This document shows positions 1-64,000 of a stretch of 64,000 nt of DNA, piece by piece. Source of the DNA: Ignavibacteria bacterium (GTDB lineage: Bacteria > Bacteroidota > Ignavibacteria > Kapaibacteriales > UBA4661); contig CANHDJ010000009.1 in assembly GCA_947459425.1 (NCBI GenBank), positions 1 to 64,000 of the forward strand, read 5' to 3'. The notes below the pieces were generated by a model. The model made no database searches. It was not told the origin of the DNA and saw only the letters and a program-made list of their open reading frames with translations. The first letter of the stretch is position 1. Each line of letters opens with the position of its first letter. The position numbers and the translations under genes are program-made.

Positions 1-276
1 CAATAAGCTCTGAAAATCGCCCGATTTTTTACGATTCCTATTGCCGTTTTTACAAAATCGTCTAAATTTTGGAGAAATTGGAATAATGGCAATAGAAAAA
101 ATGCTGAAATTTATCAAAAAACGCCAATTTTTAGACCTGACTAGTTACGTCTAATGTTCTTGAGCATTTGGATAAAAATTTGGGAGTAGTAAATGACTCC
201 GTAGCGCACTTTTTCCTTGCTAGATAACTCCCCTTCTTTTATTCCCTTTGCTTACCGAGTCAAACTATATCCCTCC
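1..276. other. Non-coding left edge
   Basis: AT-rich sequence with no convincing reading frame on either strand. It ends in the terminator at 277-306, so it is probably the 3' untranslated end of a gene lying to the left of the window. Confidence 0.5.
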
Positions 277-306
277 AATCCCCGTTTTCCCCAACGGGGA
301 TTTTTT
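277..306 (+). terminator. Intrinsic terminator
   Basis: AATCCCCGTT, a short loop, AACGGGGATT, then a run of T. The 10-bp arms match perfectly. It would end transcription of a gene to the left of the window. Confidence 0.75.
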
Positions 307-309
307 CTG

Positions 310-317
310 TATATTTG
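310..317 (+). promoter_or_regulatory. Candidate -7 promoter box
   Basis: TATATTTG fits the Bacteroidota -7 consensus TAnnTTTG and lies 43 bp before the antitoxin ATG at 360. No TTTG is present at the expected -33 position. An upstream TTG codon at 315 would sit inside this box, which favours the ATG at 360 as the start. Confidence 0.4.
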
Positions 318-359
318 TGCAACAGTGGCAGCATTTCTTCACCTACAACAACGACAGCC

Positions 360-611
360 ATGCAAGCATTATCCATAGCACACAACGAAAACGGAGTGTT
401 TATTTACATTGACCGAACCCGCATCAATTCTCACCGTTTAGAACAGGCATTGCAACATTTTGAGGACGAACTCTTTACTCCTTCCCATCTCGAACCCGTG
501 AGCGATGAGGAGCAGGCAGAAATCGCTGTTTTGCTTGGCGCTTTGTCCGATGACGATAAAAAAATTGCCTCCGTAGAACGGGTTGCCTTGATGACCGGTG
601 AGGTGCTATGA
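360..611 (+). CDS. Putative type II antitoxin
   Basis: An acidic 83-residue protein of no family I can name with confidence. It is called an antitoxin from context: its TGA stop overlaps the ATG of the next gene, a RelE/ParE-like toxin, as ATGA, a layout typical of antitoxin-toxin pairs with translational coupling. An in-frame TTG at 315 would add 15 residues but falls within a promoter-like box. The N-terminal half (residues 8-35) alternates hydrophobic and polar residues and could hold the DNA-binding or dimer part. The C-terminal half is rich in Glu and Asp, as expected for a segment wrapping a basic toxin. No target sequence or autoregulatory palindrome was identified. Confidence 0.6.
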   Translation: MQALSIAHNENGVFIYIDRTRINSHRLEQALQHFEDELFTPSHLEPVSDEEQAEIAVLLGALSDDDKKIASVERVALMTGEVL

Positions 612-922
612 ATGAAGAATCTTCCTTTGGAAGCAGTTCCGAGCAGGAAATAGAAATTCAGTATAGCAAACAAGCCGAAAAATTCTTTGCGAAACAACGG
701 TATCTGCCAAAGTCGGAAGTTCGGTTGTTGCTGGTGAAAGCCGTGCGCCATCTGACGAAAGTGGAATTGTCGAATATTGATGTGAAATTTTTGACGGGAA
801 GTTTGCAGGGATTCTATCGCATCCGAAAAGGGAATGTACGCATTATTTTTTCGTATCGCAATGGGACAATGGTTATCGTTACGGTCGAAAACATTGATGT
901 CCGCGGCAATGTTTATGAGTAA
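608..922 (+). CDS. RelE/ParE-like toxin
   Basis: A 104-residue protein with the RelE/ParE fold signature. Residues 14-30 (the YSKQAEKFFAKQ region) form the first helix. Later comes the core FYRIRKGNVRIIF followed by a strand, VIVTVENIDVRG, and the final Y. In this superfamily the Arg residues of the R-I-R-x-G-x-x-R-I block and a terminal Tyr or His act in mRNA cleavage (RelE), while ParE members poison gyrase; sequence alone does not decide which applies. The first 13 residues are an acidic Ser-rich extension. It is co-transcribed with the preceding small gene through an ATGA overlap. Confidence 0.75.
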   Translation: MNEESSFGSSSEQEIEIQYSKQAEKFFAKQRYLPKSEVRLLLVKAVRHLTKVELSNIDVKFLTGSLQGFYRIRKGNVRIIFSYRNGTMVIVTVENIDVRGNVYE

Positions 923-957
923 ATAGTATTTTTCTATTCCTATCCTCCTTCTTCCGG

Positions 958-3900
958 ATGCTCGCACGCCTCATTGCCGCCATACTCGCCCGCCCCGTCA
1001 GCGGTTTGATGCTCGTGCTGACGGTAGCGGCTATCGGCATGGTCGCTTTTCGTGGCTTACCAAGCCAGCTTACGCCTAATGTCGAATATCCGCGCCTGAC
1101 CGTGCGTATGGCATGGCAATCCGCTCCGCCGGAAACAATAGAATCCACCATTACTGCGCCCTTGGAAGGCGAACTCTCCAAACTTGCTGGGCTGAAAACG
1201 CTCTCCTCTGTTTCTTCCGAAGGGCAGGCGCGTTTGACGTTGGAATTTCACCCGACTGTTAATATAGACATGGCACGTTTGGACATCAATGAGCGCCTCT
1301 CGAATCTGATGGAAACGCTCCCCCGCGAAGTAGCACCGCCACAGGTCTTGCCCTACGTGCCGGAGGAAGTCGAGAAAATGCAAGGCTTTCTCACCTACAC
1401 CCTTTCGGCAAATCGCAGCCCGGGCGAGGTTCGGCGCTATGCTGAAGAGTATCTGCACTTGGCGCTGCGCTCGGTCAAGGGTGTTGCCGAAGTCGAAATT
1501 TTGGGTGGCAGCCCCCGCCACGTTAGCATTGACCTTGACCGTAGCACGATGGAAAATCTTCATCTCAGCCCAAGCGACGTAAACAATGCTCTCCGCGATT
1601 CTTATCTCACACTCTCCGGCGCACGAAATATCCGTGCAAATAATGCTCCTGACTTTGCTGCCGCAACCGATTCCGGTAAAGCCTATTCGCTGCGGCTTGC
1701 CCACGCCAACGTTGTTCAATCCTTCACCCGCATTGATGATTTGTTGCGCCTTCCTGTTGCCTTCCGTACACAAAACTCAACCCCCAATCAACCAAAGCGC
1801 CAATCAACGAATGACCAATCAACGAATGACCAAGCCGTCATCCGTTTGGGCGACATTGCACGGGTACGCGACGATTTTGCCGAGCCGACTTCGTATTACC
1901 GCTTAAACGGCAAAGAAACCGTTACGCTGCGCCTTCGCAAGGAACAAGATGCGGATATAATCGCTACTGCCGATCATGTTTTCGAGGTGGTCAAACGTCT
2001 GGAAAGCGCCTTGCCACAAGGCTACACCCTCGTCAAAGAAAGCGATACCAGCGAGAAAATGCGATTAGAACTTTCTGACCTTTATGCAACACTTCTCTAC
2101 GCGACGGGTGCGGCTGTGCTGGTGATGCTGGTATTTTTTCGGCGGGAAACGGCGCTGAGGATGGCGGCAATTATCGTGATAGCCGTCGTGCTGACACTGG
2201 CTTTGGCAGCGTGTGGTTTTGCTCTTGCAGGGTTGGGGCTAAATATCATCACAACAGCAGCGATTGTGCTGGGCTTCGGCATTGCAGTGGATAATGCTGT
2301 TATCATGGCGGAATATCTGGAGCGTCAGAGCGAAACACGGCATTTGCGATTTATTCTCTATGCCCGCACAATGGCTGTTCCGCTTTTGGGTTCGGCACTC
2401 ACGACGGCTGCGGTCATCATACCGCTCTTGTTTTTAGAGACGGAATTGCGTGCATATCTGGCAGATTTTGCCTTGTCCTCGGTGATTATCGTTTGTGCGT
2501 CAGTAGCAGTTTCCATCTGCCTTGTGCCGCTTTTGTGCAGGTATTGGCTGCCTGTGAGAACACGTCATCACGCCGAGAGCGGCGGCATCACTCTTTGGGG
2601 TGGAATGGTTTTTCGTGTATATGCTTTTGTTGTGCGCGTTATGGCGAGATTTCGGAAAACAAGTATTGCGATTTTGCTGCTATTGGCAGGTATTCCGCTA
2701 TGGCTCCTTCCCGCGACGATTGACGTTCCGTATCTCGCACCCGCGTACAATGCGGTCTTTGATTCGCCGCTCTATGGCTATTGCAAACCTTATCTACAAA
2801 ATGCTTTAGGCGGTGCATGGAATATTTTCAACAATCGGCTTCCGCGTGGGGATGTCTGGCAAATCGGGGGCGAAGAGTATTTGATGGTGTATATGAAACT
2901 TCCGAACGGCAACCGCATAGACCGCATCAACACACTGGCGGCGGCATTGGAGCGAGAAATCATGCAGTACGGGGGCAACGTCAAACTTCTGAGTACATCG
3001 GTCGTAAGTGAAGAAACGGCGTATTTGCGCGTGGAGTTTCCCAAAAATCTCGCCGACCGCTCGTTTCCCTACAAACTGAAGAATTATCTGACGGCATATG
3101 CCACGAGGATGGGCGGCTTAGAAGTGAGTGTTTTCGGCTATGGCGAGGCTTTCAGTACGGGATTTGGCGGTGCGCCTGTTTCCTTTGCTGTTACGGCGAA
3201 AGGCTTCAACTACGACGATGTGAAGCAACTCGCTGAGAAATTCCGCCGTGCGTTGGAGCGGAATCCGCGTGTGGCGCAGGTAGATATTGACCGCTCGGCA
3301 TTCTGGGGCGACCCCGAAGTATTTGAGCAAATTCTTGTTATTGACCGTGAACGACTGAAACGAAGCGGCACGACGATTGAACAGGTTCTGCCGATGGTGC
3401 GCATGAATGCTATCGGCGCACTCGGTGGCAGCACGTTTCGCTTGGGCAATGAAGAAATTTCCTACGATGTGAAATACGAAGGCTACAAGGACAACCAAGC
3501 ACACGCACTCATGGAGCGTGAGATTTCAAGCGGTTTGGGAGGCAAGATAAGTAAAGTGGGAAGTATTGTATCGCTCACGGAGCGCAAAGCGTTAGCAAAA
3601 ATTTTTCGGGAAAATCGGCAATACGTCCGCACGATTACCTTTGAATTCCAGGGTCCGTACCGGTATGGCGAGGAATATTTGAAACAAGTGCTTGCTTCGG
3701 TGCCGATTCGTCCCGGTTACAGTCTGGAAGCGGTGAACGGGGGATTCTCTTTTGGCGATGAACAGAAATTGGAGATTCTGAGCGCCCTGCTTCTTTCGGT
3801 CTTGTTAATTTTTATGATTGGTGCGGCGCTTTTTGAATCCTTGCGGCTACCGCTCGTCATCATTTGTACGATTCCTCTTGCTCAGATGGGTGCGGTTTAT

Positions 3901-4308
3901 TCCTTGTGGTGGTTCGACCTGAGCGTTGATAGAGGCGCTTATGCAGGAATGCTCTTGCTGATTGGTTTGGCGGTAAATATTGCGATTGTGATGGTCTATC
4001 ACATCCGCCATAGCCGTATTACTCAAGATGCCGAGAAACAGTTTCTTGGGCTGGAAACATTAACAGAGGTCAGTTTCCGCCGAGTGCGCCCTGTGTTGAT
4101 TACAACTTGCACGACCGTTTTAGCTATGCTGCCTCTTGTCCTCCAAAGCAATCATGGATTTTGGCAAACGCTGGGAGCAACCGTTATTGGCGGTGTTGTA
4201 TGGTCAAGTTTTTTTCTTGTTCTGACCGTTCCTGTTCTGCTCACGGCTTTGACACATCGCCCGAAGCAGCCCTGTCCCAGAGCATTCCCCTATACTCAAC
4301 AAGGATAG
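958..4308 (+). CDS. RND-family efflux transporter permease subunit
   Basis: A 1116-residue inner-membrane pump of the AcrB/CusA superfamily, slightly longer than the usual 1020-1050. It has the N-terminal membrane helix, two large periplasmic porter domains and helix clusters near residues 375-560 and 940-1100. The TM4 motif GIAVDNAV carries D445-N446 in place of the Asp-Asp pair of AcrB; Asp-Asn is common in Bacteroidota pumps, so proton coupling is probably kept. The first porter domain holds a low-complexity Asn/Gln/Ser insert, encoded by 15-bp DNA repeats (1784-1830). No membrane-fusion protein or TolC-like channel gene lies nearby, so partners must be encoded elsewhere. The substrate is unknown. 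A terminator follows at 4326-4378. Confidence 0.88.
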   Translation: MLARLIAAILARPVSGLMLVLTVAAIGMVAFRGLPSQLTPNVEYPRLTVRMAWQSAPPETIESTITAPLEGELSKLAGLKTLSSVSSEGQARLTLEFHPTVNIDMARLDINERLSNLMETLPREVAPPQVLPYVPEEVEKMQGFLTYTLSANRSPGEVRRYAEEYLHLALRSVKGVAEVEILGGSPRHVSIDLDRSTMENLHLSPSDVNNALRDSYLTLSGARNIRANNAPDFAAATDSGKAYSLRLAHANVVQSFTRIDDLLRLPVAFRTQNSTPNQPKRQSTNDQSTNDQAVIRLGDIARVRDDFAEPTSYYRLNGKETVTLRLRKEQDADIIATADHVFEVVKRLESALPQGYTLVKESDTSEKMRLELSDLYATLLYATGAAVLVMLVFFRRETALRMAAIIVIAVVLTLALAACGFALAGLGLNIITTAAIVLGFGIAVDNAVIMAEYLERQSETRHLRFILYARTMAVPLLGSALTTAAVIIPLLFLETELRAYLADFALSSVIIVCASVAVSICLVPLLCRYWLPVRTRHHAESGGITLWGGMVFRVYAFVVRVMARFRKTSIAILLLLAGIPLWLLPATIDVPYLAPAYNAVFDSPLYGYCKPYLQNALGGAWNIFNNRLPRGDVWQIGGEEYLMVYMKLPNGNRIDRINTLAAALEREIMQYGGNVKLLSTSVVSEETAYLRVEFPKNLADRSFPYKLKNYLTAYATRMGGLEVSVFGYGEAFSTGFGGAPVSFAVTAKGFNYDDVKQLAEKFRRALERNPRVAQVDIDRSAFWGDPEVFEQILVIDRERLKRSGTTIEQVLPMVRMNAIGALGGSTFRLGNEEISYDVKYEGYKDNQAHALMEREISSGLGGKISKVGSIVSLTERKALAKIFRENRQYVRTITFEFQGPYRYGEEYLKQVLASVPIRPGYSLEAVNGGFSFGDEQKLEILSALLLSVLLIFMIGAALFESLRLPLVIICTIPLAQMGAVYSLWWFDLSVDRGAYAGMLLLIGLAVNIAIVMVYHIRHSRITQDAEKQFLGLETLTEVSFRRVRPVLITTCTTVLAMLPLVLQSNHGFWQTLGATVIGGVVWSSFFLVLTVPVLLTALTHRPKQPCPRAFPYTQQG
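1784..1830 (+). repeat. 15-bp tandem repeat inside the RND gene
   Basis: Three units starting CCAATCAAC: one 16-bp degenerate copy at 1784-1799 and two identical 15-bp copies (CCAATCAACGAATGA) at 1800-1814 and 1815-1829. They encode a Gln-Ser-Thr-Asn-Asp repeat. Related units occur at 26385-26415. Confidence 0.85.
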
Positions 4309-4325
4309 AGATTGTATATGCGGCA

Positions 4326-4378
4326 CCCGACTGGCGGCGTATTTTCTCTCCTCAGCCGCCAGACGGGAAGATTTTTTC
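4326..4378 (+). terminator. Intrinsic terminator after the RND gene
   Basis: CCCGACTGGCGG pairs with CCGCCAGACGGG (one mismatch) around an 18-base loop and is followed by a T-rich run. It lies just after the RND stop codon. Confidence 0.7.
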
Positions 4379-4439
4379 GACCTTCTTCAGTACAACATCT
4401 TGTACCGAGAGCTATCATTTTTGCTCCTTGGGATGTACT

Positions 4440-6656
4440 TCACCGTTCAACAACGACAAACAAATACGCAAATTCCCGTGTGCGTGGAAGCCTATCGCTT
4501 TCACGCATTTTTTTTGCCGGAGTGGTGGGACGGTCAGAACATGGCGCATATTCAATCGGTATATTGCCGAGGGCAGGATGCTTACGCAAAAATCCCAGAA
4601 GACGCTCTGTATCGGTCTTGAGCAAGGCATCGTCACAATGATTAACCGTCGTGACCAAGCGCACACGGCTTCCCGTCTGCGCGGTTATCACATTTGCCAA
4701 CTCAGGCTTTGTTTCGTAGAGCGCCCAAAGTGTCGGGCTTAATGCGTAAATCGTGGTATTGCGCTTGATGGCTTGGCTGGCAAGATTCCCCCGAATATCG
4801 GCGCGAAGACTGATAAATCCTGAATCGGCAGGAATTTCCGTGTTGTCTTCGTCAAAAACGCTAAAGCGGTAGGTAAAGCGCTCGTCGGGGCGAATAAAGA
4901 GTTCCGGTGCGTCGGCTGGCTTCCACAGAAACGGCTTGGGAATAAGTGTTGACGAGGTGTCGCTAAAAAATCCAATGCGCCGCTCTTTACCGTTTTGCGA
5001 CAAGCGCCAGAGCGAAAGATCGAACCCGCGCAATTCTGCTTCGCTGACAACACGAGGAGTGAAGGCAATATGCGGTAGTGCGGCAGCCAAAAGCACCGTA
5101 TCGGTAAGAATTGTCCCGGACGACGATGATATGCTGATTTCCCGTCGGCTGCGAAAACGCAGGTTGTAATCGGCAAAATAGCGTTGCAATTCCTCGTAAT
5201 GCCGATAAATACTGGCGCTTGACGCGGAATCATGTTCCAGCGCCGACGGTAGAATTGGTATTAACGAAACAACTGTTTTTTCTGCTTCCACCACCGCGCT
5301 CCGCCGCCGTTGACCATTTTGGAGAATAAACTCCGCATCAACGCTTGCACTCAAAAGCGGCTTCGGCTTGGCAATACGACGTTCGTAGTGTTCGGTAATA
5401 AAAACTTTTGCTGGTTCGTCGTTTGGATATTCGCTTGGCTGGACAACAGTATTGGAGCGCTTGAGCAGTGTGCGTGTGATTTCATTGCTTCCGACAACGA
5501 TAGTGCTGGTGTCGCGGGCGAAGGTAGTATCGGGCGTAGGAATAATACGCTCTGTGTTGATAAGAACGCTCAAACCCGCACGGAGACTTGTTCTATTCGA
5601 CCAATTCGCATCGCCAAACGGAATAGACAGGATAATTTCCGGGCGCAAATGAAATGAGCGGTCAACGGCAATCGTATAGCCAATGCCCGCCATGATGGAA
5701 ATGGGATTCAGGCTGAAACCCGTGATTTGCCGACCAGTTTGGAGTTCGCGCCGCATTGTCGCATCGGTTTGAAGGAGTCTTGCTCCGCTTGGTGAAACTA
5801 CCGAATCTTCTACCGTCCAGGTACTCGAAAAAACAAGCCCCAAGCGTAATCCCGCTTGCAACGACAACCCTGAAGAGAAGGCGTAGCGCAGTGTTGGGGC
5901 AAATGCTAACGACGAAAGCGTCAGAAAACCACCATGTTGAACATTCCCAAACGTTGTTGTCACCGCCCCGCCATTGTCAAACCGCGCTTGTGAAGAAGTG
6001 CCAAAAAGCCGTGCATCCGAAGCCTGAAACTCAATATTCATGCCCCATCGAAACCCCGTTGCTTGAGAGCGTCGGCGAGACCGAAAAAGCGGGAGCAGAA
6101 TTGGCGTGTCGGTCACAATGCCAACACTGGCGGTGCGGTGTTCCGCACGAGTTGTGCTGATTGCCAATGGTGAAGCGATATTTATCATGTTTGGATAGAA
6201 TCCCAATTCCTGACCAAAACCGCTCAGACCGCCTCCAAAGGTAAAGTGCGTGTAAAATCCGGCGTATTCCGAACGGTTAGTATCGGGAGCGAATACCGTA
6301 AAAGGCTTAAACATTTTGCTTAAACTGTCCGGCGCAAATGTTTCCGATGAAAACTGAAAAAACTTCGAGAGCGTAGCTTCGATACTGCCGCCAGTGACAG
6401 TGCTTATGGTGATAGATGAAATATCAATCGTTGGAAGACTGATGCTTGGTAGTGTGATATTGGGTAATGTTATGCTTGGCAGCGTCACTGTCGGAAATGT
6501 CACGTTTGGGAGCTTGATAGAATCAAGTCCGAGATGCATTGTTGCTGATGATGATTTCTGAGGCGTTGGCTCAGATTGTTGTGCAAAAAGAGGGTTTCTC
6601 AAGCAAACAAGCACAAGAAAAGTACGAACAAGGCAACGAAGAAAAATATGGTTCAT
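4440..6656 (-). CDS. Secreted outer-membrane protein with pentapeptide repeats and OmpA-like tail
   Basis: A 738-residue protein. The start is placed at 6656, where a classic signal peptide begins (MNHIFLRCLVRTFLVLVCL, cleavage near FAQQ); an open frame continues 90 codons upstream but looks non-coding. After the signal peptide, residues 48-88 hold 5-residue repeats (LPSIT, LPNIT, LPSIS). A region rich in amphipathic strands (about 115-390) follows, probably an outer-membrane barrel. The C-terminal half is a periplasmic part; its last ~110 residues (VRLVTTVNHCDD, then a helix ending in ERLLGFLRKHP) resemble the fold of OmpA-like peptidoglycan-binding domains, though weakly. The family is unrecognised. 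CAAAAATA and CAAAGATA at 6749-6768 read as TAnnTTTG boxes on its strand. Confidence 0.7.
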   Translation of the reverse strand: MNHIFLRCLVRTFLVLVCLRNPLFAQQSEPTPQKSSSATMHLGLDSIKLPNVTFPTVTLPSITLPNITLPSISLPTIDISSITISTVTGGSIEATLSKFFQFSSETFAPDSLSKMFKPFTVFAPDTNRSEYAGFYTHFTFGGGLSGFGQELGFYPNMINIASPLAISTTRAEHRTASVGIVTDTPILLPLFRSRRRSQATGFRWGMNIEFQASDARLFGTSSQARFDNGGAVTTTFGNVQHGGFLTLSSLAFAPTLRYAFSSGLSLQAGLRLGLVFSSTWTVEDSVVSPSGARLLQTDATMRRELQTGRQITGFSLNPISIMAGIGYTIAVDRSFHLRPEIILSIPFGDANWSNRTSLRAGLSVLINTERIIPTPDTTFARDTSTIVVGSNEITRTLLKRSNTVVQPSEYPNDEPAKVFITEHYERRIAKPKPLLSASVDAEFILQNGQRRRSAVVEAEKTVVSLIPILPSALEHDSASSASIYRHYEELQRYFADYNLRFRSRREISISSSSGTILTDTVLLAAALPHIAFTPRVVSEAELRGFDLSLWRLSQNGKERRIGFFSDTSSTLIPKPFLWKPADAPELFIRPDERFTYRFSVFDEDNTEIPADSGFISLRADIRGNLASQAIKRNTTIYALSPTLWALYETKPELANVITAQTGSRVRLVTTVNHCDDALLKTDTERLLGFLRKHPALGNIPIEYAPCSDRPTTPAKKMRESDRLPRTREFAYLFVVVER
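6393..6515 (-). repeat. In-frame 15-bp repeat encoding LPxIT-type units
   Basis: About eight consecutive 5-residue units of the form L-P-x-I/V-T or I-S-S-I-T lie directly after the signal peptide of the gene at 4440-6656. The units are degenerate at DNA level, so this is an old protein repeat rather than a recent duplication. Confidence 0.85.
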
Positions 6657-6960
6657 AACGGGATAAATGCTGATACGGCAAGGTAGAATGCGGCTTGGGC
6701 AAACAAGAGATTGCCACACATTGTAGTCTTTTTCCGATGAAGGATACGCAAAAATATTGGCAAAGATACAAAAAGAGGGCTTTGCACTACACTTTGCACG
6801 AAGATTTACCGATTTTTGAACGATCATGCAGAAATATTGTAACCAAGTTTGGCATCGGGGCTTTTTCCTGTTACACGGCTTCCACACCAGTATTCTTTTG
6901 CGCAGAGAATCCGGAAGCATCATCAAAACGGACTTTTACCATTCTTGAATTTTTACGACC

Positions 6961-7611
6961 ATGAAAAAGCACTTGTTCCTTTCCCTGTTTTTGTTGGCAA
7001 TATTCGTTGCCTCCATTTCCCTGATGACGCTCTCAGCAAACGCACAAACCACTGCTACAACAACGACTGCATTTGCCGATGAAGATGGTTCGGAAGCGCT
7101 CTTCAATGGACCGCTTCGCAGTTCTGGTTATGGAGCCGTCAGTATGAAATTCAGCCCGATTCAAGGGCAGTTCGGTACATTGATTGGCGGTTATGGCGGC
7201 TGGTTTATCAATAAAACATTACTCATCGGCGGGGGCGGCTACGGACTGACGACGAATATCACTTCGACACAGCGTCCGGGCGAGAGTATTTCATTTGGTT
7301 ATGGCGGTGTGGTATTGGAATATGTCGGCGCTTCCGATAAGGTCTTTCATTATGCCGTGCAGGCGCTTTTTGGCTGGGGCGGAGTTGGTATCTATAGCCC
7401 GCGTGATGTTAGGTCGTTTTCATCCCGCAGCACCTCTCCGGTCTTTGTGATTGAACCAAGTCTTTTAGCGGAATTGAACGTTACCAATTTTCTTCGGCTT
7501 GCCGTCGGTGGCGGCTACCGCTTTGCCACAGGCGTAGAACTTTCCGGCTTGACCAACGCGGATTTAAGCGGCGTTTCGGTTTCTGTTAATCTCAAATTCG
7601 GTAGCTTTTAA
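6961..7611 (+). CDS. Putative outer-membrane beta-barrel protein, paralog 1
   Basis: A 216-residue protein with a signal peptide (about residues 1-29, ending SANAQ) and a glycine-rich series of short amphipathic strands ending in an aromatic residue (NLKFGSF), as in small barrels. It is a tandem paralog of the gene at 7667. Both share an order of motifs: a near N-terminal GGYGG or GVYGG, then LIGGGGYG or LIGLGTYS, then F-V-I/L-E-P-S, then a closing LSGVSVSVNL or LSGVAVNVGV. No known family or ligand is recognised. Probably outer membrane. Confidence 0.7.
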   Translation: MKKHLFLSLFLLAIFVASISLMTLSANAQTTATTTTAFADEDGSEALFNGPLRSSGYGAVSMKFSPIQGQFGTLIGGYGGWFINKTLLIGGGGYGLTTNITSTQRPGESISFGYGGVVLEYVGASDKVFHYAVQALFGWGGVGIYSPRDVRSFSSRSTSPVFVIEPSLLAELNVTNFLRLAVGGGYRFATGVELSGLTNADLSGVSVSVNLKFGSF

Positions 7612-7666
7612 GTAGCTTTTAAGCACCTTTCACCACAATTTTTCCTTTATTTTTCTTTGAACAATC

Positions 7667-8332
7667 ATGAAAACATTCCTTCAAACCCTCGCTTCAGCCC
7701 TTTGCGCAACAGCCGTTTTCGCTTCGGTTGCTTTGGCACAAGACACCACTCAATCCACTCCGCAAACCACCACTCCTGCGCAGTGGAACACTAACGAAAG
7801 CGGCATGGAAACGCTCTTTGGTGAAAAAATGCCCTTTGTTTTTGTTCCGACACTAAAAACAACATCTATGGGCGAGGCATGGGGAACAATGCTTGGGGTC
7901 TATGGTGGGGCGCTCGTCAATAAAAATATTCTCATTGGACTTGGCACGTACTCGTCCTTCACGCACCCGACATTCAACATGGGCTATACGGGCTTGATGG
8001 TGGAGTATCGCTACCAGCCGCATCGCCTCATTCATGCGGGCGGTTCGCTGTTGGTTGGCTATGGCGCTGCATCGCGGAGTTCTAATGGTGGGATTCGCCC
8101 CTTTGGACTGGTAGAAAATATTGGTCGGCTTTTCAATCCACAATTTTTTGTATTGGAACCATCGGCGTTTGGCGAAGTGAATTTAAGTCCCGCACTTGCT
8201 GCATCACTGGGCGCAAGTTACAGGTGGGTAAGTGGGCTTTCGGAAACACTCTCAAGCACCTCTACTTCGCTAACAAGCCAGAATTTGAGCGGTGTTGCGG
8301 TCAATGTTGGTGTGCGGATTCGGATTGATTGA
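7667..8332 (+). CDS. Putative outer-membrane beta-barrel protein, paralog 2
   Basis: A 221-residue protein with a signal peptide cut after SVALAQ and a strand-rich body, homologous along its length to the protein encoded 55 bp upstream. Motifs in common include YGGALVNKNILIG, FFVLEPSAFGEVNLS and the end LSGVAVNVGVRIRID. The pair is probably one transcription unit, closed by the strong hairpin at 8353-8399. Function unknown. Confidence 0.7.
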   Translation: MKTFLQTLASALCATAVFASVALAQDTTQSTPQTTTPAQWNTNESGMETLFGEKMPFVFVPTLKTTSMGEAWGTMLGVYGGALVNKNILIGLGTYSSFTHPTFNMGYTGLMVEYRYQPHRLIHAGGSLLVGYGAASRSSNGGIRPFGLVENIGRLFNPQFFVLEPSAFGEVNLSPALAASLGASYRWVSGLSETLSSTSTSLTSQNLSGVAVNVGVRIRID

Positions 8333-8352
8333 TGGTCTTTTGGGGTTCGTTG

Positions 8353-8399
8353 AATGCCTTCAAAGCCAAAGAATATATGGCTTTGAAGGCATTTTTTTT
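8353..8399 (+). terminator. Intrinsic terminator of the barrel gene pair
   Basis: AATGCCTTCAAAGCC, a loop of about 8, GGCTTTGAAGGCATT, then eight T. Arms are perfectly complementary. Confidence 0.9.
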
Positions 8400-8422
8400 G
8401 AAACCGTCCTTGATAATCGCAC

Positions 8423-8463
8423 AAAAAAAGCCGTTCGGTGAGACACTCCCAAACGGCTTTTTT
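8423..8463. terminator. Bidirectional intrinsic terminator
   Basis: AAAAAAGCCGTT and AAACGGCTTTTTT flank a 15-base loop, giving A/T tails on both strands. It lies between the + strand barrel genes and the end of the - strand gene at 8488, so it mainly serves the latter. Confidence 0.85.
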
Positions 8464-8487
8464 CTGGTTTTTTCTCTCATTTTTTGG

Positions 8488-9009
8488 TCACGAAACCGAC
8501 AATTCCAAAGCGTGATAATGTCGTTCCGAAGCAGGTTTTTCCGAAGGTTTTGTGGCAAAAAGTTCATCCGTTAAAGGAAGGGTAATCGTCGAAAGGAGCT
8601 GCTCTTCCAGCAGGGAAGCCCATGTTTCCATGTAGAGTATCACATCGTCGCGGCGATTGTACTGAAGCGCACGGCGCTCAGGCGGAATGCGATTCAAAAT
8701 GGTCGTGTTGGAAAGGCGCTCTAATTCGCCGATGTCTGAGCGCTGCAAGCCAAACGCCAGCATTTGTGTAAGAATACTGTCGAGATGGTGACCGCTTGTC
8801 GGGCAGTAATCTTCGGCGTGGTCTTCCCAATCGCCATGTCGCTCAATGGCGTACTGGTGAATCTCCGTTTTGGAAAGCTGGGTGATGGTTTGTGCCAAAT
8901 GCCCACAATTACAACTTCCTTGATGACTCCAATAATACTGAACATCGGTACGAAGCCGTTTTGCGGTCGTTCGGAGTGCGGCGATAAGTTCGGGTGTTGC
9001 TTGTGCCAT
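8488..9009 (-). CDS. Conserved protein of unknown function with Cys/His motifs
   Basis: A 173-residue, mostly helical, probably cytoplasmic protein. The start at 9009 (MAQATPEL) is set by a good ribosome site, AAGGAG, 6 bases upstream. Two motifs stand out: C33-N-C-G-H37 (in GSCNCGHLAQ) and C69-P-T-S-G-H-H (in DYCPTSGHH), followed by a charged helix. I recall similar proteins in Bacteroidota annotated as hypothetical; no function is known to me. The paired Cys and His residues could bind a metal, which is inference only. It stands alone, with its own terminator downstream. Confidence 0.7.
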   Translation of the reverse strand: MAQATPELIAALRTTAKRLRTDVQYYWSHQGSCNCGHLAQTITQLSKTEIHQYAIERHGDWEDHAEDYCPTSGHHLDSILTQMLAFGLQRSDIGELERLSNTTILNRIPPERRALQYNRRDDVILYMETWASLLEEQLLSTITLPLTDELFATKPSEKPASERHYHALELSVS

Positions 9010-9204
9010 GGGGTTCTCCTTGCGCTTCAAGCGCCAGATTGTGCGATAATGCAGGAAATTTATGATTCGCCATTGTTCTAAACCAAAAAAGAGGTTAGAT
9101 TATATTCAAACGCAATTTGACTTGTGATAGTTCCGTTCTGCGGCGAATTTCCCAAAAAAATGTTTGATAAGCATACCAAATGCGGTCTTAACCGAAAATA
9201 CCGA

Positions 9205-11196
9205 ATGTTGCGGTACGCACTGCGACAGAGCGGTCTGTGTGCCTTGTTGCTGTGCGCGACTGCGAGTTATTCGATAATATTTGCGCAATCGCCAATGCTG
9301 TTGCTCATTAGCGACACAACACTTGGTGCAACGCCGCGTTTGCGCTTTGGGGTGGATAAAATTGCCAATACCTTGCTTTTTCGCGGTGACATTGCGGGCG
9401 CATTTTCGCTGGGATACGGCACGGGCGAAAGCGCGGTATCACTTGGAACGTTGCTTGTTCAAAGCCAATATCGTGGCGCTGCTATTGGCACGAGTGGATT
9501 CACGAGCCGTGACGATGCTGACGCGCTTTTGCGCTACGAAAAACCGATTGCGGCAGGGTTTTCGCTCTTGGCGGCAAATACTGCCTCCTTTTCTGCGGAT
9601 TCTCGCTCTATTGGTCTCAATCGCCTTGTACAATTTGGGTTGACGGGCGGGGTGCAGTGGAAAGCGGCGCAATCGGCATGGCAGCCCTTCGAGCAAGTTG
9701 TAGTGAGGGCTATGGGCGGCGGCGAATACAACGAACAACTTGGCATCGTTGACCGAGGCTGGACGCTCTTGGGCAATCTGGCGGGACGGAATCTGCGGTT
9801 GGACGATTATTCGTTGACGTTGGATGCAGGCGGATTTTTCACAAATCTTGCCAACATCCGCACCAATACGCAGTTTAACACCCGCGTTACCATGACCCGC
9901 ACGTTTGAAGGGAATGCTCAGTTGGATATTTCGGCACAATACACCGCCTTAGAGCGTGATTTTTACACAACATTGCAGCAAGGAACGTCCCCCCAACTTG
10001 CCATCGAAACCCGCTCGGAGCGGCTTGGGCGCGTTAATGGACGCTTTGCTTTTCCGATTTTGAGCGGAATGGAAGCGGAAGTGCAGGGATTCGTGGAAAA
10101 TTGGGCAGTTGGGCGGCACTACAACACTGTGTTAGCGGAAGTGCCGATAAGCGCCGTGCAGCGCGACGTTGACCAACTACGGTTTTCGCTCAATACGACG
10201 CTTCGCGCACAGTTCGGGACAAGTAATCATGCCGCCGGATTCAGTCTTGACAATCGCAATGAAGCAAACCGCGTCGGTGAGCGCTTCTCGCTACGCGATG
10301 TGGATTTGCAAACGCTTCGGAGCGCCGAACTCCAACGCGACAACGTGAGTGTGCGCTGGACGGTGTTTGCACAAACCGCATGGATGCTTGCTTCCGGCGA
10401 TTCTTTGCGGGGCGAATATTCTACCGCACTTTTGCGCTATGACACACCGAGCAACGTCAATAACGACGACCGCGACGAGCTAGCTATCAATGCAAATATT
10501 TCCTACACGCACCCTTTCTCGCACGTACTTTCTGGTACGCTTCTTGCGGAGATGCGTTTGGCACACCTTGTTTTTATCAAATCGCAGCGCAGCGCTCAAA
10601 ATAATTGGAATCGGATTATTCGCCTTGCACCATCCTTCAGCCTTCGGAACGGCATTGTGGAGATGCGCCCACAATTTGAGGTGCTGGCGAATTACACGAG
10701 TTTTGATTTTGAAGATGTGCTTGGAACAGTGCAGAGTTTCAGCCTTCGGCAGGTGGCGTACCGCGATTCGCTAAGAATTATGCTGAATCCTCACGCGACT
10801 CTTGAATCTCGCATATTATTTCGGTATTTTGAGCGCGGCGAATTTCGTTGGCGTGAATTTTCGGAAACGCCCCGCGACAGGAACATCGAAGCATTCGTGC
10901 GGACTCTCTGCGTTGTGCAGCCTAGGGGCTTTGCCTTTGGCACAACCAGTATGGCACGATTTGGTCTGGGCGGGCGCATCTACATCCTGACGCAAGAACC
11001 CATAAGCATCGGTAATGCGACCCCCCGTGCGCCCGGATTTGTCAATCGTTCGTTTGCGCCGGAAACGTTGGTCGAGATGGATTTTATCTCAGGAACGGTG
11101 CTACGTGTGAGCGGTTGGTATGAGTTCCAATTTGATAGAACCTCGTTTTTGCGTGGTGTTCCGAATATTTTACTGTCGGTCAATTTGCCGTTATAG
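9205..11196 (+). CDS. Large outer-membrane beta-barrel protein
   Basis: A 663-residue protein with a signal peptide (MLRYALRQSGLCALLLC, cut near FAQ at 28) followed by alternating-strand sequence throughout and no plug or periplasmic domain. This suggests a large outer-membrane barrel. An earlier in-frame ATG at 9160 would add 15 residues but gives a poor signal peptide; no ribosome site decides the matter. It is not a TonB receptor: no TonB box or plug domain is visible. The final strand ends in NLPL. Family and substrate are unrecognised. The next gene, a RsbW-like ATPase, starts 59 bp later on the same strand. Confidence 0.65.
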   Translation: MLRYALRQSGLCALLLCATASYSIIFAQSPMLLLISDTTLGATPRLRFGVDKIANTLLFRGDIAGAFSLGYGTGESAVSLGTLLVQSQYRGAAIGTSGFTSRDDADALLRYEKPIAAGFSLLAANTASFSADSRSIGLNRLVQFGLTGGVQWKAAQSAWQPFEQVVVRAMGGGEYNEQLGIVDRGWTLLGNLAGRNLRLDDYSLTLDAGGFFTNLANIRTNTQFNTRVTMTRTFEGNAQLDISAQYTALERDFYTTLQQGTSPQLAIETRSERLGRVNGRFAFPILSGMEAEVQGFVENWAVGRHYNTVLAEVPISAVQRDVDQLRFSLNTTLRAQFGTSNHAAGFSLDNRNEANRVGERFSLRDVDLQTLRSAELQRDNVSVRWTVFAQTAWMLASGDSLRGEYSTALLRYDTPSNVNNDDRDELAINANISYTHPFSHVLSGTLLAEMRLAHLVFIKSQRSAQNNWNRIIRLAPSFSLRNGIVEMRPQFEVLANYTSFDFEDVLGTVQSFSLRQVAYRDSLRIMLNPHATLESRILFRYFERGEFRWREFSETPRDRNIEAFVRTLCVVQPRGFAFGTTSMARFGLGGRIYILTQEPISIGNATPRAPGFVNRSFAPETLVEMDFISGTVLRVSGWYEFQFDRTSFLRGVPNILLSVNLPL

Positions 11197-11255
11197 CGGC
11201 TTTTGCGAAAAAATATGGTTTCAGCACTATCCCAATTTTGATTCTTGTTTGCGCT

Positions 11256-11666
11256 ATGGTTAAAACCCTAATTATTCAAAGTAATACGAAGAATTTACGC
11301 TACGTCGAGCCGTTTTTGGCAGAACTTGTCGCCGGGCAGGGAATGGACGATATGCGGTATCACAACGCCATTATTGCCTTGACCGAAGGGGTGAATAATG
11401 CTATTGTCCATGGCAATAAGCGTGATGAAATGAAATCGGTTACTATCACAGGCGAAGTGCGACAAGGCGAGTTGTTGCTAACGATAGACGATTTTGGTAG
11501 TGGATTCAATCCCGACACACTCCCTGACCCACTTGCACAGGAAAATCTTCTGCGTGATGGCGGACGCGGTGTTTTTCTGATGCGTTCGCTCTGCGATTTT
11601 GCTGATTTTATTACGACAGAAACCGGATGCCGGACGACCTTGCGGACGCGGTTGCGCGAAGAGTAG
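11256..11666 (+). CDS. RsbW-like anti-sigma factor ATPase domain protein
   Basis: A 136-residue protein made of a single GHKL ATPase domain of the anti-sigma/serine kinase type (HATPase_c_2). The N box is at residues 43-52 (TEGVNNAIVHGN, with the Mg-binding Asn), the G1 box is DDFGSGF, and the G2-like glycine segment is DGGRGVFLM. Relatives RsbW and SpoIIAB bind sigma factors and phosphorylate an STAS anti-anti-sigma protein. No STAS protein, PP2C phosphatase or sigma factor lies next to it here, so its partner is unknown. The start ATG at 11256 is preferred to an upstream non-ATG codon. Confidence 0.82.
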   Translation: MVKTLIIQSNTKNLRYVEPFLAELVAGQGMDDMRYHNAIIALTEGVNNAIVHGNKRDEMKSVTITGEVRQGELLLTIDDFGSGFNPDTLPDPLAQENLLRDGGRGVFLMRSLCDFADFITTETGCRTTLRTRLREE

Positions 11667-11677
11667 TGGGGGATTCA

Positions 11678-12658
11678 TCACATCAAATACCCCCTTTCAG
11701 CCTCAATTTTCGGCGGTAATTCTTCCCCCAGCATTTCCTTCAAATCTCGCTCAATCGCATTGCAAATTGCTGTGAGTGGTACGTCGGTTGTGAGATTTTC
11801 AAATGGATCTTCGTTAGCAGCACCAACTTTGGAAATTGTGTTGAAGACAAAGGCAATCGTTATGGAAATCGGTATCACCAGCACATCAATCCCCATTTTA
11901 GTAAAATCACCAATCAATGTAAACGGCAAAAGCAGCATAAACACCACCAAAAATAGGCGTGTGAAATAGTCGTACTGCCGTAAAAGAGGCGTTTCCTTGA
12001 TGCGCTCACACGAGCCTTGCAGTGTATTAAATGTCGCCAGCGTTGGCTCAAGGCTGATGTTGTCGAACCCGCCCAGAATCTCTTCTTTCATGCCTTCTTT
12101 GATGCGAATGCCTTGTTTTTGCAAAAGCATATTCGGAATATTCGTTTTCTCTGAAACCCACGTAAATTCTTCCGGCGTGAGCAAATGCCGAAATTCCTCC
12201 GTTGTGCCGATATGGTGATTTTCAGGCGGCAGCGTGAGTGCTTTTACCGAAATAGATTCCTCGCGCAAACGGAGGCGCAAAGCGTGTGCGAAGGCAATTT
12301 GACGATGGATAATTTCTTGCTTATACGCATCCGCCTTTTCTTTTGTGGCTTTGCCAATACCAACAGCATTATCCGCATTGGCAATGATTTGGCGAGCAAA
12401 ACTGCGGCTGCTGTTGGCTATATTCGCCCAAAGCGCCCGTGCTTCCCACCACCGAGCGTAGGCGGTATTATTACGGAAACCGATAAATATTGCCAGTGCG
12501 CTGCCTAAAATTGCCGAAAGCGAAAAGGGCAGAGACAGCACCAATACACCACTTTTGTATAGCAAGTAAACAACTATGGACAGCAGCACAGCAACAAGCA
12601 TTTCTGTCCGCACATAGCGTAAAATCTTGACGGGGCTAAGATTGCGTTTGATAATCAT
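11678..12658 (-). CDS. Bestrophin family ion channel
   Basis: A 326-residue membrane protein of the bacterial bestrophin (YneE, UPF0187) family. It shows the N-terminal helix pair, the family hallmark FRNNTAYARWWEAR at about 61-74, and further helices near 235-285. Bacterial bestrophins are pentameric ion channels; some conduct cations, while animal ones conduct chloride. It is the last gene of a probable minus-strand unit: the TMEM175-like channel gene ends 36 bp upstream. It ends convergent to the RsbW-like gene, 11 bp away. Confidence 0.88.
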   Translation of the reverse strand: MIIKRNLSPVKILRYVRTEMLVAVLLSIVVYLLYKSGVLVLSLPFSLSAILGSALAIFIGFRNNTAYARWWEARALWANIANSSRSFARQIIANADNAVGIGKATKEKADAYKQEIIHRQIAFAHALRLRLREESISVKALTLPPENHHIGTTEEFRHLLTPEEFTWVSEKTNIPNMLLQKQGIRIKEGMKEEILGGFDNISLEPTLATFNTLQGSCERIKETPLLRQYDYFTRLFLVVFMLLLPFTLIGDFTKMGIDVLVIPISITIAFVFNTISKVGAANEDPFENLTTDVPLTAICNAIERDLKEMLGEELPPKIEAERGYLM

Positions 12659-12694
12659 AGATAGTACAAAAATGGTTAAAAGTGTGTTGGGGAG

Positions 12695-13315
12695 TTACTC
12701 GTGTGCGTGCGGTGTGTGGTCTCGCATCCACGTCCGCACTCGGTCGGGAAGCGCGTAGTAGAGGGCTATTCCGCCGAAAATAGCAAACGAGATAAATGGC
12801 GAAACATACGCTAATGCTCCACCAAGCGCGTACAAAAGAAACGAGCGAATGTTTCCGCGCAAAACCTTGCGCTCCAACTCTTCCGAAGCGTGGTCGTGCA
12901 TGAGTCGTGCCTTCAATCCGGCGTACCTGCGAAGCATCATAAAACCGAGTGATGCGCCGGAAAAAACCAAGCCATAACACAAACTCGCAACAGGGCGAAA
13001 CGGGTATTTTCCGACCAAATTATTCACAAAAGGAATGAGCGTACACCAAAAAAGCAGGTGAAGATTATGCCAGAGAAGCGGCATATCCACACGCTTTATC
13101 AAGCCCAGCACGTGGTGGTGATTTATCCAAATAATCGCAACGGTAACAAAACTCAGCGCGTAGGCGATAAACTGCGGCGCAAGCATGGGAACAAGCGTCC
13201 GAAAGGATGTTTGGTCATCAATTTGCGGTAGTTTGATTTCAAAAACCATGAGCGTAATGATAATCGAAAAAACGCCGTCGCTGAAGGCTTCTAAACGAGA
13301 TTTGGAGATGGTCAT
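12695..13315 (-). CDS. TMEM175 family (DUF1211) potassium channel-like protein
   Basis: A 206-residue membrane protein with the TMEM175 signature at its N-terminus, R-L-E-A-F-S-D-G-V-F-S-I, plus about six helices and a basic C-terminal part. Prokaryotic TMEM175 proteins form tetrameric potassium-permeable channels. The start lies 4 bp after the stop codon of the PD-(D/E)XK gene, and a bestrophin gene follows, so two channel types look co-transcribed. Confidence 0.88.
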   Translation of the reverse strand: MTISKSRLEAFSDGVFSIIITLMVFEIKLPQIDDQTSFRTLVPMLAPQFIAYALSFVTVAIIWINHHHVLGLIKRVDMPLLWHNLHLLFWCTLIPFVNNLVGKYPFRPVASLCYGLVFSGASLGFMMLRRYAGLKARLMHDHASEELERKVLRGNIRSFLLYALGGALAYVSPFISFAIFGGIALYYALPDRVRTWMRDHTPHAHE

Positions 13316-13319
13316 ATCA

Positions 13320-14255
13320 TTACTGCTCGTTCAATTTTCGTAAAAGTTCCGCTATAACTTTGTCTTTTTCTTCCAATTCTTTGCGATTTTCATCTAAAGT
13401 TTTGTCTTTTTCCTCCAACGCTTTTTCTTTTTCTTCCAGCACTTTATCTTTTTCTTCCAGCACTTTATCTTTTTCTTCCAGTGCTTTTTCTTTCTCCCCC
13501 AACGACTTCAGCAAACGCTGCTCTTTTTCCGCAAACATCGCATTGACCGTGCGCCACGCTTCTTTTTCGATTTCTATTTGCTTTCTTTCTTTGGGATCGG
13601 TGCCGACGTAATGCAAAATATCGGTAAGTGTCCGTAATTCCTCGCTGTCGGGGGTGTGCAGAAAATCTTTGGTTGTTTCCGAGCTGTCCACAAAATTTTT
13701 CTGTTCAAAGACGCTCAGGAGCTTATCCAAACGGGTCTGGTAGCGGTCGGTGATACGCTCTACCTGCACCACAAAACTATCGTGCGTGAGTTTTTCGATA
13801 AATGCACTTTTCCGATGCAGGATTTCGCCGCTAATGAGGTCTTTGTAGTTGCGCTCTACTCTGAGGCAGGGTGTTTCTATTTCCGGTAAAGCAAACCCCA
13901 ATATGTAGATAGTCGTAATGGGTAAAATCACTTTTTCACTATCAATCGTGTCCTCTTTTTTGTACTGCTCTGCCAAGTACGAACGGAAGCGCATGACATC
14001 AATCAGGTTTCTTGCCTTCTGAATTTCAATCAATACTTTCTTGCGCTCGCCCGTTGCGGTCTTGATGGTGGCAATAAAATCCAAACGAAAGACCGCCAAA
14101 CCCGCTAGTGCATCGGTATAGGTAAATTCTTGCGGTTGGACTTCGACCGTTTCAATCGTTTCATCCAATAGCGTTCCGATAAAGAATTTCACAACCTTCT
14201 CGTTTTCCATCATGCGCTTGAAAACGACATCGTATATGGGATTGGCGATTATCAT
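13320..14255 (-). CDS. PD-(D/E)XK nuclease family transposase-like (Rpn-type) protein
   Basis: A 311-residue protein of the PD-(D/E)XK 'transposase' family (PF12784-like, related to Rpn recombination-promoting nucleases). It begins MIIANPIYDVVFKRMM, the usual family opening, and shows the nuclease residues D59 (FRLDF) and E77-x-Q79 (LIEIQK). Residues about 235-305 are a charged coiled coil of 7-residue repeats (VLEEKDK). An earlier ATG at 14339 would add 28 residues not typical of the family. Such genes are often multicopy in Bacteroidota, but no terminal repeats are visible. Four bases separate it from the downstream TMEM175 gene. Confidence 0.82.
   Translation of the reverse strand: MIIANPIYDVVFKRMMENEKVVKFFIGTLLDETIETVEVQPQEFTYTDALAGLAVFRLDFIATIKTATGERKKVLIEIQKARNLIDVMRFRSYLAEQYKKEDTIDSEKVILPITTIYILGFALPEIETPCLRVERNYKDLISGEILHRKSAFIEKLTHDSFVVQVERITDRYQTRLDKLLSVFEQKNFVDSSETTKDFLHTPDSEELRTLTDILHYVGTDPKERKQIEIEKEAWRTVNAMFAEKEQRLLKSLGEKEKALEEKDKVLEEKDKVLEEKEKALEEKDKTLDENRKELEEKDKVIAELLRKLNEQ
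13380..13500 (-). repeat. 21-bp tandem repeat encoding a heptad coiled coil
   Basis: About five to six copies of a 21-bp unit reading TTTTTCTTCCAGCACTTTATC on the + strand encode the VLEEKDK/ALEEKEK heptads of the gene above. Two adjacent copies are identical, so copy number may vary by slippage. Confidence 0.85.
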
Positions 14256-14351
14256 GGGACGGAAGCAAATTGTTTCATTTGAGAGGAATATTCTTCTTTT
14301 GAGCATTGCAATATAACGGAAAGTACCTTCAACTGCCAATGGGAAAAACCT

Positions 14352-15167
14352 TTATTCCAACGCCAACGAAAGCCCAAATGTCAACAGCAAATCTGCCCGC
14401 TCCACGCCCATAAGCACGATGTTATCCCGCGTGTAGCTAAGAGCGGTGCGAAAGGAAATATTCTTGGCAATCGGCAGAAAAAGTGCTGCTTCTGCAAGAT
14501 AACGATAATCTTCCGCACTTGTCAATCCTTGTTGATACCACGCTTCATATTCCACGCGCACTTTTCCCTCAAAAAGCGAATTTCGCCCTGCAAGCCGCAC
14601 CGTTCCTCGCCAGAGGTTCTGCACGTTGCTCGCCAAATCCGGCATATCACGGAATGTGCTGCCGTTGAAGGTAGTTTGCTCGTTGGTGAGTGTTAATGAG
14701 GCTTTCAGCGTGTGATGCTTTTCGTTTATCAGCACTACCGTCCCGCCCACGCCCGCTTGATAGCGAAAATCGAACTTGCGGCGATAATTCCGCTCGCCCC
14801 AGAGCATGATGTAGGGATAAATCCATTCTTTAGGAAAGGCATAGATAAAATTCCGCGAGATAAGGTCACTCTCCGTCAAACGCTTCGCAAAGGTGCCGTA
14901 TTGGTAGGTAGATGACGATTTGAAGCCCCAAACTTTTTGCTCCGGTTCGACATAGCTGGCTTCCAGCGTCGTTATCCAGAGCAGTCGCTCTACATTGCCT
15001 GTGATAAGCGTCCCGCCGCTTGACAAACGCCCGCGCCACGAGGAAGAATCAGCTTCGGAGAGTTGGGCAAAAGCAATATTGCCGCAAAGCAGCATGAATA
15101 CTGCTGTTATAGCGTAAAAAAGGGGCGTTTGCCGCCCCTGTGTGGTTGTTGTATGAAAGGTGAGCAT
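14352..15167 (-). CDS. DUF481 family outer-membrane protein
   Basis: A 271-residue protein with a signal peptide (residues 1-35, ending NIAFAQ) and a DUF481 (YdiY-like) barrel. It shows the usual GTLITGNVE opening, W-x-x-x-S-S-T-Y-Q-Y-G strands, ISRNFIYAF, the AGVGG segment and a final aliphatic strand. It starts 16 bp after the stop of the secreted DJ-1/hydrolase fusion gene. An intrinsic-terminator-like hairpin sits inside its first codons (15115-15139). The biological role of DUF481 proteins is unclear. Confidence 0.82.
   Translation of the reverse strand: MLTFHTTTTQGRQTPLFYAITAVFMLLCGNIAFAQLSEADSSSWRGRLSSGGTLITGNVERLLWITTLEASYVEPEQKVWGFKSSSTYQYGTFAKRLTESDLISRNFIYAFPKEWIYPYIMLWGERNYRRKFDFRYQAGVGGTVVLINEKHHTLKASLTLTNEQTTFNGSTFRDMPDLASNVQNLWRGTVRLAGRNSLFEGKVRVEYEAWYQQGLTSAEDYRYLAEAALFLPIAKNISFRTALSYTRDNIVLMGVERADLLLTFGLSLALE
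15115..15139 (-). terminator. Terminator-like hairpin inside the 5' end of the DUF481 gene
   Basis: Read on the minus strand: AGGGGCG, loop GCAAA, CGCCCCT, then TTTTT. The 7-bp GC-rich stem and U-run make a good intrinsic terminator, about 28 nt after the DUF481 ATG. The signal peptide needs the upstream ATG, so the hairpin is within coding sequence. It may limit read-through from the fusion gene. Confidence 0.6.
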
Positions 15168-15183
15168 TTCTCTTCGGAATAGG

Positions 15184-16710
15184 TTACTGAATAGATGTGA
15201 GAATTTTCAAAAACTCCTGCGGTTGCGCCACAAACGGCAGGTGCGATGTATTCATTTCATATACTTTTTTGATGCTGCCATTAGCAGCAATCATCGCCTT
15301 TTGAAGGTCGTAGCCGACGGCGTTATCTTGCGTGGTGCTGATGTAATATTTTGGAACGCTATTGAATTTTGCACCGAGGGAAACCTTCTCGCCAAGCGGT
15401 TTTGCGGGTTCGGCATGGTGATATTTCACCAAGACATCCTTCATGAAATCGGGACAATCTGCGCAGACCGCAGGAACAATCACATCTTTCTTGATTTTCG
15501 CTTCAGCATAATCCGCCGAAAACTCCAACGCCCCGCCTACTTTGCTTTGCGCATCTTTTTTGGAAAGCGTGAGCAAATCTTCACCATTTTTCGGCAAATA
15601 CGCCGAGACGTACACGAGTTTTTCAATTTTTTGCGGAATATTGTTTGCCACTTGCGAAGCCACGATACCCGCCATACTGTGCGCCACGAGCGTAACTTTG
15701 CCTTTTTGAGCATTGACGGCTTCGCTGACGGTTTTCACGTAATCGTTCAGGGTAACTTTGTTGGAGGGTGTAAGATTCAAGCCATGTGCGGGCAAATTCA
15801 CCACCACGACGTTTGCATTTTGCGCAAGCTGATTTCGCACAAAGCCCCATGCAGACTCGTCCGCCCATGCGCCATGCACTAGCACATAGGTCGGATAGCG
15901 AGATTTATCTTTTTCAAGTTGAGTAATCACAAGGCGTGCCGCCGCGCCACCACTATTTTGCTGCTGTCCGGTAATCAGGTTGCCGTCCTGCACGGCGTAT
16001 GAGGCGAACGCTTCGCCAACTTCAAACTTGGAGTTGGGCATTTTACGGGCTTCATCTTCGATGCGGAACGGTTGAATTTTCATACCGACAAAATTGTCTG
16101 CATACTGCTCTTCACCACTCGCAAAGCCTGTCCATTTCTTGCCTTCCACCAAAAATTTACCATTTGGAAGTTTTGTTTTGAGCAAGATACACGTGCCGTG
16201 GCAAATCGCTGCTGTGGGCTTGCCGGTGAGGTAGAAATCCACGAAACATTTGTGCAATTCGGTGTTGTCAATAAACGTGTACATCGGACCTTGACCGCCG
16301 CAAACGAAAATAGCTTTGTATTCATTCGGGTTCACCGTCGAAAGTTTTTTGGTGTTTTCCAGCATTGCCATTTTGCTGGGGTCTTTTTTGAAACCGAGCG
16401 AAAGCACGTCGAAGGCACTGTATTTGCTTGCATCTTCGGGGTCGCTGAAGCCATCGAATTTCACTGCACCCCCGTCGGGGCTTGCAATCTCGACGGTGTA
16501 GCCTGCTTCGGTAAATTCCCAGTAGGGGTGTGTGATTTCCGCCGCCCACGCACCGATGGGCCAGCCGGTTTGCTTGTTTTGTGCGGGGTTTGAGGCAATA
16601 AAGAGAACTTTACCTTTTGTGCCTGCACCGTGCTGTGCCAGCATTGGTGCGGAGTGGAAGAACGTAATGCCAATAAAGGCAAGAACAAGAGCGGAGAAAA
16701 ATGTTTTCAT
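15184..16710 (-). CDS. Secreted fusion of a DJ-1/PfpI domain and an alpha/beta hydrolase
   Basis: A 508-residue two-domain protein. Residues 1-25 are a signal peptide (cut near MLAQ). Residues 33-265 are a DJ-1/PfpI domain of the Hsp31 class, with acidic E58 (AAEITHPYWEF) and nucleophile C170-H171 in AICHG. Residues 272-508 are an alpha/beta hydrolase like hydroxynitrile lyases and plant esterases: oxyanion HGAW (279-282), nucleophile S345 (AHSMAG), acid D462 and base H490. All key residues are intact. Hsp31-type domains act in glyoxal/methylglyoxal handling or as chaperones; the substrate here is unknown. The promoter region carries a sequence shared with osmC (16822-16880), which hints at co-regulation with oxidative or electrophile stress. 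Confidence 0.88.
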   Translation of the reverse strand: MKTFFSALVLAFIGITFFHSAPMLAQHGAGTKGKVLFIASNPAQNKQTGWPIGAWAAEITHPYWEFTEAGYTVEIASPDGGAVKFDGFSDPEDASKYSAFDVLSLGFKKDPSKMAMLENTKKLSTVNPNEYKAIFVCGGQGPMYTFIDNTELHKCFVDFYLTGKPTAAICHGTCILLKTKLPNGKFLVEGKKWTGFASGEEQYADNFVGMKIQPFRIEDEARKMPNSKFEVGEAFASYAVQDGNLITGQQQNSGGAAARLVITQLEKDKSRYPTYVLVHGAWADESAWGFVRNQLAQNANVVVVNLPAHGLNLTPSNKVTLNDYVKTVSEAVNAQKGKVTLVAHSMAGIVASQVANNIPQKIEKLVYVSAYLPKNGEDLLTLSKKDAQSKVGGALEFSADYAEAKIKKDVIVPAVCADCPDFMKDVLVKYHHAEPAKPLGEKVSLGAKFNSVPKYYISTTQDNAVGYDLQKAMIAANGSIKKVYEMNTSHLPFVAQPQEFLKILTSIQ

Positions 16711-16821
16711 GGTTTCCTGAAAAAAGTGGAAAAATTGAGTGGAAAATCGTTACCCGAATATTGAGTTAAAAACCGCTTCACTACTGCTATCCTAAAGCAT
16801 CGGTGAAGAATGTTCTTGATA

Positions 16822-16880
16822 CAAAAATACCATATTCCGCAGGGCGAAATATGGTATGAAAGGTGTTTTGTGTGGTATGG
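16822..16880 (-). promoter_or_regulatory. Promoter/operator shared with osmC, copy A
   Basis: Upstream of the fusion gene (112-170 bp before its ATG). On the minus strand it contains CCATACCAC, then a 29-bp imperfect palindrome (16829-16857) with perfect outer arms TACCATATT and AATATGGTA, then TATTTTTG (fits TAnnTTTG). The 50 bp at 16831-16880 match 19855-19904 at 40 positions without gaps. No TTTG lies at -33, so activation may depend on a bound regulator. Confidence 0.65.
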
Positions 16881-16979
16881 AAAGCATATCTGGGGTGAGT
16901 TGTGTTTTTCTATAAGGCATTGTTAATATTGGAAGTATAGATTGTTGATTAAAAAAATCAGAAAGTCTTAGTTTTTTTA

Positions 16980-17024
16980 TTTGGAATAATCATTCCGTTA
17001 TTATTATTTTGGAACAGTCATTCC
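16980..17024 (+). promoter_or_regulatory. SDR promoter with two TetR-type operator sites
   Basis: TTTG (16980-16983), 21 bases, TATTTTGG (17005-17012; one mismatch to TAnnTTTG). Inverted-repeat sites GGAATAATCATTCC (16983-16996) and GGAACAGTCATTCC (17011-17024) overlap each box, 28 bp apart. A related site overlaps the tetR promoter, so repression by the neighbouring TetR protein is likely. Confidence 0.7.
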
Positions 17025-17051
17025 GTTTTTATTCATTTAATTTATTTCGTT

Positions 17052-17804
17052 ATGAAACTCGTTGGAAAAATCGCTGTCGTCACAGGCGGCAATAGTGGTA
17101 TTGGTTATGCAACCGCTAAAGAACTTGCTTCTGAGGGAGCAAAGGTAATTATCACCGGACGCGATAAGGAATCTGTTCAAAAAGCAGCTTCCGATCTCAA
17201 TGTCGTGGGCTTGGTATCAGATCAGGGGAATCTTGAAGCAATTAAAAAGTTGGTTGGTCATGTACAAGGTCAATTTGGAGCAGTAGATATTCTCTTTATC
17301 AATGCTGGTGTTGTGTCTTTTTCTCCCTTGGAATCTGCTACGGAAGAGCATTTTGATGAGATTATGACCATCAATTTCAAAGGTGCATATTTCACATTGA
17401 GCAAATTTATCCCCGTTCTAAAAGATGGTGCTGCCGTGATATTTTTATCCTCGGTCAATGCTACATCAGGTATGCCAAATACCTCTGCTTATGCGGCAAG
17501 CAAGGCGGCCGTTCACTCGTTGGTGAAAGTTGCCTCCACAGAATTAGCAATGCGAAAAATCAGGGTCAATGCAGTGAGTCCAGGTCCAATAGATACACCT
17601 ATTTTTGGTAAAGTTGGATTAGATGAAGCAAGTTTACAGGGTTTTGCAACTGCGATGCAGCAACGAATACCGCTTCACCGTTTTGGAAATTCGGCTGAGG
17701 TTGCAAAACTTGTTTCATTCCTTGCGAGTGATGATGCACTTTTTATTACCGGTGCTGAATATGTCATTGATGGCGGGATTAGTGTTAATCCAATTCTGGG
17801 ATAA
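17052..17804 (+). CDS. Classical SDR family oxidoreductase
   Basis: A 250-residue NAD(P)-dependent short-chain dehydrogenase/reductase. The Rossmann motif TGGNSGIG is at 11-18, NAG at 84-86, and the catalytic Ser-Tyr-Lys at S134, Y147 and K151 (YAASK). The C-terminal ITGAEYVIDGG is typical of the family. Residues R37-D38 after the second strand suggest NADPH use. The substrate is unknown. It is followed by a TetR-family gene and preceded by two operator-like sites overlapping its promoter, a common layout for electrophile- or quinone-responsive SDR genes. Base composition looks more AT-rich than its neighbours, so recent acquisition is possible. Confidence 0.9.
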   Translation: MKLVGKIAVVTGGNSGIGYATAKELASEGAKVIITGRDKESVQKAASDLNVVGLVSDQGNLEAIKKLVGHVQGQFGAVDILFINAGVVSFSPLESATEEHFDEIMTINFKGAYFTLSKFIPVLKDGAAVIFLSSVNATSGMPNTSAYAASKAAVHSLVKVASTELAMRKIRVNAVSPGPIDTPIFGKVGLDEASLQGFATAMQQRIPLHRFGNSAEVAKLVSFLASDDALFITGAEYVIDGGISVNPILG

Positions 17805-17820
17805 TTTTTTTTTCTTTTGT

Positions 17821-17853
17821 TTTGGAATGTATAGTCCAAAAAGAGTATATTTG
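17821..17853 (+). promoter_or_regulatory. tetR promoter with overlapping operator
   Basis: TTTGGAATGTATAGTCCAAA (17821-17840) is a palindrome whose first TTTG is also the -33 element. After 21 bases comes TATATTTG (17846-17853), a perfect -7 box. The core GGAATGTATAGTCC matches the two sites before the SDR gene in length and ends, which implies autoregulation. Confidence 0.7.
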
Positions 17854-17908
17854 TTATGAGAAAATATAAACAAAACAATTAACATTTTACTTTTGTGAAA
17901 GCGTATTT

Positions 17909-18502
17909 ATGGCTCGAACGAAAGCTTTTGATGAAGCTACGGTACTTGAGAGCGCAATGAATATTTTTTGGACAAAAGGCTATTGCTCAACCTCGCTTGA
18001 AGATTTAGTAACGGGGTTGGGCATTAGTCGTTCAAGTATGTATGACACATTTGTAGACAAACGGACTTTGTTTTTTACCGCACTCAAACTGTATCACTCT
18101 CAATATGCACAAGCAATGATTGAGATGCTTTCTCGTGCTACTACTGTTTTACCTGTATTCAAACAAATATTACAGACTACGGTTGAGGAGTCTCTCGCAG
18201 TGCCAATTGCAAAAGGCTGCTTTATGGTTAATTCAGCAATCGAAATAGCACAGACAGATGAGGAAATTACTGCATTTATCGCCCATAATAATGCCCTTGT
18301 AGAAGACGCATTTATGAAGGCTATTGAGCGAGGGCAAAAGAATGACGAGTTGTCGCAAAAGCAATCCGCAGAAGCGCTTGCACAGTTTGTATTCAACACC
18401 ATTACAGGCATGAGAGTACTGGCTAAATCTCGCCCAAAGCGTCAGCAATTAGAAAATATTTGTACTGTCGTACTTTCTTGTTTAGAGAAAACATCTGGAT
18501 AA
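17909..18502 (+). CDS. TetR/AcrR family transcriptional regulator
   Basis: A 197-residue regulator. The N-terminal TetR DNA-binding domain spans residues 6-60 (AFDEATVLESAMNIFW, then the helix-turn-helix SLEDLVTGLGISRSSMYDTF). The rest is an all-helical ligand domain with one cysteine in the segment PIAKGCFMVNSAIE; that GC(F/L) segment is typical of the TetR_C subfamily often encoded beside SDR or quinone-reductase genes. It probably represses itself and the SDR gene through three GGAAY-N-TCC sites. The inducer is unknown. Confidence 0.9.
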   Translation: MARTKAFDEATVLESAMNIFWTKGYCSTSLEDLVTGLGISRSSMYDTFVDKRTLFFTALKLYHSQYAQAMIEMLSRATTVLPVFKQILQTTVEESLAVPIAKGCFMVNSAIEIAQTDEEITAFIAHNNALVEDAFMKAIERGQKNDELSQKQSAEALAQFVFNTITGMRVLAKSRPKRQQLENICTVVLSCLEKTSG

Positions 18503-18521
18503 TTGGACTGCCCGAAGGACA

Positions 18522-19169
18522 TTACCTCGCAGCATACAATTTCTTTGCAAGCAGCATAAAATCTGCTTTTGCTGCCTTCAAGAGGCTGAGAACCTTCACA
18601 ATATCATCACTTGTGGCTAGAAAAGCCTCGCTTACGGCATATTTCCGACCTTCCAAGACCACAAAAAACCATGACCGCCCGACAATATACGAGCCATAGA
18701 GCGGATGCGGCATGATGTTCAATTCCTGCGCGGCAACCATCTCTGCCAGAAGTTGTGCGAGGGGATTGTTATTGGGCGCGAAGGTTTTTTTGTATTCATG
18801 CAGAAAGAAAAACGGACGAACAGGCTTTGATTTACCCGTCGCAACCATAAAATCTACGCGCCCTGACATTTGAACGTCGTCAACGGTAGCAGACAGGGTG
18901 CGCTGCGTAAAGGTATGGAAGTATGGCGTATCGTAGCGCACAAGGTTCACAAAGGGCGCAATAAACTTGAATTTTAGCTCATCCTCATTCCACAAATCAA
19001 TTTCCGCCGCAAGATTCTCCTGCAACGCGGCAATGATCGTGCGCTCCACGTCGTTCATCGGAAAGTCGGCACTGAGCCACGTCTCCAGTGTTGGCAGGTC
19101 GGCAACGCGCTCAAGCGAAAATGTTTGCTCAAGGTCGTCTATATCCCATTGGTCAAAGGTTTTCATCAT
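18522..19169 (-). CDS. PD-(D/E)XK nuclease-fold protein of unknown function
   Basis: A 215-residue cytoplasmic protein. Its middle shows a restriction-endonuclease-like core: a helix with E64 (NEDELKFKFIAPF), D106 in GRVDFMVA, and E125-x-K127 in FFLHEYKK, the D-Xn-ExK pattern. A long helix, PLAQLLAEMVAAQEL, and strands GSYIVGRSWFFVVLEG follow. I recall similar lone proteins in Bacteroidota that are called hypothetical. The target is unknown and there is no methylase or other restriction gene nearby. An upstream ATG at 19214 would add 15 poorly structured residues. It is convergent with tetR, 20 bp away. Confidence 0.7.
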   Translation of the reverse strand: MMKTFDQWDIDDLEQTFSLERVADLPTLETWLSADFPMNDVERTIIAALQENLAAEIDLWNEDELKFKFIAPFVNLVRYDTPYFHTFTQRTLSATVDDVQMSGRVDFMVATGKSKPVRPFFFLHEYKKTFAPNNNPLAQLLAEMVAAQELNIMPHPLYGSYIVGRSWFFVVLEGRKYAVSEAFLATSDDIVKVLSLLKAAKADFMLLAKKLYAAR

Positions 19170-19306
19170 CGTGGTACGGTTGATTGTATAATTCTTTTCA
19201 CTGCTTGAATTCAATCGATAAATTACGAAAATTTTGAGAAGGAAATACAGGGAACGTTATTATGCACTGCGAATTTGACTAATAGCACCATATTCTGGAA
19301 ATAAGC

Positions 19307-19343
19307 AACGGCGCGGCTTTCAAAAGTAGAAGCTCGCGCCGTT
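19307..19343. terminator. Hairpin downstream of osmC
   Basis: AACGGCGCGGCTT pairs with AAGCTCGCGCCGTT, a stem of about 13 bp with one bulge. On the + strand it is followed by GTTTTGTTGT. It sits 24 bp beyond the osmC stop and could act on either strand. Confidence 0.55.
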
Positions 19344-19367
19344 GTTTTGTTGTACCGTCTGTACGGC

Positions 19368-19802
19368 TTATGCCAACGTCGCCGAAAGCGTAATCGAAAT
19401 CGCCCCCAAAGCTCGTGAAACTGGGCAGGTCTTCTTTGCATTGTCGGCAATGGTTTGGAATTGCTCATTGGAAATGCCCGGTACATTTGCCGAAAGTTCG
19501 AGATGAATACCTTTGATTTCAAAATGTCCATCCACGTTTTCCATCGTAAGAGCCGCATTGGTGCTGAGTTTCGTGGGTGGAAAGCCCGCGCCCGTCAGTT
19601 GAAAACTGAGTGCCATCGAATAGCAGCCTGCATGAGCAGCCGCAATCAACTCTTCAGGGTTTGTGCCGAGTTTGCCATTTTCGCTCGTGAAGCGGGTTGC
19701 AAAAGAATACGGCGTTTGAGCAAGTACGCCGCTTGTGGAAGTGAGGCTACCAGAGCCTTCTTTGCCTGTGCCGTTCCATTCGGCAGATGCTTTGCGAATC
19801 AT
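19368..19802 (-). CDS. osmC: OsmC family hydroperoxide reductase
   Basis: A 144-residue OsmC-type peroxiredoxin that reduces organic hydroperoxides. The two active-site cysteines are present: C60 in the motif NPEELIAAAHAGCYSMAL and C126 in KTCPVSRAL. The opening MIRKASAEWNGTGKEGSG and the full length match E. coli-type OsmC rather than Ohr. The start is set at 19802; the frame is open much further upstream, but no similarity is visible there. The promoter region shares a 50-bp sequence with the DJ-1/hydrolase fusion gene, suggesting a common stress regulator. It is cytoplasmic. Confidence 0.9.
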   Translation of the reverse strand: MIRKASAEWNGTGKEGSGSLTSTSGVLAQTPYSFATRFTSENGKLGTNPEELIAAAHAGCYSMALSFQLTGAGFPPTKLSTNAALTMENVDGHFEIKGIHLELSANVPGISNEQFQTIADNAKKTCPVSRALGAISITLSATLA

Positions 19803-19845
19803 AATATTTTTGAAAAAAGTTGGTTTGAAACTGTGAGCTAATGTA

Positions 19846-19904
19846 CCAAAATAGCATATTTCTCGCGGCAAACGATGGTATAAAAGATGCTTTGTGTGGT
19901 ATGG
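19846..19904 (-). promoter_or_regulatory. Promoter/operator shared with the DJ-1 fusion gene, copy B
   Basis: It lies 44-102 bp upstream of osmC. Minus-strand order is CCATACCAC, TACCAT, then TATTTTGG, which aligns to the TATTTTTG box of copy A. The palindrome of copy A is weaker here (TACCATCGTTTG against AATATGCTA). The ATACCA half-sites are the best-conserved part. Confidence 0.6.
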
Positions 19905-19983
19905 AAGTTCGTGAAACTTTAACCTTCCAAGGCACGTAGAAAAAGCAGAGTACGACCATTTTTTAATATTTTGGAGACCAGCT

Positions 19984-20226
19984 ATGAAATTCAACAAAGC
20001 CTCTGTCGCTGTCATTGGCGGCATCACTGCCGGATTTTTTACCTTGGCAATACTCTACATTTTTTTGAGTGGCGGCAAAGCCGATAAAACTGATGTGGCA
20101 ATTATCTTCAGTCTTAGCGCGACAATGCTTGCTTCGTGGGCTGTATTGGTTGAAGGGCGGCACAAAAAGGGAGCTAAGAATATATGTACAAAGGATGCGG
20201 ATACGGTAACGCTATATGTACCTTGA
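19984..20226 (+). CDS. Small membrane protein
   Basis: An 80-residue protein with two predicted helices (residues 7-29 and 38-55) joined by a short charged loop, and a basic C-terminal tail. TTGGAG about 8 bases before the ATG is a plausible ribosome site. No family is recognised. It is divergent from osmC across 181 bp that contain osmC regulatory element B. It could be a spurious frame, but the membrane pattern and ribosome site favour a gene. Confidence 0.5.
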   Translation: MKFNKASVAVIGGITAGFFTLAILYIFLSGGKADKTDVAIIFSLSATMLASWAVLVEGRHKKGAKNICTKDADTVTLYVP

Positions 20227-20405
20227 AACAACAATGAGACGAGGACTCAAAAGCAACAGCGAGGTTGTTACGAAAACATAGCATTGCTTTTTCATTTCCC
20301 TCGTGATTTTATGCGCACTCTTGCGAAAAATTTTCCTATTTTTGCGCTGCTTTCGCGGATACAATATATCCCGCATTTTTCTTCACTTTTGATGTTCCAA
20401 GCACC

Positions 20406-21380
20406 ATGCAACGCAATACTATCTCGCGCTTTATCGAAGAACATTTTCTCCATTTCAACGCCGCCGCACTCGTGGATGCTGCGAAGGGCTACGAAAAACA
20501 TCTCGCCGAAGATGGAAAAATGATGATAACACTCGCTGGAGCAATGAGTACCGCCGAACTTGGTAAAACCCTTGCCGAGATGATTCGTCAGGATAAAGTG
20601 CAGATTATTTCTTGCACCGGAGCAAATTTGGAAGAAGATATTATGAATCTTGTGGCACATTCGCACTACAAGCGTGTGCCGCATTACCGCGACCTTGCAC
20701 CGAAGGACGAATGGGAACTCCTTGAAGGCGGCTTCAACCGTGTCACCGATACCTGCATTCCTGAAGAAGAAGCGTTTCGTCGTATTCAGAAGCATATTTT
20801 TCAGCAATGGAAATCGGCACAAGACAAGGGAGAGCGCTATTTCCCGCATGAATTTATGTACAAAATGCTCCTTTCCGGCGATATGGCACAATATTATGAA
20901 ATTGACCCCAAAAACTCATGGATGCTTGCGGCTGCGGAAAAGAATTTGCCAATCATCGTTCCGGGCTGGGAAGATTCGACGATGGGCAATATTTTTGCGT
21001 CTTATTGCATTAAAGGCGAGCTTCAGCCAAGCGTCATGAAATCAGGCATTGAGTATATGATGTGGCTCTCGAAGTGGTATATTGAGAACTCCAAAGGCAA
21101 AGGTGTGGGCTTTTTCCAGATTGGAGGCGGTATTGCGGGGGATTTCCCGATTTGTGTCGTGCCGATGCTCTACCAAGATATGGAAATGACCGACATACCG
21201 TTTTGGAGTTATTTTTGCCAGATTTCGGATTCGACGACCAGCTATGGATCGTATTCCGGTGCTGTGCCGAATGAGAAAATTACGTGGGGGAAACTAGATA
21301 TTGACACGCCGAAATTTATCGTGGAATCGGATGCCACGATTGTTGCACCGCTGATTTTTGCATGGTTGCTGAATATGTAG
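20406..21380 (+). CDS. Deoxyhypusine synthase family protein
   Basis: A 324-residue protein of the deoxyhypusine synthase (DHS) family, which moves the aminobutyl group of spermidine to a lysine via NAD. Visible motifs: LAGAMSTAELGKTL (NAD/spermidine region), SCTGANLEEDI, PGWEDSTMGN, GGGIAGDF, and near the end ITWGKL with K296 aligned to the catalytic lysine of the eukaryotic enzyme. Bacteria lack the eukaryotic eIF5A target, and several bacterial homologs make homospermidine or related polyamines, so that is the likelier activity. TATTTTTG at 20337-20344 is a candidate -7 box. It is monocistronic, with a hairpin downstream. Confidence 0.9.
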   Translation: MQRNTISRFIEEHFLHFNAAALVDAAKGYEKHLAEDGKMMITLAGAMSTAELGKTLAEMIRQDKVQIISCTGANLEEDIMNLVAHSHYKRVPHYRDLAPKDEWELLEGGFNRVTDTCIPEEEAFRRIQKHIFQQWKSAQDKGERYFPHEFMYKMLLSGDMAQYYEIDPKNSWMLAAAEKNLPIIVPGWEDSTMGNIFASYCIKGELQPSVMKSGIEYMMWLSKWYIENSKGKGVGFFQIGGGIAGDFPICVVPMLYQDMEMTDIPFWSYFCQISDSTTSYGSYSGAVPNEKITWGKLDIDTPKFIVESDATIVAPLIFAWLLNM

Positions 21381-21532
21381 GATAATACCGCCATCACCTC
21401 GAATGCGGCATTGCTCACTTTCATCTTCACATCCAGATACAACCTCTCAATAGAAATGCACTACTTTTTCCTGTGCAAAACAAGTGATCTATCCTCAAGA
21501 TGTTTAGCACAGAGACAAACGTTACGAATAAC

Positions 21533-21567
21533 GCCCGATACTTGTTTCAGCAAACAAAGTATCGGGC
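21533..21567. terminator. Hairpin between the DHS and DUF4249 genes
   Basis: GCCCGATACTTGTTT pairs with AAACAAAGTATCGGGC with one bulged base. There is no clear T-run on either side, but it sits between convergent genes where a terminator is expected. Confidence 0.55.
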
Positions 21568-21598
21568 GTGAGTAAGCCGTTAGCGGGATAAAAACACT

Positions 21599-22723
21599 TT
21601 ACCAGCGTACTTGTATGGGTCGCTCTATGCCTGAAGTACCAGCAAATACGCCAATTCCGTCGCCCGTGACATTCCACACAGGATTCGTGCCACCAGCAGA
21701 AAAGGGACCGCTATTGCCGGATCCGTATTGTGCCTGACTCGACGAGTTAACCCAATCATAGTAGGAGGATTCCGTCATCACGACTGCTGCGTACCATCGG
21801 GCGCGGCGCAGACGCTCTTGAATCTGTCCTATCGTGCCACGAACTACAACCTCTGTGCGCCCTTGCGGATTGGAAGCCGTCGGATTAATATAGATGGTCG
21901 TAAAATCGACTGCCCGAAATCCACTGACTTGCATACTCACTGTTCGCTCGGCAGCATCTTTAGGCAAAAGTACCGAAGCACCAAAATTCTCACTACTTCC
22001 AGCCGTTGCAATTATGCGTCCACCAAAAAAGACGATCGCGCTGTCAGGTCTTCCGGTGCGAAAACTTACGGTGTCTCGCGCATAAATGAGGAGTTGATGT
22101 AGAAGTCCCGGACGCAAGCGTACATCGGCATTAAGCGTAATAGTGAGGCTGGGAATATACGTGAATTGTTGTGTGAAACTTCCCGTCGGGCTGCGTACAA
22201 AACCAGTCGAAACAGGCACGGAGTCTGTTTTCACATTCGTCGTATAGTTTTGCCCCAAGAGCGAAGATTCTGCCGATGGCACGGCAGCTTTTGCCTGTGC
22301 TACCTTACCATTCCAACGCACTGTGATTTCATAGGTTTTTCCGGCTTGTACTCGTACGCCGGGAACACCATACATCGGCAAAACACCTTGAGGAATACCA
22401 CTGGAAGGTCCGGAGAAGTTATTGAGTCGCACTGTATCGAAGCGTACCTGCGGCGTGTAGTTTTGCCCATCAACACGAATCGTAACTTCAGCGCCTTGCA
22501 AATATGCCTTGTCGGTGCTTGCTCTTTCCAAAGGTGGCTGGACGCGCGTAATAAGGATGCTGTCAAGTGGTTGCCCAGCTCTCAATAGCCCTTCAATGAC
22601 AATTTTTTCTTCATACGGCAAGGTCGCATTAGCAACAATCTGCTCGCAACTTGTTAAGCCTGAAGCCATGACCAGTGCTATGCCGCAGACGAAGAGAGAT
22701 AATTTTTTGAGAGAATACTGCAT
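21599..22723 (-). CDS. DUF4249 lipoprotein, partner of the TonB receptor
   Basis: A 374-residue lipoprotein: signal peptide with lipobox at residues 23-26 (LTSC), Cys26 as the lipid-bearing residue. The DUF4249 body opens EEKIVIEGLLRAGQPLDSILITRVQP, with beta-rich domains of the kind predicted to fold like carboxypeptidase-regulatory or Ig modules. DUF4249 genes usually directly follow TonB-dependent receptor genes in Bacteroidota, as here (53 bp gap). It is probably an outer-membrane surface or periplasmic accessory in uptake; the substrate is unknown. Confidence 0.85.
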   Translation of the reverse strand: MQYSLKKLSLFVCGIALVMASGLTSCEQIVANATLPYEEKIVIEGLLRAGQPLDSILITRVQPPLERASTDKAYLQGAEVTIRVDGQNYTPQVRFDTVRLNNFSGPSSGIPQGVLPMYGVPGVRVQAGKTYEITVRWNGKVAQAKAAVPSAESSLLGQNYTTNVKTDSVPVSTGFVRSPTGSFTQQFTYIPSLTITLNADVRLRPGLLHQLLIYARDTVSFRTGRPDSAIVFFGGRIIATAGSSENFGASVLLPKDAAERTVSMQVSGFRAVDFTTIYINPTASNPQGRTEVVVRGTIGQIQERLRRARWYAAVVMTESSYYDWVNSSSQAQYGSGNSGPFSAGGTNPVWNVTGDGIGVFAGTSGIERPIQVRW

Positions 22724-22776
22724 GAGATTTTTTAGTAAAATCGTTGGTAAAAAAGAGATACTTCAACACAAACACG

Positions 22777-25209
22777 TTAGAATTTAAAGCCAATGCCGAT
22801 AGTTGGAATAATCGGAAACAGCGTGAATTGCGATACCTGACGAGTACCGGTAAAATCTTGACGAATAGACCACGTAAAAGGATTGAGACGGTTATAGACG
22901 TTATAGACGTTCAAGGACAAGTTAAACGGCAAGCCAAACCACGAGAAATAGTGCGTAAAATTTACATCCATACGGTGATATGCCGGCAAGCGCCCGCCAT
23001 TGCGTTCGGTGTAGAGCGTGTACGCTGATGTGCTAAGACTCTGCAAGCGACTCGCCCCCGAAAATTGCCCGCTAGGGCTGTAATTTGCTAAAAGAGAATA
23101 ATACTGCCCGCTCGGCATCGTGAAAGCCTGACCTGATTGGAAAACCCATGATGCGCCAAGTTCCCATGAATCGCTGAGTTTGTAGTTCAATGTGACCGAG
23201 ACATCGTGGCGCGAGTCGTAGCGCGGAAAGAAGGTATTACCTTTGTTCAACTCCTCGAATTGGCGCGTTGTCCAAGATAATGTGTAACCAATCCAGCCAG
23301 TGAATGAGCCAAGTTGCTTGTTGATAAACACTTCCACACCATAGGACTCACCTTTGCCGACGGCTAAATCCTGTTCGCGGGTAGTGAAAAGGCTGTTAAA
23401 ACCCGCATTTTCCTTGAATTCCAGCAAATTATTCATGGATTTGTAGTAACCTTCGACGCTGACCAAGACTTCATTGTCAAAAATAGTTGTTTCTGCACCA
23501 AAAACGTATTGTGTGGAATTAGCAGGCTTAATAGTCTCGGTGGCTGGAAACCACGTATCGGTTGGTAGTGTAATATCATTGCGGACTACCAAATGCAGGA
23601 ACTGGTTTGCAACTGCAAACGCACCTTTGAATTTGAAATTATTACCCAAAATGGTGTTGCCAAGATTGTACACCGCAGAAAGACGAGGTTCTGGTAGCAA
23701 GCGCGAGCCAAGCTGGAAATACGATAACCGAAGACCTGCATTGACGGACAATCCATCAATATCAAATGCATCTTGCCATTCATCCTGCGCATAAGCTGCC
23801 GCTTCGATGGACGGAATCGAAGCATTCCCTTCGATCCCTAATGTTTGAAGAAAGCGCTCTGCCGAAGCCGTCGCCGAGAGGAGTGTCGTAAAATTGTGAT
23901 ATGTTACGTCAATGCCAGCTTTGACGGTATGTTGTTTGTCGGGATACCACTGAATATCGCCACGCACGGTGAAATCTCGAATCCGCGAAAGCGTTGAAAA
24001 ACCTGCTGTTGTGTCGGGAATGCCAAGCGAAAACTGATAATCGGTAAAAATCGCGGAAAAATTGGTGAACAGCGATGGCGATGCGACGTGCATCCATCGG
24101 AGGTTCGCGGTCGAATTCCCCCAATCAGTGTTAAAAGCGTTTGATCCTCCCGTTATGCCTCCTCCACCCGCAACATCGCGCCCGAAATATCCGCTTAAAA
24201 AGAGGCGGTCATTATCGGAAATATTCCAGTTGAGTTTTGCATTCAAATCATAGAAATAATAGCTTACATCAGGTCGCTGGGGCAAGGCTGCCAAAATCAA
24301 ATCGAAATAGGTACGCCGTCCTGAGACCATGAAAGAAATGTCAGGCGTAATCGGACCTTCCAACGTCAAGCGTGACGCAATAAGTCCGAGATTGCCCACG
24401 CCGGAAAATTTTTCTTTTGAGCCTTCTTTCATCGTCATATCAATCACGCTGGAAAGCCGTCCGCCGTATTCCGCAGGAAACGCACCTTTGATAACGCGCA
24501 CATCCCGTATGGCATCGCTATTAAACGTGCTGAGAAAACCTCCTAAGTGTGAAGGATTATAGACAACTACGCCGTCGAGCAGTATCAAATTTTGGTCAGG
24601 TGAACCACCGCGCACATACAAACCGCTTGAAAGCTCACTTCCCGCTTTGATGCCAGGCATAAGTTGTAGCACACGGAAAATATCAGATTCACCGCCCAGC
24701 ACGGGCATTTTTCGCGCAAAGTCGGTGTTCAACTCGACCGTGCTGATGCTGCGTGTTGCTGAAGGGTCGCGTTCAACTTCGATTGTTACGGTCTTTCCGC
24801 GTACATTCTGTACTTTGAGGGCAATATTTTCACGCAGATTTTCGTTACCAACGACAATCGGGCGCTTAACAGTCTCATAGCCAATACCGCGAATTACAAG
24901 AAAGTATGAGCCTTGTGGAATATTTGGTAGCGAATAAAAGCCGTATTTGTTCGTGCGTGTTCCGCCAATCGGCTTTGCCGAAGCAACGCTGGCGGCAGTG
25001 TCGCGCACGACCATAACGGTAATGCCGATCACTGCTTCGTCCGAACCTGCTTCGCGCACAATGCCAGAGATGATGAGGTTGTTATCAGGTCTTGAAGACG
25101 GGTCACCACCTGTCTGCTGGGCGAAAAGTTGAAATGGAAGCATTGTCAGAAGCATTACCAAGCATATACAAGTACCGGAAACACCGATAATGGCTGGGCA
25201 GTTCAGCAT
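22777..25209 (-). CDS. TonB-dependent outer-membrane receptor with carboxypeptidase-like N-terminal domain
   Basis: An 810-residue receptor. The start at 25209 gives a signal peptide ending LFAQQ; upstream in-frame codons have no coding look. Order: a CarboxypepD_reg-like domain (about 42-125: ISGIVREAGSDEAVIGITV to GYETVKRPIVV), a plug domain (about 145-270, with SGLYVRGGSPDQNLILLDGV and PAEYGGRLSSVIDM), then a 22-strand-type barrel ending in IGFKF. The TonB-driven substrate is unknown. The downstream DUF4249 lipoprotein gene is its usual partner. The LytTR/LytS pair upstream on the same strand is 373 bp away. Confidence 0.9.
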   Translation of the reverse strand: MLNCPAIIGVSGTCICLVMLLTMLPFQLFAQQTGGDPSSRPDNNLIISGIVREAGSDEAVIGITVMVVRDTAASVASAKPIGGTRTNKYGFYSLPNIPQGSYFLVIRGIGYETVKRPIVVGNENLRENIALKVQNVRGKTVTIEVERDPSATRSISTVELNTDFARKMPVLGGESDIFRVLQLMPGIKAGSELSSGLYVRGGSPDQNLILLDGVVVYNPSHLGGFLSTFNSDAIRDVRVIKGAFPAEYGGRLSSVIDMTMKEGSKEKFSGVGNLGLIASRLTLEGPITPDISFMVSGRRTYFDLILAALPQRPDVSYYFYDLNAKLNWNISDNDRLFLSGYFGRDVAGGGGITGGSNAFNTDWGNSTANLRWMHVASPSLFTNFSAIFTDYQFSLGIPDTTAGFSTLSRIRDFTVRGDIQWYPDKQHTVKAGIDVTYHNFTTLLSATASAERFLQTLGIEGNASIPSIEAAAYAQDEWQDAFDIDGLSVNAGLRLSYFQLGSRLLPEPRLSAVYNLGNTILGNNFKFKGAFAVANQFLHLVVRNDITLPTDTWFPATETIKPANSTQYVFGAETTIFDNEVLVSVEGYYKSMNNLLEFKENAGFNSLFTTREQDLAVGKGESYGVEVFINKQLGSFTGWIGYTLSWTTRQFEELNKGNTFFPRYDSRHDVSVTLNYKLSDSWELGASWVFQSGQAFTMPSGQYYSLLANYSPSGQFSGASRLQSLSTSAYTLYTERNGGRLPAYHRMDVNFTHYFSWFGLPFNLSLNVYNVYNRLNPFTWSIRQDFTGTRQVSQFTLFPIIPTIGIGFKF

Positions 25210-25582
25210 AACGTGCTGTCGCAAATTATCACGCAGAAAAACATTGGCGCGGCGACATTGCAGAGCTATTGGCAAACAATGGAGATTCATTATGGAGAGG
25301 AAAAAAATCACAAAATTCCTACGCCTTGACCATGGCGATCGCATCGCAAAGGCGAGGTGTTGATTGCAAGAAGAATGAGATAAAAGAAACGTTACATTTG
25401 GCAACGAAAAAGCAAGAGACTCAAAAGTAAAGCAGGAATAATGGAGGAAATACTGTTGGAATAATGCACATTCTGACCAACGATGTGCAGAGCATTTTTT
25501 TCAGCCACGAATATACGAAATTTTCTGTTTTCTCCTCAAGGAAACATCCCGAAAAGCAATGAGCAATAACCCCAGCCCGTTC
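25210..25582. other. Intergenic region before the TonB receptor
   Basis: It holds the 5' region of the receptor gene and the 3' end of the LytTR regulator unit. I see no gene and no clear terminator. CGAATATA near 25509 reads as TATATTCG on the minus strand, one base from a -7 box, but lies about 300 bp from the receptor start. Confidence 0.4.
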
Positions 25583-26404
25583 TTAATCCTCCGGCGAAAC
25601 TAGCCCCAATGCCGCAAAAACACTATCGCGGTAGCCCACACCAATATCCAATTCTTTCCCGTTTCGCAGAACAATTTGATACGACCGTTCGGAGCGCTTT
25701 CGGATTTCTTGAATACCGGATTTGCGGACAATAGCCGAGCGGTGAATGCGTAGAAATCGCACGGGATCAAGCTGCTCGGCGAGTTCACCAAATGCAGTGC
25801 GTAGCACGTGGGTTAGTTCGCTCACGTGAAAGAGCGCATAATTCCTATCGGCTTCTATCCAATCAACATCCTCCACATCGACAAAGTATATTCTGCCCCG
25901 TGTTTTGAAGGCATACCGCACGGGATATTTCAAAGCTCGCTGCGATTGAAGTTCACGAATCTCACGAAGCAAGGATTCTTGAGAACTGTGAGCCTGCCTA
26001 GCACGAATCTGCTCCTTTACCCGCGCAAACATCGCCTGAAAACGCTCATAATCAAAGGGCTTCAAAAGATAGTCCACCGCGTGTGCCTCAAATGCCTTCA
26101 GTGCATAATGGTCAAATGCCGTAATGAAGACGACAAGCGGCATTACTGCTTCTTCATCCAATGAATCACGAATCATTCTCAGGGTCTCGAAACCGTCTAA
26201 TTCCGGCATCTGAATGTCAAGAAATATCACATCCGGCAGACGCTCGCAGACTGATTCCACCGCTTTGTAGCCGTTAGCACAGTCCGCAAGAACAAGACAT
26301 TCTTCGTCATCACCCAGAAAATGACGTATTTTCTCGCGTGCGAGGTCTTCATCATCAATAATAAGGGTTTTTATGAGGTGCTTGGTCATTGCTGGATTAG
26401 TCAT
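25583..26404 (-). CDS. LytTR family response regulator
   Basis: A 273-residue DNA-binding response regulator. The receiver domain (residues 8-125) shows the acidic pair in LIIDDED, phospho-acceptor Asp in VIFLDIQMPELDG and the Lys in LLKPF. The LytTR DNA-binding domain follows (about 165-268: RIYFVDVEDVDWIEADRNYALF, RIHRSAIV). The start at 26404 overlaps the kinase stop by 8 bp; MTKHLIKT at 26389 is an equally good start. It works with the adjacent LytS-type kinase. Target genes are unknown; the TonB receptor downstream is one possibility. Confidence 0.9.
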   Translation of the reverse strand: MTNPAMTKHLIKTLIIDDEDLAREKIRHFLGDDEECLVLADCANGYKAVESVCERLPDVIFLDIQMPELDGFETLRMIRDSLDEEAVMPLVVFITAFDHYALKAFEAHAVDYLLKPFDYERFQAMFARVKEQIRARQAHSSQESLLREIRELQSQRALKYPVRYAFKTRGRIYFVDVEDVDWIEADRNYALFHVSELTHVLRTAFGELAEQLDPVRFLRIHRSAIVRKSGIQEIRKRSERSYQIVLRNGKELDIGVGYRDSVFAALGLVSPED

Positions 26405-26415
26405 TGGTTGATTGT
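26385..26415 (-). repeat. Repeat at the kinase-regulator junction
   Basis: On the minus strand, CAATCAACCAATGA and CTAATCCAGCAATGA followed by CCAAG. These are close to the CCAATCAACGAATGA units in the RND gene at 1784-1830. They encode the last residues of the kinase and the first of the regulator. Confidence 0.6.
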
Positions 26416-27731
26416 GTTTGGAGCAAGGTTTCTTCGGGGTTTGGCGTACTCCTTCTTCTCAAAGGCAGTTCGCAATAGACCACAAAACCGCCTTCGAGGG
26501 CATTGTAGGTATCAAACCGAAAATTCGCGCCGTAAAGTTTTTGCAACCGTTCACGAGTATTCTGAAGACCAATGCTGGATTTTTTGTGAAGTTTGCCTGC
26601 GAATGCCGCTTCGGTACTCTCGTTGAAGCCCGTTTTGGTTGTAGAAGCATCATTCGAGCTAATTTCGCTTGGCTTTAAGCCGGGTCCATTGTCGCGCACG
26701 GTAATTTCGAGAATTTCCGGGGAAGCAGGAGAGCTTCGCACAGTAATATCAATGCGCCCTCCGTCAGTGCTTTGTAAAATGCCATGTTTCACTGAATTTT
26801 CTACGAGCGGCTGTAAAAGAAGGTTCGGGACTTGTGCTTCCTGCAAACTCTCTTCCACGCTAATTCCCACCTGTAGACGGCTTGGAAAGCGCATCATTTC
26901 TATATCCACGTAGCATTTGAGTAAATCCAGTTCTTGCCGAATTGTGATAAATTGCGTCGTCGGGTTATCCAGCGTCATACGCAGAAAATCTCCCAAGCGA
27001 GCAATCATGCTATCTGCACGGCGCGGATTATGATACAGCAATGCCGAAATGGAATTGAGAGCATTAAAAAGAAAATGTGGTTGGAGCTGCATTTTCAGGG
27101 CATGGAGTTGTGCTTGTGCAAGATCCGTTTCAAGCTGCGCGGCAGTGGTTTTGAGGTGCGCTGATAGAAGCTCCTCCTGCCGAAATTGCCGATAATAATT
27201 CACCATTGAAGCACTCAACAAAATGACAAAATAATGTACAAACGAGAGGAAAATGCCATTGAAATTCCGCAAATAGACGTAATACGGAAAAGTTTCCATT
27301 CGGAAGAGTATCGTCAATGTGTTTTGAATGACAAGCCCATGCAAGCAAGCAATGGTGATGGCTATGAGAAGCTGATACCAAACATTCCGCCAGTACACCC
27401 CGCTTCCTCGCTGCGTCTGCAAGATAGGCAAACGCTGCGTAACCCAGACAATACCTACGCCATAGACCGCCCACGGCAAACGCCGAAGCATCTCGAAAAT
27501 AAGGTAACGCCGCCAAACAAATTCTTCCAATGTCTGCGAACCATAGCTTTTTAGCCATTCCTGCTGCACGGGCTTGCCGATATACTCGACGTTTTGAGAA
27601 TAAAACAGCACACAAAAGATAATTGCCTCCAGAGAAAATGCACCCAAAAGCCAGAAAAACCAGTGTCGGTATTCGCCCAAAAGCGTGATTGTATCGGTAT
27701 TGGCGGTGTGCTGCTGCTGCGAAATCTGCAT
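26397..27731 (-). CDS. LytS/YehU-type sensor histidine kinase
   Basis: A 444-residue membrane kinase of the His_kinase (PF06580) type. Four N-terminal helices lie within residues 25-185, with no sensor domain of a known type. A short coiled coil leads to the phospho-acceptor motif LQPHFLFNALNSISALL (about residue 220). The N box PLVENSVKHGI and G boxes DNGPGL and SIGLQNTRERL make the ATPase domain. A Ser/Thr/Asn-rich insert sits between the two G boxes. It is the partner of the overlapping LytTR regulator. TATATTTG on its strand at 27792-27799 is a likely -7 box, 60 bp before the ATG. Confidence 0.9.
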   Translation of the reverse strand: MQISQQQHTANTDTITLLGEYRHWFFWLLGAFSLEAIIFCVLFYSQNVEYIGKPVQQEWLKSYGSQTLEEFVWRRYLIFEMLRRLPWAVYGVGIVWVTQRLPILQTQRGSGVYWRNVWYQLLIAITIACLHGLVIQNTLTILFRMETFPYYVYLRNFNGIFLSFVHYFVILLSASMVNYYRQFRQEELLSAHLKTTAAQLETDLAQAQLHALKMQLQPHFLFNALNSISALLYHNPRRADSMIARLGDFLRMTLDNPTTQFITIRQELDLLKCYVDIEMMRFPSRLQVGISVEESLQEAQVPNLLLQPLVENSVKHGILQSTDGGRIDITVRSSPASPEILEITVRDNGPGLKPSEISSNDASTTKTGFNESTEAAFAGKLHKKSSIGLQNTRERLQKLYGANFRFDTYNALEGGFVVYCELPLRRRSTPNPEETLLQTQSTND

Positions 27732-27791
27732 GAGATAATGTGCAAAAAAATGAAGAGCATCGGCGGGGTGCCGATGACAACGACTGCATCA

Positions 27792-27799
27792 CAAATATA
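27792..27799 (-). promoter_or_regulatory. Candidate -7 box of the two-component operon
   Basis: TATATTTG on the minus strand, 60 bp before the kinase ATG. No TTTG is found at the expected upstream distance. Confidence 0.4.
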
Positions 27800-27914
27800 T
27801 GACAGAAAATCAGCATTGAGGCATAGTGTAGAGACTTTTTGTCCCAAATACTGCACCATCTATCCCATTGGTATTGTCTGTGGAAGCGACGTATTGTAAT
27901 TTTGCTTGTGTTAA

Positions 27915-28002
27915 AAACAGGGAGCAGCCCCCATTGTGTGCTTGGTGTGCAATCACCAAGTAATCTTCAGGCACCAAGCGCACAACGCTCCTTGTTTCGG
28001 CT
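27915..28002. repeat. Imperfect long inverted repeat upstream of doxX
   Basis: Inner arms TTGTGTGCTTGGTG (27934-27947) and CACCAAGCGCACAA (27972-27985) match at 13 of 14 positions. Outer segments AACAGGGAGC and GCTCCTTGTTT extend the pairing after an asymmetric bulge. It lies in the 324-bp gap between divergent genes, 54-141 bp before doxX. No flanking duplication was seen. Confidence 0.6.
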
Positions 28003-28055
28003 GCAAGCCTCATCAAACCTTATTTCTACAACCACTTTGTAATGAAGATAAAACC

Positions 28056-28427
28056 ATGACAGGGCTAATTGTACTTCGCCTCACGCTTGCTCTTATCATG
28101 TTTACACACGCCGTCCACCGCATAAAGACTGGTACGGTTGGCGATTTAGGAGAATTTCTCAATATGAGTATTTTTTCTCCGATTGGTGTGCCAGTTGCTT
28201 GGAGCCTCACGATTTATGAGCTTTTGGGATCACTCCTGCTTGCGGTGGGGTGGTTGGTTCGTCCGCTTAGTGTTGGGTTTATTGCTATGCTGATTGTGGG
28301 AATTGCGATGGTGCATTTCCCGAATTGGTTTGTGGTGGGGGCGGGAAAAAACGGTATGGAATATAGCGTTGCCCTGATTGCAGGGTTTCTCGCAGTGGCA
28401 TTTCCCAATAGTTCAAGCAAGAAATAA
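28056..28427 (+). CDS. DoxX family membrane protein
   Basis: A 123-residue membrane protein with four predicted helices and the DoxX-family look: R-L-x-L-A-x-I-M-F-x-H-A-x-H near the start, a GLF-like loop (SIFSPIGVP), YELLGSLLLAVGW and a closing PNWFVVGAGKNGMEYSVALI. Members occur with thiosulfate:quinone oxidoreductase or in redox stress; the exact role is unknown. An upstream in-frame codon at 27936 would add 40 residues with no membrane character and is rejected. It is convergent with clpX. Confidence 0.82.
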   Translation: MTGLIVLRLTLALIMFTHAVHRIKTGTVGDLGEFLNMSIFSPIGVPVAWSLTIYELLGSLLLAVGWLVRPLSVGFIAMLIVGIAMVHFPNWFVVGAGKNGMEYSVALIAGFLAVAFPNSSSKK

Positions 28428-28466
28428 TATCGCCTGTTTCAACCTTCTTCTTAACGGTAACGAAGG

Positions 28467-29750
28467 TTAGAAGGCAACCTTTCTCAAAGGCTCGTCCAAC
28501 GCAAAAAGATATTCCGGTTCGGCAGTCTGTTCGATGACGGCGCGAGTAATGATGCACTTGCGGACGTTTTTCATATCGGGAATTTTGTACATAATCGGAA
28601 GCATTGCTTCTTCCATGATGCTGCGTAAGCCGCGAGCGCCTGTTTTGCGCTTTTGTGCCTTATCCACGACTACCTGAAGCGCTTCCGAGCGAAACTCCAA
28701 CTCAATTCCTTCCATCAAAAACAGTTTTTGATATTGCTTAACCAAGGCATTTTTGGGTGCAATGAGAATATCCATCATTGCTTCGTCAGAAAGAGGTTCC
28801 AAGGCGGTAATAATGGGCAAACGACCAATAAATTCCGGTATAAAGCCGTAAGCCAGCAAATCCTCCGGCTCAACGTGCGGAAAGAGCGCCACATCTGCTT
28901 CGACGTGTTCTCCTTGTTCTGCCGAGAAGCCCAGTGTTGATGTGCGCATCCGCCGAGCAATAATTTTTTCCAGTCCATCAAAAGCACCACCGCAGATAAA
29001 CAGGATATTTTTGGTGTTAATATTGACCAAGGGCTGTTCTGGGTGCTTACGTCCGCCGCGTGGAGGTACTCCGGCAATCGTGCCTTCGAGCATCTTTAAC
29101 AAGCCCTGCTGAACGCCTTCGCCCGAAACATCGCGTGTGATATTGGGGGAGTCACTTTTCCGGCAGATTTTGTCAATTTCATCAATATAGACAATACCGC
29201 GCTCTGCTTTATCAGCATCAAAATCGGAATTTTGGAGCAGATGCGATAAAACACTCTCTACGTCGTCGCCCACATAACCCGCTTCGGTGAGCGTAGTTGC
29301 GTCGGCAATGGTAATCGGTACGTCCAGAATCCGCGCCAGAGTTTGCGCCAAAAGCGTTTTGCCTGTTCCTGTGGGACCGAGCAGCAGGATATTACTTTTC
29401 TCAATCTCCACTTCCTCCAAATGCCCAACGAGCGATTCCGACTGAATGCGCTTGTAATGGTTGTACACTGCTACCGACATAGACTGTTTTGCGTCGTCTT
29501 GCCCAATAACGTGCTGGTCAAGCGCTCGCTTGAGTTCCGATGGTTTCAAGAGTTTGAAATCTTGGAATTTTGCGCGTTGTTGCTGCGTGTAGGGGCTGGC
29601 ATTTTTGCGAAGGATCTCGACAGAATTTTGGATGCAGATGTCGCAAATGTACACGCCCGCACCGGAAATCATGCTCGTCACTTCGGCTGAGGAGCGCCCG
29701 CAAAAAGAGCAGTGAATATCGTCGTGTTGGAGGTAGTGATTTTTTGCCAT
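28467..29750 (-). CDS. clpX: ATP-dependent Clp protease ATP-binding subunit ClpX
   Basis: A 427-residue AAA+ unfoldase that feeds substrates to ClpP. The N-terminal zinc-binding domain has C14, C17, C36 and C39. Walker A GPTGTGKT is at 125-132, the pore loop GYVG at 158-161 and Walker B IVYIDEID at 186-193. The RPIGF-like loop that docks on ClpP appears as TLGFS. It is full length with all key residues. It lies downstream of clpP and tig on the same strand (order tig-clpP-clpX), but a terminator between clpP and clpX suggests partly separate expression. The ATG at 29750 is chosen because the frame upstream lacks similarity to ClpX. Confidence 0.97.
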
Positions 29751-29835
29751 AATAATTGACGAATCGTTAATCTGTGTTCCCACACATTTTAGAGGGACGC
29801 ATAAAAAGTAAAAAATCAGCGGAAAAATGAACAAA

Positions 29836-29871
29836 ACCCGCGAAGATATTTTATGGATGCACTTCGCGGGT
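29836..29871 (-). terminator. Intrinsic terminator after clpP
   Basis: On the minus strand, ACCCGCGAAG, a 16-base loop, CTTCGCGGGT, then TTTGTT. The perfect 10-bp stem lies in the clpP-clpX gap. Confidence 0.8.
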
Positions 29872-29917
29872 CTGATATTCGCTTGTTGCGGGGATATACT
29901 CCGCAGAAATCGTGCCT

Positions 29918-30580
29918 TTATGCTGTTGGCGTAGGCTCGGTGCTGCGCTCCATGATTTTATCAATCATGCCGTAATCCAAAGCCTCTTTTGAACTCATCC
30001 ATTTGTCGCGGTCGGCATCGGCTTTAATCTGCTCCATGGTCTTGTCGGTGTGATTGCCGATGATAGCATAGAGTTGGTCGCGCATCCGCACCATTTCTTT
30101 GGTGTAGATTTCGATATCCGAAAGCGTTCCTTGCGAACCACCGCTTGGCTGGTGCATCATTATGCGCGAGTGTGGAAGCGCATAGCGCTTACCTTTTGCA
30201 CCGGCGCACAAGAGAACTTGCGCCATCGAAGCCGCCATACCAACGCAGATTGTCGAAACATCAGGGCGAATAAACTGCATGGTATCGTAAATCGCCAAAC
30301 CGGAAGTTACGCTGCCACCCGGGGAATTGATGTAGAGCATAATGTCTTTGGATGGGTCTTCACTTGCCAAAAAGAGCAATTGCGCCACAATCAAGCCCGA
30401 TATGGTGTCGTCAATCGGCGTATTCAAAAGGATGATTCTGTCCTTCATCAAACGCGAGAAAATGTCGTAAGAACGCTCTCCACGCGAGGTCTGCTCGACC
30501 ACAATCGGTACTAGTTGGTTTTGCATCGGTGCGTTGATTGCCGATGGCAATACTACGTCATCAAACATCGTCGAAATCAT
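29918..30580 (-). CDS. clpP: ATP-dependent Clp protease proteolytic subunit ClpP
   Basis: A 220-residue serine protease that forms the tetradecameric chamber of ClpXP. The catalytic triad is S118 (GMAASMAQ), H143 (MMHQPSGG) and D192 (DRDKW). The oxyanion motif SPGGSV is at 86-91. The start at 30580 (MISTMFDD) has an AAGGAT ribosome site about 7 bases upstream; MFDDVVLP, 12 bases later, is the alternative. The N-terminal extension before the axial loop is some 20 residues longer than in E. coli, probably a propeptide. A MITE-like element lies between this gene and tig upstream. Confidence 0.97.
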
Positions 30581-30736
30581 AATCGTAATCCTTAAAAATG
30601 AAGAAAACGTATCGTGAGTATTACGAACATACAAATCTGTGTCGCAACACACAAGAGACTTTTTCTTCTATTGTCGCTTTTGTTGGCAAATTATTGGAAA
30701 TGCCGTGTCAGATTGTCTTTCAAGCGTGTTTTTATG

Positions 30737-30895
30737 TTCACTACCGTACATATTTTTCGTTTGTTTTTGACCGCAGAGGCGCGGAGTGAAGCCATTTTTA
30801 TTAAAGCATCCAAATTTGTATTGGGAAAATTTTATCGTTTCTTCTCTGCGCCTCCGCGCCTCTGCGGTCATCAAAAAAATGTGTACGGTAGTGAA
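30737..30895. mobile_element. 159-bp MITE-like inverted-repeat element
   Basis: Its ends are inverted: both begin TTCACTACCGTACA, then T or C, then ATTTTT. Further in, both carry GACCGCAGAGGCGCGGAG. Arms are 30737-30786 and 30852-30895 around a 65-bp AT-rich centre. It is flanked exactly by the 8-bp direct repeat TTTTTATG at 30729-30736 and 30896-30903, a probable target-site duplication. It encodes no protein. The right duplication overlaps the tig stop codon. The stem could also form a hairpin that ends tig transcription. Confidence 0.8.
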
Positions 30896-30898
30896 TTT

Positions 30899-32209
30899 TT
30901 ATGCCAACTCTTCGACTGCTTCTGCGGCTTTGGGGTCGAAATCTTTTTCGGTAATAATTGCGTAACCACGTAGAACTTCCATCACTTTTTCGTGCATGAG
31001 TCGTCCTTGAAGATTTTCATCGGCGGCGATTGCCGAGCGCAAATACTCGAAATTTGCTTCGCCCATATTCAACGATGCCGCTAACTCTTCGACGTGGTTA
31101 TCAATATCCGCGTCCGTCACCTCAATCTTTTCCTCTTCAATAATCCGTTCACGAAGAATCATCCATTTTGCCGTGTTACGCGCAACAGGTGTACGGGCTT
31201 CAGCATAGCGACGCACGTCGAAGTTTTTCGGCAATTTTTTATCAGGAAGCTGCTCGACCTCGTCTTGCAACATCGAAGCCACAACTTGGCTTACAAGGCT
31301 TTGTGGTGGCTCAAAATCATGGGCATTCAGGATTTTTTGGACAATTTGGTCATTGAGCAAGGTGTCAATAGAGCGGTCACGAGCAATGCGAATCTGCTTT
31401 TCAAAGTCTTGGCGTAATTCCTCCGTCGAAGTAATTTGACCACCCGTCAAGGTTTCGACAAATTCATTCGTAAACTCCGGCACTACCACGCGCTTAATTT
31501 CCTGTACAGATGCTTGCATCGGTGTTCCAAGTCCGCCGCCATTTTCTTGATTTGCCGGAACAGCATAACGGAAGGTGTCGCCAACTTTCAAATTCAAAAG
31601 CGATGTTTTCAATTCTGAGCCGACAGGTTCATTTTTCAGGAAGACGCGAATTTCTTCGGACTTTGCACCGATAAGCGTCATGCCCGTTGCGGCATCAATC
31701 GGATTCAGGCGAACCGTTACAAAGTACATTTCGTCGGTAATCTGCTCTGCCTCTTCAAGTTGAGCCTGCTTCAGTTGAATATTTTCAACTTCGCGGTCAA
31801 TATCTTCATCGGTAACGGGATAGACCAATTTTTCGATTTCGAGACCGCGATAGTTTTGCAACTCAAATTCCGGCAATACTTCATAAACAATCGTAAAACC
31901 TAAGCTGCCGTCGGCATTACGCTGCACGTCGCGCAACTGAGGCTGCCCAACGGGGTGCAGATCATTCTCCTCCACAGCCGATTGAAACATTGCACTCGCA
32001 ATATCCTCTGCTGCATTGGCTTCGATAGCTTTGCCATAGTTTTTCTTGATGAGATGAATCGGCACTTTGCCCTTGCGAAAGCCTTGCATCTGAATTTCAG
32101 GCTGTGCTTCGCGGTATGCCTTTTCGTAATGGGGTTCGAGTTCTGCTGCTGACATCGTGATTTTAAGTTCACGTTTGCAGCCGTCGAGTGTGAGAATTTG
32201 CGTTTCCAA
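30899..32209 (-). CDS. tig: Trigger factor
   Basis: A 436-residue ribosome-associated chaperone. The N-terminal ribosome-binding domain (1-110) holds the signature GFRKGKVP at 43-50. The middle (about 150-245) aligns to the FKBP-type prolyl isomerase domain but is weakly conserved and may be inactive, as in other Bacteroidota. The C-terminal helical arm domain fills the rest. It is the first gene of the tig-clpP-clpX series. The stop codon lies within the target duplication of a MITE-like element, so the last codons could have been altered by the insertion; the protein end (EAVEELA) looks normal. Confidence 0.95.
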   Translation of the reverse strand: METQILTLDGCKRELKITMSAAELEPHYEKAYREAQPEIQMQGFRKGKVPIHLIKKNYGKAIEANAAEDIASAMFQSAVEENDLHPVGQPQLRDVQRNADGSLGFTIVYEVLPEFELQNYRGLEIEKLVYPVTDEDIDREVENIQLKQAQLEEAEQITDEMYFVTVRLNPIDAATGMTLIGAKSEEIRVFLKNEPVGSELKTSLLNLKVGDTFRYAVPANQENGGGLGTPMQASVQEIKRVVVPEFTNEFVETLTGGQITSTEELRQDFEKQIRIARDRSIDTLLNDQIVQKILNAHDFEPPQSLVSQVVASMLQDEVEQLPDKKLPKNFDVRRYAEARTPVARNTAKWMILRERIIEEEKIEVTDADIDNHVEELAASLNMGEANFEYLRSAIAADENLQGRLMHEKVMEVLRGYAIITEKDFDPKAAEAVEELA

Positions 32210-32311
32210 GTCGGTAGGGAATGAGACGTAAAAGAATGGGTGAATTGCGTGTGAGCGGCTATCAAGGCGCTTTCTGGCAAAATGATTGCCAAAAAATTGA
32301 AAGAAATAAAG

Positions 32312-32393
32312 TGCGGGCGAGGAGACTTGAACTCCTACGGGTTACCCCACCAGATCCTAAGTCTGGCGCGTCTGCCAATTTCGCCACGCCCGC
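32312..32393 (-). tRNA. tRNA-Leu (anticodon UAG)
   Basis: An 82-nt cloverleaf on the minus strand. Acceptor stem GCGGGCG/CGCCCGC with discriminator A, D-loop with TTGG, anticodon stem CCAGA/TCTGG around loop CTTAGGA (anticodon TAG), variable arm GGGGTAACCCGT, and T-arm AGGAG-TTCAAGT-CTCCT. The CCA end is not encoded. Confidence 0.95.
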
Positions 32394-32746
32394 AATATGC
32401 CGTATTTTGTGCAACAATTATTCGTAAATTTTCTGCACGAAAAAGACGACAAATATACGGATTCTTTTGGGGAATCGGAAACATTTCTTTGGAAGAAACA
32501 TGGATATTCCCTGAAACAACGAGAAAATCAAGAAGCAATGTGAAAAAATTTCTTTGCTGGCAAGTATTGGTACAAGCACTTCCCTACCACAATTATTTCA
32601 CCATATCGAACTGCCCCAATTGCCAATTTGGATTACTTTTTCCCACAAAATTTTCACAAGAAAAATGTATCTTACGTGCCGTCAAGTATCCTTAGCATAA
32701 AAATTTTATTATTATTACTCTTCAAACTGTTTTTTCGGAGAACATT
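32394..32746. other. Divergent region between tRNA-Leu and nuoF
   Basis: AT-rich and without a gene. TATATTTG on the minus strand (32450-32457) fits a -7 box 57 bp before the tRNA. For nuoF, the ribosome site TCGGAG lies about 9 bases before the ATG; I see no clear promoter boxes on that strand. Confidence 0.45.
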
Positions 32747-34084
32747 ATGTCCATGTACACCGCACCACATCTGATTTTGCCGAAAATTCCCAATCTCCAT
32801 CAGATTGACACCTACACCGCCAATGGCGGCTATGAGCAGATACGCAAGGCGCTCAAACTCACGCAAGACGATGTTATCAACGAAGTCAAAAAATCGGGCT
32901 TGCGCGGACGGGGCGGCGCGGGCTTCGCAACGGGCTTAAAATGGAGCTTTATGCCCAAAGGCGATATGGTAAAATACCTCGCGGTGAACGGCGATGAATC
33001 CGAACCAGCTTCCTTCAAAGACCGCCAAATTTTTGAGCATAACCCACACCAACTCATTGAAGGCATCTTGATTGGCGGCTACGCGATGGGTGTAACAGCA
33101 GCGTACATCTACATTCGCGGCGAATATCACAAGTGGGTTCGCTTGATGGAAAAAGCCCTTGAGGATGCTTATGCAAAGGGTTTTGTCGGCGAAAAGATGA
33201 AACAAACCTTTGGTACGGATTTCAAAATGGACATCTACGTCCACAAGGGCGCAGGGGCGTACATCTGCGGCGAAGAAACAGCGCTGATGAGTTCGCTGGA
33301 AGGCGACCGCGCTTATCCCCGCGTAAAACCGCCTTTCCCGGCGCAAAAAGGTTTGTGGGCAAAGCCAACGACCGTGAATAACGTCGAAACGATGGCACAC
33401 GCGCCCGCTATTTTTGCGCTTGGCGCGGAAGCATACAGCAAAATCGGCGCTTCGGGACACACCGGAACAATTCTCTACGGCGTAAGCGGACACGTCAATA
33501 AGCCGGGCGTGTACGAAGCAGAATCGGGAACACTTTTGACGGATTTAATTTATGGAAACCAGTATGCAAGCGGTGTTCTGGGCGGAAAGAAAATCAAAGC
33601 CGTGATTCCGGGCGGATCTTCGATGCCTGTTTTGCGGGGCGACGAGATTGAAGGCGTGAAAATGGAAGAGGAGTATTTGAAGAAAATCGGAACGCACATC
33701 GGCACGGGCGGCATCGTTGTTATGGACGAAGACACCGATCTTGTGAAAGTAACGCTTCGCATAGCGCACTTCTATCACCACGAGTCTTGCGGGCAGTGTA
33801 CGCCTTGCCGCGAGGGTTGCGGTTGGATGGAAAAAATGCTCAAGCGCATCAGCAAAGGCGAGGCAACGTCGCAAGATTTGGATACGCTCCTCAGCGTCGC
33901 ATCGAACATCGAAGGTAACACGATTTGCGCTCTCGGCGACGCTGCGGCTTGGCCCGTCAAAGCATTCATTACCAAATTCCGCGACGAATTTGAAGCCCGC
34001 GTCAAGGCTTCGCGTAGCTTTGTACCGCTCAATGTCGTTCACGGCGTACGGCATCGTGCGGAGAAATTTGAGGTTGTGGGGTAA
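32747..34084 (+). CDS. nuoF: NADH-quinone oxidoreductase subunit F (NuoF)
   Basis: A 445-residue flavoprotein subunit of complex I or a related NADH dehydrogenase module, which takes electrons from NADH to FMN. The NADH/FMN-binding motif GRGGAGFATG is at 54-63 and GAGAYICGEETAL at 168-180. The N3 4Fe-4S cluster ligands are C348, C351, C354 (CGQCTPC) and C394 (NTICALG). It lacks the N-terminal thioredoxin-like 2Fe-2S domain of HoxF or HydB, so it is NuoF-like. No other nuo gene is in the window; the next genes are unrelated, so the other subunits must be encoded elsewhere. Confidence 0.93.
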   Translation: MSMYTAPHLILPKIPNLHQIDTYTANGGYEQIRKALKLTQDDVINEVKKSGLRGRGGAGFATGLKWSFMPKGDMVKYLAVNGDESEPASFKDRQIFEHNPHQLIEGILIGGYAMGVTAAYIYIRGEYHKWVRLMEKALEDAYAKGFVGEKMKQTFGTDFKMDIYVHKGAGAYICGEETALMSSLEGDRAYPRVKPPFPAQKGLWAKPTTVNNVETMAHAPAIFALGAEAYSKIGASGHTGTILYGVSGHVNKPGVYEAESGTLLTDLIYGNQYASGVLGGKKIKAVIPGGSSMPVLRGDEIEGVKMEEEYLKKIGTHIGTGGIVVMDEDTDLVKVTLRIAHFYHHESCGQCTPCREGCGWMEKMLKRISKGEATSQDLDTLLSVASNIEGNTICALGDAAAWPVKAFITKFRDEFEARVKASRSFVPLNVVHGVRHRAEKFEVVG

Positions 34085-34086
34085 AT

Positions 34087-34917
34087 ATGAGATGGCGAGG
34101 GTGGGTGTCATGGATGTTGGTTTTTATGGTATTATCGTTGATAAATACCAATGCTAGTATAGCACAAAACTTCAATCGGCACGGGAAACACACGCAATAT
34201 CAAAAATCGTGGTTTTCCTTTCTATTTCCAACGATTAAGGGTTCGGGATTGCCACTTGTGAGCGAGCGCTTTGTCAAGCCATTTCACACTATTGTGGTCG
34301 AGGATCCATTTCGTGTCGTAATTCAACAGGGCGTACCACATCAAGTAATTGTTGTTGCAGATGATACTGTCTTGGAATATGTTCGCACGACTGTTTCCAA
34401 CGATGGTATATTGACTGTCGCAATGGACACACAGAATTACGAATATGACACTTTAGCCGTTTTTATCACGACACCTCGTATTGATGCTATTACTCTTGGG
34501 ATAAATGTCCAAGCAACTGTAAATGCACCTTTATCACTTGAGCATCTGACGACAACCATTGCCGGAGTAGGCTCTGAGATTGTATTTTTAGGTGGCACTA
34601 TTCGCAATCACACTATTGCTGCCAATGGAATTGGTTCAAGTATTGACGCTGTTTCTGTGACTAGCCAGAAGGCTGTCGTGTATATGCCCGCACTAGGAGG
34701 GCGCACACACATCCATGCCGCGCAAATTGAACCAATAGGCGTATATGGCATCGGGTCTGCTCTATATTATTCTCCTTACAATGCGAAAATGCCTGAACTT
34801 GTTGGTTCTGACGCTCAAAAACTTGAGGAATATCTCATACCTTTGTCAAAGCAATTTTCGCCTGCCTTGCCTCAAAAGTCGCCGCAACAACCATTGTTGA
34901 TACCACCAAAAAAATAG
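34087..34917 (+). CDS. Secreted GIN domain (DUF2807) protein
   Basis: A 276-residue protein with a signal peptide (cleaved near SIAQN, about 27). Residues 60-235 form a GIN (DUF2807) beta-helix: the usual opening FHTIVVEDPFRVVIQQGVP, then repeating short strands (VFITTPRIDAITL, ISG-like turns). A Pro/Gln-rich tail ends it. GIN-domain proteins are common surface or periplasmic proteins of Bacteroidota with no known function. It starts 2 bp after the nuoF stop, so it is probably co-transcribed, though a functional link is not evident. Base use is more AT-rich than nuoF. Confidence 0.82.
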   Translation: MRWRGWVSWMLVFMVLSLINTNASIAQNFNRHGKHTQYQKSWFSFLFPTIKGSGLPLVSERFVKPFHTIVVEDPFRVVIQQGVPHQVIVVADDTVLEYVRTTVSNDGILTVAMDTQNYEYDTLAVFITTPRIDAITLGINVQATVNAPLSLEHLTTTIAGVGSEIVFLGGTIRNHTIAANGIGSSIDAVSVTSQKAVVYMPALGGRTHIHAAQIEPIGVYGIGSALYYSPYNAKMPELVGSDAQKLEEYLIPLSKQFSPALPQKSPQQPLLIPPKK

Positions 34918-35015
34918 TGCAACCTATCGCTCTGTCAATGATTTTTGTGTAAACCTCACGTCTAATATCTCAACTTTTACTTTCTATTTCAATCACTGCA
35001 AGTTACTTGAAAACA

Positions 35016-36851
35016 ATGTACTCCATCGAACAAACCGACAAACAACTCCTCGGCACTAGCGCCGCTATTCGTTATCACCTGCACTTCGAGAATGCTCACC
35101 GCCACGTGGTTCGTGTGGTGATGGAAATAGATGTTGCCCACGAAGGCTCATTGGTGCTGGGGTTGCCCGTATGGATTCCGGGGAGCTACAAAATTCGGGA
35201 TTATATCTCGACACTCGGCAGTTTTAGCCTCACAAACCAAGATGGAAAGCCGCTTCCGTGGCAATGGCTCTCCAAAAACCGTCTGGCAGTGCAGGCGGAA
35301 AGCGGTATGTTGCGAGTAGAGTATATGTACTATGCCTACGAAAAAGACAGCACCATTCGCTCGTCGCACGTAACAAGAAATCATGCGTTCTTGAACCTTG
35401 TTACCTGCTGCCTCTACGTGGAAGGGCGCGAACAGGAAGTGCATCATCTCTCGTTTCACCACGACCGCTTGCGCTGGAAGAACGTTTCTACCTCGCTTTC
35501 GCCTGTGAAAGAGGAATTTGCTCCAAATGAAGCACTTGTGCTGGGTGCGCTGAACTACGATATTGTCGTGGATTCGCCTGTCGAAATCGGCAATCACTTT
35601 GTGGCAAGTTTTGAGCATCAAGGCTCGGTCGTGGAAACTGCGATTGCGTACAGAGGAAATTTCAATCCTGAATGGCTTCAAGACCGCATCAAAACGCTCG
35701 TTGAGCGCGAAGCACAGATTTTTGGTGGCTTGCCCTTTGACCGCTATGTCTTTATTATTCATCTCTTTCCGGGAATGCGTGGCGGCGGCTTGGAACACGC
35801 TCGCTCATCAGTGAACGCGATGGATTCGTGGGGCGATACCACAAAGCTGCATCGGCTCTTGTCTCTGCTAGTGCATGAGTTTTTGCACGTCTGGAACATC
35901 AAGCGTATCCGCCCGTTGGAGCTGGGTCCGTTTGATTACAACCGCGAAAATTATACGCGAATGCTCTGGCTTGTGGAAGGCGCAACGTCGTACTACGACG
36001 ACCATCTCACGCATCGGTGCGGCTTCTACACGCGGGCTGACTATTTCAAAATTCTGTCCAAAGACCATCTTTCGCCCTTTTTCCGCCAACCCGGACGCAA
36101 TGAAGCCAGCATCAAGGATAATAGCTTCCAAGCATGGGTGAAGCTCTATCTGCCGCACGACGACTCGGCGAACCGCAATGTGTCGTATTATCTACATGGC
36201 GGCTTGATTTTCCTTTGTTTGGAATTGTGGATTATTGCCGAATCAAAAGGCGTAAAACGGCTTGATGACGGCTTTCGTGCGCTTTGGGCGATGTATAAAA
36301 AGCGCCCTGAACGTGGGATTACCGAAGAAGAATTTATTGAAGCAGTCGAAAGCGCAACGGGCGTAGCCATCCGAGAAAACCTCACCAAATGGCTGAACGG
36401 CAAAGGCGACGACCTGCCATTTGATGAGCTTTTGGGGCGATTTGGCTTGGAATGGAAAGAACAAACGCCCACCGAACCCACGAAAATCGGCGAGGAAATC
36501 CCCGGAATGCCCGTGCTTGTGAAACTCTTCACAGGGCTAACGCTGAAAGCCGAGAGTGGGCGGCTTGTGGTAACACAAGTAGAAGATTTCTCTCCTGCCT
36601 ACGAAGCAAGTATTGGTGCGGATGACGAGATTATTTTTGTAAACGGGCAGCGCTGCACATCGGCAGAAGAATTTGACACACTTTTGGCAAAAAAAGGCAC
36701 GGAAAGCGCTTCAGAACTGGTGCTATCATCGGATTTGGGAATGACAACCGTCCATCTTACGCCCAAGCAAATGCCGGATTTTGCGCTCACGGCGAAGGAC
36801 GAGGCGAGTGATGAGCAAAAGGCGTTGTTGGAGTTTTGGTTAGCAAGGTAA
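35016..36851 (+). CDS. M61 family glycyl aminopeptidase-like metalloprotease with PDZ domain
   Basis: A 611-residue zinc peptidase. An N-terminal beta domain precedes the catalytic domain with HEFLH at 287-291 and the third zinc ligand E321 (WLVEGATSYY). A C-terminal PDZ domain covers about 505-590 (RLVVTQVEDFSPAYEASIGADDEIIFVNGQ). The layout matches M61 peptidases, which release N-terminal glycine or alanine. No signal peptide is visible, so it is probably cytoplasmic. ATG at 35016 is preferred to the TTG three codons earlier. It is 98 bp after the GIN gene and 33 bp before a Uma2 gene. Confidence 0.92.
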   Translation: MYSIEQTDKQLLGTSAAIRYHLHFENAHRHVVRVVMEIDVAHEGSLVLGLPVWIPGSYKIRDYISTLGSFSLTNQDGKPLPWQWLSKNRLAVQAESGMLRVEYMYYAYEKDSTIRSSHVTRNHAFLNLVTCCLYVEGREQEVHHLSFHHDRLRWKNVSTSLSPVKEEFAPNEALVLGALNYDIVVDSPVEIGNHFVASFEHQGSVVETAIAYRGNFNPEWLQDRIKTLVEREAQIFGGLPFDRYVFIIHLFPGMRGGGLEHARSSVNAMDSWGDTTKLHRLLSLLVHEFLHVWNIKRIRPLELGPFDYNRENYTRMLWLVEGATSYYDDHLTHRCGFYTRADYFKILSKDHLSPFFRQPGRNEASIKDNSFQAWVKLYLPHDDSANRNVSYYLHGGLIFLCLELWIIAESKGVKRLDDGFRALWAMYKKRPERGITEEEFIEAVESATGVAIRENLTKWLNGKGDDLPFDELLGRFGLEWKEQTPTEPTKIGEEIPGMPVLVKLFTGLTLKAESGRLVVTQVEDFSPAYEASIGADDEIIFVNGQRCTSAEEFDTLLAKKGTESASELVLSSDLGMTTVHLTPKQMPDFALTAKDEASDEQKALLEFWLAR

Positions 36852-36884
36852 ATTCGTTAAAATAAAGAGCAAAGGAAAAACCCC

Positions 36885-37496
36885 ATGTCCGCACAACCCG
36901 CACCACAACAGCTTTTCACGATAGAAGAATATCTGGAACGTGAAGAAAAAGCCGCGTACAAAAGCGAATATTACAAAGGCGAGATTTTTCCTATGGTTGA
37001 TATCAACCGTGCTTATGACGGTAATGGTGAGGCTCTTGTCATGGCTGGTGGAAGTATGCGCCATTCCAATATTGGCGGTAATATTTACCACGCTCTGCGT
37101 AAGCGTCTGGCGGGAACATCTTGTCGCCCGTTTAATAGCGATATGCAAATCCATATCCCCGTTGAGCAACTCTTTACCTACCCCGATATTTCCGTTATTT
37201 GCGGCAAACGCGACCTTTTTCAAGACAAAGCCTTGATGAATCCCCGCGTCATCATTGAGGTTTTATCAGATTCGACCGAAGGTTATGACAGAGGAGCAAA
37301 GTTTCGCTTCTATACAAAAATCGCTTCCTTGCAAGAGTATGTGCTTGTCTCGCAGAATGAGCGCATTGTAGAGGTTTTTCGTCGCAATGAGCAGCAGCGC
37401 TGGGAATTATTCGTGTTTGCCGAAAACGAAAATGTTGAATTAGCATCTGTCGAATGTACGCTCACGATGGATGAAATCTATGAAGACACGGAATAG
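36885..37496 (+). CDS. Uma2 family (DUF820) putative endonuclease
   Basis: A 203-residue PD-(D/E)XK-fold protein. The opening FTIEEYLEREEKAAYKSEYYKGEIFPM is the family signature. The likely active-site residues are Asp in YPDISVICG and the acid in PRVIIEVLSDST. Next come the family segments GAKFRFYTKIASLQEYVLVSQ and VEVFRR. Uma2 genes are plentiful in Cyanobacteria and some Bacteroidota and are called putative restriction endonucleases without proof. It is unrelated in function to the surrounding genes. Confidence 0.88.
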   Translation: MSAQPAPQQLFTIEEYLEREEKAAYKSEYYKGEIFPMVDINRAYDGNGEALVMAGGSMRHSNIGGNIYHALRKRLAGTSCRPFNSDMQIHIPVEQLFTYPDISVICGKRDLFQDKALMNPRVIIEVLSDSTEGYDRGAKFRFYTKIASLQEYVLVSQNERIVEVFRRNEQQRWELFVFAENENVELASVECTLTMDEIYEDTE

Positions 37497-37573
37497 CGTA
37501 TGAACACTTGCTTTCAAAACATTAACCAAAACATCGCTAACCAAGCAATTACGCATCAAGCAATCCAATAACC

Positions 37574-38938
37574 ATGAACTACACCATCATCGGCGCAGGC
37601 AAAAGCGGCTTACACGCTGCCTTTCTAGCGCAAGACCTCGGACACAATGTTTTTCTCACCGAAGCAAAGCCGGAAGCGGAGGCAAAATCTGCCGCAGAGC
37701 AGCTCGCAAAACGCAGTATTGATGCTGAGTTTGGCGGACATACGGATAAAGGCTTGAAGGCAGATATCGTCGTCGCTTCGCCCGGAGTACCGCCCTCGAA
37801 CCCGTTTATTCAAGAAGCGGAAAAACGGAACATTCCGATTATCAGCGAAATCGAATTTGCGTGGCGGCAGCTTGATACTGTGCGGAACCCCGTCGTTGCT
37901 ATCACCGGGACAAACGGTAAAACCACGACGACGGCGCTAACGGCGCATATTCTCAACAATTCCGGCAAAAAAGCGATTGCCTGTGGGAATATCGGCACTG
38001 CGATTACGTCCGTGGTGCGGGGGCTGGAAGCGGGGACGATTTTGGTCGTGGAAGCCAGTAGTTATCAGCTTGACCGCATTGTGGATTTTCGTCCCGATGT
38101 GGCGCTATTGCTGAACATCACTCCCGACCACCTGAGCTATCACGGTACATTCGAGAACTACTGCGCCGCGAAGAATAAAATTACTTTGAACCAAAACGAA
38201 AAAAATGTGTTAATTTTGAACGCCGATAATGAGCCGTCTTTAGCAGCAGCGGCACATTCTCGCGCACAAATCCTACACTTCGGCGTACATCCTTTGCAGC
38301 AAGGCTTGTACGTATCATCAGGAAAATTGCTCATTCCCCGTGGGCATCCTGATTCACAGCACGCTGATTTTCAGCATAAAGAGGAACAATTAATGATGGT
38401 TGATGAACTCCGTATTCCCGGAATTCACAACGTGTATAACTCAATGGCGGCAGCCCTGGCTGCGCGTGCCTTTGAGATACGCAATGAGAATATTCGGGAC
38501 AGTCTGATGAGTTTTACTGGTGTTGAACATCGCCTGGAATATGTCCGTACCGTGAATGGTGTTGATTATATCAACGATTCCAAAGCGACCAACATCAACT
38601 CTACGTGGTATGCCCTTTCCAGCTATTCCAAACCCCTTGTATGGATTGCCGGTGGTCGCGGCGACAACAACGACTACTCCACGCTTGACGACCTCGTGCG
38701 TCAAAACGTACGGTGCGTCATTGCTATTGGCGAAGAAGCAGATGCCATTTTTAACCACTTCAGTTCGATGGTGCGGTGCGTGAAGGCTTCGTCTCTTCAA
38801 GACGCGGTTTCTCGTGCGGCGGACTTCGCGGAAAGTGGCATGGCGACGCTCTTTTCTCCGGCTTGCAAGTCGTTTGATATGTTTGCGAATTATGAACATC
38901 GCGGACAGGTCTTTAAAGAAGCTGTTACTGCTTTATAG
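37574..38938 (+). CDS. murD: UDP-N-acetylmuramoyl-L-alanine--D-glutamate ligase (MurD)
   Basis: A 454-residue cytoplasmic ligase that adds D-glutamate to UDP-MurNAc-L-Ala in peptidoglycan synthesis. The N-terminal Rossmann-like domain opens IIGAGKSG. The ATP-binding P-loop ITGTNGKTTTT is at 110-120, with the conserved NITPDHLSYHG and EHRLEYVRTVNGVDYINDSKATN in the C-terminal region. It is followed 14 bp later by ftsW, the usual murD-ftsW order of the dcw cluster, but the rest of that cluster is missing here. Confidence 0.96.
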   Translation: MNYTIIGAGKSGLHAAFLAQDLGHNVFLTEAKPEAEAKSAAEQLAKRSIDAEFGGHTDKGLKADIVVASPGVPPSNPFIQEAEKRNIPIISEIEFAWRQLDTVRNPVVAITGTNGKTTTTALTAHILNNSGKKAIACGNIGTAITSVVRGLEAGTILVVEASSYQLDRIVDFRPDVALLLNITPDHLSYHGTFENYCAAKNKITLNQNEKNVLILNADNEPSLAAAAHSRAQILHFGVHPLQQGLYVSSGKLLIPRGHPDSQHADFQHKEEQLMMVDELRIPGIHNVYNSMAAALAARAFEIRNENIRDSLMSFTGVEHRLEYVRTVNGVDYINDSKATNINSTWYALSSYSKPLVWIAGGRGDNNDYSTLDDLVRQNVRCVIAIGEEADAIFNHFSSMVRCVKASSLQDAVSRAADFAESGMATLFSPACKSFDMFANYEHRGQVFKEAVTAL

Positions 38939-38952
38939 TCCATCAAAAAACC

Positions 38953-40104
38953 ATGAATCCACCAGCATTTGTCGCAAACTTACGCCAGCAAGCCCTTACG
39001 CGCTCGCATATAGACTGGATGCTCTTTTTGGCATCGGTCGCACTCATGCTGTTCAGTATTGCGTTTGTGTATAGCGCCAGTGCGTACTTTGCGGATGTGA
39101 AATTTGGTTCGCCGGAGAAACTTTTTGTCTTGCATACAGTCCGCGTGGTGCTGAGTTTGATGATTATTCTGCTTTTTTCCCGCATTGACTATCATCTCAT
39201 TTGGAAGTATTCCAAATCCCTCCTGATTTTTTCTTTGGTATGCCTCGTCTTTGTCCTCTTGGCAGGAACAACCATAAAAGGGGCTAAACGCTGGATTGGC
39301 TATGGTCCGTTAAGTTTTCAGCCATCCGAACTTGCTAAATTTGCGCTGGTGATTCATCTTGCGCGTCTTTTGGCGGAAAAGCAAGGCTATATCAAGGATT
39401 TCCAGCGTGCCTTCCTGCCGATGCTTTTTTGGATTGCTGCTTCTGCTGCGCTGATTGCCAAGCAGCCGAATTTCTCCACCGCAGGTGTTATCTTTATTCT
39501 GGGCGTTCTTTTGCTGTTCATTGGCAACGCTAACGTGCTGCATATTGCGGGATTATTCGTGCTGGGTTTGATTGGAGGCGGTTTGTATGGAATTTCGGCG
39601 GATTATCGTATGCAGCGTATAACCGACTTTACGCAGCAATTCAGCTCCATGTTCGACGCGGAAAATGTTCGTAATGTAAACTATCAACTACAGCAAGCTA
39701 TTCTAGCATTTGGCAATGGTGGGGTTATGGGCATGGGACCCGGTCAGAGTCGGCAACGAGACTGGTTTTTGCCGGAATCCTACGGCGATTTTATTTTCTC
39801 CATTATCGGCGAAGAATACGGTTTTATCGGGGTTTTGGCAATTATTATTGCCTTTGCACTCATTCTCTGGCGGGGCTTTATCACCGCTCGCCGTGCGCCG
39901 GATGATTTCGGACGATTCCTTGCCGGCGGCATCACGATTACCTTTGCGCTCTATGCCGTGATTAACATGGGCGTAACAACGGGACTTTTACCGACCACAG
40001 GCTTACCACTTCCCTTCATAAGTTATGGCGGTACGGCTATTCTTTTTTCGGCTGCGGCATTGGGTGTGCTGCTGAATATTTCCGCACAATCTCACAAAAT
40101 CTAG
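38953..40104 (+). CDS. ftsW: Peptidoglycan polymerase/cell division protein FtsW
   Basis: A 383-residue SEDS-family membrane glycosyltransferase that polymerises lipid II at the septum. About ten helices are visible. Conserved segments include KGAKRWIGYGPLSFQPSELAKFA, the Asn-Gln region NYQLQQAILAFGNGGVMGMGPGQS, GDFIFSIIGEEYGFIG and the C-terminal MGVTTGLLPTTGLPLPFISYGG. Its position after murD supports FtsW rather than RodA. It is probably co-transcribed with murD. Confidence 0.95.
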   Translation: MNPPAFVANLRQQALTRSHIDWMLFLASVALMLFSIAFVYSASAYFADVKFGSPEKLFVLHTVRVVLSLMIILLFSRIDYHLIWKYSKSLLIFSLVCLVFVLLAGTTIKGAKRWIGYGPLSFQPSELAKFALVIHLARLLAEKQGYIKDFQRAFLPMLFWIAASAALIAKQPNFSTAGVIFILGVLLLFIGNANVLHIAGLFVLGLIGGGLYGISADYRMQRITDFTQQFSSMFDAENVRNVNYQLQQAILAFGNGGVMGMGPGQSRQRDWFLPESYGDFIFSIIGEEYGFIGVLAIIIAFALILWRGFITARRAPDDFGRFLAGGITITFALYAVINMGVTTGLLPTTGLPLPFISYGGTAILFSAAALGVLLNISAQSHKI

Positions 40105-40181
40105 CTCTCCGGCATTTACCTCTCGAAAAATTTCCGTAAGTTTGTGATTCTCGTGAATCTCACAAACCAAACGAAATCCGC

Positions 40182-40946
40182 ATGAACGCTATCACATATA
40201 AGGACTGCCTTGTTGGCTTGGTAACATACAATAATGGGGAAGACCTCGAAAAGACACTCGCTAAATTTCCTCAAAACCCACCGTACTCCGTCGTTATCCA
40301 TGTTGATGGCTCGACCGATGGCTCCGATGCTTGCTTAGAACATTTTCCTTACCCTGTAATCCGCACTAATCCCAATCGAGGTGTTGGAAAAGCTATTAAA
40401 AATTGCATTGAATATGCTCGTACTAATGGCTTCAAGGCAGTGGCAATCATTCCCGGCAACAATAAAAATCACCCGGAAGAATTGCCGATATTATTTGAGC
40501 CGATTTTAAGCGGGAAGGCTGATTATGTGCAGGGTTCGCGCTACTTGCAAGGCATGGCGGAAGAGCGTCGGCGAGCGCACACACCGCTTTTTCGGCTGGT
40601 AATGGTGAAAGTTCACGCGCTCATGTTTAGCATTTTGACGGGAAAGCGCTGCACTGATGCGCTTGATGGGTTTCGTGCCTACAAAGTAGAAATTTTTGAT
40701 GACCCCGCTATTAACATTTGGCAAGAGTGGCTTGATACCTACGAGCTTGAAACATACCTACACTATAAAGTGCTTAAATCCAAGAAGTGGAGATTTACGG
40801 AAGTCGCAACATCAAAGACTTACCCCAGCGATAAAAAAACGCTTTTGAACGTGCAGGGGCGAAAATATTCCCATATCCGACCATTTATTGATTGGTGGCG
40901 TATTTTGCGCCCGTTATTGTATTTGATACTTGGCTTGCGAAAATAG
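40182..40946 (+). CDS. Family 2 glycosyltransferase
   Basis: A 254-residue GT2 (GT-A fold) enzyme related to dolichyl-phosphate mannosyl/glucosyltransferases. Residues 9-16 (VGLVTYNN) start the nucleotide-binding fold, VIHVDGSTDGS follows, and the segment RGVGKAIKNCIEYA is typical. The usual second Asp motif appears as AIIPGNNKNHPEEL, with Asn where most relatives have D-x-D, a point of doubt about activity. The D-GFRAYK segment and a C-terminal basic region follow. No transmembrane anchor except a short hydrophobic end. TAAGTTTG at 40137-40144 fits a -7 box, so it has its own promoter after ftsW. Confidence 0.85.
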   Translation: MNAITYKDCLVGLVTYNNGEDLEKTLAKFPQNPPYSVVIHVDGSTDGSDACLEHFPYPVIRTNPNRGVGKAIKNCIEYARTNGFKAVAIIPGNNKNHPEELPILFEPILSGKADYVQGSRYLQGMAEERRRAHTPLFRLVMVKVHALMFSILTGKRCTDALDGFRAYKVEIFDDPAINIWQEWLDTYELETYLHYKVLKSKKWRFTEVATSKTYPSDKKTLLNVQGRKYSHIRPFIDWWRILRPLLYLILGLRK

Positions 40947-40960
40947 GTTGGAGCGGTATT

Positions 40961-41419
40961 ATGACAGAATACAGACGAACAATCTCTCAAAATACTGATT
41001 TTCAAATGCTTATACAGCTATTGGACAAGCATTTAAGTATGATCAATGGTGATGATGATACATTTTTTGCAGCTTTCAATACAGTCGAACAGATTCATCA
41101 CGTCATCGTAGCTTATTGTGATGGAAAACCAGTCGGATGCGGGACATTTAAAGGCTTTGCGGATGATACAGCGGAAATCAAGCGAATGTTTGTGCTTGAA
41201 GAGTATCGTGGACGTGGAATTGCACAGGGGATTGTAGCAGAATTAGAAGCATGGGCTATGGAAACAGGTTTTTCGGTGTGTCTCTTGGAGACAAGCAAAA
41301 AACTAGCCTCAGCCATTCGGCTTTATCAAAAGAGCGATTACGTGATTATTCCAAACTATGGTCAATATCAGGGCGTAGAGACGAGTGTGTGTATGCAGAA
41401 AGTTATTCGCTCGCTTTGA
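40961..41419 (+). CDS. GNAT family N-acetyltransferase
   Basis: A 152-residue GNAT enzyme. The acetyl-CoA-binding motif A is V-L-E-E-Y-R-G-R-G-I-A (about 88-98), preceded by strand AEIKRMF and followed by the motif B region LETSKKLASAIRLYQKSDYVII. The substrate is unknown. The start at 40961 lies 14 bp after the GT2 stop; a longer frame overlapping the GT2 gene is rejected. Its 3' end overlaps the end of hisIE on the other strand by 17 bp. Confidence 0.88.
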   Translation: MTEYRRTISQNTDFQMLIQLLDKHLSMINGDDDTFFAAFNTVEQIHHVIVAYCDGKPVGCGTFKGFADDTAEIKRMFVLEEYRGRGIAQGIVAELEAWAMETGFSVCLLETSKKLASAIRLYQKSDYVIIPNYGQYQGVETSVCMQKVIRSL

Positions 41420-42038
41420 TGTCAGTAGTAGATTTTGTTGTATGGCGCTCTCGAAGAATATCCAGAACGCTTTCGAGAGAAATTTCTTTCGCTGCCAGTA
41501 AGACCGTAAAATGAAAGAGTAAATCGGCAGCTTCGCCTTTGAAAAGGTCATCATTGCTATCTTTTGCTTCGATGACCAGCTCTACTGCCTCTTCGCCTAC
41601 TTTTTGCGCTACTTTATTCATGCCACGAGCAAGGAGTTTGCTAGTGTAGGAGTTTGGCGAGGGATTTGCCTTGCGGTCAAGAACTATGCGCTCTAACTCA
41701 TGCAAAAATGATGTTGTGGAGGTGTTTTGTTCACCAAAGCACGTATCGGATCCGGTGTGGCACGTTGGTCCTTCGGGGTGCGCTTTAATGAGGAGTGTGT
41801 CGTTATCACAATCAGGGAGAATTTCGACGACGCGCAGGAAATGTCCCGATGTTTCTCCTTTTGTCCAGAGCCGTGATTTGGAGCGACTAAAGAAAGTAAC
41901 AATCCCTTCACGTTGAGTTTTTTCCAATGCTTCGGGGTTCATATAGCCGAGCATCAAGACTTTTTGCGTTATTGCGTCTTGAATAATTGCTGGAACTAAG
42001 CCATCTTGCTTGTCGAAATTGAGATTTGCAGACATCAT
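41403..42038 (-). CDS. hisIE: Bifunctional phosphoribosyl-AMP cyclohydrolase/phosphoribosyl-ATP pyrophosphatase
   Basis: A 211-residue enzyme for histidine steps 2 and 3. The HisI domain (about 1-115) shows the family segments VLMLGYMNPEAL, FFSRSKSRLWTKGETSGH and the zinc/active site GPTCHTGSDTCF. The HisE domain (about 120-205) shows SYTSKLLARGMNKVAQKVGEEAVE. The start at 42038 gives an ATGA overlap with the cheB stop; MSANL three bases later is also possible. No other his gene is in the window, and it is the last gene of a chemotaxis unit, an unusual place. Confidence 0.95.
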   Translation of the reverse strand: MMSANLNFDKQDGLVPAIIQDAITQKVLMLGYMNPEALEKTQREGIVTFFSRSKSRLWTKGETSGHFLRVVEILPDCDNDTLLIKAHPEGPTCHTGSDTCFGEQNTSTTSFLHELERIVLDRKANPSPNSYTSKLLARGMNKVAQKVGEEAVELVIEAKDSNDDLFKGEAADLLFHFTVLLAAKEISLESVLDILRERHTTKSTTDIKASE

Positions 42039-43276
42039 ATTTTTGCATTGACGGCATGAACACCAACACAAGCAGCAATCGCATCGGCAAGCTGTTCAAG
42101 AGGCTGAACCTCGTCAGCAATTCCTTCGTCAACAACGGCTTTGGGCATACCATAGACGACGCATGATTCCTCGTCCTGAGCAATCACATACCCACCTTTG
42201 GCATTCAATTTTTTGAGTCCTGCTGAGCCATCGCGTCCCATTCCCGTCATAATCACGCCTACGGCATGACCGCCAAACGCCTCAACGACAGACTCAGCAG
42301 TAACATCCACCGAGGGACGGTGGAGTGTTTCCGAAGGGTCGGGCGTAACATGAATAGTGCGCTGGTCTTTTCCAATTTTCAAGTGCAATCCGCCCGGAGC
42401 AATCAGCACCAGTCCGGGTTCTAATACATCGCCATCTTGTGCTTCGCGGACAACAACGTGTGAAAGCGTATTCAAGCGGTCTGCGAGAGACTTTGTGAAG
42501 TGTGCCGGCATATGCTGGACTATAAGCATACCAACAGGAAAATCCTTCGGCAAACGCGGTACAACTTGGTGTAGAGCAAGTGGTCCGCCAGTGGAAACTC
42601 CGAGAACGATGACTTTTGCGTGTCCGGCTGCTGGACGTTTTCTTCCGGTTAATCGCACTTCATGAAGCGGTTTAGTTTGAGAAGGTGCTGGAGATGGAGC
42701 GGGTGAGGAAATCTCTGCGCCTCCATCCTGCATAGATTGTTGGCGGCGGCGGGCGATGCGCTCTTGGAGAGAGAGGCGCTCATTACTATCGTCTGCTTTT
42801 GCCGGACTTGCTGCCGGGGCAGCCCGACGAAATCCAAGACCTCCCAAAAGTGAAGGGCGGCTTAGACGCGATTTCACACCAGCACTTTGCGTAATTGCTT
42901 TGACTTTACCGACCAATTCATCACGCATGGTTTGCTGGATTGTCAGTGTGGATTGCTTGGAGATAAAATCTACGGCTCCCAGCGAGAGTGCTTCAATAGT
43001 GGCTTCCGCGCCTTCAGTTGTAATACTACTGACCATCAGGACTGGCGTTGGATTCTGCTCCATAATCAAGCGCAGTGCCTCCAAGCCGTTCATAATGGGC
43101 ATCTCCACATCCATCGTGATAATATCGGGCTTGAGTTCACTCGCTTTTTCAACAGCTTCTTTCCCGTTATTGGCAAGTCCAACAATTTCTATGTCCGGCT
43201 CGCTTTGAAGCATGGTTGAAAGCGCTTTACGCACAAATGCCGAATCGTCAACGATTAAAACCCGTATTGGTTTCAT
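42035..43276 (-). CDS. cheB: Chemotaxis response regulator protein-glutamate methylesterase CheB
   Basis: A 413-residue enzyme that demethylates or deamidates chemoreceptors. The receiver domain (1-125) has IVDDSAFVRKAL and the phospho-Asp in DIITMDVEMPIMNG. A linker of about 90 residues rich in Pro, Ser and Arg follows, longer than usual. The esterase domain (about 210-405) has the nucleophile Ser in LGVSTGGP, His in VQHMPAHFT and Asp in GMGRDGSAG. It lies 60 bp after cheA and overlaps hisIE. Confidence 0.95.
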   Translation of the reverse strand: MKPIRVLIVDDSAFVRKALSTMLQSEPDIEIVGLANNGKEAVEKASELKPDIITMDVEMPIMNGLEALRLIMEQNPTPVLMVSSITTEGAEATIEALSLGAVDFISKQSTLTIQQTMRDELVGKVKAITQSAGVKSRLSRPSLLGGLGFRRAAPAASPAKADDSNERLSLQERIARRRQQSMQDGGAEISSPAPSPAPSQTKPLHEVRLTGRKRPAAGHAKVIVLGVSTGGPLALHQVVPRLPKDFPVGMLIVQHMPAHFTKSLADRLNTLSHVVVREAQDGDVLEPGLVLIAPGGLHLKIGKDQRTIHVTPDPSETLHRPSVDVTAESVVEAFGGHAVGVIMTGMGRDGSAGLKKLNAKGGYVIAQDEESCVVYGMPKAVVDEGIADEVQPLEQLADAIAACVGVHAVNAKI

Positions 43277-43336
43277 GGTATTTTGTATTAAACTCGCTCG
43301 TTTGCTAAAATCATTCAATTAAAAAGGGCTTGAAAT

Positions 43337-45379
43337 TTACCCTTGCTGTTGCCAGACTGATGCTGCGATAGTGTGCGCGGCTTGTATAAGTTCCTCAATA
43401 TCCAAAATCATAATCACACGTCCGTCGCCCAAAATCGTTGAGCCGGACATACCGCGAATATGACCTAAGTACTCGCCAAGCGATTTAATCACAATTTCTT
43501 TTTGTCCCAAAAGTTCATCAACCACCAACCCGAGACGCTTGTCAGCAAGACCGACGACGACGACATAGCGATTTTCGAGTGTCGCTTCGGTTGTTGGTGT
43601 TTTCAAAACTTTATCCATCCGAATAAGTGGGAACACTTGATTGCGAATGCGGATAACTTCGTTCTGATTAACGCTATAAATCTGGTTCAAATCGGTATTC
43701 ACGACCTCGACGACAGCGCTTAACGGCAGGGCATAGATTTCGGAGTGTACTCGTACAAGCAAACCCTGAATAATTGCGAGCGTTAGTGGAAGTTTGATGG
43801 TAAATGTTGTACCAGAGCCGATTTTGGAATCAACTTCGATAATACCTTTCAATTTTTGGATATTTGTCCGCACGACATCCATACCGACACCGCGCCCCGA
43901 TACGCTCGTCACCTTTTCCGCCGTACTGAAACCAGGCATAAAAATAAGGCTAAAAGCATCACGGTCGCTCATAGTTTGAAACTGCTCCGATGTAATCAAG
44001 CCCTTTTCCAACGCCTTGCGCTTGAGCATCTCAGGATCAATCCCTTTTCCGTCATCAATAATGCTGACGACGATATGATTGCCTTCATGCTGTGCATCCA
44101 AGGTAAGCGTACCTTTATTGGGCTTGCCCGTTCTTTCGCGCTCTGCCGTGCTTTCGATACCATGGTCGCAGGAGTTGCGAATCATATGGACAAGCGGGTC
44201 ATTTAACTCTTCGATAATGCCTCGGTCAAGTTCTGTTTCTTCACCACGCAAGACCAATTCAATATCTTTGCCGAACTCCTTGGAAAGGTCGCGGACAATA
44301 CGCGGTGCTTTCTGGAAAATCTTCGATATTGGCACCATTCGGGTCTTCATAATTGCCGATTGTAATTCGGTTGTTATGAAATCAATCGTCGAACTCGTCT
44401 CTTGTAATTCCCGCAAAAAGTCGTGATTTTCATAGCGCTGCATGAGTTCTTGCGTCACCTGCGCCAGACGATTCCGTCCCAGTACAAGCTCACCAGACAA
44501 ATCCATAAGCGTTTCAAGACGATTCACGTCAACACGAATAGTTGTCTCGGTAGTTGCAGCAACGGCTTTTTTATCATCGGGTCCCGGTGTGGAGGTTGCC
44601 TCTTTAATGGGAAGTTTCTTTGGTGGGGCGATTGGCTCAGGCGCTTTTGCTACTGGCGCAGCAGTAGGCGCGGGTGTTGCTGAAGGAGTCACACTTACGG
44701 ACGGTGTTGGCGGTGGTGTTGCAACTGCTGTTGTTGGAGCAACGCTCGGCGCGGGTACGGGTTCTGGTGTAGCCGCATCTGTTACCGCGGGTATCATTGA
44801 GCGATTAATTTCAGCGAAAGCATTTGCAATCATCGAAAGTTCATCGTCCGTGAAGTAATCACCGCTCGTGCCAAAAGATTTATCGCTAAGAATACTGTCA
44901 ACAACAGACGTGCTGCTTGCTTGCGGCGCAGCGGTTGCTGCTTGTACTCCTGCGGGCTGTTGAGCAGATTTACTCGCGGCTTCGGGATGAACAATTTTCG
45001 TGAGTTTCTCCATGGTTTTGGAGTAATCAACAGGCTCGGTATCACCAGCTTGTGCCTTTTTGAGCAGCGTTTTGAGCCAGTCATAGACTTCGAGAAGAGC
45101 ATCAACGATTTCCGAATTGACCTTGAGTTCAAATTTTCGGAGTTTATTGAGAATATCCTCAGCATGGTGCGTGATTTCCGTAATTTGCTCAAATCCCATA
45201 AAGGATGATGTTCCTTTGATGGTATGAAAACTACGAAAAACGGAGTTCAAGAGGTCAAAGTTTTCCGCTTGCGACTCCAACTGCATCAAGTCTTGGTCGA
45301 GGGTATCCAGAATTTCCTGTGTTTCAATAAGGAAACTGTCAAGAAGTTCTTTCATTTCGTTATCGAGAGCGCCTGCCAT
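43337..45379 (-). CDS. cheA: Chemotaxis histidine kinase CheA
   Basis: A 680-residue kinase. The P1 Hpt domain (about 5-130) has phospho-His H52 in SFHTIKGTSSFMGFE. A low-complexity Pro/Ala/Thr linker (about 131-280) follows, in which I see no P2 (CheY-binding) domain, only short segments such as SVVDSILSDKSF (158-169). Then come the P3 dimer domain, the P4 ATPase (N box HMIRNSCDHGIES, G boxes DDGKGID and GRGVGMDVV) and the P5 CheW-like domain (about 545-675). It lies 104 bp after the CheZ-like gene. Receptors are not encoded in the window. Confidence 0.95.
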   Translation of the reverse strand: MAGALDNEMKELLDSFLIETQEILDTLDQDLMQLESQAENFDLLNSVFRSFHTIKGTSSFMGFEQITEITHHAEDILNKLRKFELKVNSEIVDALLEVYDWLKTLLKKAQAGDTEPVDYSKTMEKLTKIVHPEAASKSAQQPAGVQAATAAPQASSTSVVDSILSDKSFGTSGDYFTDDELSMIANAFAEINRSMIPAVTDAATPEPVPAPSVAPTTAVATPPPTPSVSVTPSATPAPTAAPVAKAPEPIAPPKKLPIKEATSTPGPDDKKAVAATTETTIRVDVNRLETLMDLSGELVLGRNRLAQVTQELMQRYENHDFLRELQETSSTIDFITTELQSAIMKTRMVPISKIFQKAPRIVRDLSKEFGKDIELVLRGEETELDRGIIEELNDPLVHMIRNSCDHGIESTAERERTGKPNKGTLTLDAQHEGNHIVVSIIDDGKGIDPEMLKRKALEKGLITSEQFQTMSDRDAFSLIFMPGFSTAEKVTSVSGRGVGMDVVRTNIQKLKGIIEVDSKIGSGTTFTIKLPLTLAIIQGLLVRVHSEIYALPLSAVVEVVNTDLNQIYSVNQNEVIRIRNQVFPLIRMDKVLKTPTTEATLENRYVVVVGLADKRLGLVVDELLGQKEIVIKSLGEYLGHIRGMSGSTILGDGRVIMILDIEELIQAAHTIAASVWQQQG

Positions 45380-45483
45380 AATAGGTACTTTGACGAAAAC
45401 AGTACGAAATATCGTGAGTTAGAGAATACAAACCTTGAGTAATGACGAACAGCTATGATTGATAATAGCGAGATGAATCATCG

Positions 45484-46590
45484 TTATTTGAAGAGCGCAT
45501 CAATATCATCCTGAGAAGCCGAGTCATTTGATTGCCCACCGCCAAAAAGCGCGTCAATATCGTTTTGCGAAGCGGGGTCGCCAGAAGGAGTTGATGCTTG
45601 ATTCGTGTTTGCAGAAGCGGGTGAAGCAGATGCACTACTACCAAAAAGTGCATCAATATCATTTTGCGATGATGAAGAACTTGATGTCGGCGCAGGAGTG
45701 CTGATACCGCCGTCTTGGAACGATGCCAAGATAGAATCTACGGCATTCTGGCGATTCGGATCGCCGGAGAGTGCCGAGCCAACATCAGAATCATACGCAA
45801 TGGCGCGGTGCAGCGAGGAAACTTGTGTCGCATGGGTTTCATCTTGCATCGGGCGGCGTGCGGAGGTCGAAATAAGTTCTCCAATTTCCGTATTACGGAA
45901 ATGCACCATAATTTCGCCCAACTTGTTTTGCACGGTCTGGAGCAAACTATTTACTGCGGCAAGCTGCTGTGAAGTAATATCTTGCACTTGCAGCGACATC
46001 ATTATTTGCGTTGAATCCATCCGAATACTTTCCAAAAGTTTTTCGGAGGTATTGACGAGTTCTTCCGAGACCTCCGGCTTTTGCAGAACAGCGATAGCGG
46101 ACTTGATATTATCAACATAGTGAGCGGACGAATGCCCGCCTTCGCGGTTTTCAATTTTCCGAATAACATCAATAATACGGGAATAAACGGAGTCCTTTTC
46201 TTCTGTCGGTGTTGCTTCGTTGCGTTGAAGTTCATTGACCGCATCAATGATTTTTTCATGTTCGGAACGATTGAGGCGCTGGATTTGAATAAGTTGCTTG
46301 AGATTAGAACTTATCACATCGGCTTTATAGCTGAGTCCGTCGAGTGTATCCAGAATTTCGGTCGTGGCGAGTTCCGTTGCTTTGGTGACGGAGGAAAGTT
46401 GCTGTGCCGCTTTCGGCATTCTGGCAAGATTTTCTTCAATAGAGACGTTGATATTCTCCAATAGCGGAGTGACTTCGCGGATGAAGAGAAAAACTTCTTC
46501 CAGAAAGGGAATAACACGCTGACCGAACACAAAGAGTGCTTTTAGCTCTTCTGTTTTATGCAGCATTTCATTGATTTCACCTACACGCAT
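45484..46590 (-). CDS. CheZ-like protein with four FliM-type tail motifs
   Basis: A 368-residue, long-helical protein. Residues 199-224 contain SLQVQDITSQQLAAVNSLLQ: D204-x-T-x-Q208 matches the catalytic D-x-T-x-Q of the CheY-P phosphatase CheZ. Residues 275-368 are a disordered Ser/Ala/Gly/Asn tail with four short motifs: QNAVDSILASF (281), QNDIDALFG (309), QNDIDALFG (342) and QDDIDALFK (360, the very end). These resemble the CheY-P-binding peptide of FliM (LSQxEIDALL) and the C-terminal peptide of CheZ. It is called CheZ-like by motif and by place directly before cheA. GGAG lies about 11 bases before the ATG at 46590. Confidence 0.75.
   Translation of the reverse strand: MRVGEINEMLHKTEELKALFVFGQRVIPFLEEVFLFIREVTPLLENINVSIEENLARMPKAAQQLSSVTKATELATTEILDTLDGLSYKADVISSNLKQLIQIQRLNRSEHEKIIDAVNELQRNEATPTEEKDSVYSRIIDVIRKIENREGGHSSAHYVDNIKSAIAVLQKPEVSEELVNTSEKLLESIRMDSTQIMMSLQVQDITSQQLAAVNSLLQTVQNKLGEIMVHFRNTEIGELISTSARRPMQDETHATQVSSLHRAIAYDSDVGSALSGDPNRQNAVDSILASFQDGGISTPAPTSSSSSSQNDIDALFGSSASASPASANTNQASTPSGDPASQNDIDALFGGGQSNDSASQDDIDALFK
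45487..45750 (-). repeat. Four-fold tail motif repeat of the CheZ-like gene
   Basis: Four copies of Q-N/D-D/A-I/V-D-A/S-L/I-L/F occur at protein residues 281, 309, 342 and 360 of the gene above, separated by 17-24 residue spacers of Ser, Ala, Gly and Asn. Confidence 0.85.
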
Positions 46591-46877
46591 AATGGACGGT
46601 CTCCAGGGTGAATACAAGGACGGAAATAAATGCAGAGCATTAGGGCAGAAATGGCTGTTTATTGTGAGAGTATCCGACTATTTTAGACTCAACACACAAC
46701 ATTTCATAATAAACGCTGCATTTAGGGGTTGATTTATTGATGCAAGCAACCGTCAACTATTGTGCCGAATCATTGTGACTATAATGAACCAAGACCAATA
46801 GCTAACGTGGGCGATTGCAAGAGTGAAGCAGCGCCTGATCTTCTGGAGAAAATTACAAGGAATGTGTTGTGCAGAAA
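46591..46877. other. Leader region of the cheZ-like/cheA/cheB unit
   Basis: A gap without a gene, between the cheY terminator and the CheZ-like start. It probably holds the promoter of the second che unit, but I find no clear -33/-7 pair. Confidence 0.4.
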
Positions 46878-46915
46878 GAAAAATATCGCGCGACGATTCA
46901 GGCACGCGATTTTTA
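46878..46915 (-). terminator. Intrinsic terminator after cheY
   Basis: On the minus strand, AAAAATCGCG and CGCGATATTTTT enclose a loop of about 14 bases and end in T-rich sequence, right at the cheY stop. It separates the two che units. Confidence 0.65.
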
Positions 46916-46916
46916 C

Positions 46917-47285
46917 TTACGCATTTGGCACGATAGCTTGAATTTTTTCTTTGAGGACAGCCGGAGTGAAGGGCTTAACGATGTAATTATTCACTTTGGC
47001 TTGGAGCGCTTGCACGATATCCTCTTTGATACCGCGCGTGGTTACCATGAGAACGGGAAGATTGCCAAACGTCGCATCATTACGGATTGCTTTTGTGAGT
47101 TCCAGACCGTTCATATTAGGCATATTCCAGTCGGTAATTACAAAATCAATTTTTTCCGTATAGAGAATTGCAAGCGCATCTTGCCCGTCGCTCGCCTCAA
47201 CCACGTCGTTGTAGCCGAAACTGTGGAGCGCGTTGATTACAATGCGACGCATCGTTGGCGAGTCATCAACAACAAGAAATTTCAT
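46917..47285 (-). CDS. cheY: Chemotaxis response regulator CheY
   Basis: A 122-residue single receiver domain. Acidic pair in LVVDDSPTMRR, phospho-acceptor Asp in DFVITDWNMPNMNG (the DWNMP motif is typical of true CheY), Thr/Ser switch in LMVTTRG and Lys in IVKPF. It is the likely phosphorylated output of CheA and the likely substrate of the CheZ-like protein. It has its own candidate -7 box (TACATTTG, 47351-47358) and a terminator. Confidence 0.93.
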   Translation of the reverse strand: MKFLVVDDSPTMRRIVINALHSFGYNDVVEASDGQDALAILYTEKIDFVITDWNMPNMNGLELTKAIRNDATFGNLPVLMVTTRGIKEDIVQALQAKVNNYIVKPFTPAVLKEKIQAIVPNA

Positions 47286-47350
47286 AGCAACTCTTTAGTA
47301 AATAAGTTGATAGATAGAGAAGGTCTGTTTATTGCGAAATGAAGAGCGTA

Positions 47351-47358
47351 CAAATGTA
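47351..47358 (-). promoter_or_regulatory. Candidate -7 box of cheY
   Basis: TACATTTG on the minus strand fits TAnnTTTG, 66 bp before the cheY ATG. No TTTG lies at the right distance upstream. Confidence 0.35.
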
Positions 47359-47389
47359 CACGGTAATATAAAAGCAGGAAAAGAATTTA

Positions 47390-47752
47390 TCAAATGTATT
47401 TTGATACCTCGTACTGAATCTTTTTCATATTGAAGGGTTTAACGATATAAGAATTTGCTCCAGCCTGCATTCCACGCTCAATATACTGCGCATCGGCAAG
47501 CGAGGAAAGGATGATAATCGGCAATTCGCTGTACGTCGTATTCTGACGAATTGTTCGTACAAGTTCAAACCCATCAACATTCGGCATATTCAAGTCCGTG
47601 ATAACTAAATCCACTTTTTCTTTGGGAAGAATTTCGAGCGCATCCATACCGTCAACAGCCGAAATGACGCGGTATCCGCCAGATTTCAGCGACAATGCGA
47701 TAAATTTTCGCACCGACATTGAGTCATCCACTGTAAGAATTGTTTTTTTCAT
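47390..47752 (-). CDS. CheY-like single-domain response regulator
   Basis: A 120-residue receiver domain (MKKTILTVDDSMSVRKFI, phospho-Asp in VITDLNMPNVDGFEL, Ser switch in IILSSL, Lys in IVKPF). It is a second CheY-type protein in the cluster, more like the adaptation or phosphate-sink type than the DWNMP CheY encoded next to it. An upstream frame of 29 codons is rejected since similarity begins at MKKTIL. It lies 102 bp after cheR. Confidence 0.9.
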   Translation of the reverse strand: MKKTILTVDDSMSVRKFIALSLKSGGYRVISAVDGMDALEILPKEKVDLVITDLNMPNVDGFELVRTIRQNTTYSELPIIILSSLADAQYIERGMQAGANSYIVKPFNMKKIQYEVSKYI

Positions 47753-47854
47753 AATAATTTTTCCAACATTCCAAATCGGAAACGGTAATGCTTGATTTTG
47801 CGCTAAACCATGATAACGGCGTGAAACCAGTCCTTTCAAGACAATCGTTCTGGT

Positions 47855-48934
47855 TTACTCTTTCTTATAGGCGATAGTTTTAGGGAAATGAACGAGTTTA
47901 AATGCTTTGGAAACGCCATGAAGCGATTCTGAATAGCCGATAAAAAGATAACCGCTCTTATTCAAAGCGTCGTATAAATCTGCCACAACTTGCTGTTTGG
48001 CAATAGTATCGAAATAAATTAACACATTACAACAGAAAACAACATCAAACCCCGTCATTGTCCGCATTGTCGGCGTGTCGTAGAGATTCACACAAATAAA
48101 TTTCACTTGATTCCGAACCTCTGGCGTAAGAACATATTTATCGCCGTCGCGGGTAAAATATTTATTCAGATAGTGCGCTGGCATATTGCGGACGGAGTAT
48201 TCCTTAAAAACACCCGAACGAGCTTTCTCTAAAACAGCTGTGTTAATATCACTGCCGACAATTTCAAAGGTAAAACCGGGGAACTGAGGTTTTATGCGCT
48301 CCAGAATCATCATAGACATCGTATATGCCTCTTCGCCAGATGAGGATGCCGCACTCCAAATACGCAATTTTTTATTACCCTGCGCTTGCTTTGCCTTTAA
48401 AATTTCTGGCAAAATCACCTGTTCTAATGCCTCAAACTGTGGCGGGTTGCGGAAGAAATACGTTTCGTTAATCGTCACAACCTCGAAAAGACTTGGCAAC
48501 TCCTCACGTGCTGCGGCTGATGACGAAATAAGACGATAATATTCATCAAAGGTCGTGAGGTTATGAGCCTCCAAGCGTTTGGCGATGCGCCCTTCGAGGA
48601 GATATTTTTTATTTTCTGTAAAGGAAATGCCGCACTGCTCATAGACAAAATCACGAAATTTCTTGAAGGTGGCATCGTCCATTTTAGGCGCGTTCCCACT
48701 ATCAAGAGAAAGTAGCGAGGGCGGTATAAAGACTTGTCCCAACTGGCTTCGGTCAAAGGTATTGCCGCTAGCTGGCGGAGGGGTATTACCAACACTCCCA
48801 TCCGACGGAGTACTAGGCACAGCACTACCACTTGATTCGGGCGAAGAATCAGGCTGCGGGGTATTGGTAGGACGATGATTCGTATTTCCTGCACCCTGAC
48901 CAAAACGAAATTTATCGAACAAATCAGAAGCCAT
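47855..48934 (-). CDS. cheR: Chemotaxis protein methyltransferase CheR
   Basis: A 359-residue SAM-dependent methyltransferase for receptor glutamates. The N-terminal helical domain begins near residue 85 (TFKKFRDFVYEQCGISF). The SAM-binding segment reads IWSAASSSGEEAYTMSM, and the later VVFCCNVLIYFD and LFIGYSESL are typical. The first 80 residues are an extension: MASDLFDKFRFGQG and then a Pro/Ser/Gly linker. ATG at 48934 is chosen; MHNEK at 49009, just 4 bases past the HEAT gene stop, is the alternative and would add 25 residues. Confidence 0.92.
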   Translation of the reverse strand: MASDLFDKFRFGQGAGNTNHRPTNTPQPDSSPESSGSAVPSTPSDGSVGNTPPPASGNTFDRSQLGQVFIPPSLLSLDSGNAPKMDDATFKKFRDFVYEQCGISFTENKKYLLEGRIAKRLEAHNLTTFDEYYRLISSSAAAREELPSLFEVVTINETYFFRNPPQFEALEQVILPEILKAKQAQGNKKLRIWSAASSSGEEAYTMSMMILERIKPQFPGFTFEIVGSDINTAVLEKARSGVFKEYSVRNMPAHYLNKYFTRDGDKYVLTPEVRNQVKFICVNLYDTPTMRTMTGFDVVFCCNVLIYFDTIAKQQVVADLYDALNKSGYLFIGYSESLHGVSKAFKLVHFPKTIAYKKE

Positions 48935-49014
48935 GACGGTGTAATGCGTGAACAGGCGTTTGTATAATGAAGCTATGGACGCTGTAATGGTGGTCTTTTC
49001 ATTGTGCATTTGCT

Positions 49015-50310
49015 TCAAGGTAGCACAATTTCTCGTATGTTGTAGAATTGAGCGAATTGGGCGGCATCTTCTACCCGATGCTGCTGTCCCGACGTGATTT
49101 CGTCCGATAGCAAGTGTATGGCGGCATCCCTGCTGACGGCAAGCAAAAACTCAATGATTTCTCGGCGATGATCTTGTATCACTGCCGCATACTGACGCAT
49201 GACAGCTTGAATGGCTATAGCTGCATTTTCTCCCTCAACGTGCGGAAGAATTGCCGTCAAAAAGCCCAATATCTCCGTCATCGGCGAATTTGCCTCAAAT
49301 TGTGCCACAAATATACGGTCAAAAAACTCCCTTGCCACCGCCGGGGTGGAGTGAGAAAGAATAACCGACAAAATATGTTGCTGTGTTTCCGCGTTATTCA
49401 GCGTAATTTCATGCAAAAGCGCTGGAATATCCTCTTCTTCATAGCTTTGACCAAGTGCCAAAAGACCAGCTATGCGTGTATCTGGCTCGTCATCCATAAG
49501 TGCCAATCGTGCTATCTCACGGAGATCTTTCGGCAGTTCTATGGCAATTTGTAACCGAAAAGCGATACTATAAATTGTTCTGAGCAGAACCAACTGTACA
49601 TCGGAGCTTGATGCTGGCAAAAGGGCAAGGAGTTTATGTGCAACGCCAATTTCATCGGTACATACCGCCAAAGCGTCAATGGCGGAAATCTGCACAAACT
49701 CGTCCGGCTCTTCCATCAATTTGAGCAAAAATTCTTGCGCTTGTTTACCGCCTAAATTACCAATGGCAGCAATAACATACGGACGAACAATCTCGTCGTC
49801 ATACATCCCAACAACATCACCCAAAAGGTCGGTTGCCTTGAGAAATCCGAGTGATTCCACCGCAGCGCAGCGCACGTTATCATCTTCATCCGTCAAGAGT
49901 TTGCGCACGTGAGGAATAGCGGCGGGGTTATTGCTCAAGCCGATAATATCACAGGCAAACTTGCGATTGTCTTCCTTGGGGTCGCTGAGATACGGATATA
50001 AAGCGTCTGCGGCAGATGCACCAAGTTTTATGAGAATGTCGCCAGCAAGATTACGAACTTCAATATCCTCGAAGGTGATAAGTGGTGCAACAGCTTTTGC
50101 ACTTATGGCGGTTGAATCGCTGCCCAGGCGCACAAGTGCAAGTGCGCAGATGTCCCGCACCCCTTTGTCCGCATCGGTCAGACCTTTAGCAAAGGCAGTA
50201 ATTACGTCGTTTTCAGCGCTGCTTAACTCCATAAGCTCCTCTGCTGCACGTCGGCGAACGGCAGCATCGGTTGAATCCAGCATAGATGAAATACGGTCTT
50301 GGACGCTCAT
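49015..50310 (-). CDS. HEAT-repeat protein of the chemotaxis operon
   Basis: A 431-residue all-helical protein of HEAT/PBS-lyase-type repeats from about residue 15 to 300: units like DKGVRDICALALVRLG, DIEVRNLAGDILIKLG, EDDNVRCAAVESLGFL and EPDEFVQISAIDALAV. Such folds are protein-binding scaffolds. There is no catalytic motif. It sits between cheW and cheR on the same strand (134 bp after cheW; its stop lies within the cheR leader), which makes it a candidate extra component of this chemosensory system. Partner unknown. Confidence 0.82.
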   Translation of the reverse strand: MSVQDRISSMLDSTDAAVRRRAAEELMELSSAENDVITAFAKGLTDADKGVRDICALALVRLGSDSTAISAKAVAPLITFEDIEVRNLAGDILIKLGASAADALYPYLSDPKEDNRKFACDIIGLSNNPAAIPHVRKLLTDEDDNVRCAAVESLGFLKATDLLGDVVGMYDDEIVRPYVIAAIGNLGGKQAQEFLLKLMEEPDEFVQISAIDALAVCTDEIGVAHKLLALLPASSSDVQLVLLRTIYSIAFRLQIAIELPKDLREIARLALMDDEPDTRIAGLLALGQSYEEEDIPALLHEITLNNAETQQHILSVILSHSTPAVAREFFDRIFVAQFEANSPMTEILGFLTAILPHVEGENAAIAIQAVMRQYAAVIQDHRREIIEFLLAVSRDAAIHLLSDEITSGQQHRVEDAAQFAQFYNIREIVLP

Positions 50311-50444
50311 AAATAGGCTCGTAGATAAGAAATCCTCCGCATCACTAAAAGCGGAGGCGCAGAAAACATCATCATTTCTGAAACGACTATCAAGAAGATT
50401 ATTGGGCAGATAACCGTATGAGTGAGAAGGATAAACGCAAGCAA

Positions 50445-50948
50445 TTACAAGGCTTGTAATTCTGCCGATGAAAGCGCCTTTTCCAAATTGAGCAAGATGA
50501 GCAAACGATCATCCATCTTACCGACTCCTTCAATATAATCGGAACTAATACCCGCAACAATCGGTGGCGGTGGATCAACGACACTTTGGGGGATGCGAAG
50601 CACTTCCCGAACGGAGTCAACGATAAAACCGACTGTCTTAGAAAGAATTTCGACAACGATAATGCGCGTGTTTTTATCATGCTGCGAAGGCGGCATACCA
50701 AAGCGCTTCCGCAAATCCACGATAGGAATAACTTTCCCACGCAGGTTGATAACGCCTTCGATAAAGTGCGGTGAGTTCGGCACACGCGTTACCGACGATG
50801 TACGGTTAATCTCCTGCACTCGAAGAATATCAATTCCAAATTCTTCCTTGCCGAGCGTGAAACTGACCAGTTGCAACACTTCTTCGCTGCTACCGCCCTG
50901 CTCACGTTTATCAGTACCTTTTTTGTCAAAAGCTGTTTGCATAGACAT
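50445..50948 (-). CDS. cheW: Chemotaxis coupling protein CheW
   Basis: A 167-residue CheW domain protein that links receptors to CheA. Typical segments: LQLVSFTLGKEEFGIDILRVQEI, PHFIEGVINLRGKVIPIVDLRKRFG and VDSVREVLRIP. The first 22 residues are a charged extension. It is the first gene of the che series on the minus strand. The C-terminal motif (KMDDRLLILLNLEKALS) is complete. Confidence 0.95.
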   Translation of the reverse strand: MSMQTAFDKKGTDKREQGGSSEEVLQLVSFTLGKEEFGIDILRVQEINRTSSVTRVPNSPHFIEGVINLRGKVIPIVDLRKRFGMPPSQHDKNTRIIVVEILSKTVGFIVDSVREVLRIPQSVVDPPPPIVAGISSDYIEGVGKMDDRLLILLNLEKALSSAELQAL

Positions 50949-51482
50949 AATCCTCGCTCAAGAGTGTGGTCGGGTGCAATAAAAATCCCATGAAAAATGA
51001 TTGGGTTTTAATATACAACTTTGTTCTTTTACGCACAACGTTCTTGCAGGAAATTTCTTGATAACATCGGGAGAATTTTCTTTACCATCATTTTAGCATG
51101 GAGCATTGGATACCAATTTCGTGCATCAACAAGCCATGAGCATCTCAAAGCCTTGTCTTTATGCGCTTTTCAGATAGCGCCTTCACAAATTGAATATTTT
51201 TTTGCCAATATTGTAACTCTTTTGGCGTTTGGTGCTTTTTATCAATAGACGGGACGCATCAATAACAGCGCGGCGCGAAAAAATGCGTTCTTTTCTGCAA
51301 CAAAATGTTTACGCGGACACTTTGTGCCGGATTTTCGTTATTTTATGGCTTCATTAAGCACTGCTGCGTGTGATACGCAGACGTTTCAAGCCGCTTTTGC
51401 GCTCACCGAAAGAATTACTCAGGGCAATGCCACCCATTCTTCCTTCGTAGAGCCGCGCAAGCGACCACTTTCAGACGACATT
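50949..51482. other. Divergent intergenic region between cheW and the ECF sigma gene
   Basis: 534 bp without a convincing gene. A 75-codon frame at 51021-51248 starts with TTG and lacks a ribosome site or recognisable family. The frame of the sigma gene is open from 51324, but family similarity begins near 51483. I see no clear promoter pair. Confidence 0.4.
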
Positions 51483-52073
51483 ATGACCCAAGCCAAACCA
51501 TCGTCACTCAATGAAATGAGCGATGAAGAATTATTTACGAAAATCCGAGAGGAACGCAGCGAATCCGCCTTTAATGCGCTCTACAAGCGCTATGACAAAC
51601 GGCTCTACGCCTATTGTCTTCGCGCAACAGGTTCACACGATGCCGCAAAAGACGCTTTTCAAGCCGTTATGAGCGTTGTTTTTGAAAAGCGCGAATCCTT
51701 TACGGGTGGAAATTATGCGGCATGGCTGTTTACGATTGCTCGGCACCATGTCATGAAAGTCTCGAAGCGCCAGCAACGGGACTTAACACAGAATAAACCC
51801 ATCGAACACGACGGCGAGGACATTTTGCCTGAAAGTTCCGGCTCAGTAAACGAACATCACGACTTTTTACTCCAACAAGCATTAGACCGTGCTATTGCGC
51901 AGCTTCCGGAAGATTTGCGCGAAGCATTTGAACTCAAACAGTACGACGGCTTGCAGCACGAAGAAATCGCTCAAACACTCGGTATCACGGTATCTCTGGC
52001 TAAAGTGCGCGTTTTTCGCGCTAAACAACTTCTCCGACAATTACTCGCTCCCTTTATCAAGGAATTGCAATGA
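51483..52073 (+). CDS. ECF RNA polymerase sigma factor
   Basis: A 196-residue sigma-70 family factor of ECF type. Region 2 covers about 13-85 (FNALYKRYDKRLYAYCLRATGSHDAAKDAFQAV), region 4 about 130-190 (LPEDLREAFELKQYDGLQHEEIAQTLGITVSLAKVRVFRAK, with the helix-turn-helix). The ATG at 51483 gives the usual ECF length; an earlier in-frame ATG at 51345 would add 46 residues. Its TGA overlaps the next ATG (ATGA), so it is translationally coupled to its likely anti-sigma factor. Confidence 0.92.
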   Translation: MTQAKPSSLNEMSDEELFTKIREERSESAFNALYKRYDKRLYAYCLRATGSHDAAKDAFQAVMSVVFEKRESFTGGNYAAWLFTIARHHVMKVSKRQQRDLTQNKPIEHDGEDILPESSGSVNEHHDFLLQQALDRAIAQLPEDLREAFELKQYDGLQHEEIAQTLGITVSLAKVRVFRAKQLLRQLLAPFIKELQ

Positions 52074-53236
52074 ACAGCTTCACCGCAAACACCTTCACGC
52101 TGAACAGCGAAACCGAAGACCTTCTTGTTCAGTACCTCGACGGAACACTTTCTGCGACTGGCCAAGCACGATTTGAGACGCTTTTGCGAGAAAATCCCGC
52201 TTTTGCCGATGAAGTCCGCGCTATCACGTCTTTCGATGAAATGATTGACAATGCTCATCTGGGAGAACGCTGGATAGACCGCGTTGATACGGCATTTTTA
52301 GGCGAAATGCAACAGCAAATGGCGCAAGCTCTCGCTCTCGGCACAGCAACCGCTCTTACCGCCAGCGCTGCCGCCACAGGTGCTACATCAACAAGCATCG
52401 GCACAACGGCAGCAGGCGTGACAACAACAACAGCCGGGGTAGGTGTGTCAACAGCCACCAAAGCTGGTGTAGTGCTTGGTACAGGGAAAATCGCCACACT
52501 GCTTACCGGTACATTTCTTGCAAAATCCATCGTTGTCGCAGCAATTTGCGGAGGAATTGGCTATGGTGCTTGGAAATATGCGCCGTCAAGCAATGAAGCC
52601 GCAATGCCGTCCGCGCCCACATCAAGCGCTTCGCCGACAACGACATCGCGCTCGGCATCGCCGGAGGTCGCATTACAACAGCCTTCTGCGCAAAACGCAC
52701 CTGCACCGTCAACTACGGCAGAACGTAGCACCGATGCGGCAAAGCAGACAGCAAAATCACCAAGCGCCGACAATTCTGCTGTGCAGCCACAAACCACGCC
52801 CCCGGCGACACAGGATGCAACCCCGATTGTTAATGAACAAGACAGCAAAGCAAGTGCGTATATTGATAGCAAAGCAGCAACAGAGTTGCGCAATAAAATT
52901 GACCAGATGGCTGCCCAAGTCCGCATGAAAGAGCAGAGTGGCGATAAAGCGGGGTTTGCGTTTGATGCAAAAAAATTAGCAATGCTTGAGCGGACAGCAG
53001 GAAAATTTGGGGAAAGTGGGGAGTTTTTTGACAAAGCCCTTAAAGCCGCACAAAGCCTCAAACTCCGCGAACTCGAAGGAGAAATCCGTGCTGAACTTGC
53101 GCTGCTCTACCGCGAACAAGGCAGCACGGAAAAAGCCGTCACGAGCTTGCGGGAAGCCGTAAAAATCCTGACCGATGAAGGCTCTACTAAAGCCGCAAAA
53201 TGGGCAAAAGAGTTGGAGCGCTGGGAGAAGCGATAA
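52070..53236 (+). CDS. Putative anti-sigma factor with periplasmic TPR-like domain
   Basis: A 388-residue single-pass membrane protein. The N-terminal segment (about 15-65: LLVQYLDGTLSATGQARFETLLRENPAFADEV) resembles the zinc-free anti-sigma/zf-HC2-like N-termini found beside ECF genes. A Thr/Ala-rich stretch precedes a membrane helix (about 144-166). A Pro/Ser/Thr linker of about 100 residues leads to a helical C-terminal domain (about 285-388) with TPR-like repeats (AGKFGESGEFFDKALKAAQSL, GSTEKAVTSLREAVKIL). The start overlaps the sigma stop. It probably holds the sigma factor until an envelope signal is sensed; the signal is unknown. Confidence 0.7.
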   Translation: MNSFTANTFTLNSETEDLLVQYLDGTLSATGQARFETLLRENPAFADEVRAITSFDEMIDNAHLGERWIDRVDTAFLGEMQQQMAQALALGTATALTASAAATGATSTSIGTTAAGVTTTTAGVGVSTATKAGVVLGTGKIATLLTGTFLAKSIVVAAICGGIGYGAWKYAPSSNEAAMPSAPTSSASPTTTSRSASPEVALQQPSAQNAPAPSTTAERSTDAAKQTAKSPSADNSAVQPQTTPPATQDATPIVNEQDSKASAYIDSKAATELRNKIDQMAAQVRMKEQSGDKAGFAFDAKKLAMLERTAGKFGESGEFFDKALKAAQSLKLRELEGEIRAELALLYREQGSTEKAVTSLREAVKILTDEGSTKAAKWAKELERWEKR

Positions 53237-53268
53237 TTGCGCAGTTAGAGCGAGATTGCGTATATTTG
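53237..53268 (+). promoter_or_regulatory. Candidate Bacteroidota-type promoter
   Basis: TTG at 53237-53239, a 21-base spacer, then TATATTTG (53261-53268), 49 bp before the ATG at 53317. It overlaps the stop region of the anti-sigma gene. Confidence 0.5.
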
Positions 53269-53316
53269 CGCTGCAAATTCATCGCTTTTCTCTTTTTTTC
53301 CCAAAGGTTTTTTTCT

Positions 53317-53784
53317 ATGTACGAAATTACACTCGTTCTCCATTCACTTCTGCGCTGGCTCGTGCTTGTGTGTGCAGCAGTGGCGCTGTTTCAAGCATAT
53401 TCAGGCTGGTTTGGCAAAAAGCCGTGGTCGGACAGCGATAGACGTTGGAACGTGATGTTTGCGCACAGTATGACGCTGCAATTTGTTATCGGATTGCTGC
53501 TCTATGCTGTTCTCAGCCCCATCACGACGCAAGGCGTATTTCCAAGTTTTGGCGCTGCCATGAAAGACAGAATTTTGCGCTTTTGGGGAGTAGAACACAT
53601 TTTTGCAATGACCATTGCGCTGGCACTCGCGCATATCGGCAATGCCCGCGCCCGGAAAGCCGCTACCGATGAGGCAAAACACAAGGCGGCAGCTATCTTT
53701 TTCACCATAGCAATCCTGCTTGTTCTTGCTTCGATACCTTGGTCGTTTTTGAGCTACGGACGACCACTCTTCCGCTTTTCCTAG
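53317..53784 (+). CDS. Four-helix membrane protein of unknown function
   Basis: A 155-residue inner-membrane protein with four predicted helices (about 3-25, 44-65, 88-108, 123-143). Histidines sit at H9 (VLHSLLRW), H45 (FAHSMTLQ) and in VEHIFAM and LAHIGN, within or near the helices, which could bind haem as in small cytochrome-b-like proteins; this is inference. I recall similar proteins in Bacteroidota as hypothetical. It has its own promoter and terminator. Confidence 0.72.
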   Translation: MYEITLVLHSLLRWLVLVCAAVALFQAYSGWFGKKPWSDSDRRWNVMFAHSMTLQFVIGLLLYAVLSPITTQGVFPSFGAAMKDRILRFWGVEHIFAMTIALALAHIGNARARKAATDEAKHKAAAIFFTIAILLVLASIPWSFLSYGRPLFRFS

Positions 53785-53796
53785 AGAGTCCTCTTT

Positions 53797-53838
53797 TACC
53801 GCCGAAGTACAGATATTTGCTGCACTTCGGCGGTTTTG
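53797..53838 (+). terminator. Intrinsic terminator
   Basis: ACCGCCGAAGT, a loop of about 15, ACTTCGGCGGT, then TTTTG. Perfect 11-bp stem after the membrane protein gene. Confidence 0.85.
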
Positions 53839-53873
53839 TATTGTACCCCATTTCACCAATTTTTCTGCGAACA

Positions 53874-54569
53874 ATGACCGACGATACCACAAAAAACGCC
53901 GAATCACATCATCTCGAAGTCCGCAAGACAGCACGGTACTTCACTCTCGGCACACTTTCTGAAGCCACACGCGAAATCTGGTTTGTTGTCCATGGCTACG
54001 GGCAGCTTGCCGAGTTTTTCATTCGCCATTTTCGGGGTTTGGATGATGGAACGCGCTATATCGTCGCTCCCGAAGGGCTTTCCCGCTTTTATGTCAAAGA
54101 GTGGACGCGCGTCGGGGCGACGTGGACGACCAAAGAAGACCGCGACAGCGAGGTGCAGGATTATCTGGCTTATTTACAGCAACTCCAGCAAACCGTTTTT
54201 GAGGAGTTGCTTCAAAAAGGCGGCAAGCCTGACGCAGTGCGCGTTTGGACACTTGGCTTTTCGCAGGGCGTAACGACGCTCTGCCGATGGATTGTGCGTG
54301 GCGGGCTTCGTGCCGATAGGCTTATTTGCTGGGCTGGTGGATTTCCGGCAGAAATTGACCTGAGCGCTCATAAAGCGCTTTTTGAAGGCATGAAAACAAC
54401 GTTTGTGGTTGGAACAGATGATGAGTTTATCACGCCGGAGATTTTAGAAAAGCAACAAATCAGTATTGCTGAGGCGGGATTACAGCTTGATTTTATCAGC
54501 TTTGAAGGGACGCACGTGATGAATACTGAGGTTTTGAAATCCGTTGTCGAACAAATGAAGATAGAATGA
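53874..54569 (+). CDS. Alpha/beta hydrolase, phospholipase/carboxylesterase type
   Basis: A 231-residue cytoplasmic esterase-like enzyme of the phospholipase/carboxylesterase (Abhydrolase_2) family. The oxyanion region is VVHGYGQ, the nucleophile Ser lies in LGFSQG, the acid is in VVGTDDEFITPE and the base is His in FEGTHVM. A substrate is not evident. The start at 53874 follows the preceding terminator by 36 bp. It is convergent with the GT4 gene. Confidence 0.85.
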   Translation: MTDDTTKNAESHHLEVRKTARYFTLGTLSEATREIWFVVHGYGQLAEFFIRHFRGLDDGTRYIVAPEGLSRFYVKEWTRVGATWTTKEDRDSEVQDYLAYLQQLQQTVFEELLQKGGKPDAVRVWTLGFSQGVTTLCRWIVRGGLRADRLICWAGGFPAEIDLSAHKALFEGMKTTFVVGTDDEFITPEILEKQQISIAEAGLQLDFISFEGTHVMNTEVLKSVVEQMKIE

Positions 54570-54612
54570 GAATGCCCATCCGACAAGAGTGCAAACGCAC
54601 CTTCGCGCCTGA

Positions 54613-55800
54613 TTACCGCACACGGCACTCCTCGTACACTCGCTCTAAAAGCCGCATATTTGCTTCGGCGGTATAACGCTCTTCGTACTCTCTACGGGCT
54701 GCAAGCCGCATAGAAGCATATCTATCAGGGGAAAGTTCATTCATGCGCCGAAGAGCTAAAGCAAGGCTCTCCGCATCCCCAACCTCAAAGTGGAATCCCG
54801 TATGCCCGTCGCGCACGACTTCCGCAAGCGCACCTAAACGTGAGGCAATCACTGGCGTTCCGCCGGAAAATGCTTCAATCATCGATTTACCAAAGGTTTC
54901 GTACAGGAGCGATGGAAACACCAGCATCCGTGCGAACTTCATGGCTTCCAGTGCTTCAGAGAAAGGCTTTTGCCCCAAAAAGCTCACCGAGTCAAGGTTG
55001 TGCTGTCGAACAAAATCTTTTGCTTCCGCTTCCAGTGGTCCGCTTCCAATAATATGAAATTCCTGCTCGGAGCCGTTATCCGCCAATAAACGCCATGCTT
55101 TGAGTGCTGTCATCAAACCCTTTTCTTCTGAAAGCCTCCCCACGTAGAGCGCATAATTCCTTGTTTCTTCTGCGTGAGCGAATCCTGCATCTGTTTCCAC
55201 AAAATTCGGTTTCACGACAATTTTTTCTGGCGGCAGCCCGCCTTCGACAAACTTTGCGCGGGCAAATTCTGTAAGCGCGATGTATCTGTCCACACGCTTT
55301 CCCCACGTTCCCCACAACCGATGCCAAGCCGTCATACCTGCCACAACAGCGCTTGCCGGAAGACTTCCACGATAGCATCGGTGCTGGAGAGCAGGAAAGG
55401 CAAAAAATTTCCCCAAACAATCCTCACAAACTCGACCTTCACGAAAAAAAAGCGCATTAGCGCACAGCAAGCGATAGTTGTGCAGCGTTTGGACTACTGG
55501 TATCCCCGCGTCGTTTGCGGCAGCGTAGGCGGAAGGCGAGATAAGCGGAAGGGTATTGTGGCAATGCACCACATCAGGTTTTTCCGTGCGAAAAAGGGCA
55601 AGGAGAGCGTTGTAGGAATCAGGGTTCCAAACGGTGGCTCGTGCAAGGCGGAGTTGGGAATAAGCGCTCACGCTGTCGTTATGCACCGCATAGCGAATGA
55701 CGTTGTGTCCACGCTCTTCCAAGAGTCGCGCTTCTGCCTCGAAGACCGTATCTTCGCCGCCGCGATGTTGGTAGTAATTGTGGAGAATAGCGATAGTCAT
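54613..55800 (-). CDS. Family 4 glycosyltransferase
   Basis: A 395-residue GT-B enzyme of family GT4. The N-terminal acceptor half opens ILHNYYQHRGGEDTVFEAEA, with DVVHCHNTLPLISP and a Cys-rich loop (VCEDCLGKFF, HRCYRGS) typical of a subgroup with that small motif. The C-terminal donor half has YVGRLSEEKGL, FHIIGSGPLE and the E-x7-E-type motif SLLYETFGKSMIEAFSGGTPVIAS. It probably acts in polysaccharide or lipid glycosylation. The GDP-mannose epimerase-like gene nearby could supply a sugar nucleotide. Confidence 0.92.
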   Translation of the reverse strand: MTIAILHNYYQHRGGEDTVFEAEARLLEERGHNVIRYAVHNDSVSAYSQLRLARATVWNPDSYNALLALFRTEKPDVVHCHNTLPLISPSAYAAANDAGIPVVQTLHNYRLLCANALFFREGRVCEDCLGKFFAFPALQHRCYRGSLPASAVVAGMTAWHRLWGTWGKRVDRYIALTEFARAKFVEGGLPPEKIVVKPNFVETDAGFAHAEETRNYALYVGRLSEEKGLMTALKAWRLLADNGSEQEFHIIGSGPLEAEAKDFVRQHNLDSVSFLGQKPFSEALEAMKFARMLVFPSLLYETFGKSMIEAFSGGTPVIASRLGALAEVVRDGHTGFHFEVGDAESLALALRRMNELSPDRYASMRLAARREYEERYTAEANMRLLERVYEECRVR

Positions 55801-55917
55801 GGAAGTCAGAGGAAAGGATAAAAAATATCGTATTGATTGAGTAGAATATGTGGAGTGGAGTGGGAATAGCTGAACTATACCTCCGCCGATACCACCGGAG
55901 CGGCATTCTCCAAGGCA

Positions 55918-58900
55918 TCACCGCACCACCACCAAACGCCCTACCATCACTTGCCCACCAATGTTCCCCCGCACAAAATAGATACCCGATGGCAGACCGT
56001 CCAAGTTGATGGAAAATTCTTGCTGCCCTGCGGGGTAGATACCGTCGGATATGGTGCGGACTTTTCGCCCGAGTGCGTCGTGTAACATCAGATGCACGGT
56101 GGATGCTGCTGGTAAGTTGAAATGGAATACGGTTTCCATTGATGCTGGATTAGGGGAAATATCAAGTGCCATACCTTCTTTTGTTTCGGCGCGTTGGTCG
56201 CTAGCTTCTTGTACATCTGTCATGGTCAGTCGCCCGGCAATCCTCACCGGAACACGCAGGACGATACCACCATTTTTCACCAATACGGTGTCATAGCTTA
56301 TCAGACTTGCCATTGTGCCGATACCCGTGACGATACCGTCTGCCGACACCGTTGCCCGTCCATGGAGTGAACGATATTCTGTGCCTTGTGCTGCTTTGGT
56401 AATGTTCAGAAGGGTATTATCCGCCAGAATAGATGTCGTTTGTAGTTGTGCAATGCCTTGAGTTGTTCCAGCCACCAATTGGAGTGCGCCCGGTGTGACA
56501 ATCATATCGCGTACTTTTCCTTGCGTTTGAATAATGATGCTAGAGGTATCTGCCACGAGTACGCCCGTTTCTGTTTCCCGTGCAAGTACGATCACTCGTA
56601 AACGTCCGCTAGAAGTCTCCTGAAGACTTGGCAGTGTGAAGGTTGTTGAGTATGGTGGCGCTCCTGTGGCATTGATAGAGCCGATGCCAACCGTTTCCAC
56701 GATAAAAACCACGTCGCGGAGAGTAATGCCGCCTGTTGGCTCGACGCTCACCCGTATTGCTGTGCTGGAGTTTGCTGCCACAGCCAACCCGCGAACGGGT
56801 TGGATAATGCGAATGCCGCCCCGCGCCAGCGTCGGAGTACCATCCACAGCAAAGCGCGTGTCCCATGTAGGAGGGCGTGAAGCTGGAAGTATCGGCGAGA
56901 ATGTTCCAGTTGTGCTAAAACTCAGAAGGTCGTGAACACGTCGCATCACGGCTGAAGAGGTAATAAGCGTCTGGGATGAACCAGCAAATGGTAAATCGGA
57001 ATGCGCAATGCCCGTTAGCTCTGTTGTTGCGTTTCCACTCAAGCCACCGCGCTGACTGCTTGCCTCCACAATTAAATCATGTGTTTGATTCCCAAAGAGT
57101 GAGTCGTAGAACATCACTCCAGCGCGGTACTCATTGGGCGATTGGAGCAGACGCAAGAGTGTATTCATCGTTTCGGCAGCGACACTTGCTTGCGGTCGCC
57201 AATTGGCAGTGATGGCGTGTGTGTTGACTTCAAGCGCACGAAGGCTTTGGAGGGAAGCGTCATTATCGGCACCACTCATGGCGCGGTGCGCCTCACCGAT
57301 AGGGAAACCCATCGCAGAAAAAATATCATTGGAGCGGAAGCCTGAAGCTACGGGCAGATTCCGCCGTGACCACAATAAACCCCCAAGTGGCGTACCATTG
57401 TGTGGAGTGCCAAGCGTGATAAAGCGGCGTACACTTCCGGCATAGCTGTTGAAAATACGGTTTTCGCTTTGAAGAAAACCTCGTGTCATCAATCCACCTA
57501 AGCCGTGGGCAATCACATCCACCCGCTGTGCGACGATACCTTGTTCACGGAACGCCGTGCGAGCTTGAGTAATAGCGGTGGTAACGGCGGCGATACCGAT
57601 AGACGGAAGAACCGATCGCGGGTCGAAACCTCCAACACTAGCCGAGGAGTAATCAGCAGAAAAGACGCTGTAGCCAAGTTGTCGGAGATAACTGGCGAAG
57701 CCTCCGCGCTCCCACGCTGATGGGTCAGACCAAGCATCATGCACCAGTACAACAGGTGGACGGACAAGTTTGAGGGGTAGGGCGAGCGTTCCGAATGTTC
57801 CGACCGTAATGCGGATCGTAAATGTGGTGGACGATACCCCGGCAGGAAGCCGGAGAGAGGGCGGAGGTGTGTAGAGCGCGGCAACCGTCGGATCAAACTG
57901 ACGAGGGCGACGGGAGCGCAGTTGAAGGAGTTTGCTTTGCTCTCGCGGTCGGTTGATGGCGGCGATTGTTCCCTCGCCGTCGAGTGCTATGGTGACAGGG
58001 GTGAGGGTGTCGGGCGCTGCGGCAATGATAACCAACCGTGAGGCAGTATCGGCAACAATACCCGTTACCGCATTGATCCAGATGCCGACGGCGGCAGTCG
58101 AGAATCTGTTCAATGCTCCTTCCAATGCTCGTTCCAGACCGATGTCATTATCACTGCCAATAGTGCCGGTAATCTCACCAGTAGAAAACATTCCATAGAT
58201 AGCATCAGTTACAGCACCGAAGGTTGTAATGTAAGCAGGTTTGCGTTTGGAGGTAATGAAGCCATTTTTTGCAACGACGTTGACGTTGACATCGTAGGTG
58301 CCGGAAGTGGTGTAAGAGGTAATACCAGTGAGTGCGCCGGAAGAAATTGTACCGCTTCCGGTGTCGGTCGAGCCGTTGCCGAAGTTCCATTGCGCAGAAA
58401 ATGAATCATCGGCGGTGGTTTTTGCGGAATGTTTTCCTAACACGGTGGAAACGCCCGACGCTGGTGCTGCTGCGATGGCAGTATTCCAGCGAAATTTCTC
58501 AATATCATTGCTGTCAAGAACATTGACCGGGGTAATGCGCCCGGTTGCGCCGTCAATGGTGAAGACGTGCCGCCAATCAAGAAGTCTGCCGCCAACATCG
58601 GGAACGACAAACCGCCGGACAAGTCCGCTGTCACTATAGACTTCTACGGTTGCTCCGCAGCCCCCAAGTGGTCTGGTATTTGGATCAGATTTGGCCCCTG
58701 AGTTTTCGACGGAGTATTTATAGGTACCGGAAAAGAAGCGCCGAATAGTGAGGGTTTCCGGACCAAACCCCTGCTTTCTGTCTATGTCGAGAGTAGCAAA
58801 AGGCGATTGTGTAGAGTACCCCCTTCTATAATAAGCAATTTTCCAGGTTGTATCATTGATTGGTGGTGTTAATAAATAGGTATCAAGATCGTATGGTGTT

Positions 58901-59418
58901 CGCTGCCACGTCAAGACTATCCGATACCCACCAATATTAGTCGAAGGAGTTTGCGGGTTCAGCGTAATATTGAGTTCTGTACGTTCTTGCGGATTGATCG
59001 TGATTTGATTGTTACTATAATGAGCATAATTTGCTGCTGTTGTGGTCAGAACATCGGTCATCCCTTCACGCATCAAAAGAGTAAAACTGGTAGAAAATGG
59101 TAAACGTCCAAACCGCCGCGACGCATAAAAATCTGCTTTGAGTGTGGTCGGAATATCACGTAAGACATAATATCCTGTGCTATCACTTTGTGTGGTGCGT
59201 CCGGCAAGAGAGATTGTTGCATTTGTTATTGGTTTTCCTGTAACGGCATCCCGTACCGTACCGTACAGTGTTCCAATCTGGGCAAACGTTGGGTCGAATG
59301 CCTGAGCGGATGCGGTGTGGTGCTCCATCACCATCAGAGCGGTAGAACACATTGCGAGAAAAAGAAGAGGATGAGACAACAATCTCCGGCAATAAGAGGT
59401 ATTGAGGCAATGTATCAT
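55918..59418 (-). CDS. Large T9SS-exported protein with a degenerate lipase-like domain
   Basis: A 1166-residue secreted protein. The start at 59418 gives a signal peptide (cut near TASAQ, about 39). Order: a carboxypeptidase-regulatory-like domain (46-120, YGTVRDAVTGKPITNATISL), beta-rich and PKD-like domains (about 150-440), an alpha/beta hydrolase of PGAP1/lipase type (about 570-830: VVLVHDAWSD, VDVIAHGLGGLM, FITLGTPHNGTPLG), Ig-like domains, and a type IX sorting domain at the C-terminus (ISPNPASMETVFHFNL to GIYFVRG and RLVVVR). The nucleophile position of the hydrolase holds G639 instead of Ser. Upstream in-frame codons to 59631 are not used. Probably displayed on the cell surface. Confidence 0.85.
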   Translation of the reverse strand: MIHCLNTSYCRRLLSHPLLFLAMCSTALMVMEHHTASAQAFDPTFAQIGTLYGTVRDAVTGKPITNATISLAGRTTQSDSTGYYVLRDIPTTLKADFYASRRFGRLPFSTSFTLLMREGMTDVLTTTAANYAHYSNNQITINPQERTELNITLNPQTPSTNIGGYRIVLTWQRTPYDLDTYLLTPPINDTTWKIAYYRRGYSTQSPFATLDIDRKQGFGPETLTIRRFFSGTYKYSVENSGAKSDPNTRPLGGCGATVEVYSDSGLVRRFVVPDVGGRLLDWRHVFTIDGATGRITPVNVLDSNDIEKFRWNTAIAAAPASGVSTVLGKHSAKTTADDSFSAQWNFGNGSTDTGSGTISSGALTGITSYTTSGTYDVNVNVVAKNGFITSKRKPAYITTFGAVTDAIYGMFSTGEITGTIGSDNDIGLERALEGALNRFSTAAVGIWINAVTGIVADTASRLVIIAAAPDTLTPVTIALDGEGTIAAINRPREQSKLLQLRSRRPRQFDPTVAALYTPPPSLRLPAGVSSTTFTIRITVGTFGTLALPLKLVRPPVVLVHDAWSDPSAWERGGFASYLRQLGYSVFSADYSSASVGGFDPRSVLPSIGIAAVTTAITQARTAFREQGIVAQRVDVIAHGLGGLMTRGFLQSENRIFNSYAGSVRRFITLGTPHNGTPLGGLLWSRRNLPVASGFRSNDIFSAMGFPIGEAHRAMSGADNDASLQSLRALEVNTHAITANWRPQASVAAETMNTLLRLLQSPNEYRAGVMFYDSLFGNQTHDLIVEASSQRGGLSGNATTELTGIAHSDLPFAGSSQTLITSSAVMRRVHDLLSFSTTGTFSPILPASRPPTWDTRFAVDGTPTLARGGIRIIQPVRGLAVAANSSTAIRVSVEPTGGITLRDVVFIVETVGIGSINATGAPPYSTTFTLPSLQETSSGRLRVIVLARETETGVLVADTSSIIIQTQGKVRDMIVTPGALQLVAGTTQGIAQLQTTSILADNTLLNITKAAQGTEYRSLHGRATVSADGIVTGIGTMASLISYDTVLVKNGGIVLRVPVRIAGRLTMTDVQEASDQRAETKEGMALDISPNPASMETVFHFNLPAASTVHLMLHDALGRKVRTISDGIYPAGQQEFSINLDGLPSGIYFVRGNIGGQVMVGRLVVVR

Positions 59419-59736
59419 AGTCGGTGGAGATGAAAAATATGCTTTGTTCAGACTTTCCGTAGCACGGGCCGAGGAGTATAAGTACGCTGCCATGTTACGG
59501 GTCTTGGTCGTCAGGAGCGAAAACTCCGTACCACCACTAAGAAGCGGTAGCACGGGAACATGACCCGACGACCAGTTACCAAAAAACAACGATATGAGTA
59601 GAGATTTTATGCGGCTTGAAATGTAGTCCACCTCAAAGGCGGACTACATTTGGCAACCACAACACAAGCATTGAAGAGGCTTCCAAGACTTGTGTGCAAA
59701 GCCTAGGGGAAGGCGGAGGATGAGGTATGGTTTTAT
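59419..59736. other. Intergenic region before the T9SS cargo gene
   Basis: No gene is seen. It holds the hairpin at 59619-59651, probably a terminator for the epimerase gene, and the leader of the secreted protein gene. Confidence 0.4.
59619..59651 (-). terminator. Hairpin after the epimerase gene
   Basis: AAATGTAGTCC and GGACTACATTT are perfect 11-bp inverted arms around an 11-base loop with a further CCT/AGG pairing. The T-run is short. Confidence 0.6.
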
Positions 59737-60732
59737 CTACACTTCAAGGGTTTCTACGGCTTTCTTTGCCTGAACCTGAGCGTTAATCCACGTATAAGTG
59801 CGTTCGATGCCGGAACGAAGCGGTTCGTGTGGCGACCACCCAAGGCGCTCACGGATAAGAGCATTATCGGAATTGCGTCCGCGTACGCCCGTTGGTCCCG
59901 GTATGTTGTTGATACGAATGTTTTTGCCGGACAAACCAATAACCATTTCTGCCAGACCATTGATAGAAATCATTTCTTCGGAGCCGATATTAACAGGACC
60001 GGTAAAATCAGAGTCCATGAAACGGCGCATTGCCTCCAAACATTCGTCAACATAGAGGAATGAACGTGTCTGCTTGCCGTCGCCCCAGACTTCAATCGTA
60101 CCGCCGTTTTCGGCTTCTGCAACTTTGCGGCACATTGCGGCGGGGGCTTTTTCTTTGCCGCCTGTCCACGTGCCTTCGGGACCAAAAATATTGTGATACC
60201 GCGCTACACGGACGTTCAAGCCATAATTGCGCTGATATGCTAAGTACAGCCGCTCACTAAAAAGTTTTTCCCAGCCGTATTCGCTATCGGGTGCTGCGGG
60301 ATAGGCGGAATCTTCCGCACACTTAGGATTATCAGGGTCTTCTTGGTTGTATGCAGGATACATACACGCAGAGGATGAATAGAAAATTTTCTTCACGCCT
60401 TTGTGGTGCGCCAAATCAACGATGTTAAGATTGATTGTTGCGGAATTGTGCATCACATCGGCATCGTGGTCGCCCGTAAAAATGTAGCCAGCACCGCCCA
60501 TATCGGCGGCAAGCTGATAGACTTCATCAAACGGTATATCAACGACGTTGCGGCAAACGGCTTGTTCACGGAGGTCGCCGATAATAAAATCATCCGCAGC
60601 AGTTTCGGAAAATTCGGGGGATTTCAAATCCACACCGCGCACCCAAAACCCTTCACGCTTCAAACGACGCACCAAATGGCTTCCAATAAAGCCTCCGGCT
60701 CCACAAACAAGAGCTGTTTTTTTTGCTGACAT
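59737..60732 (-). CDS. GDP-mannose 3,5-epimerase-like NAD-dependent epimerase
   Basis: A 331-residue extended SDR. The NAD motif GAGGFIGS is at 11-18 and the catalytic Y152/K156 in YGWEKLF. Long stretches follow the plant GDP-mannose 3,5-epimerase pattern: LAADMGGAGYIFTG, SSSACMYP (with C123, the position of an acid/base Cys in plant GME), then AEDSAYPAAPDSEYGWEK, YHNIFGPEGTWTGGKEKAPAA and QTRSFLYVDECLEA. It probably makes GDP-L-galactose or a related sugar for surface glycans. The start at 60732 is preferred to MNF three codons upstream. Confidence 0.88.
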   Translation of the reverse strand: MSAKKTALVCGAGGFIGSHLVRRLKREGFWVRGVDLKSPEFSETAADDFIIGDLREQAVCRNVVDIPFDEVYQLAADMGGAGYIFTGDHDADVMHNSATINLNIVDLAHHKGVKKIFYSSSACMYPAYNQEDPDNPKCAEDSAYPAAPDSEYGWEKLFSERLYLAYQRNYGLNVRVARYHNIFGPEGTWTGGKEKAPAAMCRKVAEAENGGTIEVWGDGKQTRSFLYVDECLEAMRRFMDSDFTGPVNIGSEEMISINGLAEMVIGLSGKNIRINNIPGPTGVRGRNSDNALIRERLGWSPHEPLRSGIERTYTWINAQVQAKKAVETLEV

Positions 60733-60840
60733 AAAATTCACGGAGAATGAAAAACACTACGAGTTAAAAAGAGTATGGAATCTATTAAGACCGCAAAACT
60801 ACGACTTTCTTGGGAGAAAGCCATAGATTTTACGGCAAAA

Positions 60841-61884
60841 TCACCGATGGTGATTCACAATCTCGTTATACATTCCGCTTGAAACCAAGTCGCGCACATT
60901 GGTGGTGGCAAGAAAATCGTAGGGGAAACCGCGTTCAAAGGTACTGGCTGCGTCGAGGCGCTTCATCTGGTCATCGGAAAGATGAATCTTGACGGCTCCG
61001 AGATTATCAAGAACCTGCGCTTCTTTGGTTGCGCCAACAATCGGAATTGAGACTCCTCGCGTAATCTCGTCGTTTACCCGTTCTTGCATCGTCCAGCGCA
61101 AAGCCACTTGTGCCGCAGAGCAGCCGAGTTCTTCTGCAATAGCAAGAACTTCTCTGGTAATGGTCTGGCTGCGATCATTCAAACGAACACTATCGGGTTT
61201 GAGTCGTCCGATGTCGTTGCGAAGATATTTTCCCGTCAGTGCGCCGCCTGCAAGCGGTGCCCATGGCGTGATGGCAAGGTCTAAAGCCCGCGCGAGCGGT
61301 ATAATTTCGCGCTCGGATGTGCGCTGTATGAGGCTGTATTCGATTTGGTACGCGGTAAATTGCGTCCAGCCGCGTAATTCCGCCAATGTATTGCCACGCG
61401 CAACTTGCCAAGCCGGAGAATCCGAAACGCCAATATGAAGGATTTTGCCCGATCGAACAAGGTCGTCCAAACCGCGCATAATCTCATCTATTGGGGTTGT
61501 GAAATCCCAGATGTGCAACCAATAAAGGTCAATATAATCGGTGCCAAGCCGCTTCAGGCTTGCTTCTACCGATTGCACCATGTTTTTGCGATGATTACCG
61601 CCGGAATTAGGGTCGCCGCGCCGCATACCAAGGGCGTATTTGGTCGCAAGCACGAAAAAATCACGGTTGTCGGCGATAAATTCCCCAACAAACCGCTCAC
61701 TTGTGCCAGCAGTGTAGTAATTTGCGGTGTCAATAAAATTCCCACCTGCCTTGACGAAGGCATCAAAGACTTTTTTACTTTCGTCTTTGCTTGCCCCCCA
61801 GCCCCATTCTTCACCAAAGCCCATTGTTCCGAGACAAAGCTCCGAAACCCGCAAGGCGCTTCGACCGAGAAGTTTATATTTCAT
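60841..61884 (-). CDS. Aldo/keto reductase
   Basis: A 347-residue NADPH-dependent oxidoreductase with a TIM barrel. The catalytic tetrad is Asp and Tyr in FIDTANYY, Lys in LATKYALG and His in LYWLHIWD. The cofactor region is IPIVGATKEAQVLDNLGA. The opening MKYKLLGRSALRVSELCLGTMGFG is typical of the YdhF/AKR subgroup. Substrate unknown. It lies 108 bp upstream of the epimerase gene and 109 bp downstream of the peroxiredoxin gene. Confidence 0.92.
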   Translation of the reverse strand: MKYKLLGRSALRVSELCLGTMGFGEEWGWGASKDESKKVFDAFVKAGGNFIDTANYYTAGTSERFVGEFIADNRDFFVLATKYALGMRRGDPNSGGNHRKNMVQSVEASLKRLGTDYIDLYWLHIWDFTTPIDEIMRGLDDLVRSGKILHIGVSDSPAWQVARGNTLAELRGWTQFTAYQIEYSLIQRTSEREIIPLARALDLAITPWAPLAGGALTGKYLRNDIGRLKPDSVRLNDRSQTITREVLAIAEELGCSAAQVALRWTMQERVNDEITRGVSIPIVGATKEAQVLDNLGAVKIHLSDDQMKRLDAASTFERGFPYDFLATTNVRDLVSSGMYNEIVNHHR

Positions 61885-61934
61885 TTGGAATGCTCGTGTA
61901 AAAAATAGAAAAGTAGTAAAAATTGAGTTGCATC

Positions 61935-61976
61935 AAAAAGCCCATATCCGGTGCTATTTTGGGATACGGGCTTTTT
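61935..61976 (-). terminator. Intrinsic terminator after the peroxiredoxin gene
   Basis: AAAAAGCCCATATCC and GGGATACGGGCTTTTT pair with one G-T step around an 11-base loop; A and T tails make it work on both strands. It lies 18 bp past the peroxiredoxin stop. Confidence 0.8.
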
Positions 61977-61993
61977 CATGAACCGTGCGAGTT

Positions 61994-62482
61994 TTAGCTC
62001 AAGGATTTGAGCGTTTCTTCGATTTTCGAGAAATTGGGTAATTCACCTGCATTGTCCAAAACTTCCGCATAACGGATAACGCCTTGGGTGTCGACAACAA
62101 ACGCAGAGCGCTTTGAAACGCCTTGTAAATCCCAAACGCCCGGTACGAAATTGCCGTAGAGCGCATCGTAGCTCTTCGATGCTTCTTTGTTGAAATCAGA
62201 CAACAACGGAAACGCGATATTATTTTTTTGCGCAAAAACTTCAAGCGTAAACGGGCTGTCAACGCTAATACCAAAAACCTGAGCATTGAGCGAGGAATAG
62301 AGTTCTAAGCCGCCGCTCACCGAGCAGAGTTCGTTTGTGCAGACTCCCGTAAATGCCATCGGGAAAAAGAGTAGGACAACATTTTTGCCGCGATAATCAC
62401 TCAACGTTATGGTTGATGCGCCTTCGGCTGTTTTGGTTTTGAGGGCGAAATCTGGTGCAGTTTGACCAATAGTTACTGGCAT
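61994..62482 (-). CDS. Peroxiredoxin (AhpC/TSA, redoxin type)
   Basis: A 162-residue thiol peroxidase. The peroxidatic cysteine is C48 in MAFTGVCTNELC and a second cysteine, C53, lies five residues later, a spacing seen in atypical 2-Cys BCP-type and some AhpE-like members. FPLLSDFNKEASKSYD and GVSKRSAFVVDTQGVIRYAEV are family segments. It detoxifies H2O2 or organic peroxides in the cytoplasm. AAAGGAAG, about 7 bases before the ATG, is a good ribosome site, and a well-formed promoter precedes it. Confidence 0.92.
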   Translation of the reverse strand: MPVTIGQTAPDFALKTKTAEGASTITLSDYRGKNVVLLFFPMAFTGVCTNELCSVSGGLELYSSLNAQVFGISVDSPFTLEVFAQKNNIAFPLLSDFNKEASKSYDALYGNFVPGVWDLQGVSKRSAFVVDTQGVIRYAEVLDNAGELPNFSKIEETLKSLS

Positions 62483-62560
62483 AATTGCTTCCTTTGGAGA
62501 AATTGATGTGATGAAAAAAGATTATTGGGAAATTGGATTCACTTTTGAATTACAACGTGC

Positions 62561-62591
62561 AAAGCTAGATTTTATTAGGGACATTGACAAA
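62561..62591 (-). promoter_or_regulatory. Peroxiredoxin promoter
   Basis: On the minus strand, TTTG (62591-62588), a 19-base spacer, TAGCTTTG (62568-62561): a full match to the Bacteroidota consensus, about 78 bp before the ATG. Confidence 0.65.
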
Positions 62592-62637
62592 TGATAACGC
62601 AAGAAACATATTTTTTCATCGAAAACTGCGAAAAGAC

Positions 62638-62666
62638 TTGACAATAGCAAAATAATTTCCTATTCT
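62638..62666 (+). promoter_or_regulatory. Sigma-70-like promoter of the YbdK-type gene
   Basis: TTGACA (62638-62643), 17 bases, TATTCT (62661-62666). It resembles the E. coli type instead of the local TTTG/TAnnTTTG type. It lies 94 bp before the ATG at 62760. Confidence 0.45.
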
Positions 62667-62759
62667 TAGGGCGGCTTACAAAAATGAAAATGTGTTCATC
62701 AAATTGATATTCCATCCCAACTAACAATTTTCCCCTACTATTTTGTTCAACGACAGCCT

Positions 62760-63992
62760 ATGACTCCAACAGACACACCCGCACGCAAGATTTCGGGCGA
62801 TGTTGACAAACCCGCATTCTCGCTTGGTATTGAAGAAGAGTATATGGTTCTTGACCCCAAAACCTTCCAACTCAAATCCCACATTGACATCGAACTCCTC
62901 TCCAAAGGGCAGATGCTTCTGCACGAGCATATTAAGCCGGAGATGATAGGTTCGATGCTGGAAATCGGCACTGGCGTTTGCAAAGATATTCAACAAGCGC
63001 GGTCGGAAATCACCAAAATTCGCTCGGTGGTGAACCACATCGCCAAGCAAAATGGCTTGATGCTTGGTGCGGCTAGTACGCATCCTTTTTCACATTGGAA
63101 AGACCAAGAAATTTTTCCCGATGAGCGCTACAAGATTCTCGTAGAAGATATGCAAATGCTGGCACGGTCACTGCTGATTTTCGGTATGCACATCCACATT
63201 GGTATTGAGAATCGAGAGTTGCAGATTCAGATTATGAATGAGATTCGGTATCTCTTGCCGCACATTCTTGCTTTGACGACCAATTCCCCATTTTGGACGG
63301 GTATTAAAACAGGCTTGAAATCATACCGTTCAAAAGTATTTGAGCGCTTTCCTCGCACGAACTTACCGGATTATTACAATAGTTGGGGCGAATACCAGAA
63401 CTACGTGGATCTGCTCGTGCGGACGGGCTGTATTGATAACGCGAAAAAAATATGGTGGGACATCAGGCCCCATCCGAATTTTCCAACGTTGGAAATTCGT
63501 ATTTGCGATTTACCAATGCGCATTGACGAAACCATTGCTATTGCGGCTCTCTGCCAAGCTATTGTCGCAAAACTCTATAAACTCTACTCACGCAATCTCA
63601 GCTTCCGCTTGTACCACCGCGCTTTGCTCATGGAAAACAAATGGCGAGCGGTGCGCTACGGACTGGACGGTAAACTCATTGATTTCGGTAAACAGCGAGA
63701 AATACCAACACGTCAACTCATTCACGAACTGCTCTATTTTGTGGATGATGTCGTAGACGATTTGGGTTCGCGCAATGAAATCAACTACATCCATACCATT
63801 CTTGAAAACGGCACCGGTGCTGACCGCCAGCTCCGCATTTACGAGCAGACCGGTAGTATGGAAGCAGTCGTGGAATATATCAACAAGGAAACGTGTATTG
63901 GTCTGATTGATGATATAGCGCCATTTATTGGGGAGTTCCGCCCGCCGTCGAAGGAGTCTTTAGCGGAAAAAGCATCATCGCTAAATATGTAA
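62760..63992 (+). CDS. Carboxylate-amine ligase, YbdK-type glutamate-cysteine ligase family
   Basis: A 410-residue ATP-dependent ligase of the GCS2 family (YbdK-type weak gamma-glutamylcysteine synthetase). Family segments: FSLGIEEEYMVLDPKT at about 20-35, PEMIGSMLEIGTGVC, GMHIHIGIEN, WWDIRPHPNFPTLEIRICDLPMRIDE and HRALLMENKWRAVRYGLDG. It is complete, ending 8 bases before the window edge. It might make gamma-glutamyl thiols or another amide; the true substrate of YbdK proteins is not settled. Confidence 0.9.
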   Translation: MTPTDTPARKISGDVDKPAFSLGIEEEYMVLDPKTFQLKSHIDIELLSKGQMLLHEHIKPEMIGSMLEIGTGVCKDIQQARSEITKIRSVVNHIAKQNGLMLGAASTHPFSHWKDQEIFPDERYKILVEDMQMLARSLLIFGMHIHIGIENRELQIQIMNEIRYLLPHILALTTNSPFWTGIKTGLKSYRSKVFERFPRTNLPDYYNSWGEYQNYVDLLVRTGCIDNAKKIWWDIRPHPNFPTLEIRICDLPMRIDETIAIAALCQAIVAKLYKLYSRNLSFRLYHRALLMENKWRAVRYGLDGKLIDFGKQREIPTRQLIHELLYFVDDVVDDLGSRNEINYIHTILENGTGADRQLRIYEQTGSMEAVVEYINKETCIGLIDDIAPFIGEFRPPSKESLAEKASSLNM

Positions 63993-64000
63993 TGCCGAAT

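Follow-up and report, generated by a model that had tools for sequence, protein, structure and literature searches.

The tig–clpP gap and its element

The window, by which we mean the whole stretch of 64,000 nucleotides analysed here, comes from a draft genome of 3.4 Mb in 93 contigs (87% complete). On its minus strand lie the genes for trigger factor (tig) and ClpP, and a short repeat-rich element sits in the gap between them. Re-reading the sequence bears out how the initial annotation had described this element: 159 bp with inverted outer ends and an inner inverted block, abutted on either side by an 8-bp direct repeat. The features are as follows.

29918..30580, minus strand: clpP, with its start assumed at an ATG within a longer frame (29918-30652)
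30618..30675, minus strand: intact block ahead of clpP, conserved among five genomes; probable promoter or operator region
30729..30736, plus strand: TTTTTATG, first copy of the target-site duplication; the relative G002 has just one such copy at its empty site
30737..30895, no strand: MITE body, 159 bp, no gene assigned; multicopy; an exact alignment gap against G002
30737..30750, plus strand: terminal inverted repeat TTCACTACCGTACA; same 14-mer in other copies
30769..30786, plus strand: inner GC-rich arm GACCGCAGAGGCGCGGAG, which lacks one 8-bp unit found in most copies
30844..30869, minus strand: inner GC-rich arm at full length, GACCGCAGAGGCGCGGAGGCGCAGAG on the minus strand
30882..30895, minus strand: terminal inverted repeat TTCACTACCGTACA, 14 bp, perfect
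30896..30903, plus strand: TTTTTATG, second copy of the target-site duplication; the minus-strand TAA that ends tig falls within it
30899..32209, minus strand: tig (trigger factor) frame; start codon uncertain, name from the initial annotation and by eye

The outer arms (30737-30757 and 30875-30895) are 95% complementary and the inner arms (30760-30786 and 30852-30878) 89%. That the inner arms are unequal is due to an 8-bp unit, GCGCAGAG, which is missing from one of them and present in most other copies of the element. Units of this type have also gone from one arm in two other copies (on contig C31 and the second of two on C47), and in all three, including 30769-30786 in the window, slippage is probably responsible. 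Within the window the 14-mer end occurs without mismatch at two sites, both at the element, while three further matches have three mismatches each and are at chance level; the inner 18-mer, allowing up to three mismatches, likewise matches only twice, both times inside the element, where 0.06 matches would be expected. As had been proposed, the insertion lies at the end of tig and duplicated its stop codon: the TAA is contained in the duplicated CATAAAAA (equivalent to TTTTTATG), and the end of the Tig protein is the same as in the empty-site relative G002, that is, unaltered by the insertion. With terminal inverted repeats, a length of 159 bp and no transposase gene, the element has the build of a MITE.

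An empty site in a close relative

ClpP was found in 10 of the 10 family genomes searched. In one of them, the same-genus genome G002, ClpP is 100% identical to that of the window, and tig directly adjoins the region upstream of clpP, with one lone CATAAAAA at the junction. The alignment between the two loci (96.9% in one flank of 1185 bp and 96.8% in the other, of 2317 bp) is interrupted solely by the 159 bp, with an 8-bp overlap of the kind that a target duplication gives. G002 is therefore the relative with an empty site and a lone repeat that the initial annotation had suggested looking for, and conservation of the element at this position was not seen: viewed by eye, the tig–clpP gap is without it in all eight relatives compared (G001 to G007 and G009; G008 was left out of this comparison). 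As a side observation, the gap in G004 (L379) holds a different inverted repeat, of the GGCAGACAAGAGTGTCTGC type. Given the empty site in G002 and the absence of the element from the other gaps viewed, the alignments would most simply place the insertion after divergence from G002.

Further copies and their target duplications

BLAST identified seven complete copies in the draft, one each on C9 (the window), C6, C83, C31 and C93 and two on C47, along with five partial copies (C26, C44, C73, C15, C69), all of which end at contig ends. Contigs evidently break at the element, which suggests that there are more copies than were assembled. Both flanks can be read at six of the complete copies, and at five of these the target duplication is exact: 8 bp on C9 (TTTTTATG) and C93 (CAAAAATT), and 9 bp on C6 (ATTTTTGGT), C31 (AAATACATC) and in the first C47 copy (AAACTCAGG). 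In the remaining one, the diverged second C47 copy, the duplication matches at 7 of 8 bases. The C83 copy is left out of this count; its contig starts two bases before the element. The duplications thus belong to one size class, 8-9 bp, and the anticipated further copies with the same ends and 8-bp duplications of their own do exist, the length being 8 or 9. The loops are of about three types among the copies in the draft.

Of 60 relatives, only four (G005, G007, G009 and G025) gave BLAST matches at E of 0.001 or below, and these span arm regions, never the whole element. Neither the window element in the collections of plasmid and phage records nor one Rhodocyclaceae hairpin in the plasmid records had a BLAST match, searches in which the low-complexity filter may hide some matches. 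We also noted, in the source genome, lone arms with adjoining TTTCTTCT and without TTCACT ends (C2:85481-85521 and C50:15126-15166), which could be halves of elements or else a form in which the arm stands alone.

Closely similar ends on an IS4-family element in a congener

In the congener G001, a relaxed pattern of the element's ends matched 12 times forward and 11 times in reverse, compared to none in either direction for the control. All but one of these 23 matches are TTCAGTACCGTACA (the remaining one adjoins an unrelated reading frame), and those for which the extent of the contig was seen are no more than a few hundred bases away from where the contig stops; the IS is thus multicopy in G001, and similar IS ends are also present in G009. 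The MITE and the G001 IS ends are equal at 17-18 of the first 20 bases, from which we infer that an IS4 enzyme was the mover. One of the G001 end types encloses a C-terminal transposase piece, a fragment of 118 aa. This piece matches the IS4 family model NF033591 (E 2.4e-22) with 79.5 bits, below a cut-off of 152 bits that is meant for the whole protein and not for a fragment, scores above the cut-off against DDE_Tnp_1 (E 1.2e-7) and, by eye, contains Y-x2-R-x3-E-x6-K, which we take to be the IS4 signature. A 67-aa N-terminal open piece inside the other end type has no family match. Since the G001 IS is split across contigs, the two end types are putatively those of one element. No inner arms were seen within the ends of this IS. 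The MITE, then, shares its ends with an element that encodes an IS4 DDE transposase.

As regards a transposase gene with matching ends, which the initial annotation had proposed to look for, nearly the same ends are present in the congener, though the source draft (87% complete) yielded no autonomous element with these ends. The only IS4 relatives in the draft are two distant ones (40% identity) with CTWTGTACACGACAAAA ends, one of them with an in-frame stop, so that the partner there is missing, unassembled or lost; these relatives were rejected as mobilisers because their ends differ. Of the sites in the draft that match the end with two mismatches, six were inspected, and none of these six resembles the end of a transposon. 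Those on C5 and C21 fall inside ordinary reading frames; the four on C1, C58, C30 and C63 were judged by sequence only.

Two further observations concern other elements. A different IS4 group is represented by L335 in G004 and L337 in G009, with CTWTGTACACGACAAAA ends (CTAAG... in G009) and 9-bp duplications (GGTACAGAC and AAAATTTAT); remnants of the group with CTWTGTACACGACAAAA ends occur in the source genome (L332 and L333, on C25 and C78), the C78 remnant with an in-frame stop and the C25 remnant with no duplication. In G001, L310 (contig C495) is an open frame with a weak HTH match that starts just inside a TTCAGTACCGTACACC end preceded by TA, and is possibly an unrelated transposon with similar ends.

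RNA fold and clpP

The minus-strand RNA of 30729-30903 folds at -72.1 kcal/mol, as against -29.9 kcal/mol for shuffled sequences (z -11.4). The initial annotation had proposed that this hairpin may now set clpP expression. We found nothing to support this: the fold is stable, but no terminator-like site was reported at the element, and the block at 30618-30675 stands intact between element and clpP. Five genomes of the genus, four of which are without the element, have this block in nearly identical form; it probably holds the clpP promoter, although the sigma-70 scan gave a single promoter-like site, at chance level. (On the minus strand the block reads GAAAAAGTCTCTTGTGTGTTGCGACACAGATTTGTATGTTCGTAATA, with a dyad-like TGTGTTGCGACACA.) With a conserved block and probable promoter left intact, the insertion may affect clpP, but nothing found points that way. 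For the window stretch, Rfam returned six matches, all far below the gathering score, and five of these are plant or animal hairpins of microRNA type.

The inner arms in other elements of the family

The inner arm reads ACCGCNGAG-N-CGCNGAG and is also found in elements with other ends. Across the 10 family genomes, motif ACCGCNGAGNCGCNGAG is present in the source genome (11/13), G009 (12/13), G005 (1/0) and G007 (1/1); it gave no match in the other six, and all controls were 0. G009, which belongs to the same family, has these arms within elements whose ends are unrelated and whose duplications measure 3 or 10 bp. One type, alpha, is a second MITE family with the same GC arms (copies L107, L111, L114, L116, L118, L120, L437 and L442). 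Its ends are GAASTTGTTT or close to it, and six of the eight two-ended copies have an exact 3-bp duplication (ATT, AGA, ATT, TAT, AAT and TAT, the last two by eye); L111 and L442 do not. No autonomous partner with these ends was apparent among 17 places. In the other type, beta, the ends are close to TTYAGTACCGAACG; the duplications are 10 bp long in L104, L106 and L314, and L315 has one of this length with two extra bases; the beta-like L105, L109, L110 and L113 show no clear duplication.

Paired arms across phyla and in phages

A scan of a collection of species genomes for paired arms returned at least 119 stretches. At least 80 loci, several of them from the same genome, can be listed, and these fall into at least 13 phylum-level groups, counted from record titles under a grouping of our own. 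The loci listed amount to at least 29 in Pseudomonadota (beta, gamma or unspecified), 17 in Acidobacteriota, 7 in Bacteroidota (two of them Kapaibacterium, which NCBI taxonomy places in Bacteroidota, Kapaibacteriaceae), 5 each in Planctomycetota, Goldiibacteriota/FCPU426 and Chloroflexota, 4 in Deltaproteobacteria and relatives, 2 each in Verrucomicrobiota and Auribacterota, and 1 each in Nitrospirae, Armatimonadota, Cyanobacteria and Elusimicrobia. The initial annotation was right in likening the inner block to a GC-rich repeat found between genes in several phyla. Three named strains among the loci listed (two Bowmanella and Thiohalocapsa marina) argue against a binning artefact.

In eight genomes, chosen for already having matches, the motif was counted at 46/43, 120/104, 60/58, 47/53, 55/48, 79/77, 30/23 and 0/2, which corresponds to between 2 and 224 arms per genome and at least 53 in seven of them; the reversed motif gave no match, save one in a single genome. 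A sample of Bacteroidota indicates that the distribution is patchy, with a match in 26 of 247 genomes (the source included), three or more in only 10, and a control match in 2 of 247.

Sixteen stretches of viral contigs match the arm motif as well. Two of these contigs, L414 and L417, overlap (99.97% identity over 6218 bp) and carry two hairpins, one of which lies in L417 between a protease-like gene and the gene for the major head protein; the other, 2.8 kb from it, precedes a head-tail adaptor gene. A third viral contig (L421), 96% identical over 889 bp, carries one of these hairpins. In the literature searched we found no description of the arm motif; an earlier one is possible in subscription papers or preprints, which were outside the search.

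Hairpins in other genomes

We read 82 foreign hairpins, that is, 164 arm ends. Their arms are CGCNGAG arrays, often with TTC ahead of them (among the 164 ends, position -3 is T in 119, position -2 is T in 125 and position -1 is C in 94), and the sequence immediately outside looks genome-specific; by eye, CGTC-like letters stand beside some of the hairpins in G061. Direct repeats of at least 8 bases within 60 nt occur at 8 of 87 hairpins, with 4.5 expected. Broken down by genome, we observe 1/19 against 0.4 in G061, 2/9 against 0.7 in G065/G067 (the longer of these two being conserved element sequence) and 1/6 against 0.0 in G009. This is no clear excess, so mobility outside the Kapaibacteria does not follow from it. 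The outer 20 nt are hardly inverted copies of each other (7.07 of 20, compared to 6.19 in mismatched pairs), and in G061, G065/G067 and G009 the inversion is lower than in mismatched pairs. Left and right arms are correlated at three of four positions (p 0.0068, 0.0008 and 0.0034; fourth position p 0.10), a covariation that is not clean evidence of pairing since the shuffles mix genomes.

Using a crude gene caller, we placed 60 of the 82 hairpins between two genes, dropping 17 inside called frames and 5 at edges. These 60 gaps comprise 21 convergent, 30 tandem and 9 divergent ones, compared to 15, 55 and 37 among hairpin-free gaps of at least 150 bp, so that hairpins are commoner in convergent gaps (Fisher p 0.003) and rarer in divergent ones (p 0.007). 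The median distance is 23 nt to a gene 3' end and 34.5 nt to a gene 5' end. Intrinsic termination was considered as the function of the hairpins and rejected, as six or more T within 10 nt are found at only 9 of 164 ends. At 17 foreign loci, Rfam gave no match at gathering score.

Discussion

The stretch 30737-30895 is confirmed as a recent MITE insertion with IS4-type ends, which is an ordinary kind. Its ends, the other copies, their duplications, the empty site and a congener's IS4-family element with nearly the same ends are all matters of observation, and the whole is very probably to be read as a MITE, presumably mobilised in trans by an IS4-family transposase, that inserted after tig with duplication of its target. 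Most likely, a DDE transposase of the IS4 family would have recognised the ends, 14-20 bp long (TTCACTACCGTACA[C/T]AT). The element would have moved from another site and been joined at a cut with its two strands staggered by 8 bp, immediately after the tig stop, and repair of the gaps would have produced both copies of TTTTTATG. A complete IS partner would be expected to have TTCA[C/G]TACCGTACA ends. Counting against this explanation are that the search of the source draft gave no autonomous copy with these ends, that its two IS4 relatives have other ends, that the 67-aa piece matches no family, that the G001 IS is fragmented, and that the duplication length is not constant among copies. Transposition can be explained without the inner (CGCNGAG)n arms, which form a module of their own; as a guess, they may have been retained because a hairpin in the transcript is tolerated, or even protective, right behind the end of a gene.

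Could the arms instead be what moves? The element might be REPIN-like, its GC arms travelling as a single-stranded hairpin by means of a Y1 (TnpA-REP/RAYT) transposase, with the outer ends incidental. Two inverted arms with a spacer, together with the lone arms, do recall REP doublets, and Y1_Tnp matches are present in six of nine arm-bearing genomes, the source genome included. However, Y1_Tnp was not found in the other three (G009, G063 and G062, the genome richest in arms at 120/104), and the strict arm motif occurs near none of the 30 Y1 loci examined (of 32 matches; flanks of up to 1.5 kb), so the arms lack the association with Y1 genes that is the mark of REPs and REPINs. The Kapaibacteria copies carry inverted ends and exact target duplications, neither of which Y1 transposition is known to make. 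We therefore disfavour Y1/RAYT mobilisation of the window element and consider it very improbable. A host origin, in which a terminator or an mRNA-stabilising stem is conserved between tig and clpP, might draw on the very stable fold and on the position of the foreign hairpins close behind gene 3' ends and in convergent gaps (21/60 as against 15/107 in hairpin-free gaps, with crude gene calls). If that were so, we would not expect a gap without the element in every relative viewed, a lack of any terminator-like site at the element or so few U-runs at foreign hairpin ends, and as an account of the element's origin this reading is refuted.

Separate from the reading as a MITE is the question of where the arms come from. 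It is conceivable, though on balance unlikely, that the shared arms arose by convergence, from a repetitive unit of 7-8 bp slipping into arrays, and are not one transferred module, which would be compatible with the reading as a MITE. The arms are indeed arrays of CGCNGAG units with variable spacing, and units were lost from the window copy and two others; but the same outer edge (often TTC-ACCGC) and the same unit recur in all those phylum-level groups, and the reversed motif is nearly absent. Part of the invariance among matches arises by construction, given that the motif itself was the search query. A tentative alternative, to which we give somewhat more credence without regarding it as probable, is that the (CGCNGAG)n arms are a mobile module in their own right, present across phyla and in some phages and captured repeatedly between unrelated transposon ends, which are of IS4 type where the duplications are 8-10 bp, of another type where these are 3 bp, and elsewhere specific to the genome. 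The arms might be retained because amplification, or tolerance, right behind gene ends is favoured by a conserved cell factor or by the hairpin itself.

IS4-family-derived MITEs are short gene-less elements with IS4-family terminal inverted repeats and 8-10 bp target duplications that occur in multiple copies, and the window element resembles them in all these respects. It differs in its inner arms, which are common to elements with unrelated ends, and in that its partner was not found in the same draft. Correia, ERIC/RU and similar sequences are small palindromic intergenic mobile sequences, and by description the window element is alike. It can also be likened, again by description, to the hupL MITE of Thiomargarita nelsonii, with 10-bp direct repeats, a 19-bp inverted repeat and a parent IS not identified in ISfinder, in a paper whose main text contains neither CAGAG nor CTCTG (PMC4853749). 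REP doublets and REPINs (GTAG- and CGTC-tagged) share inverted short GC-rich repeats, a variable spacer and, for REPs of other kinds, occurrence in many phyla, again with neither CAGAG nor CTCTG in the main text of the source (PMC3733652). What sets the present arms apart from REPINs is that they are unit arrays, with no arms near the Y1 loci examined, some arm-bearing genomes without a Y1_Tnp match and, in the Kapaibacteria, target duplications.

What we have, then, is a clean recent MITE insertion that lies beside a housekeeping operon and for which a close relative shows the empty site. The MITE itself is ordinary, and the shared arm module is the unexpected and interesting part: arm arrays are numerous in some genomes of very distant phyla and occur in phage structural gene clusters, with outer ends that vary both between and within genomes. 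If the captured-module reading were true, the arms would make up a pan-bacterial class of repeats, so far without a name, whose ends are exchangeable. Should they be one module, this would go against the usual view of a MITE as the deletion derivative of a single parent transposon, and would provide a directly testable system for what lets a short sequence spread among bacteria.
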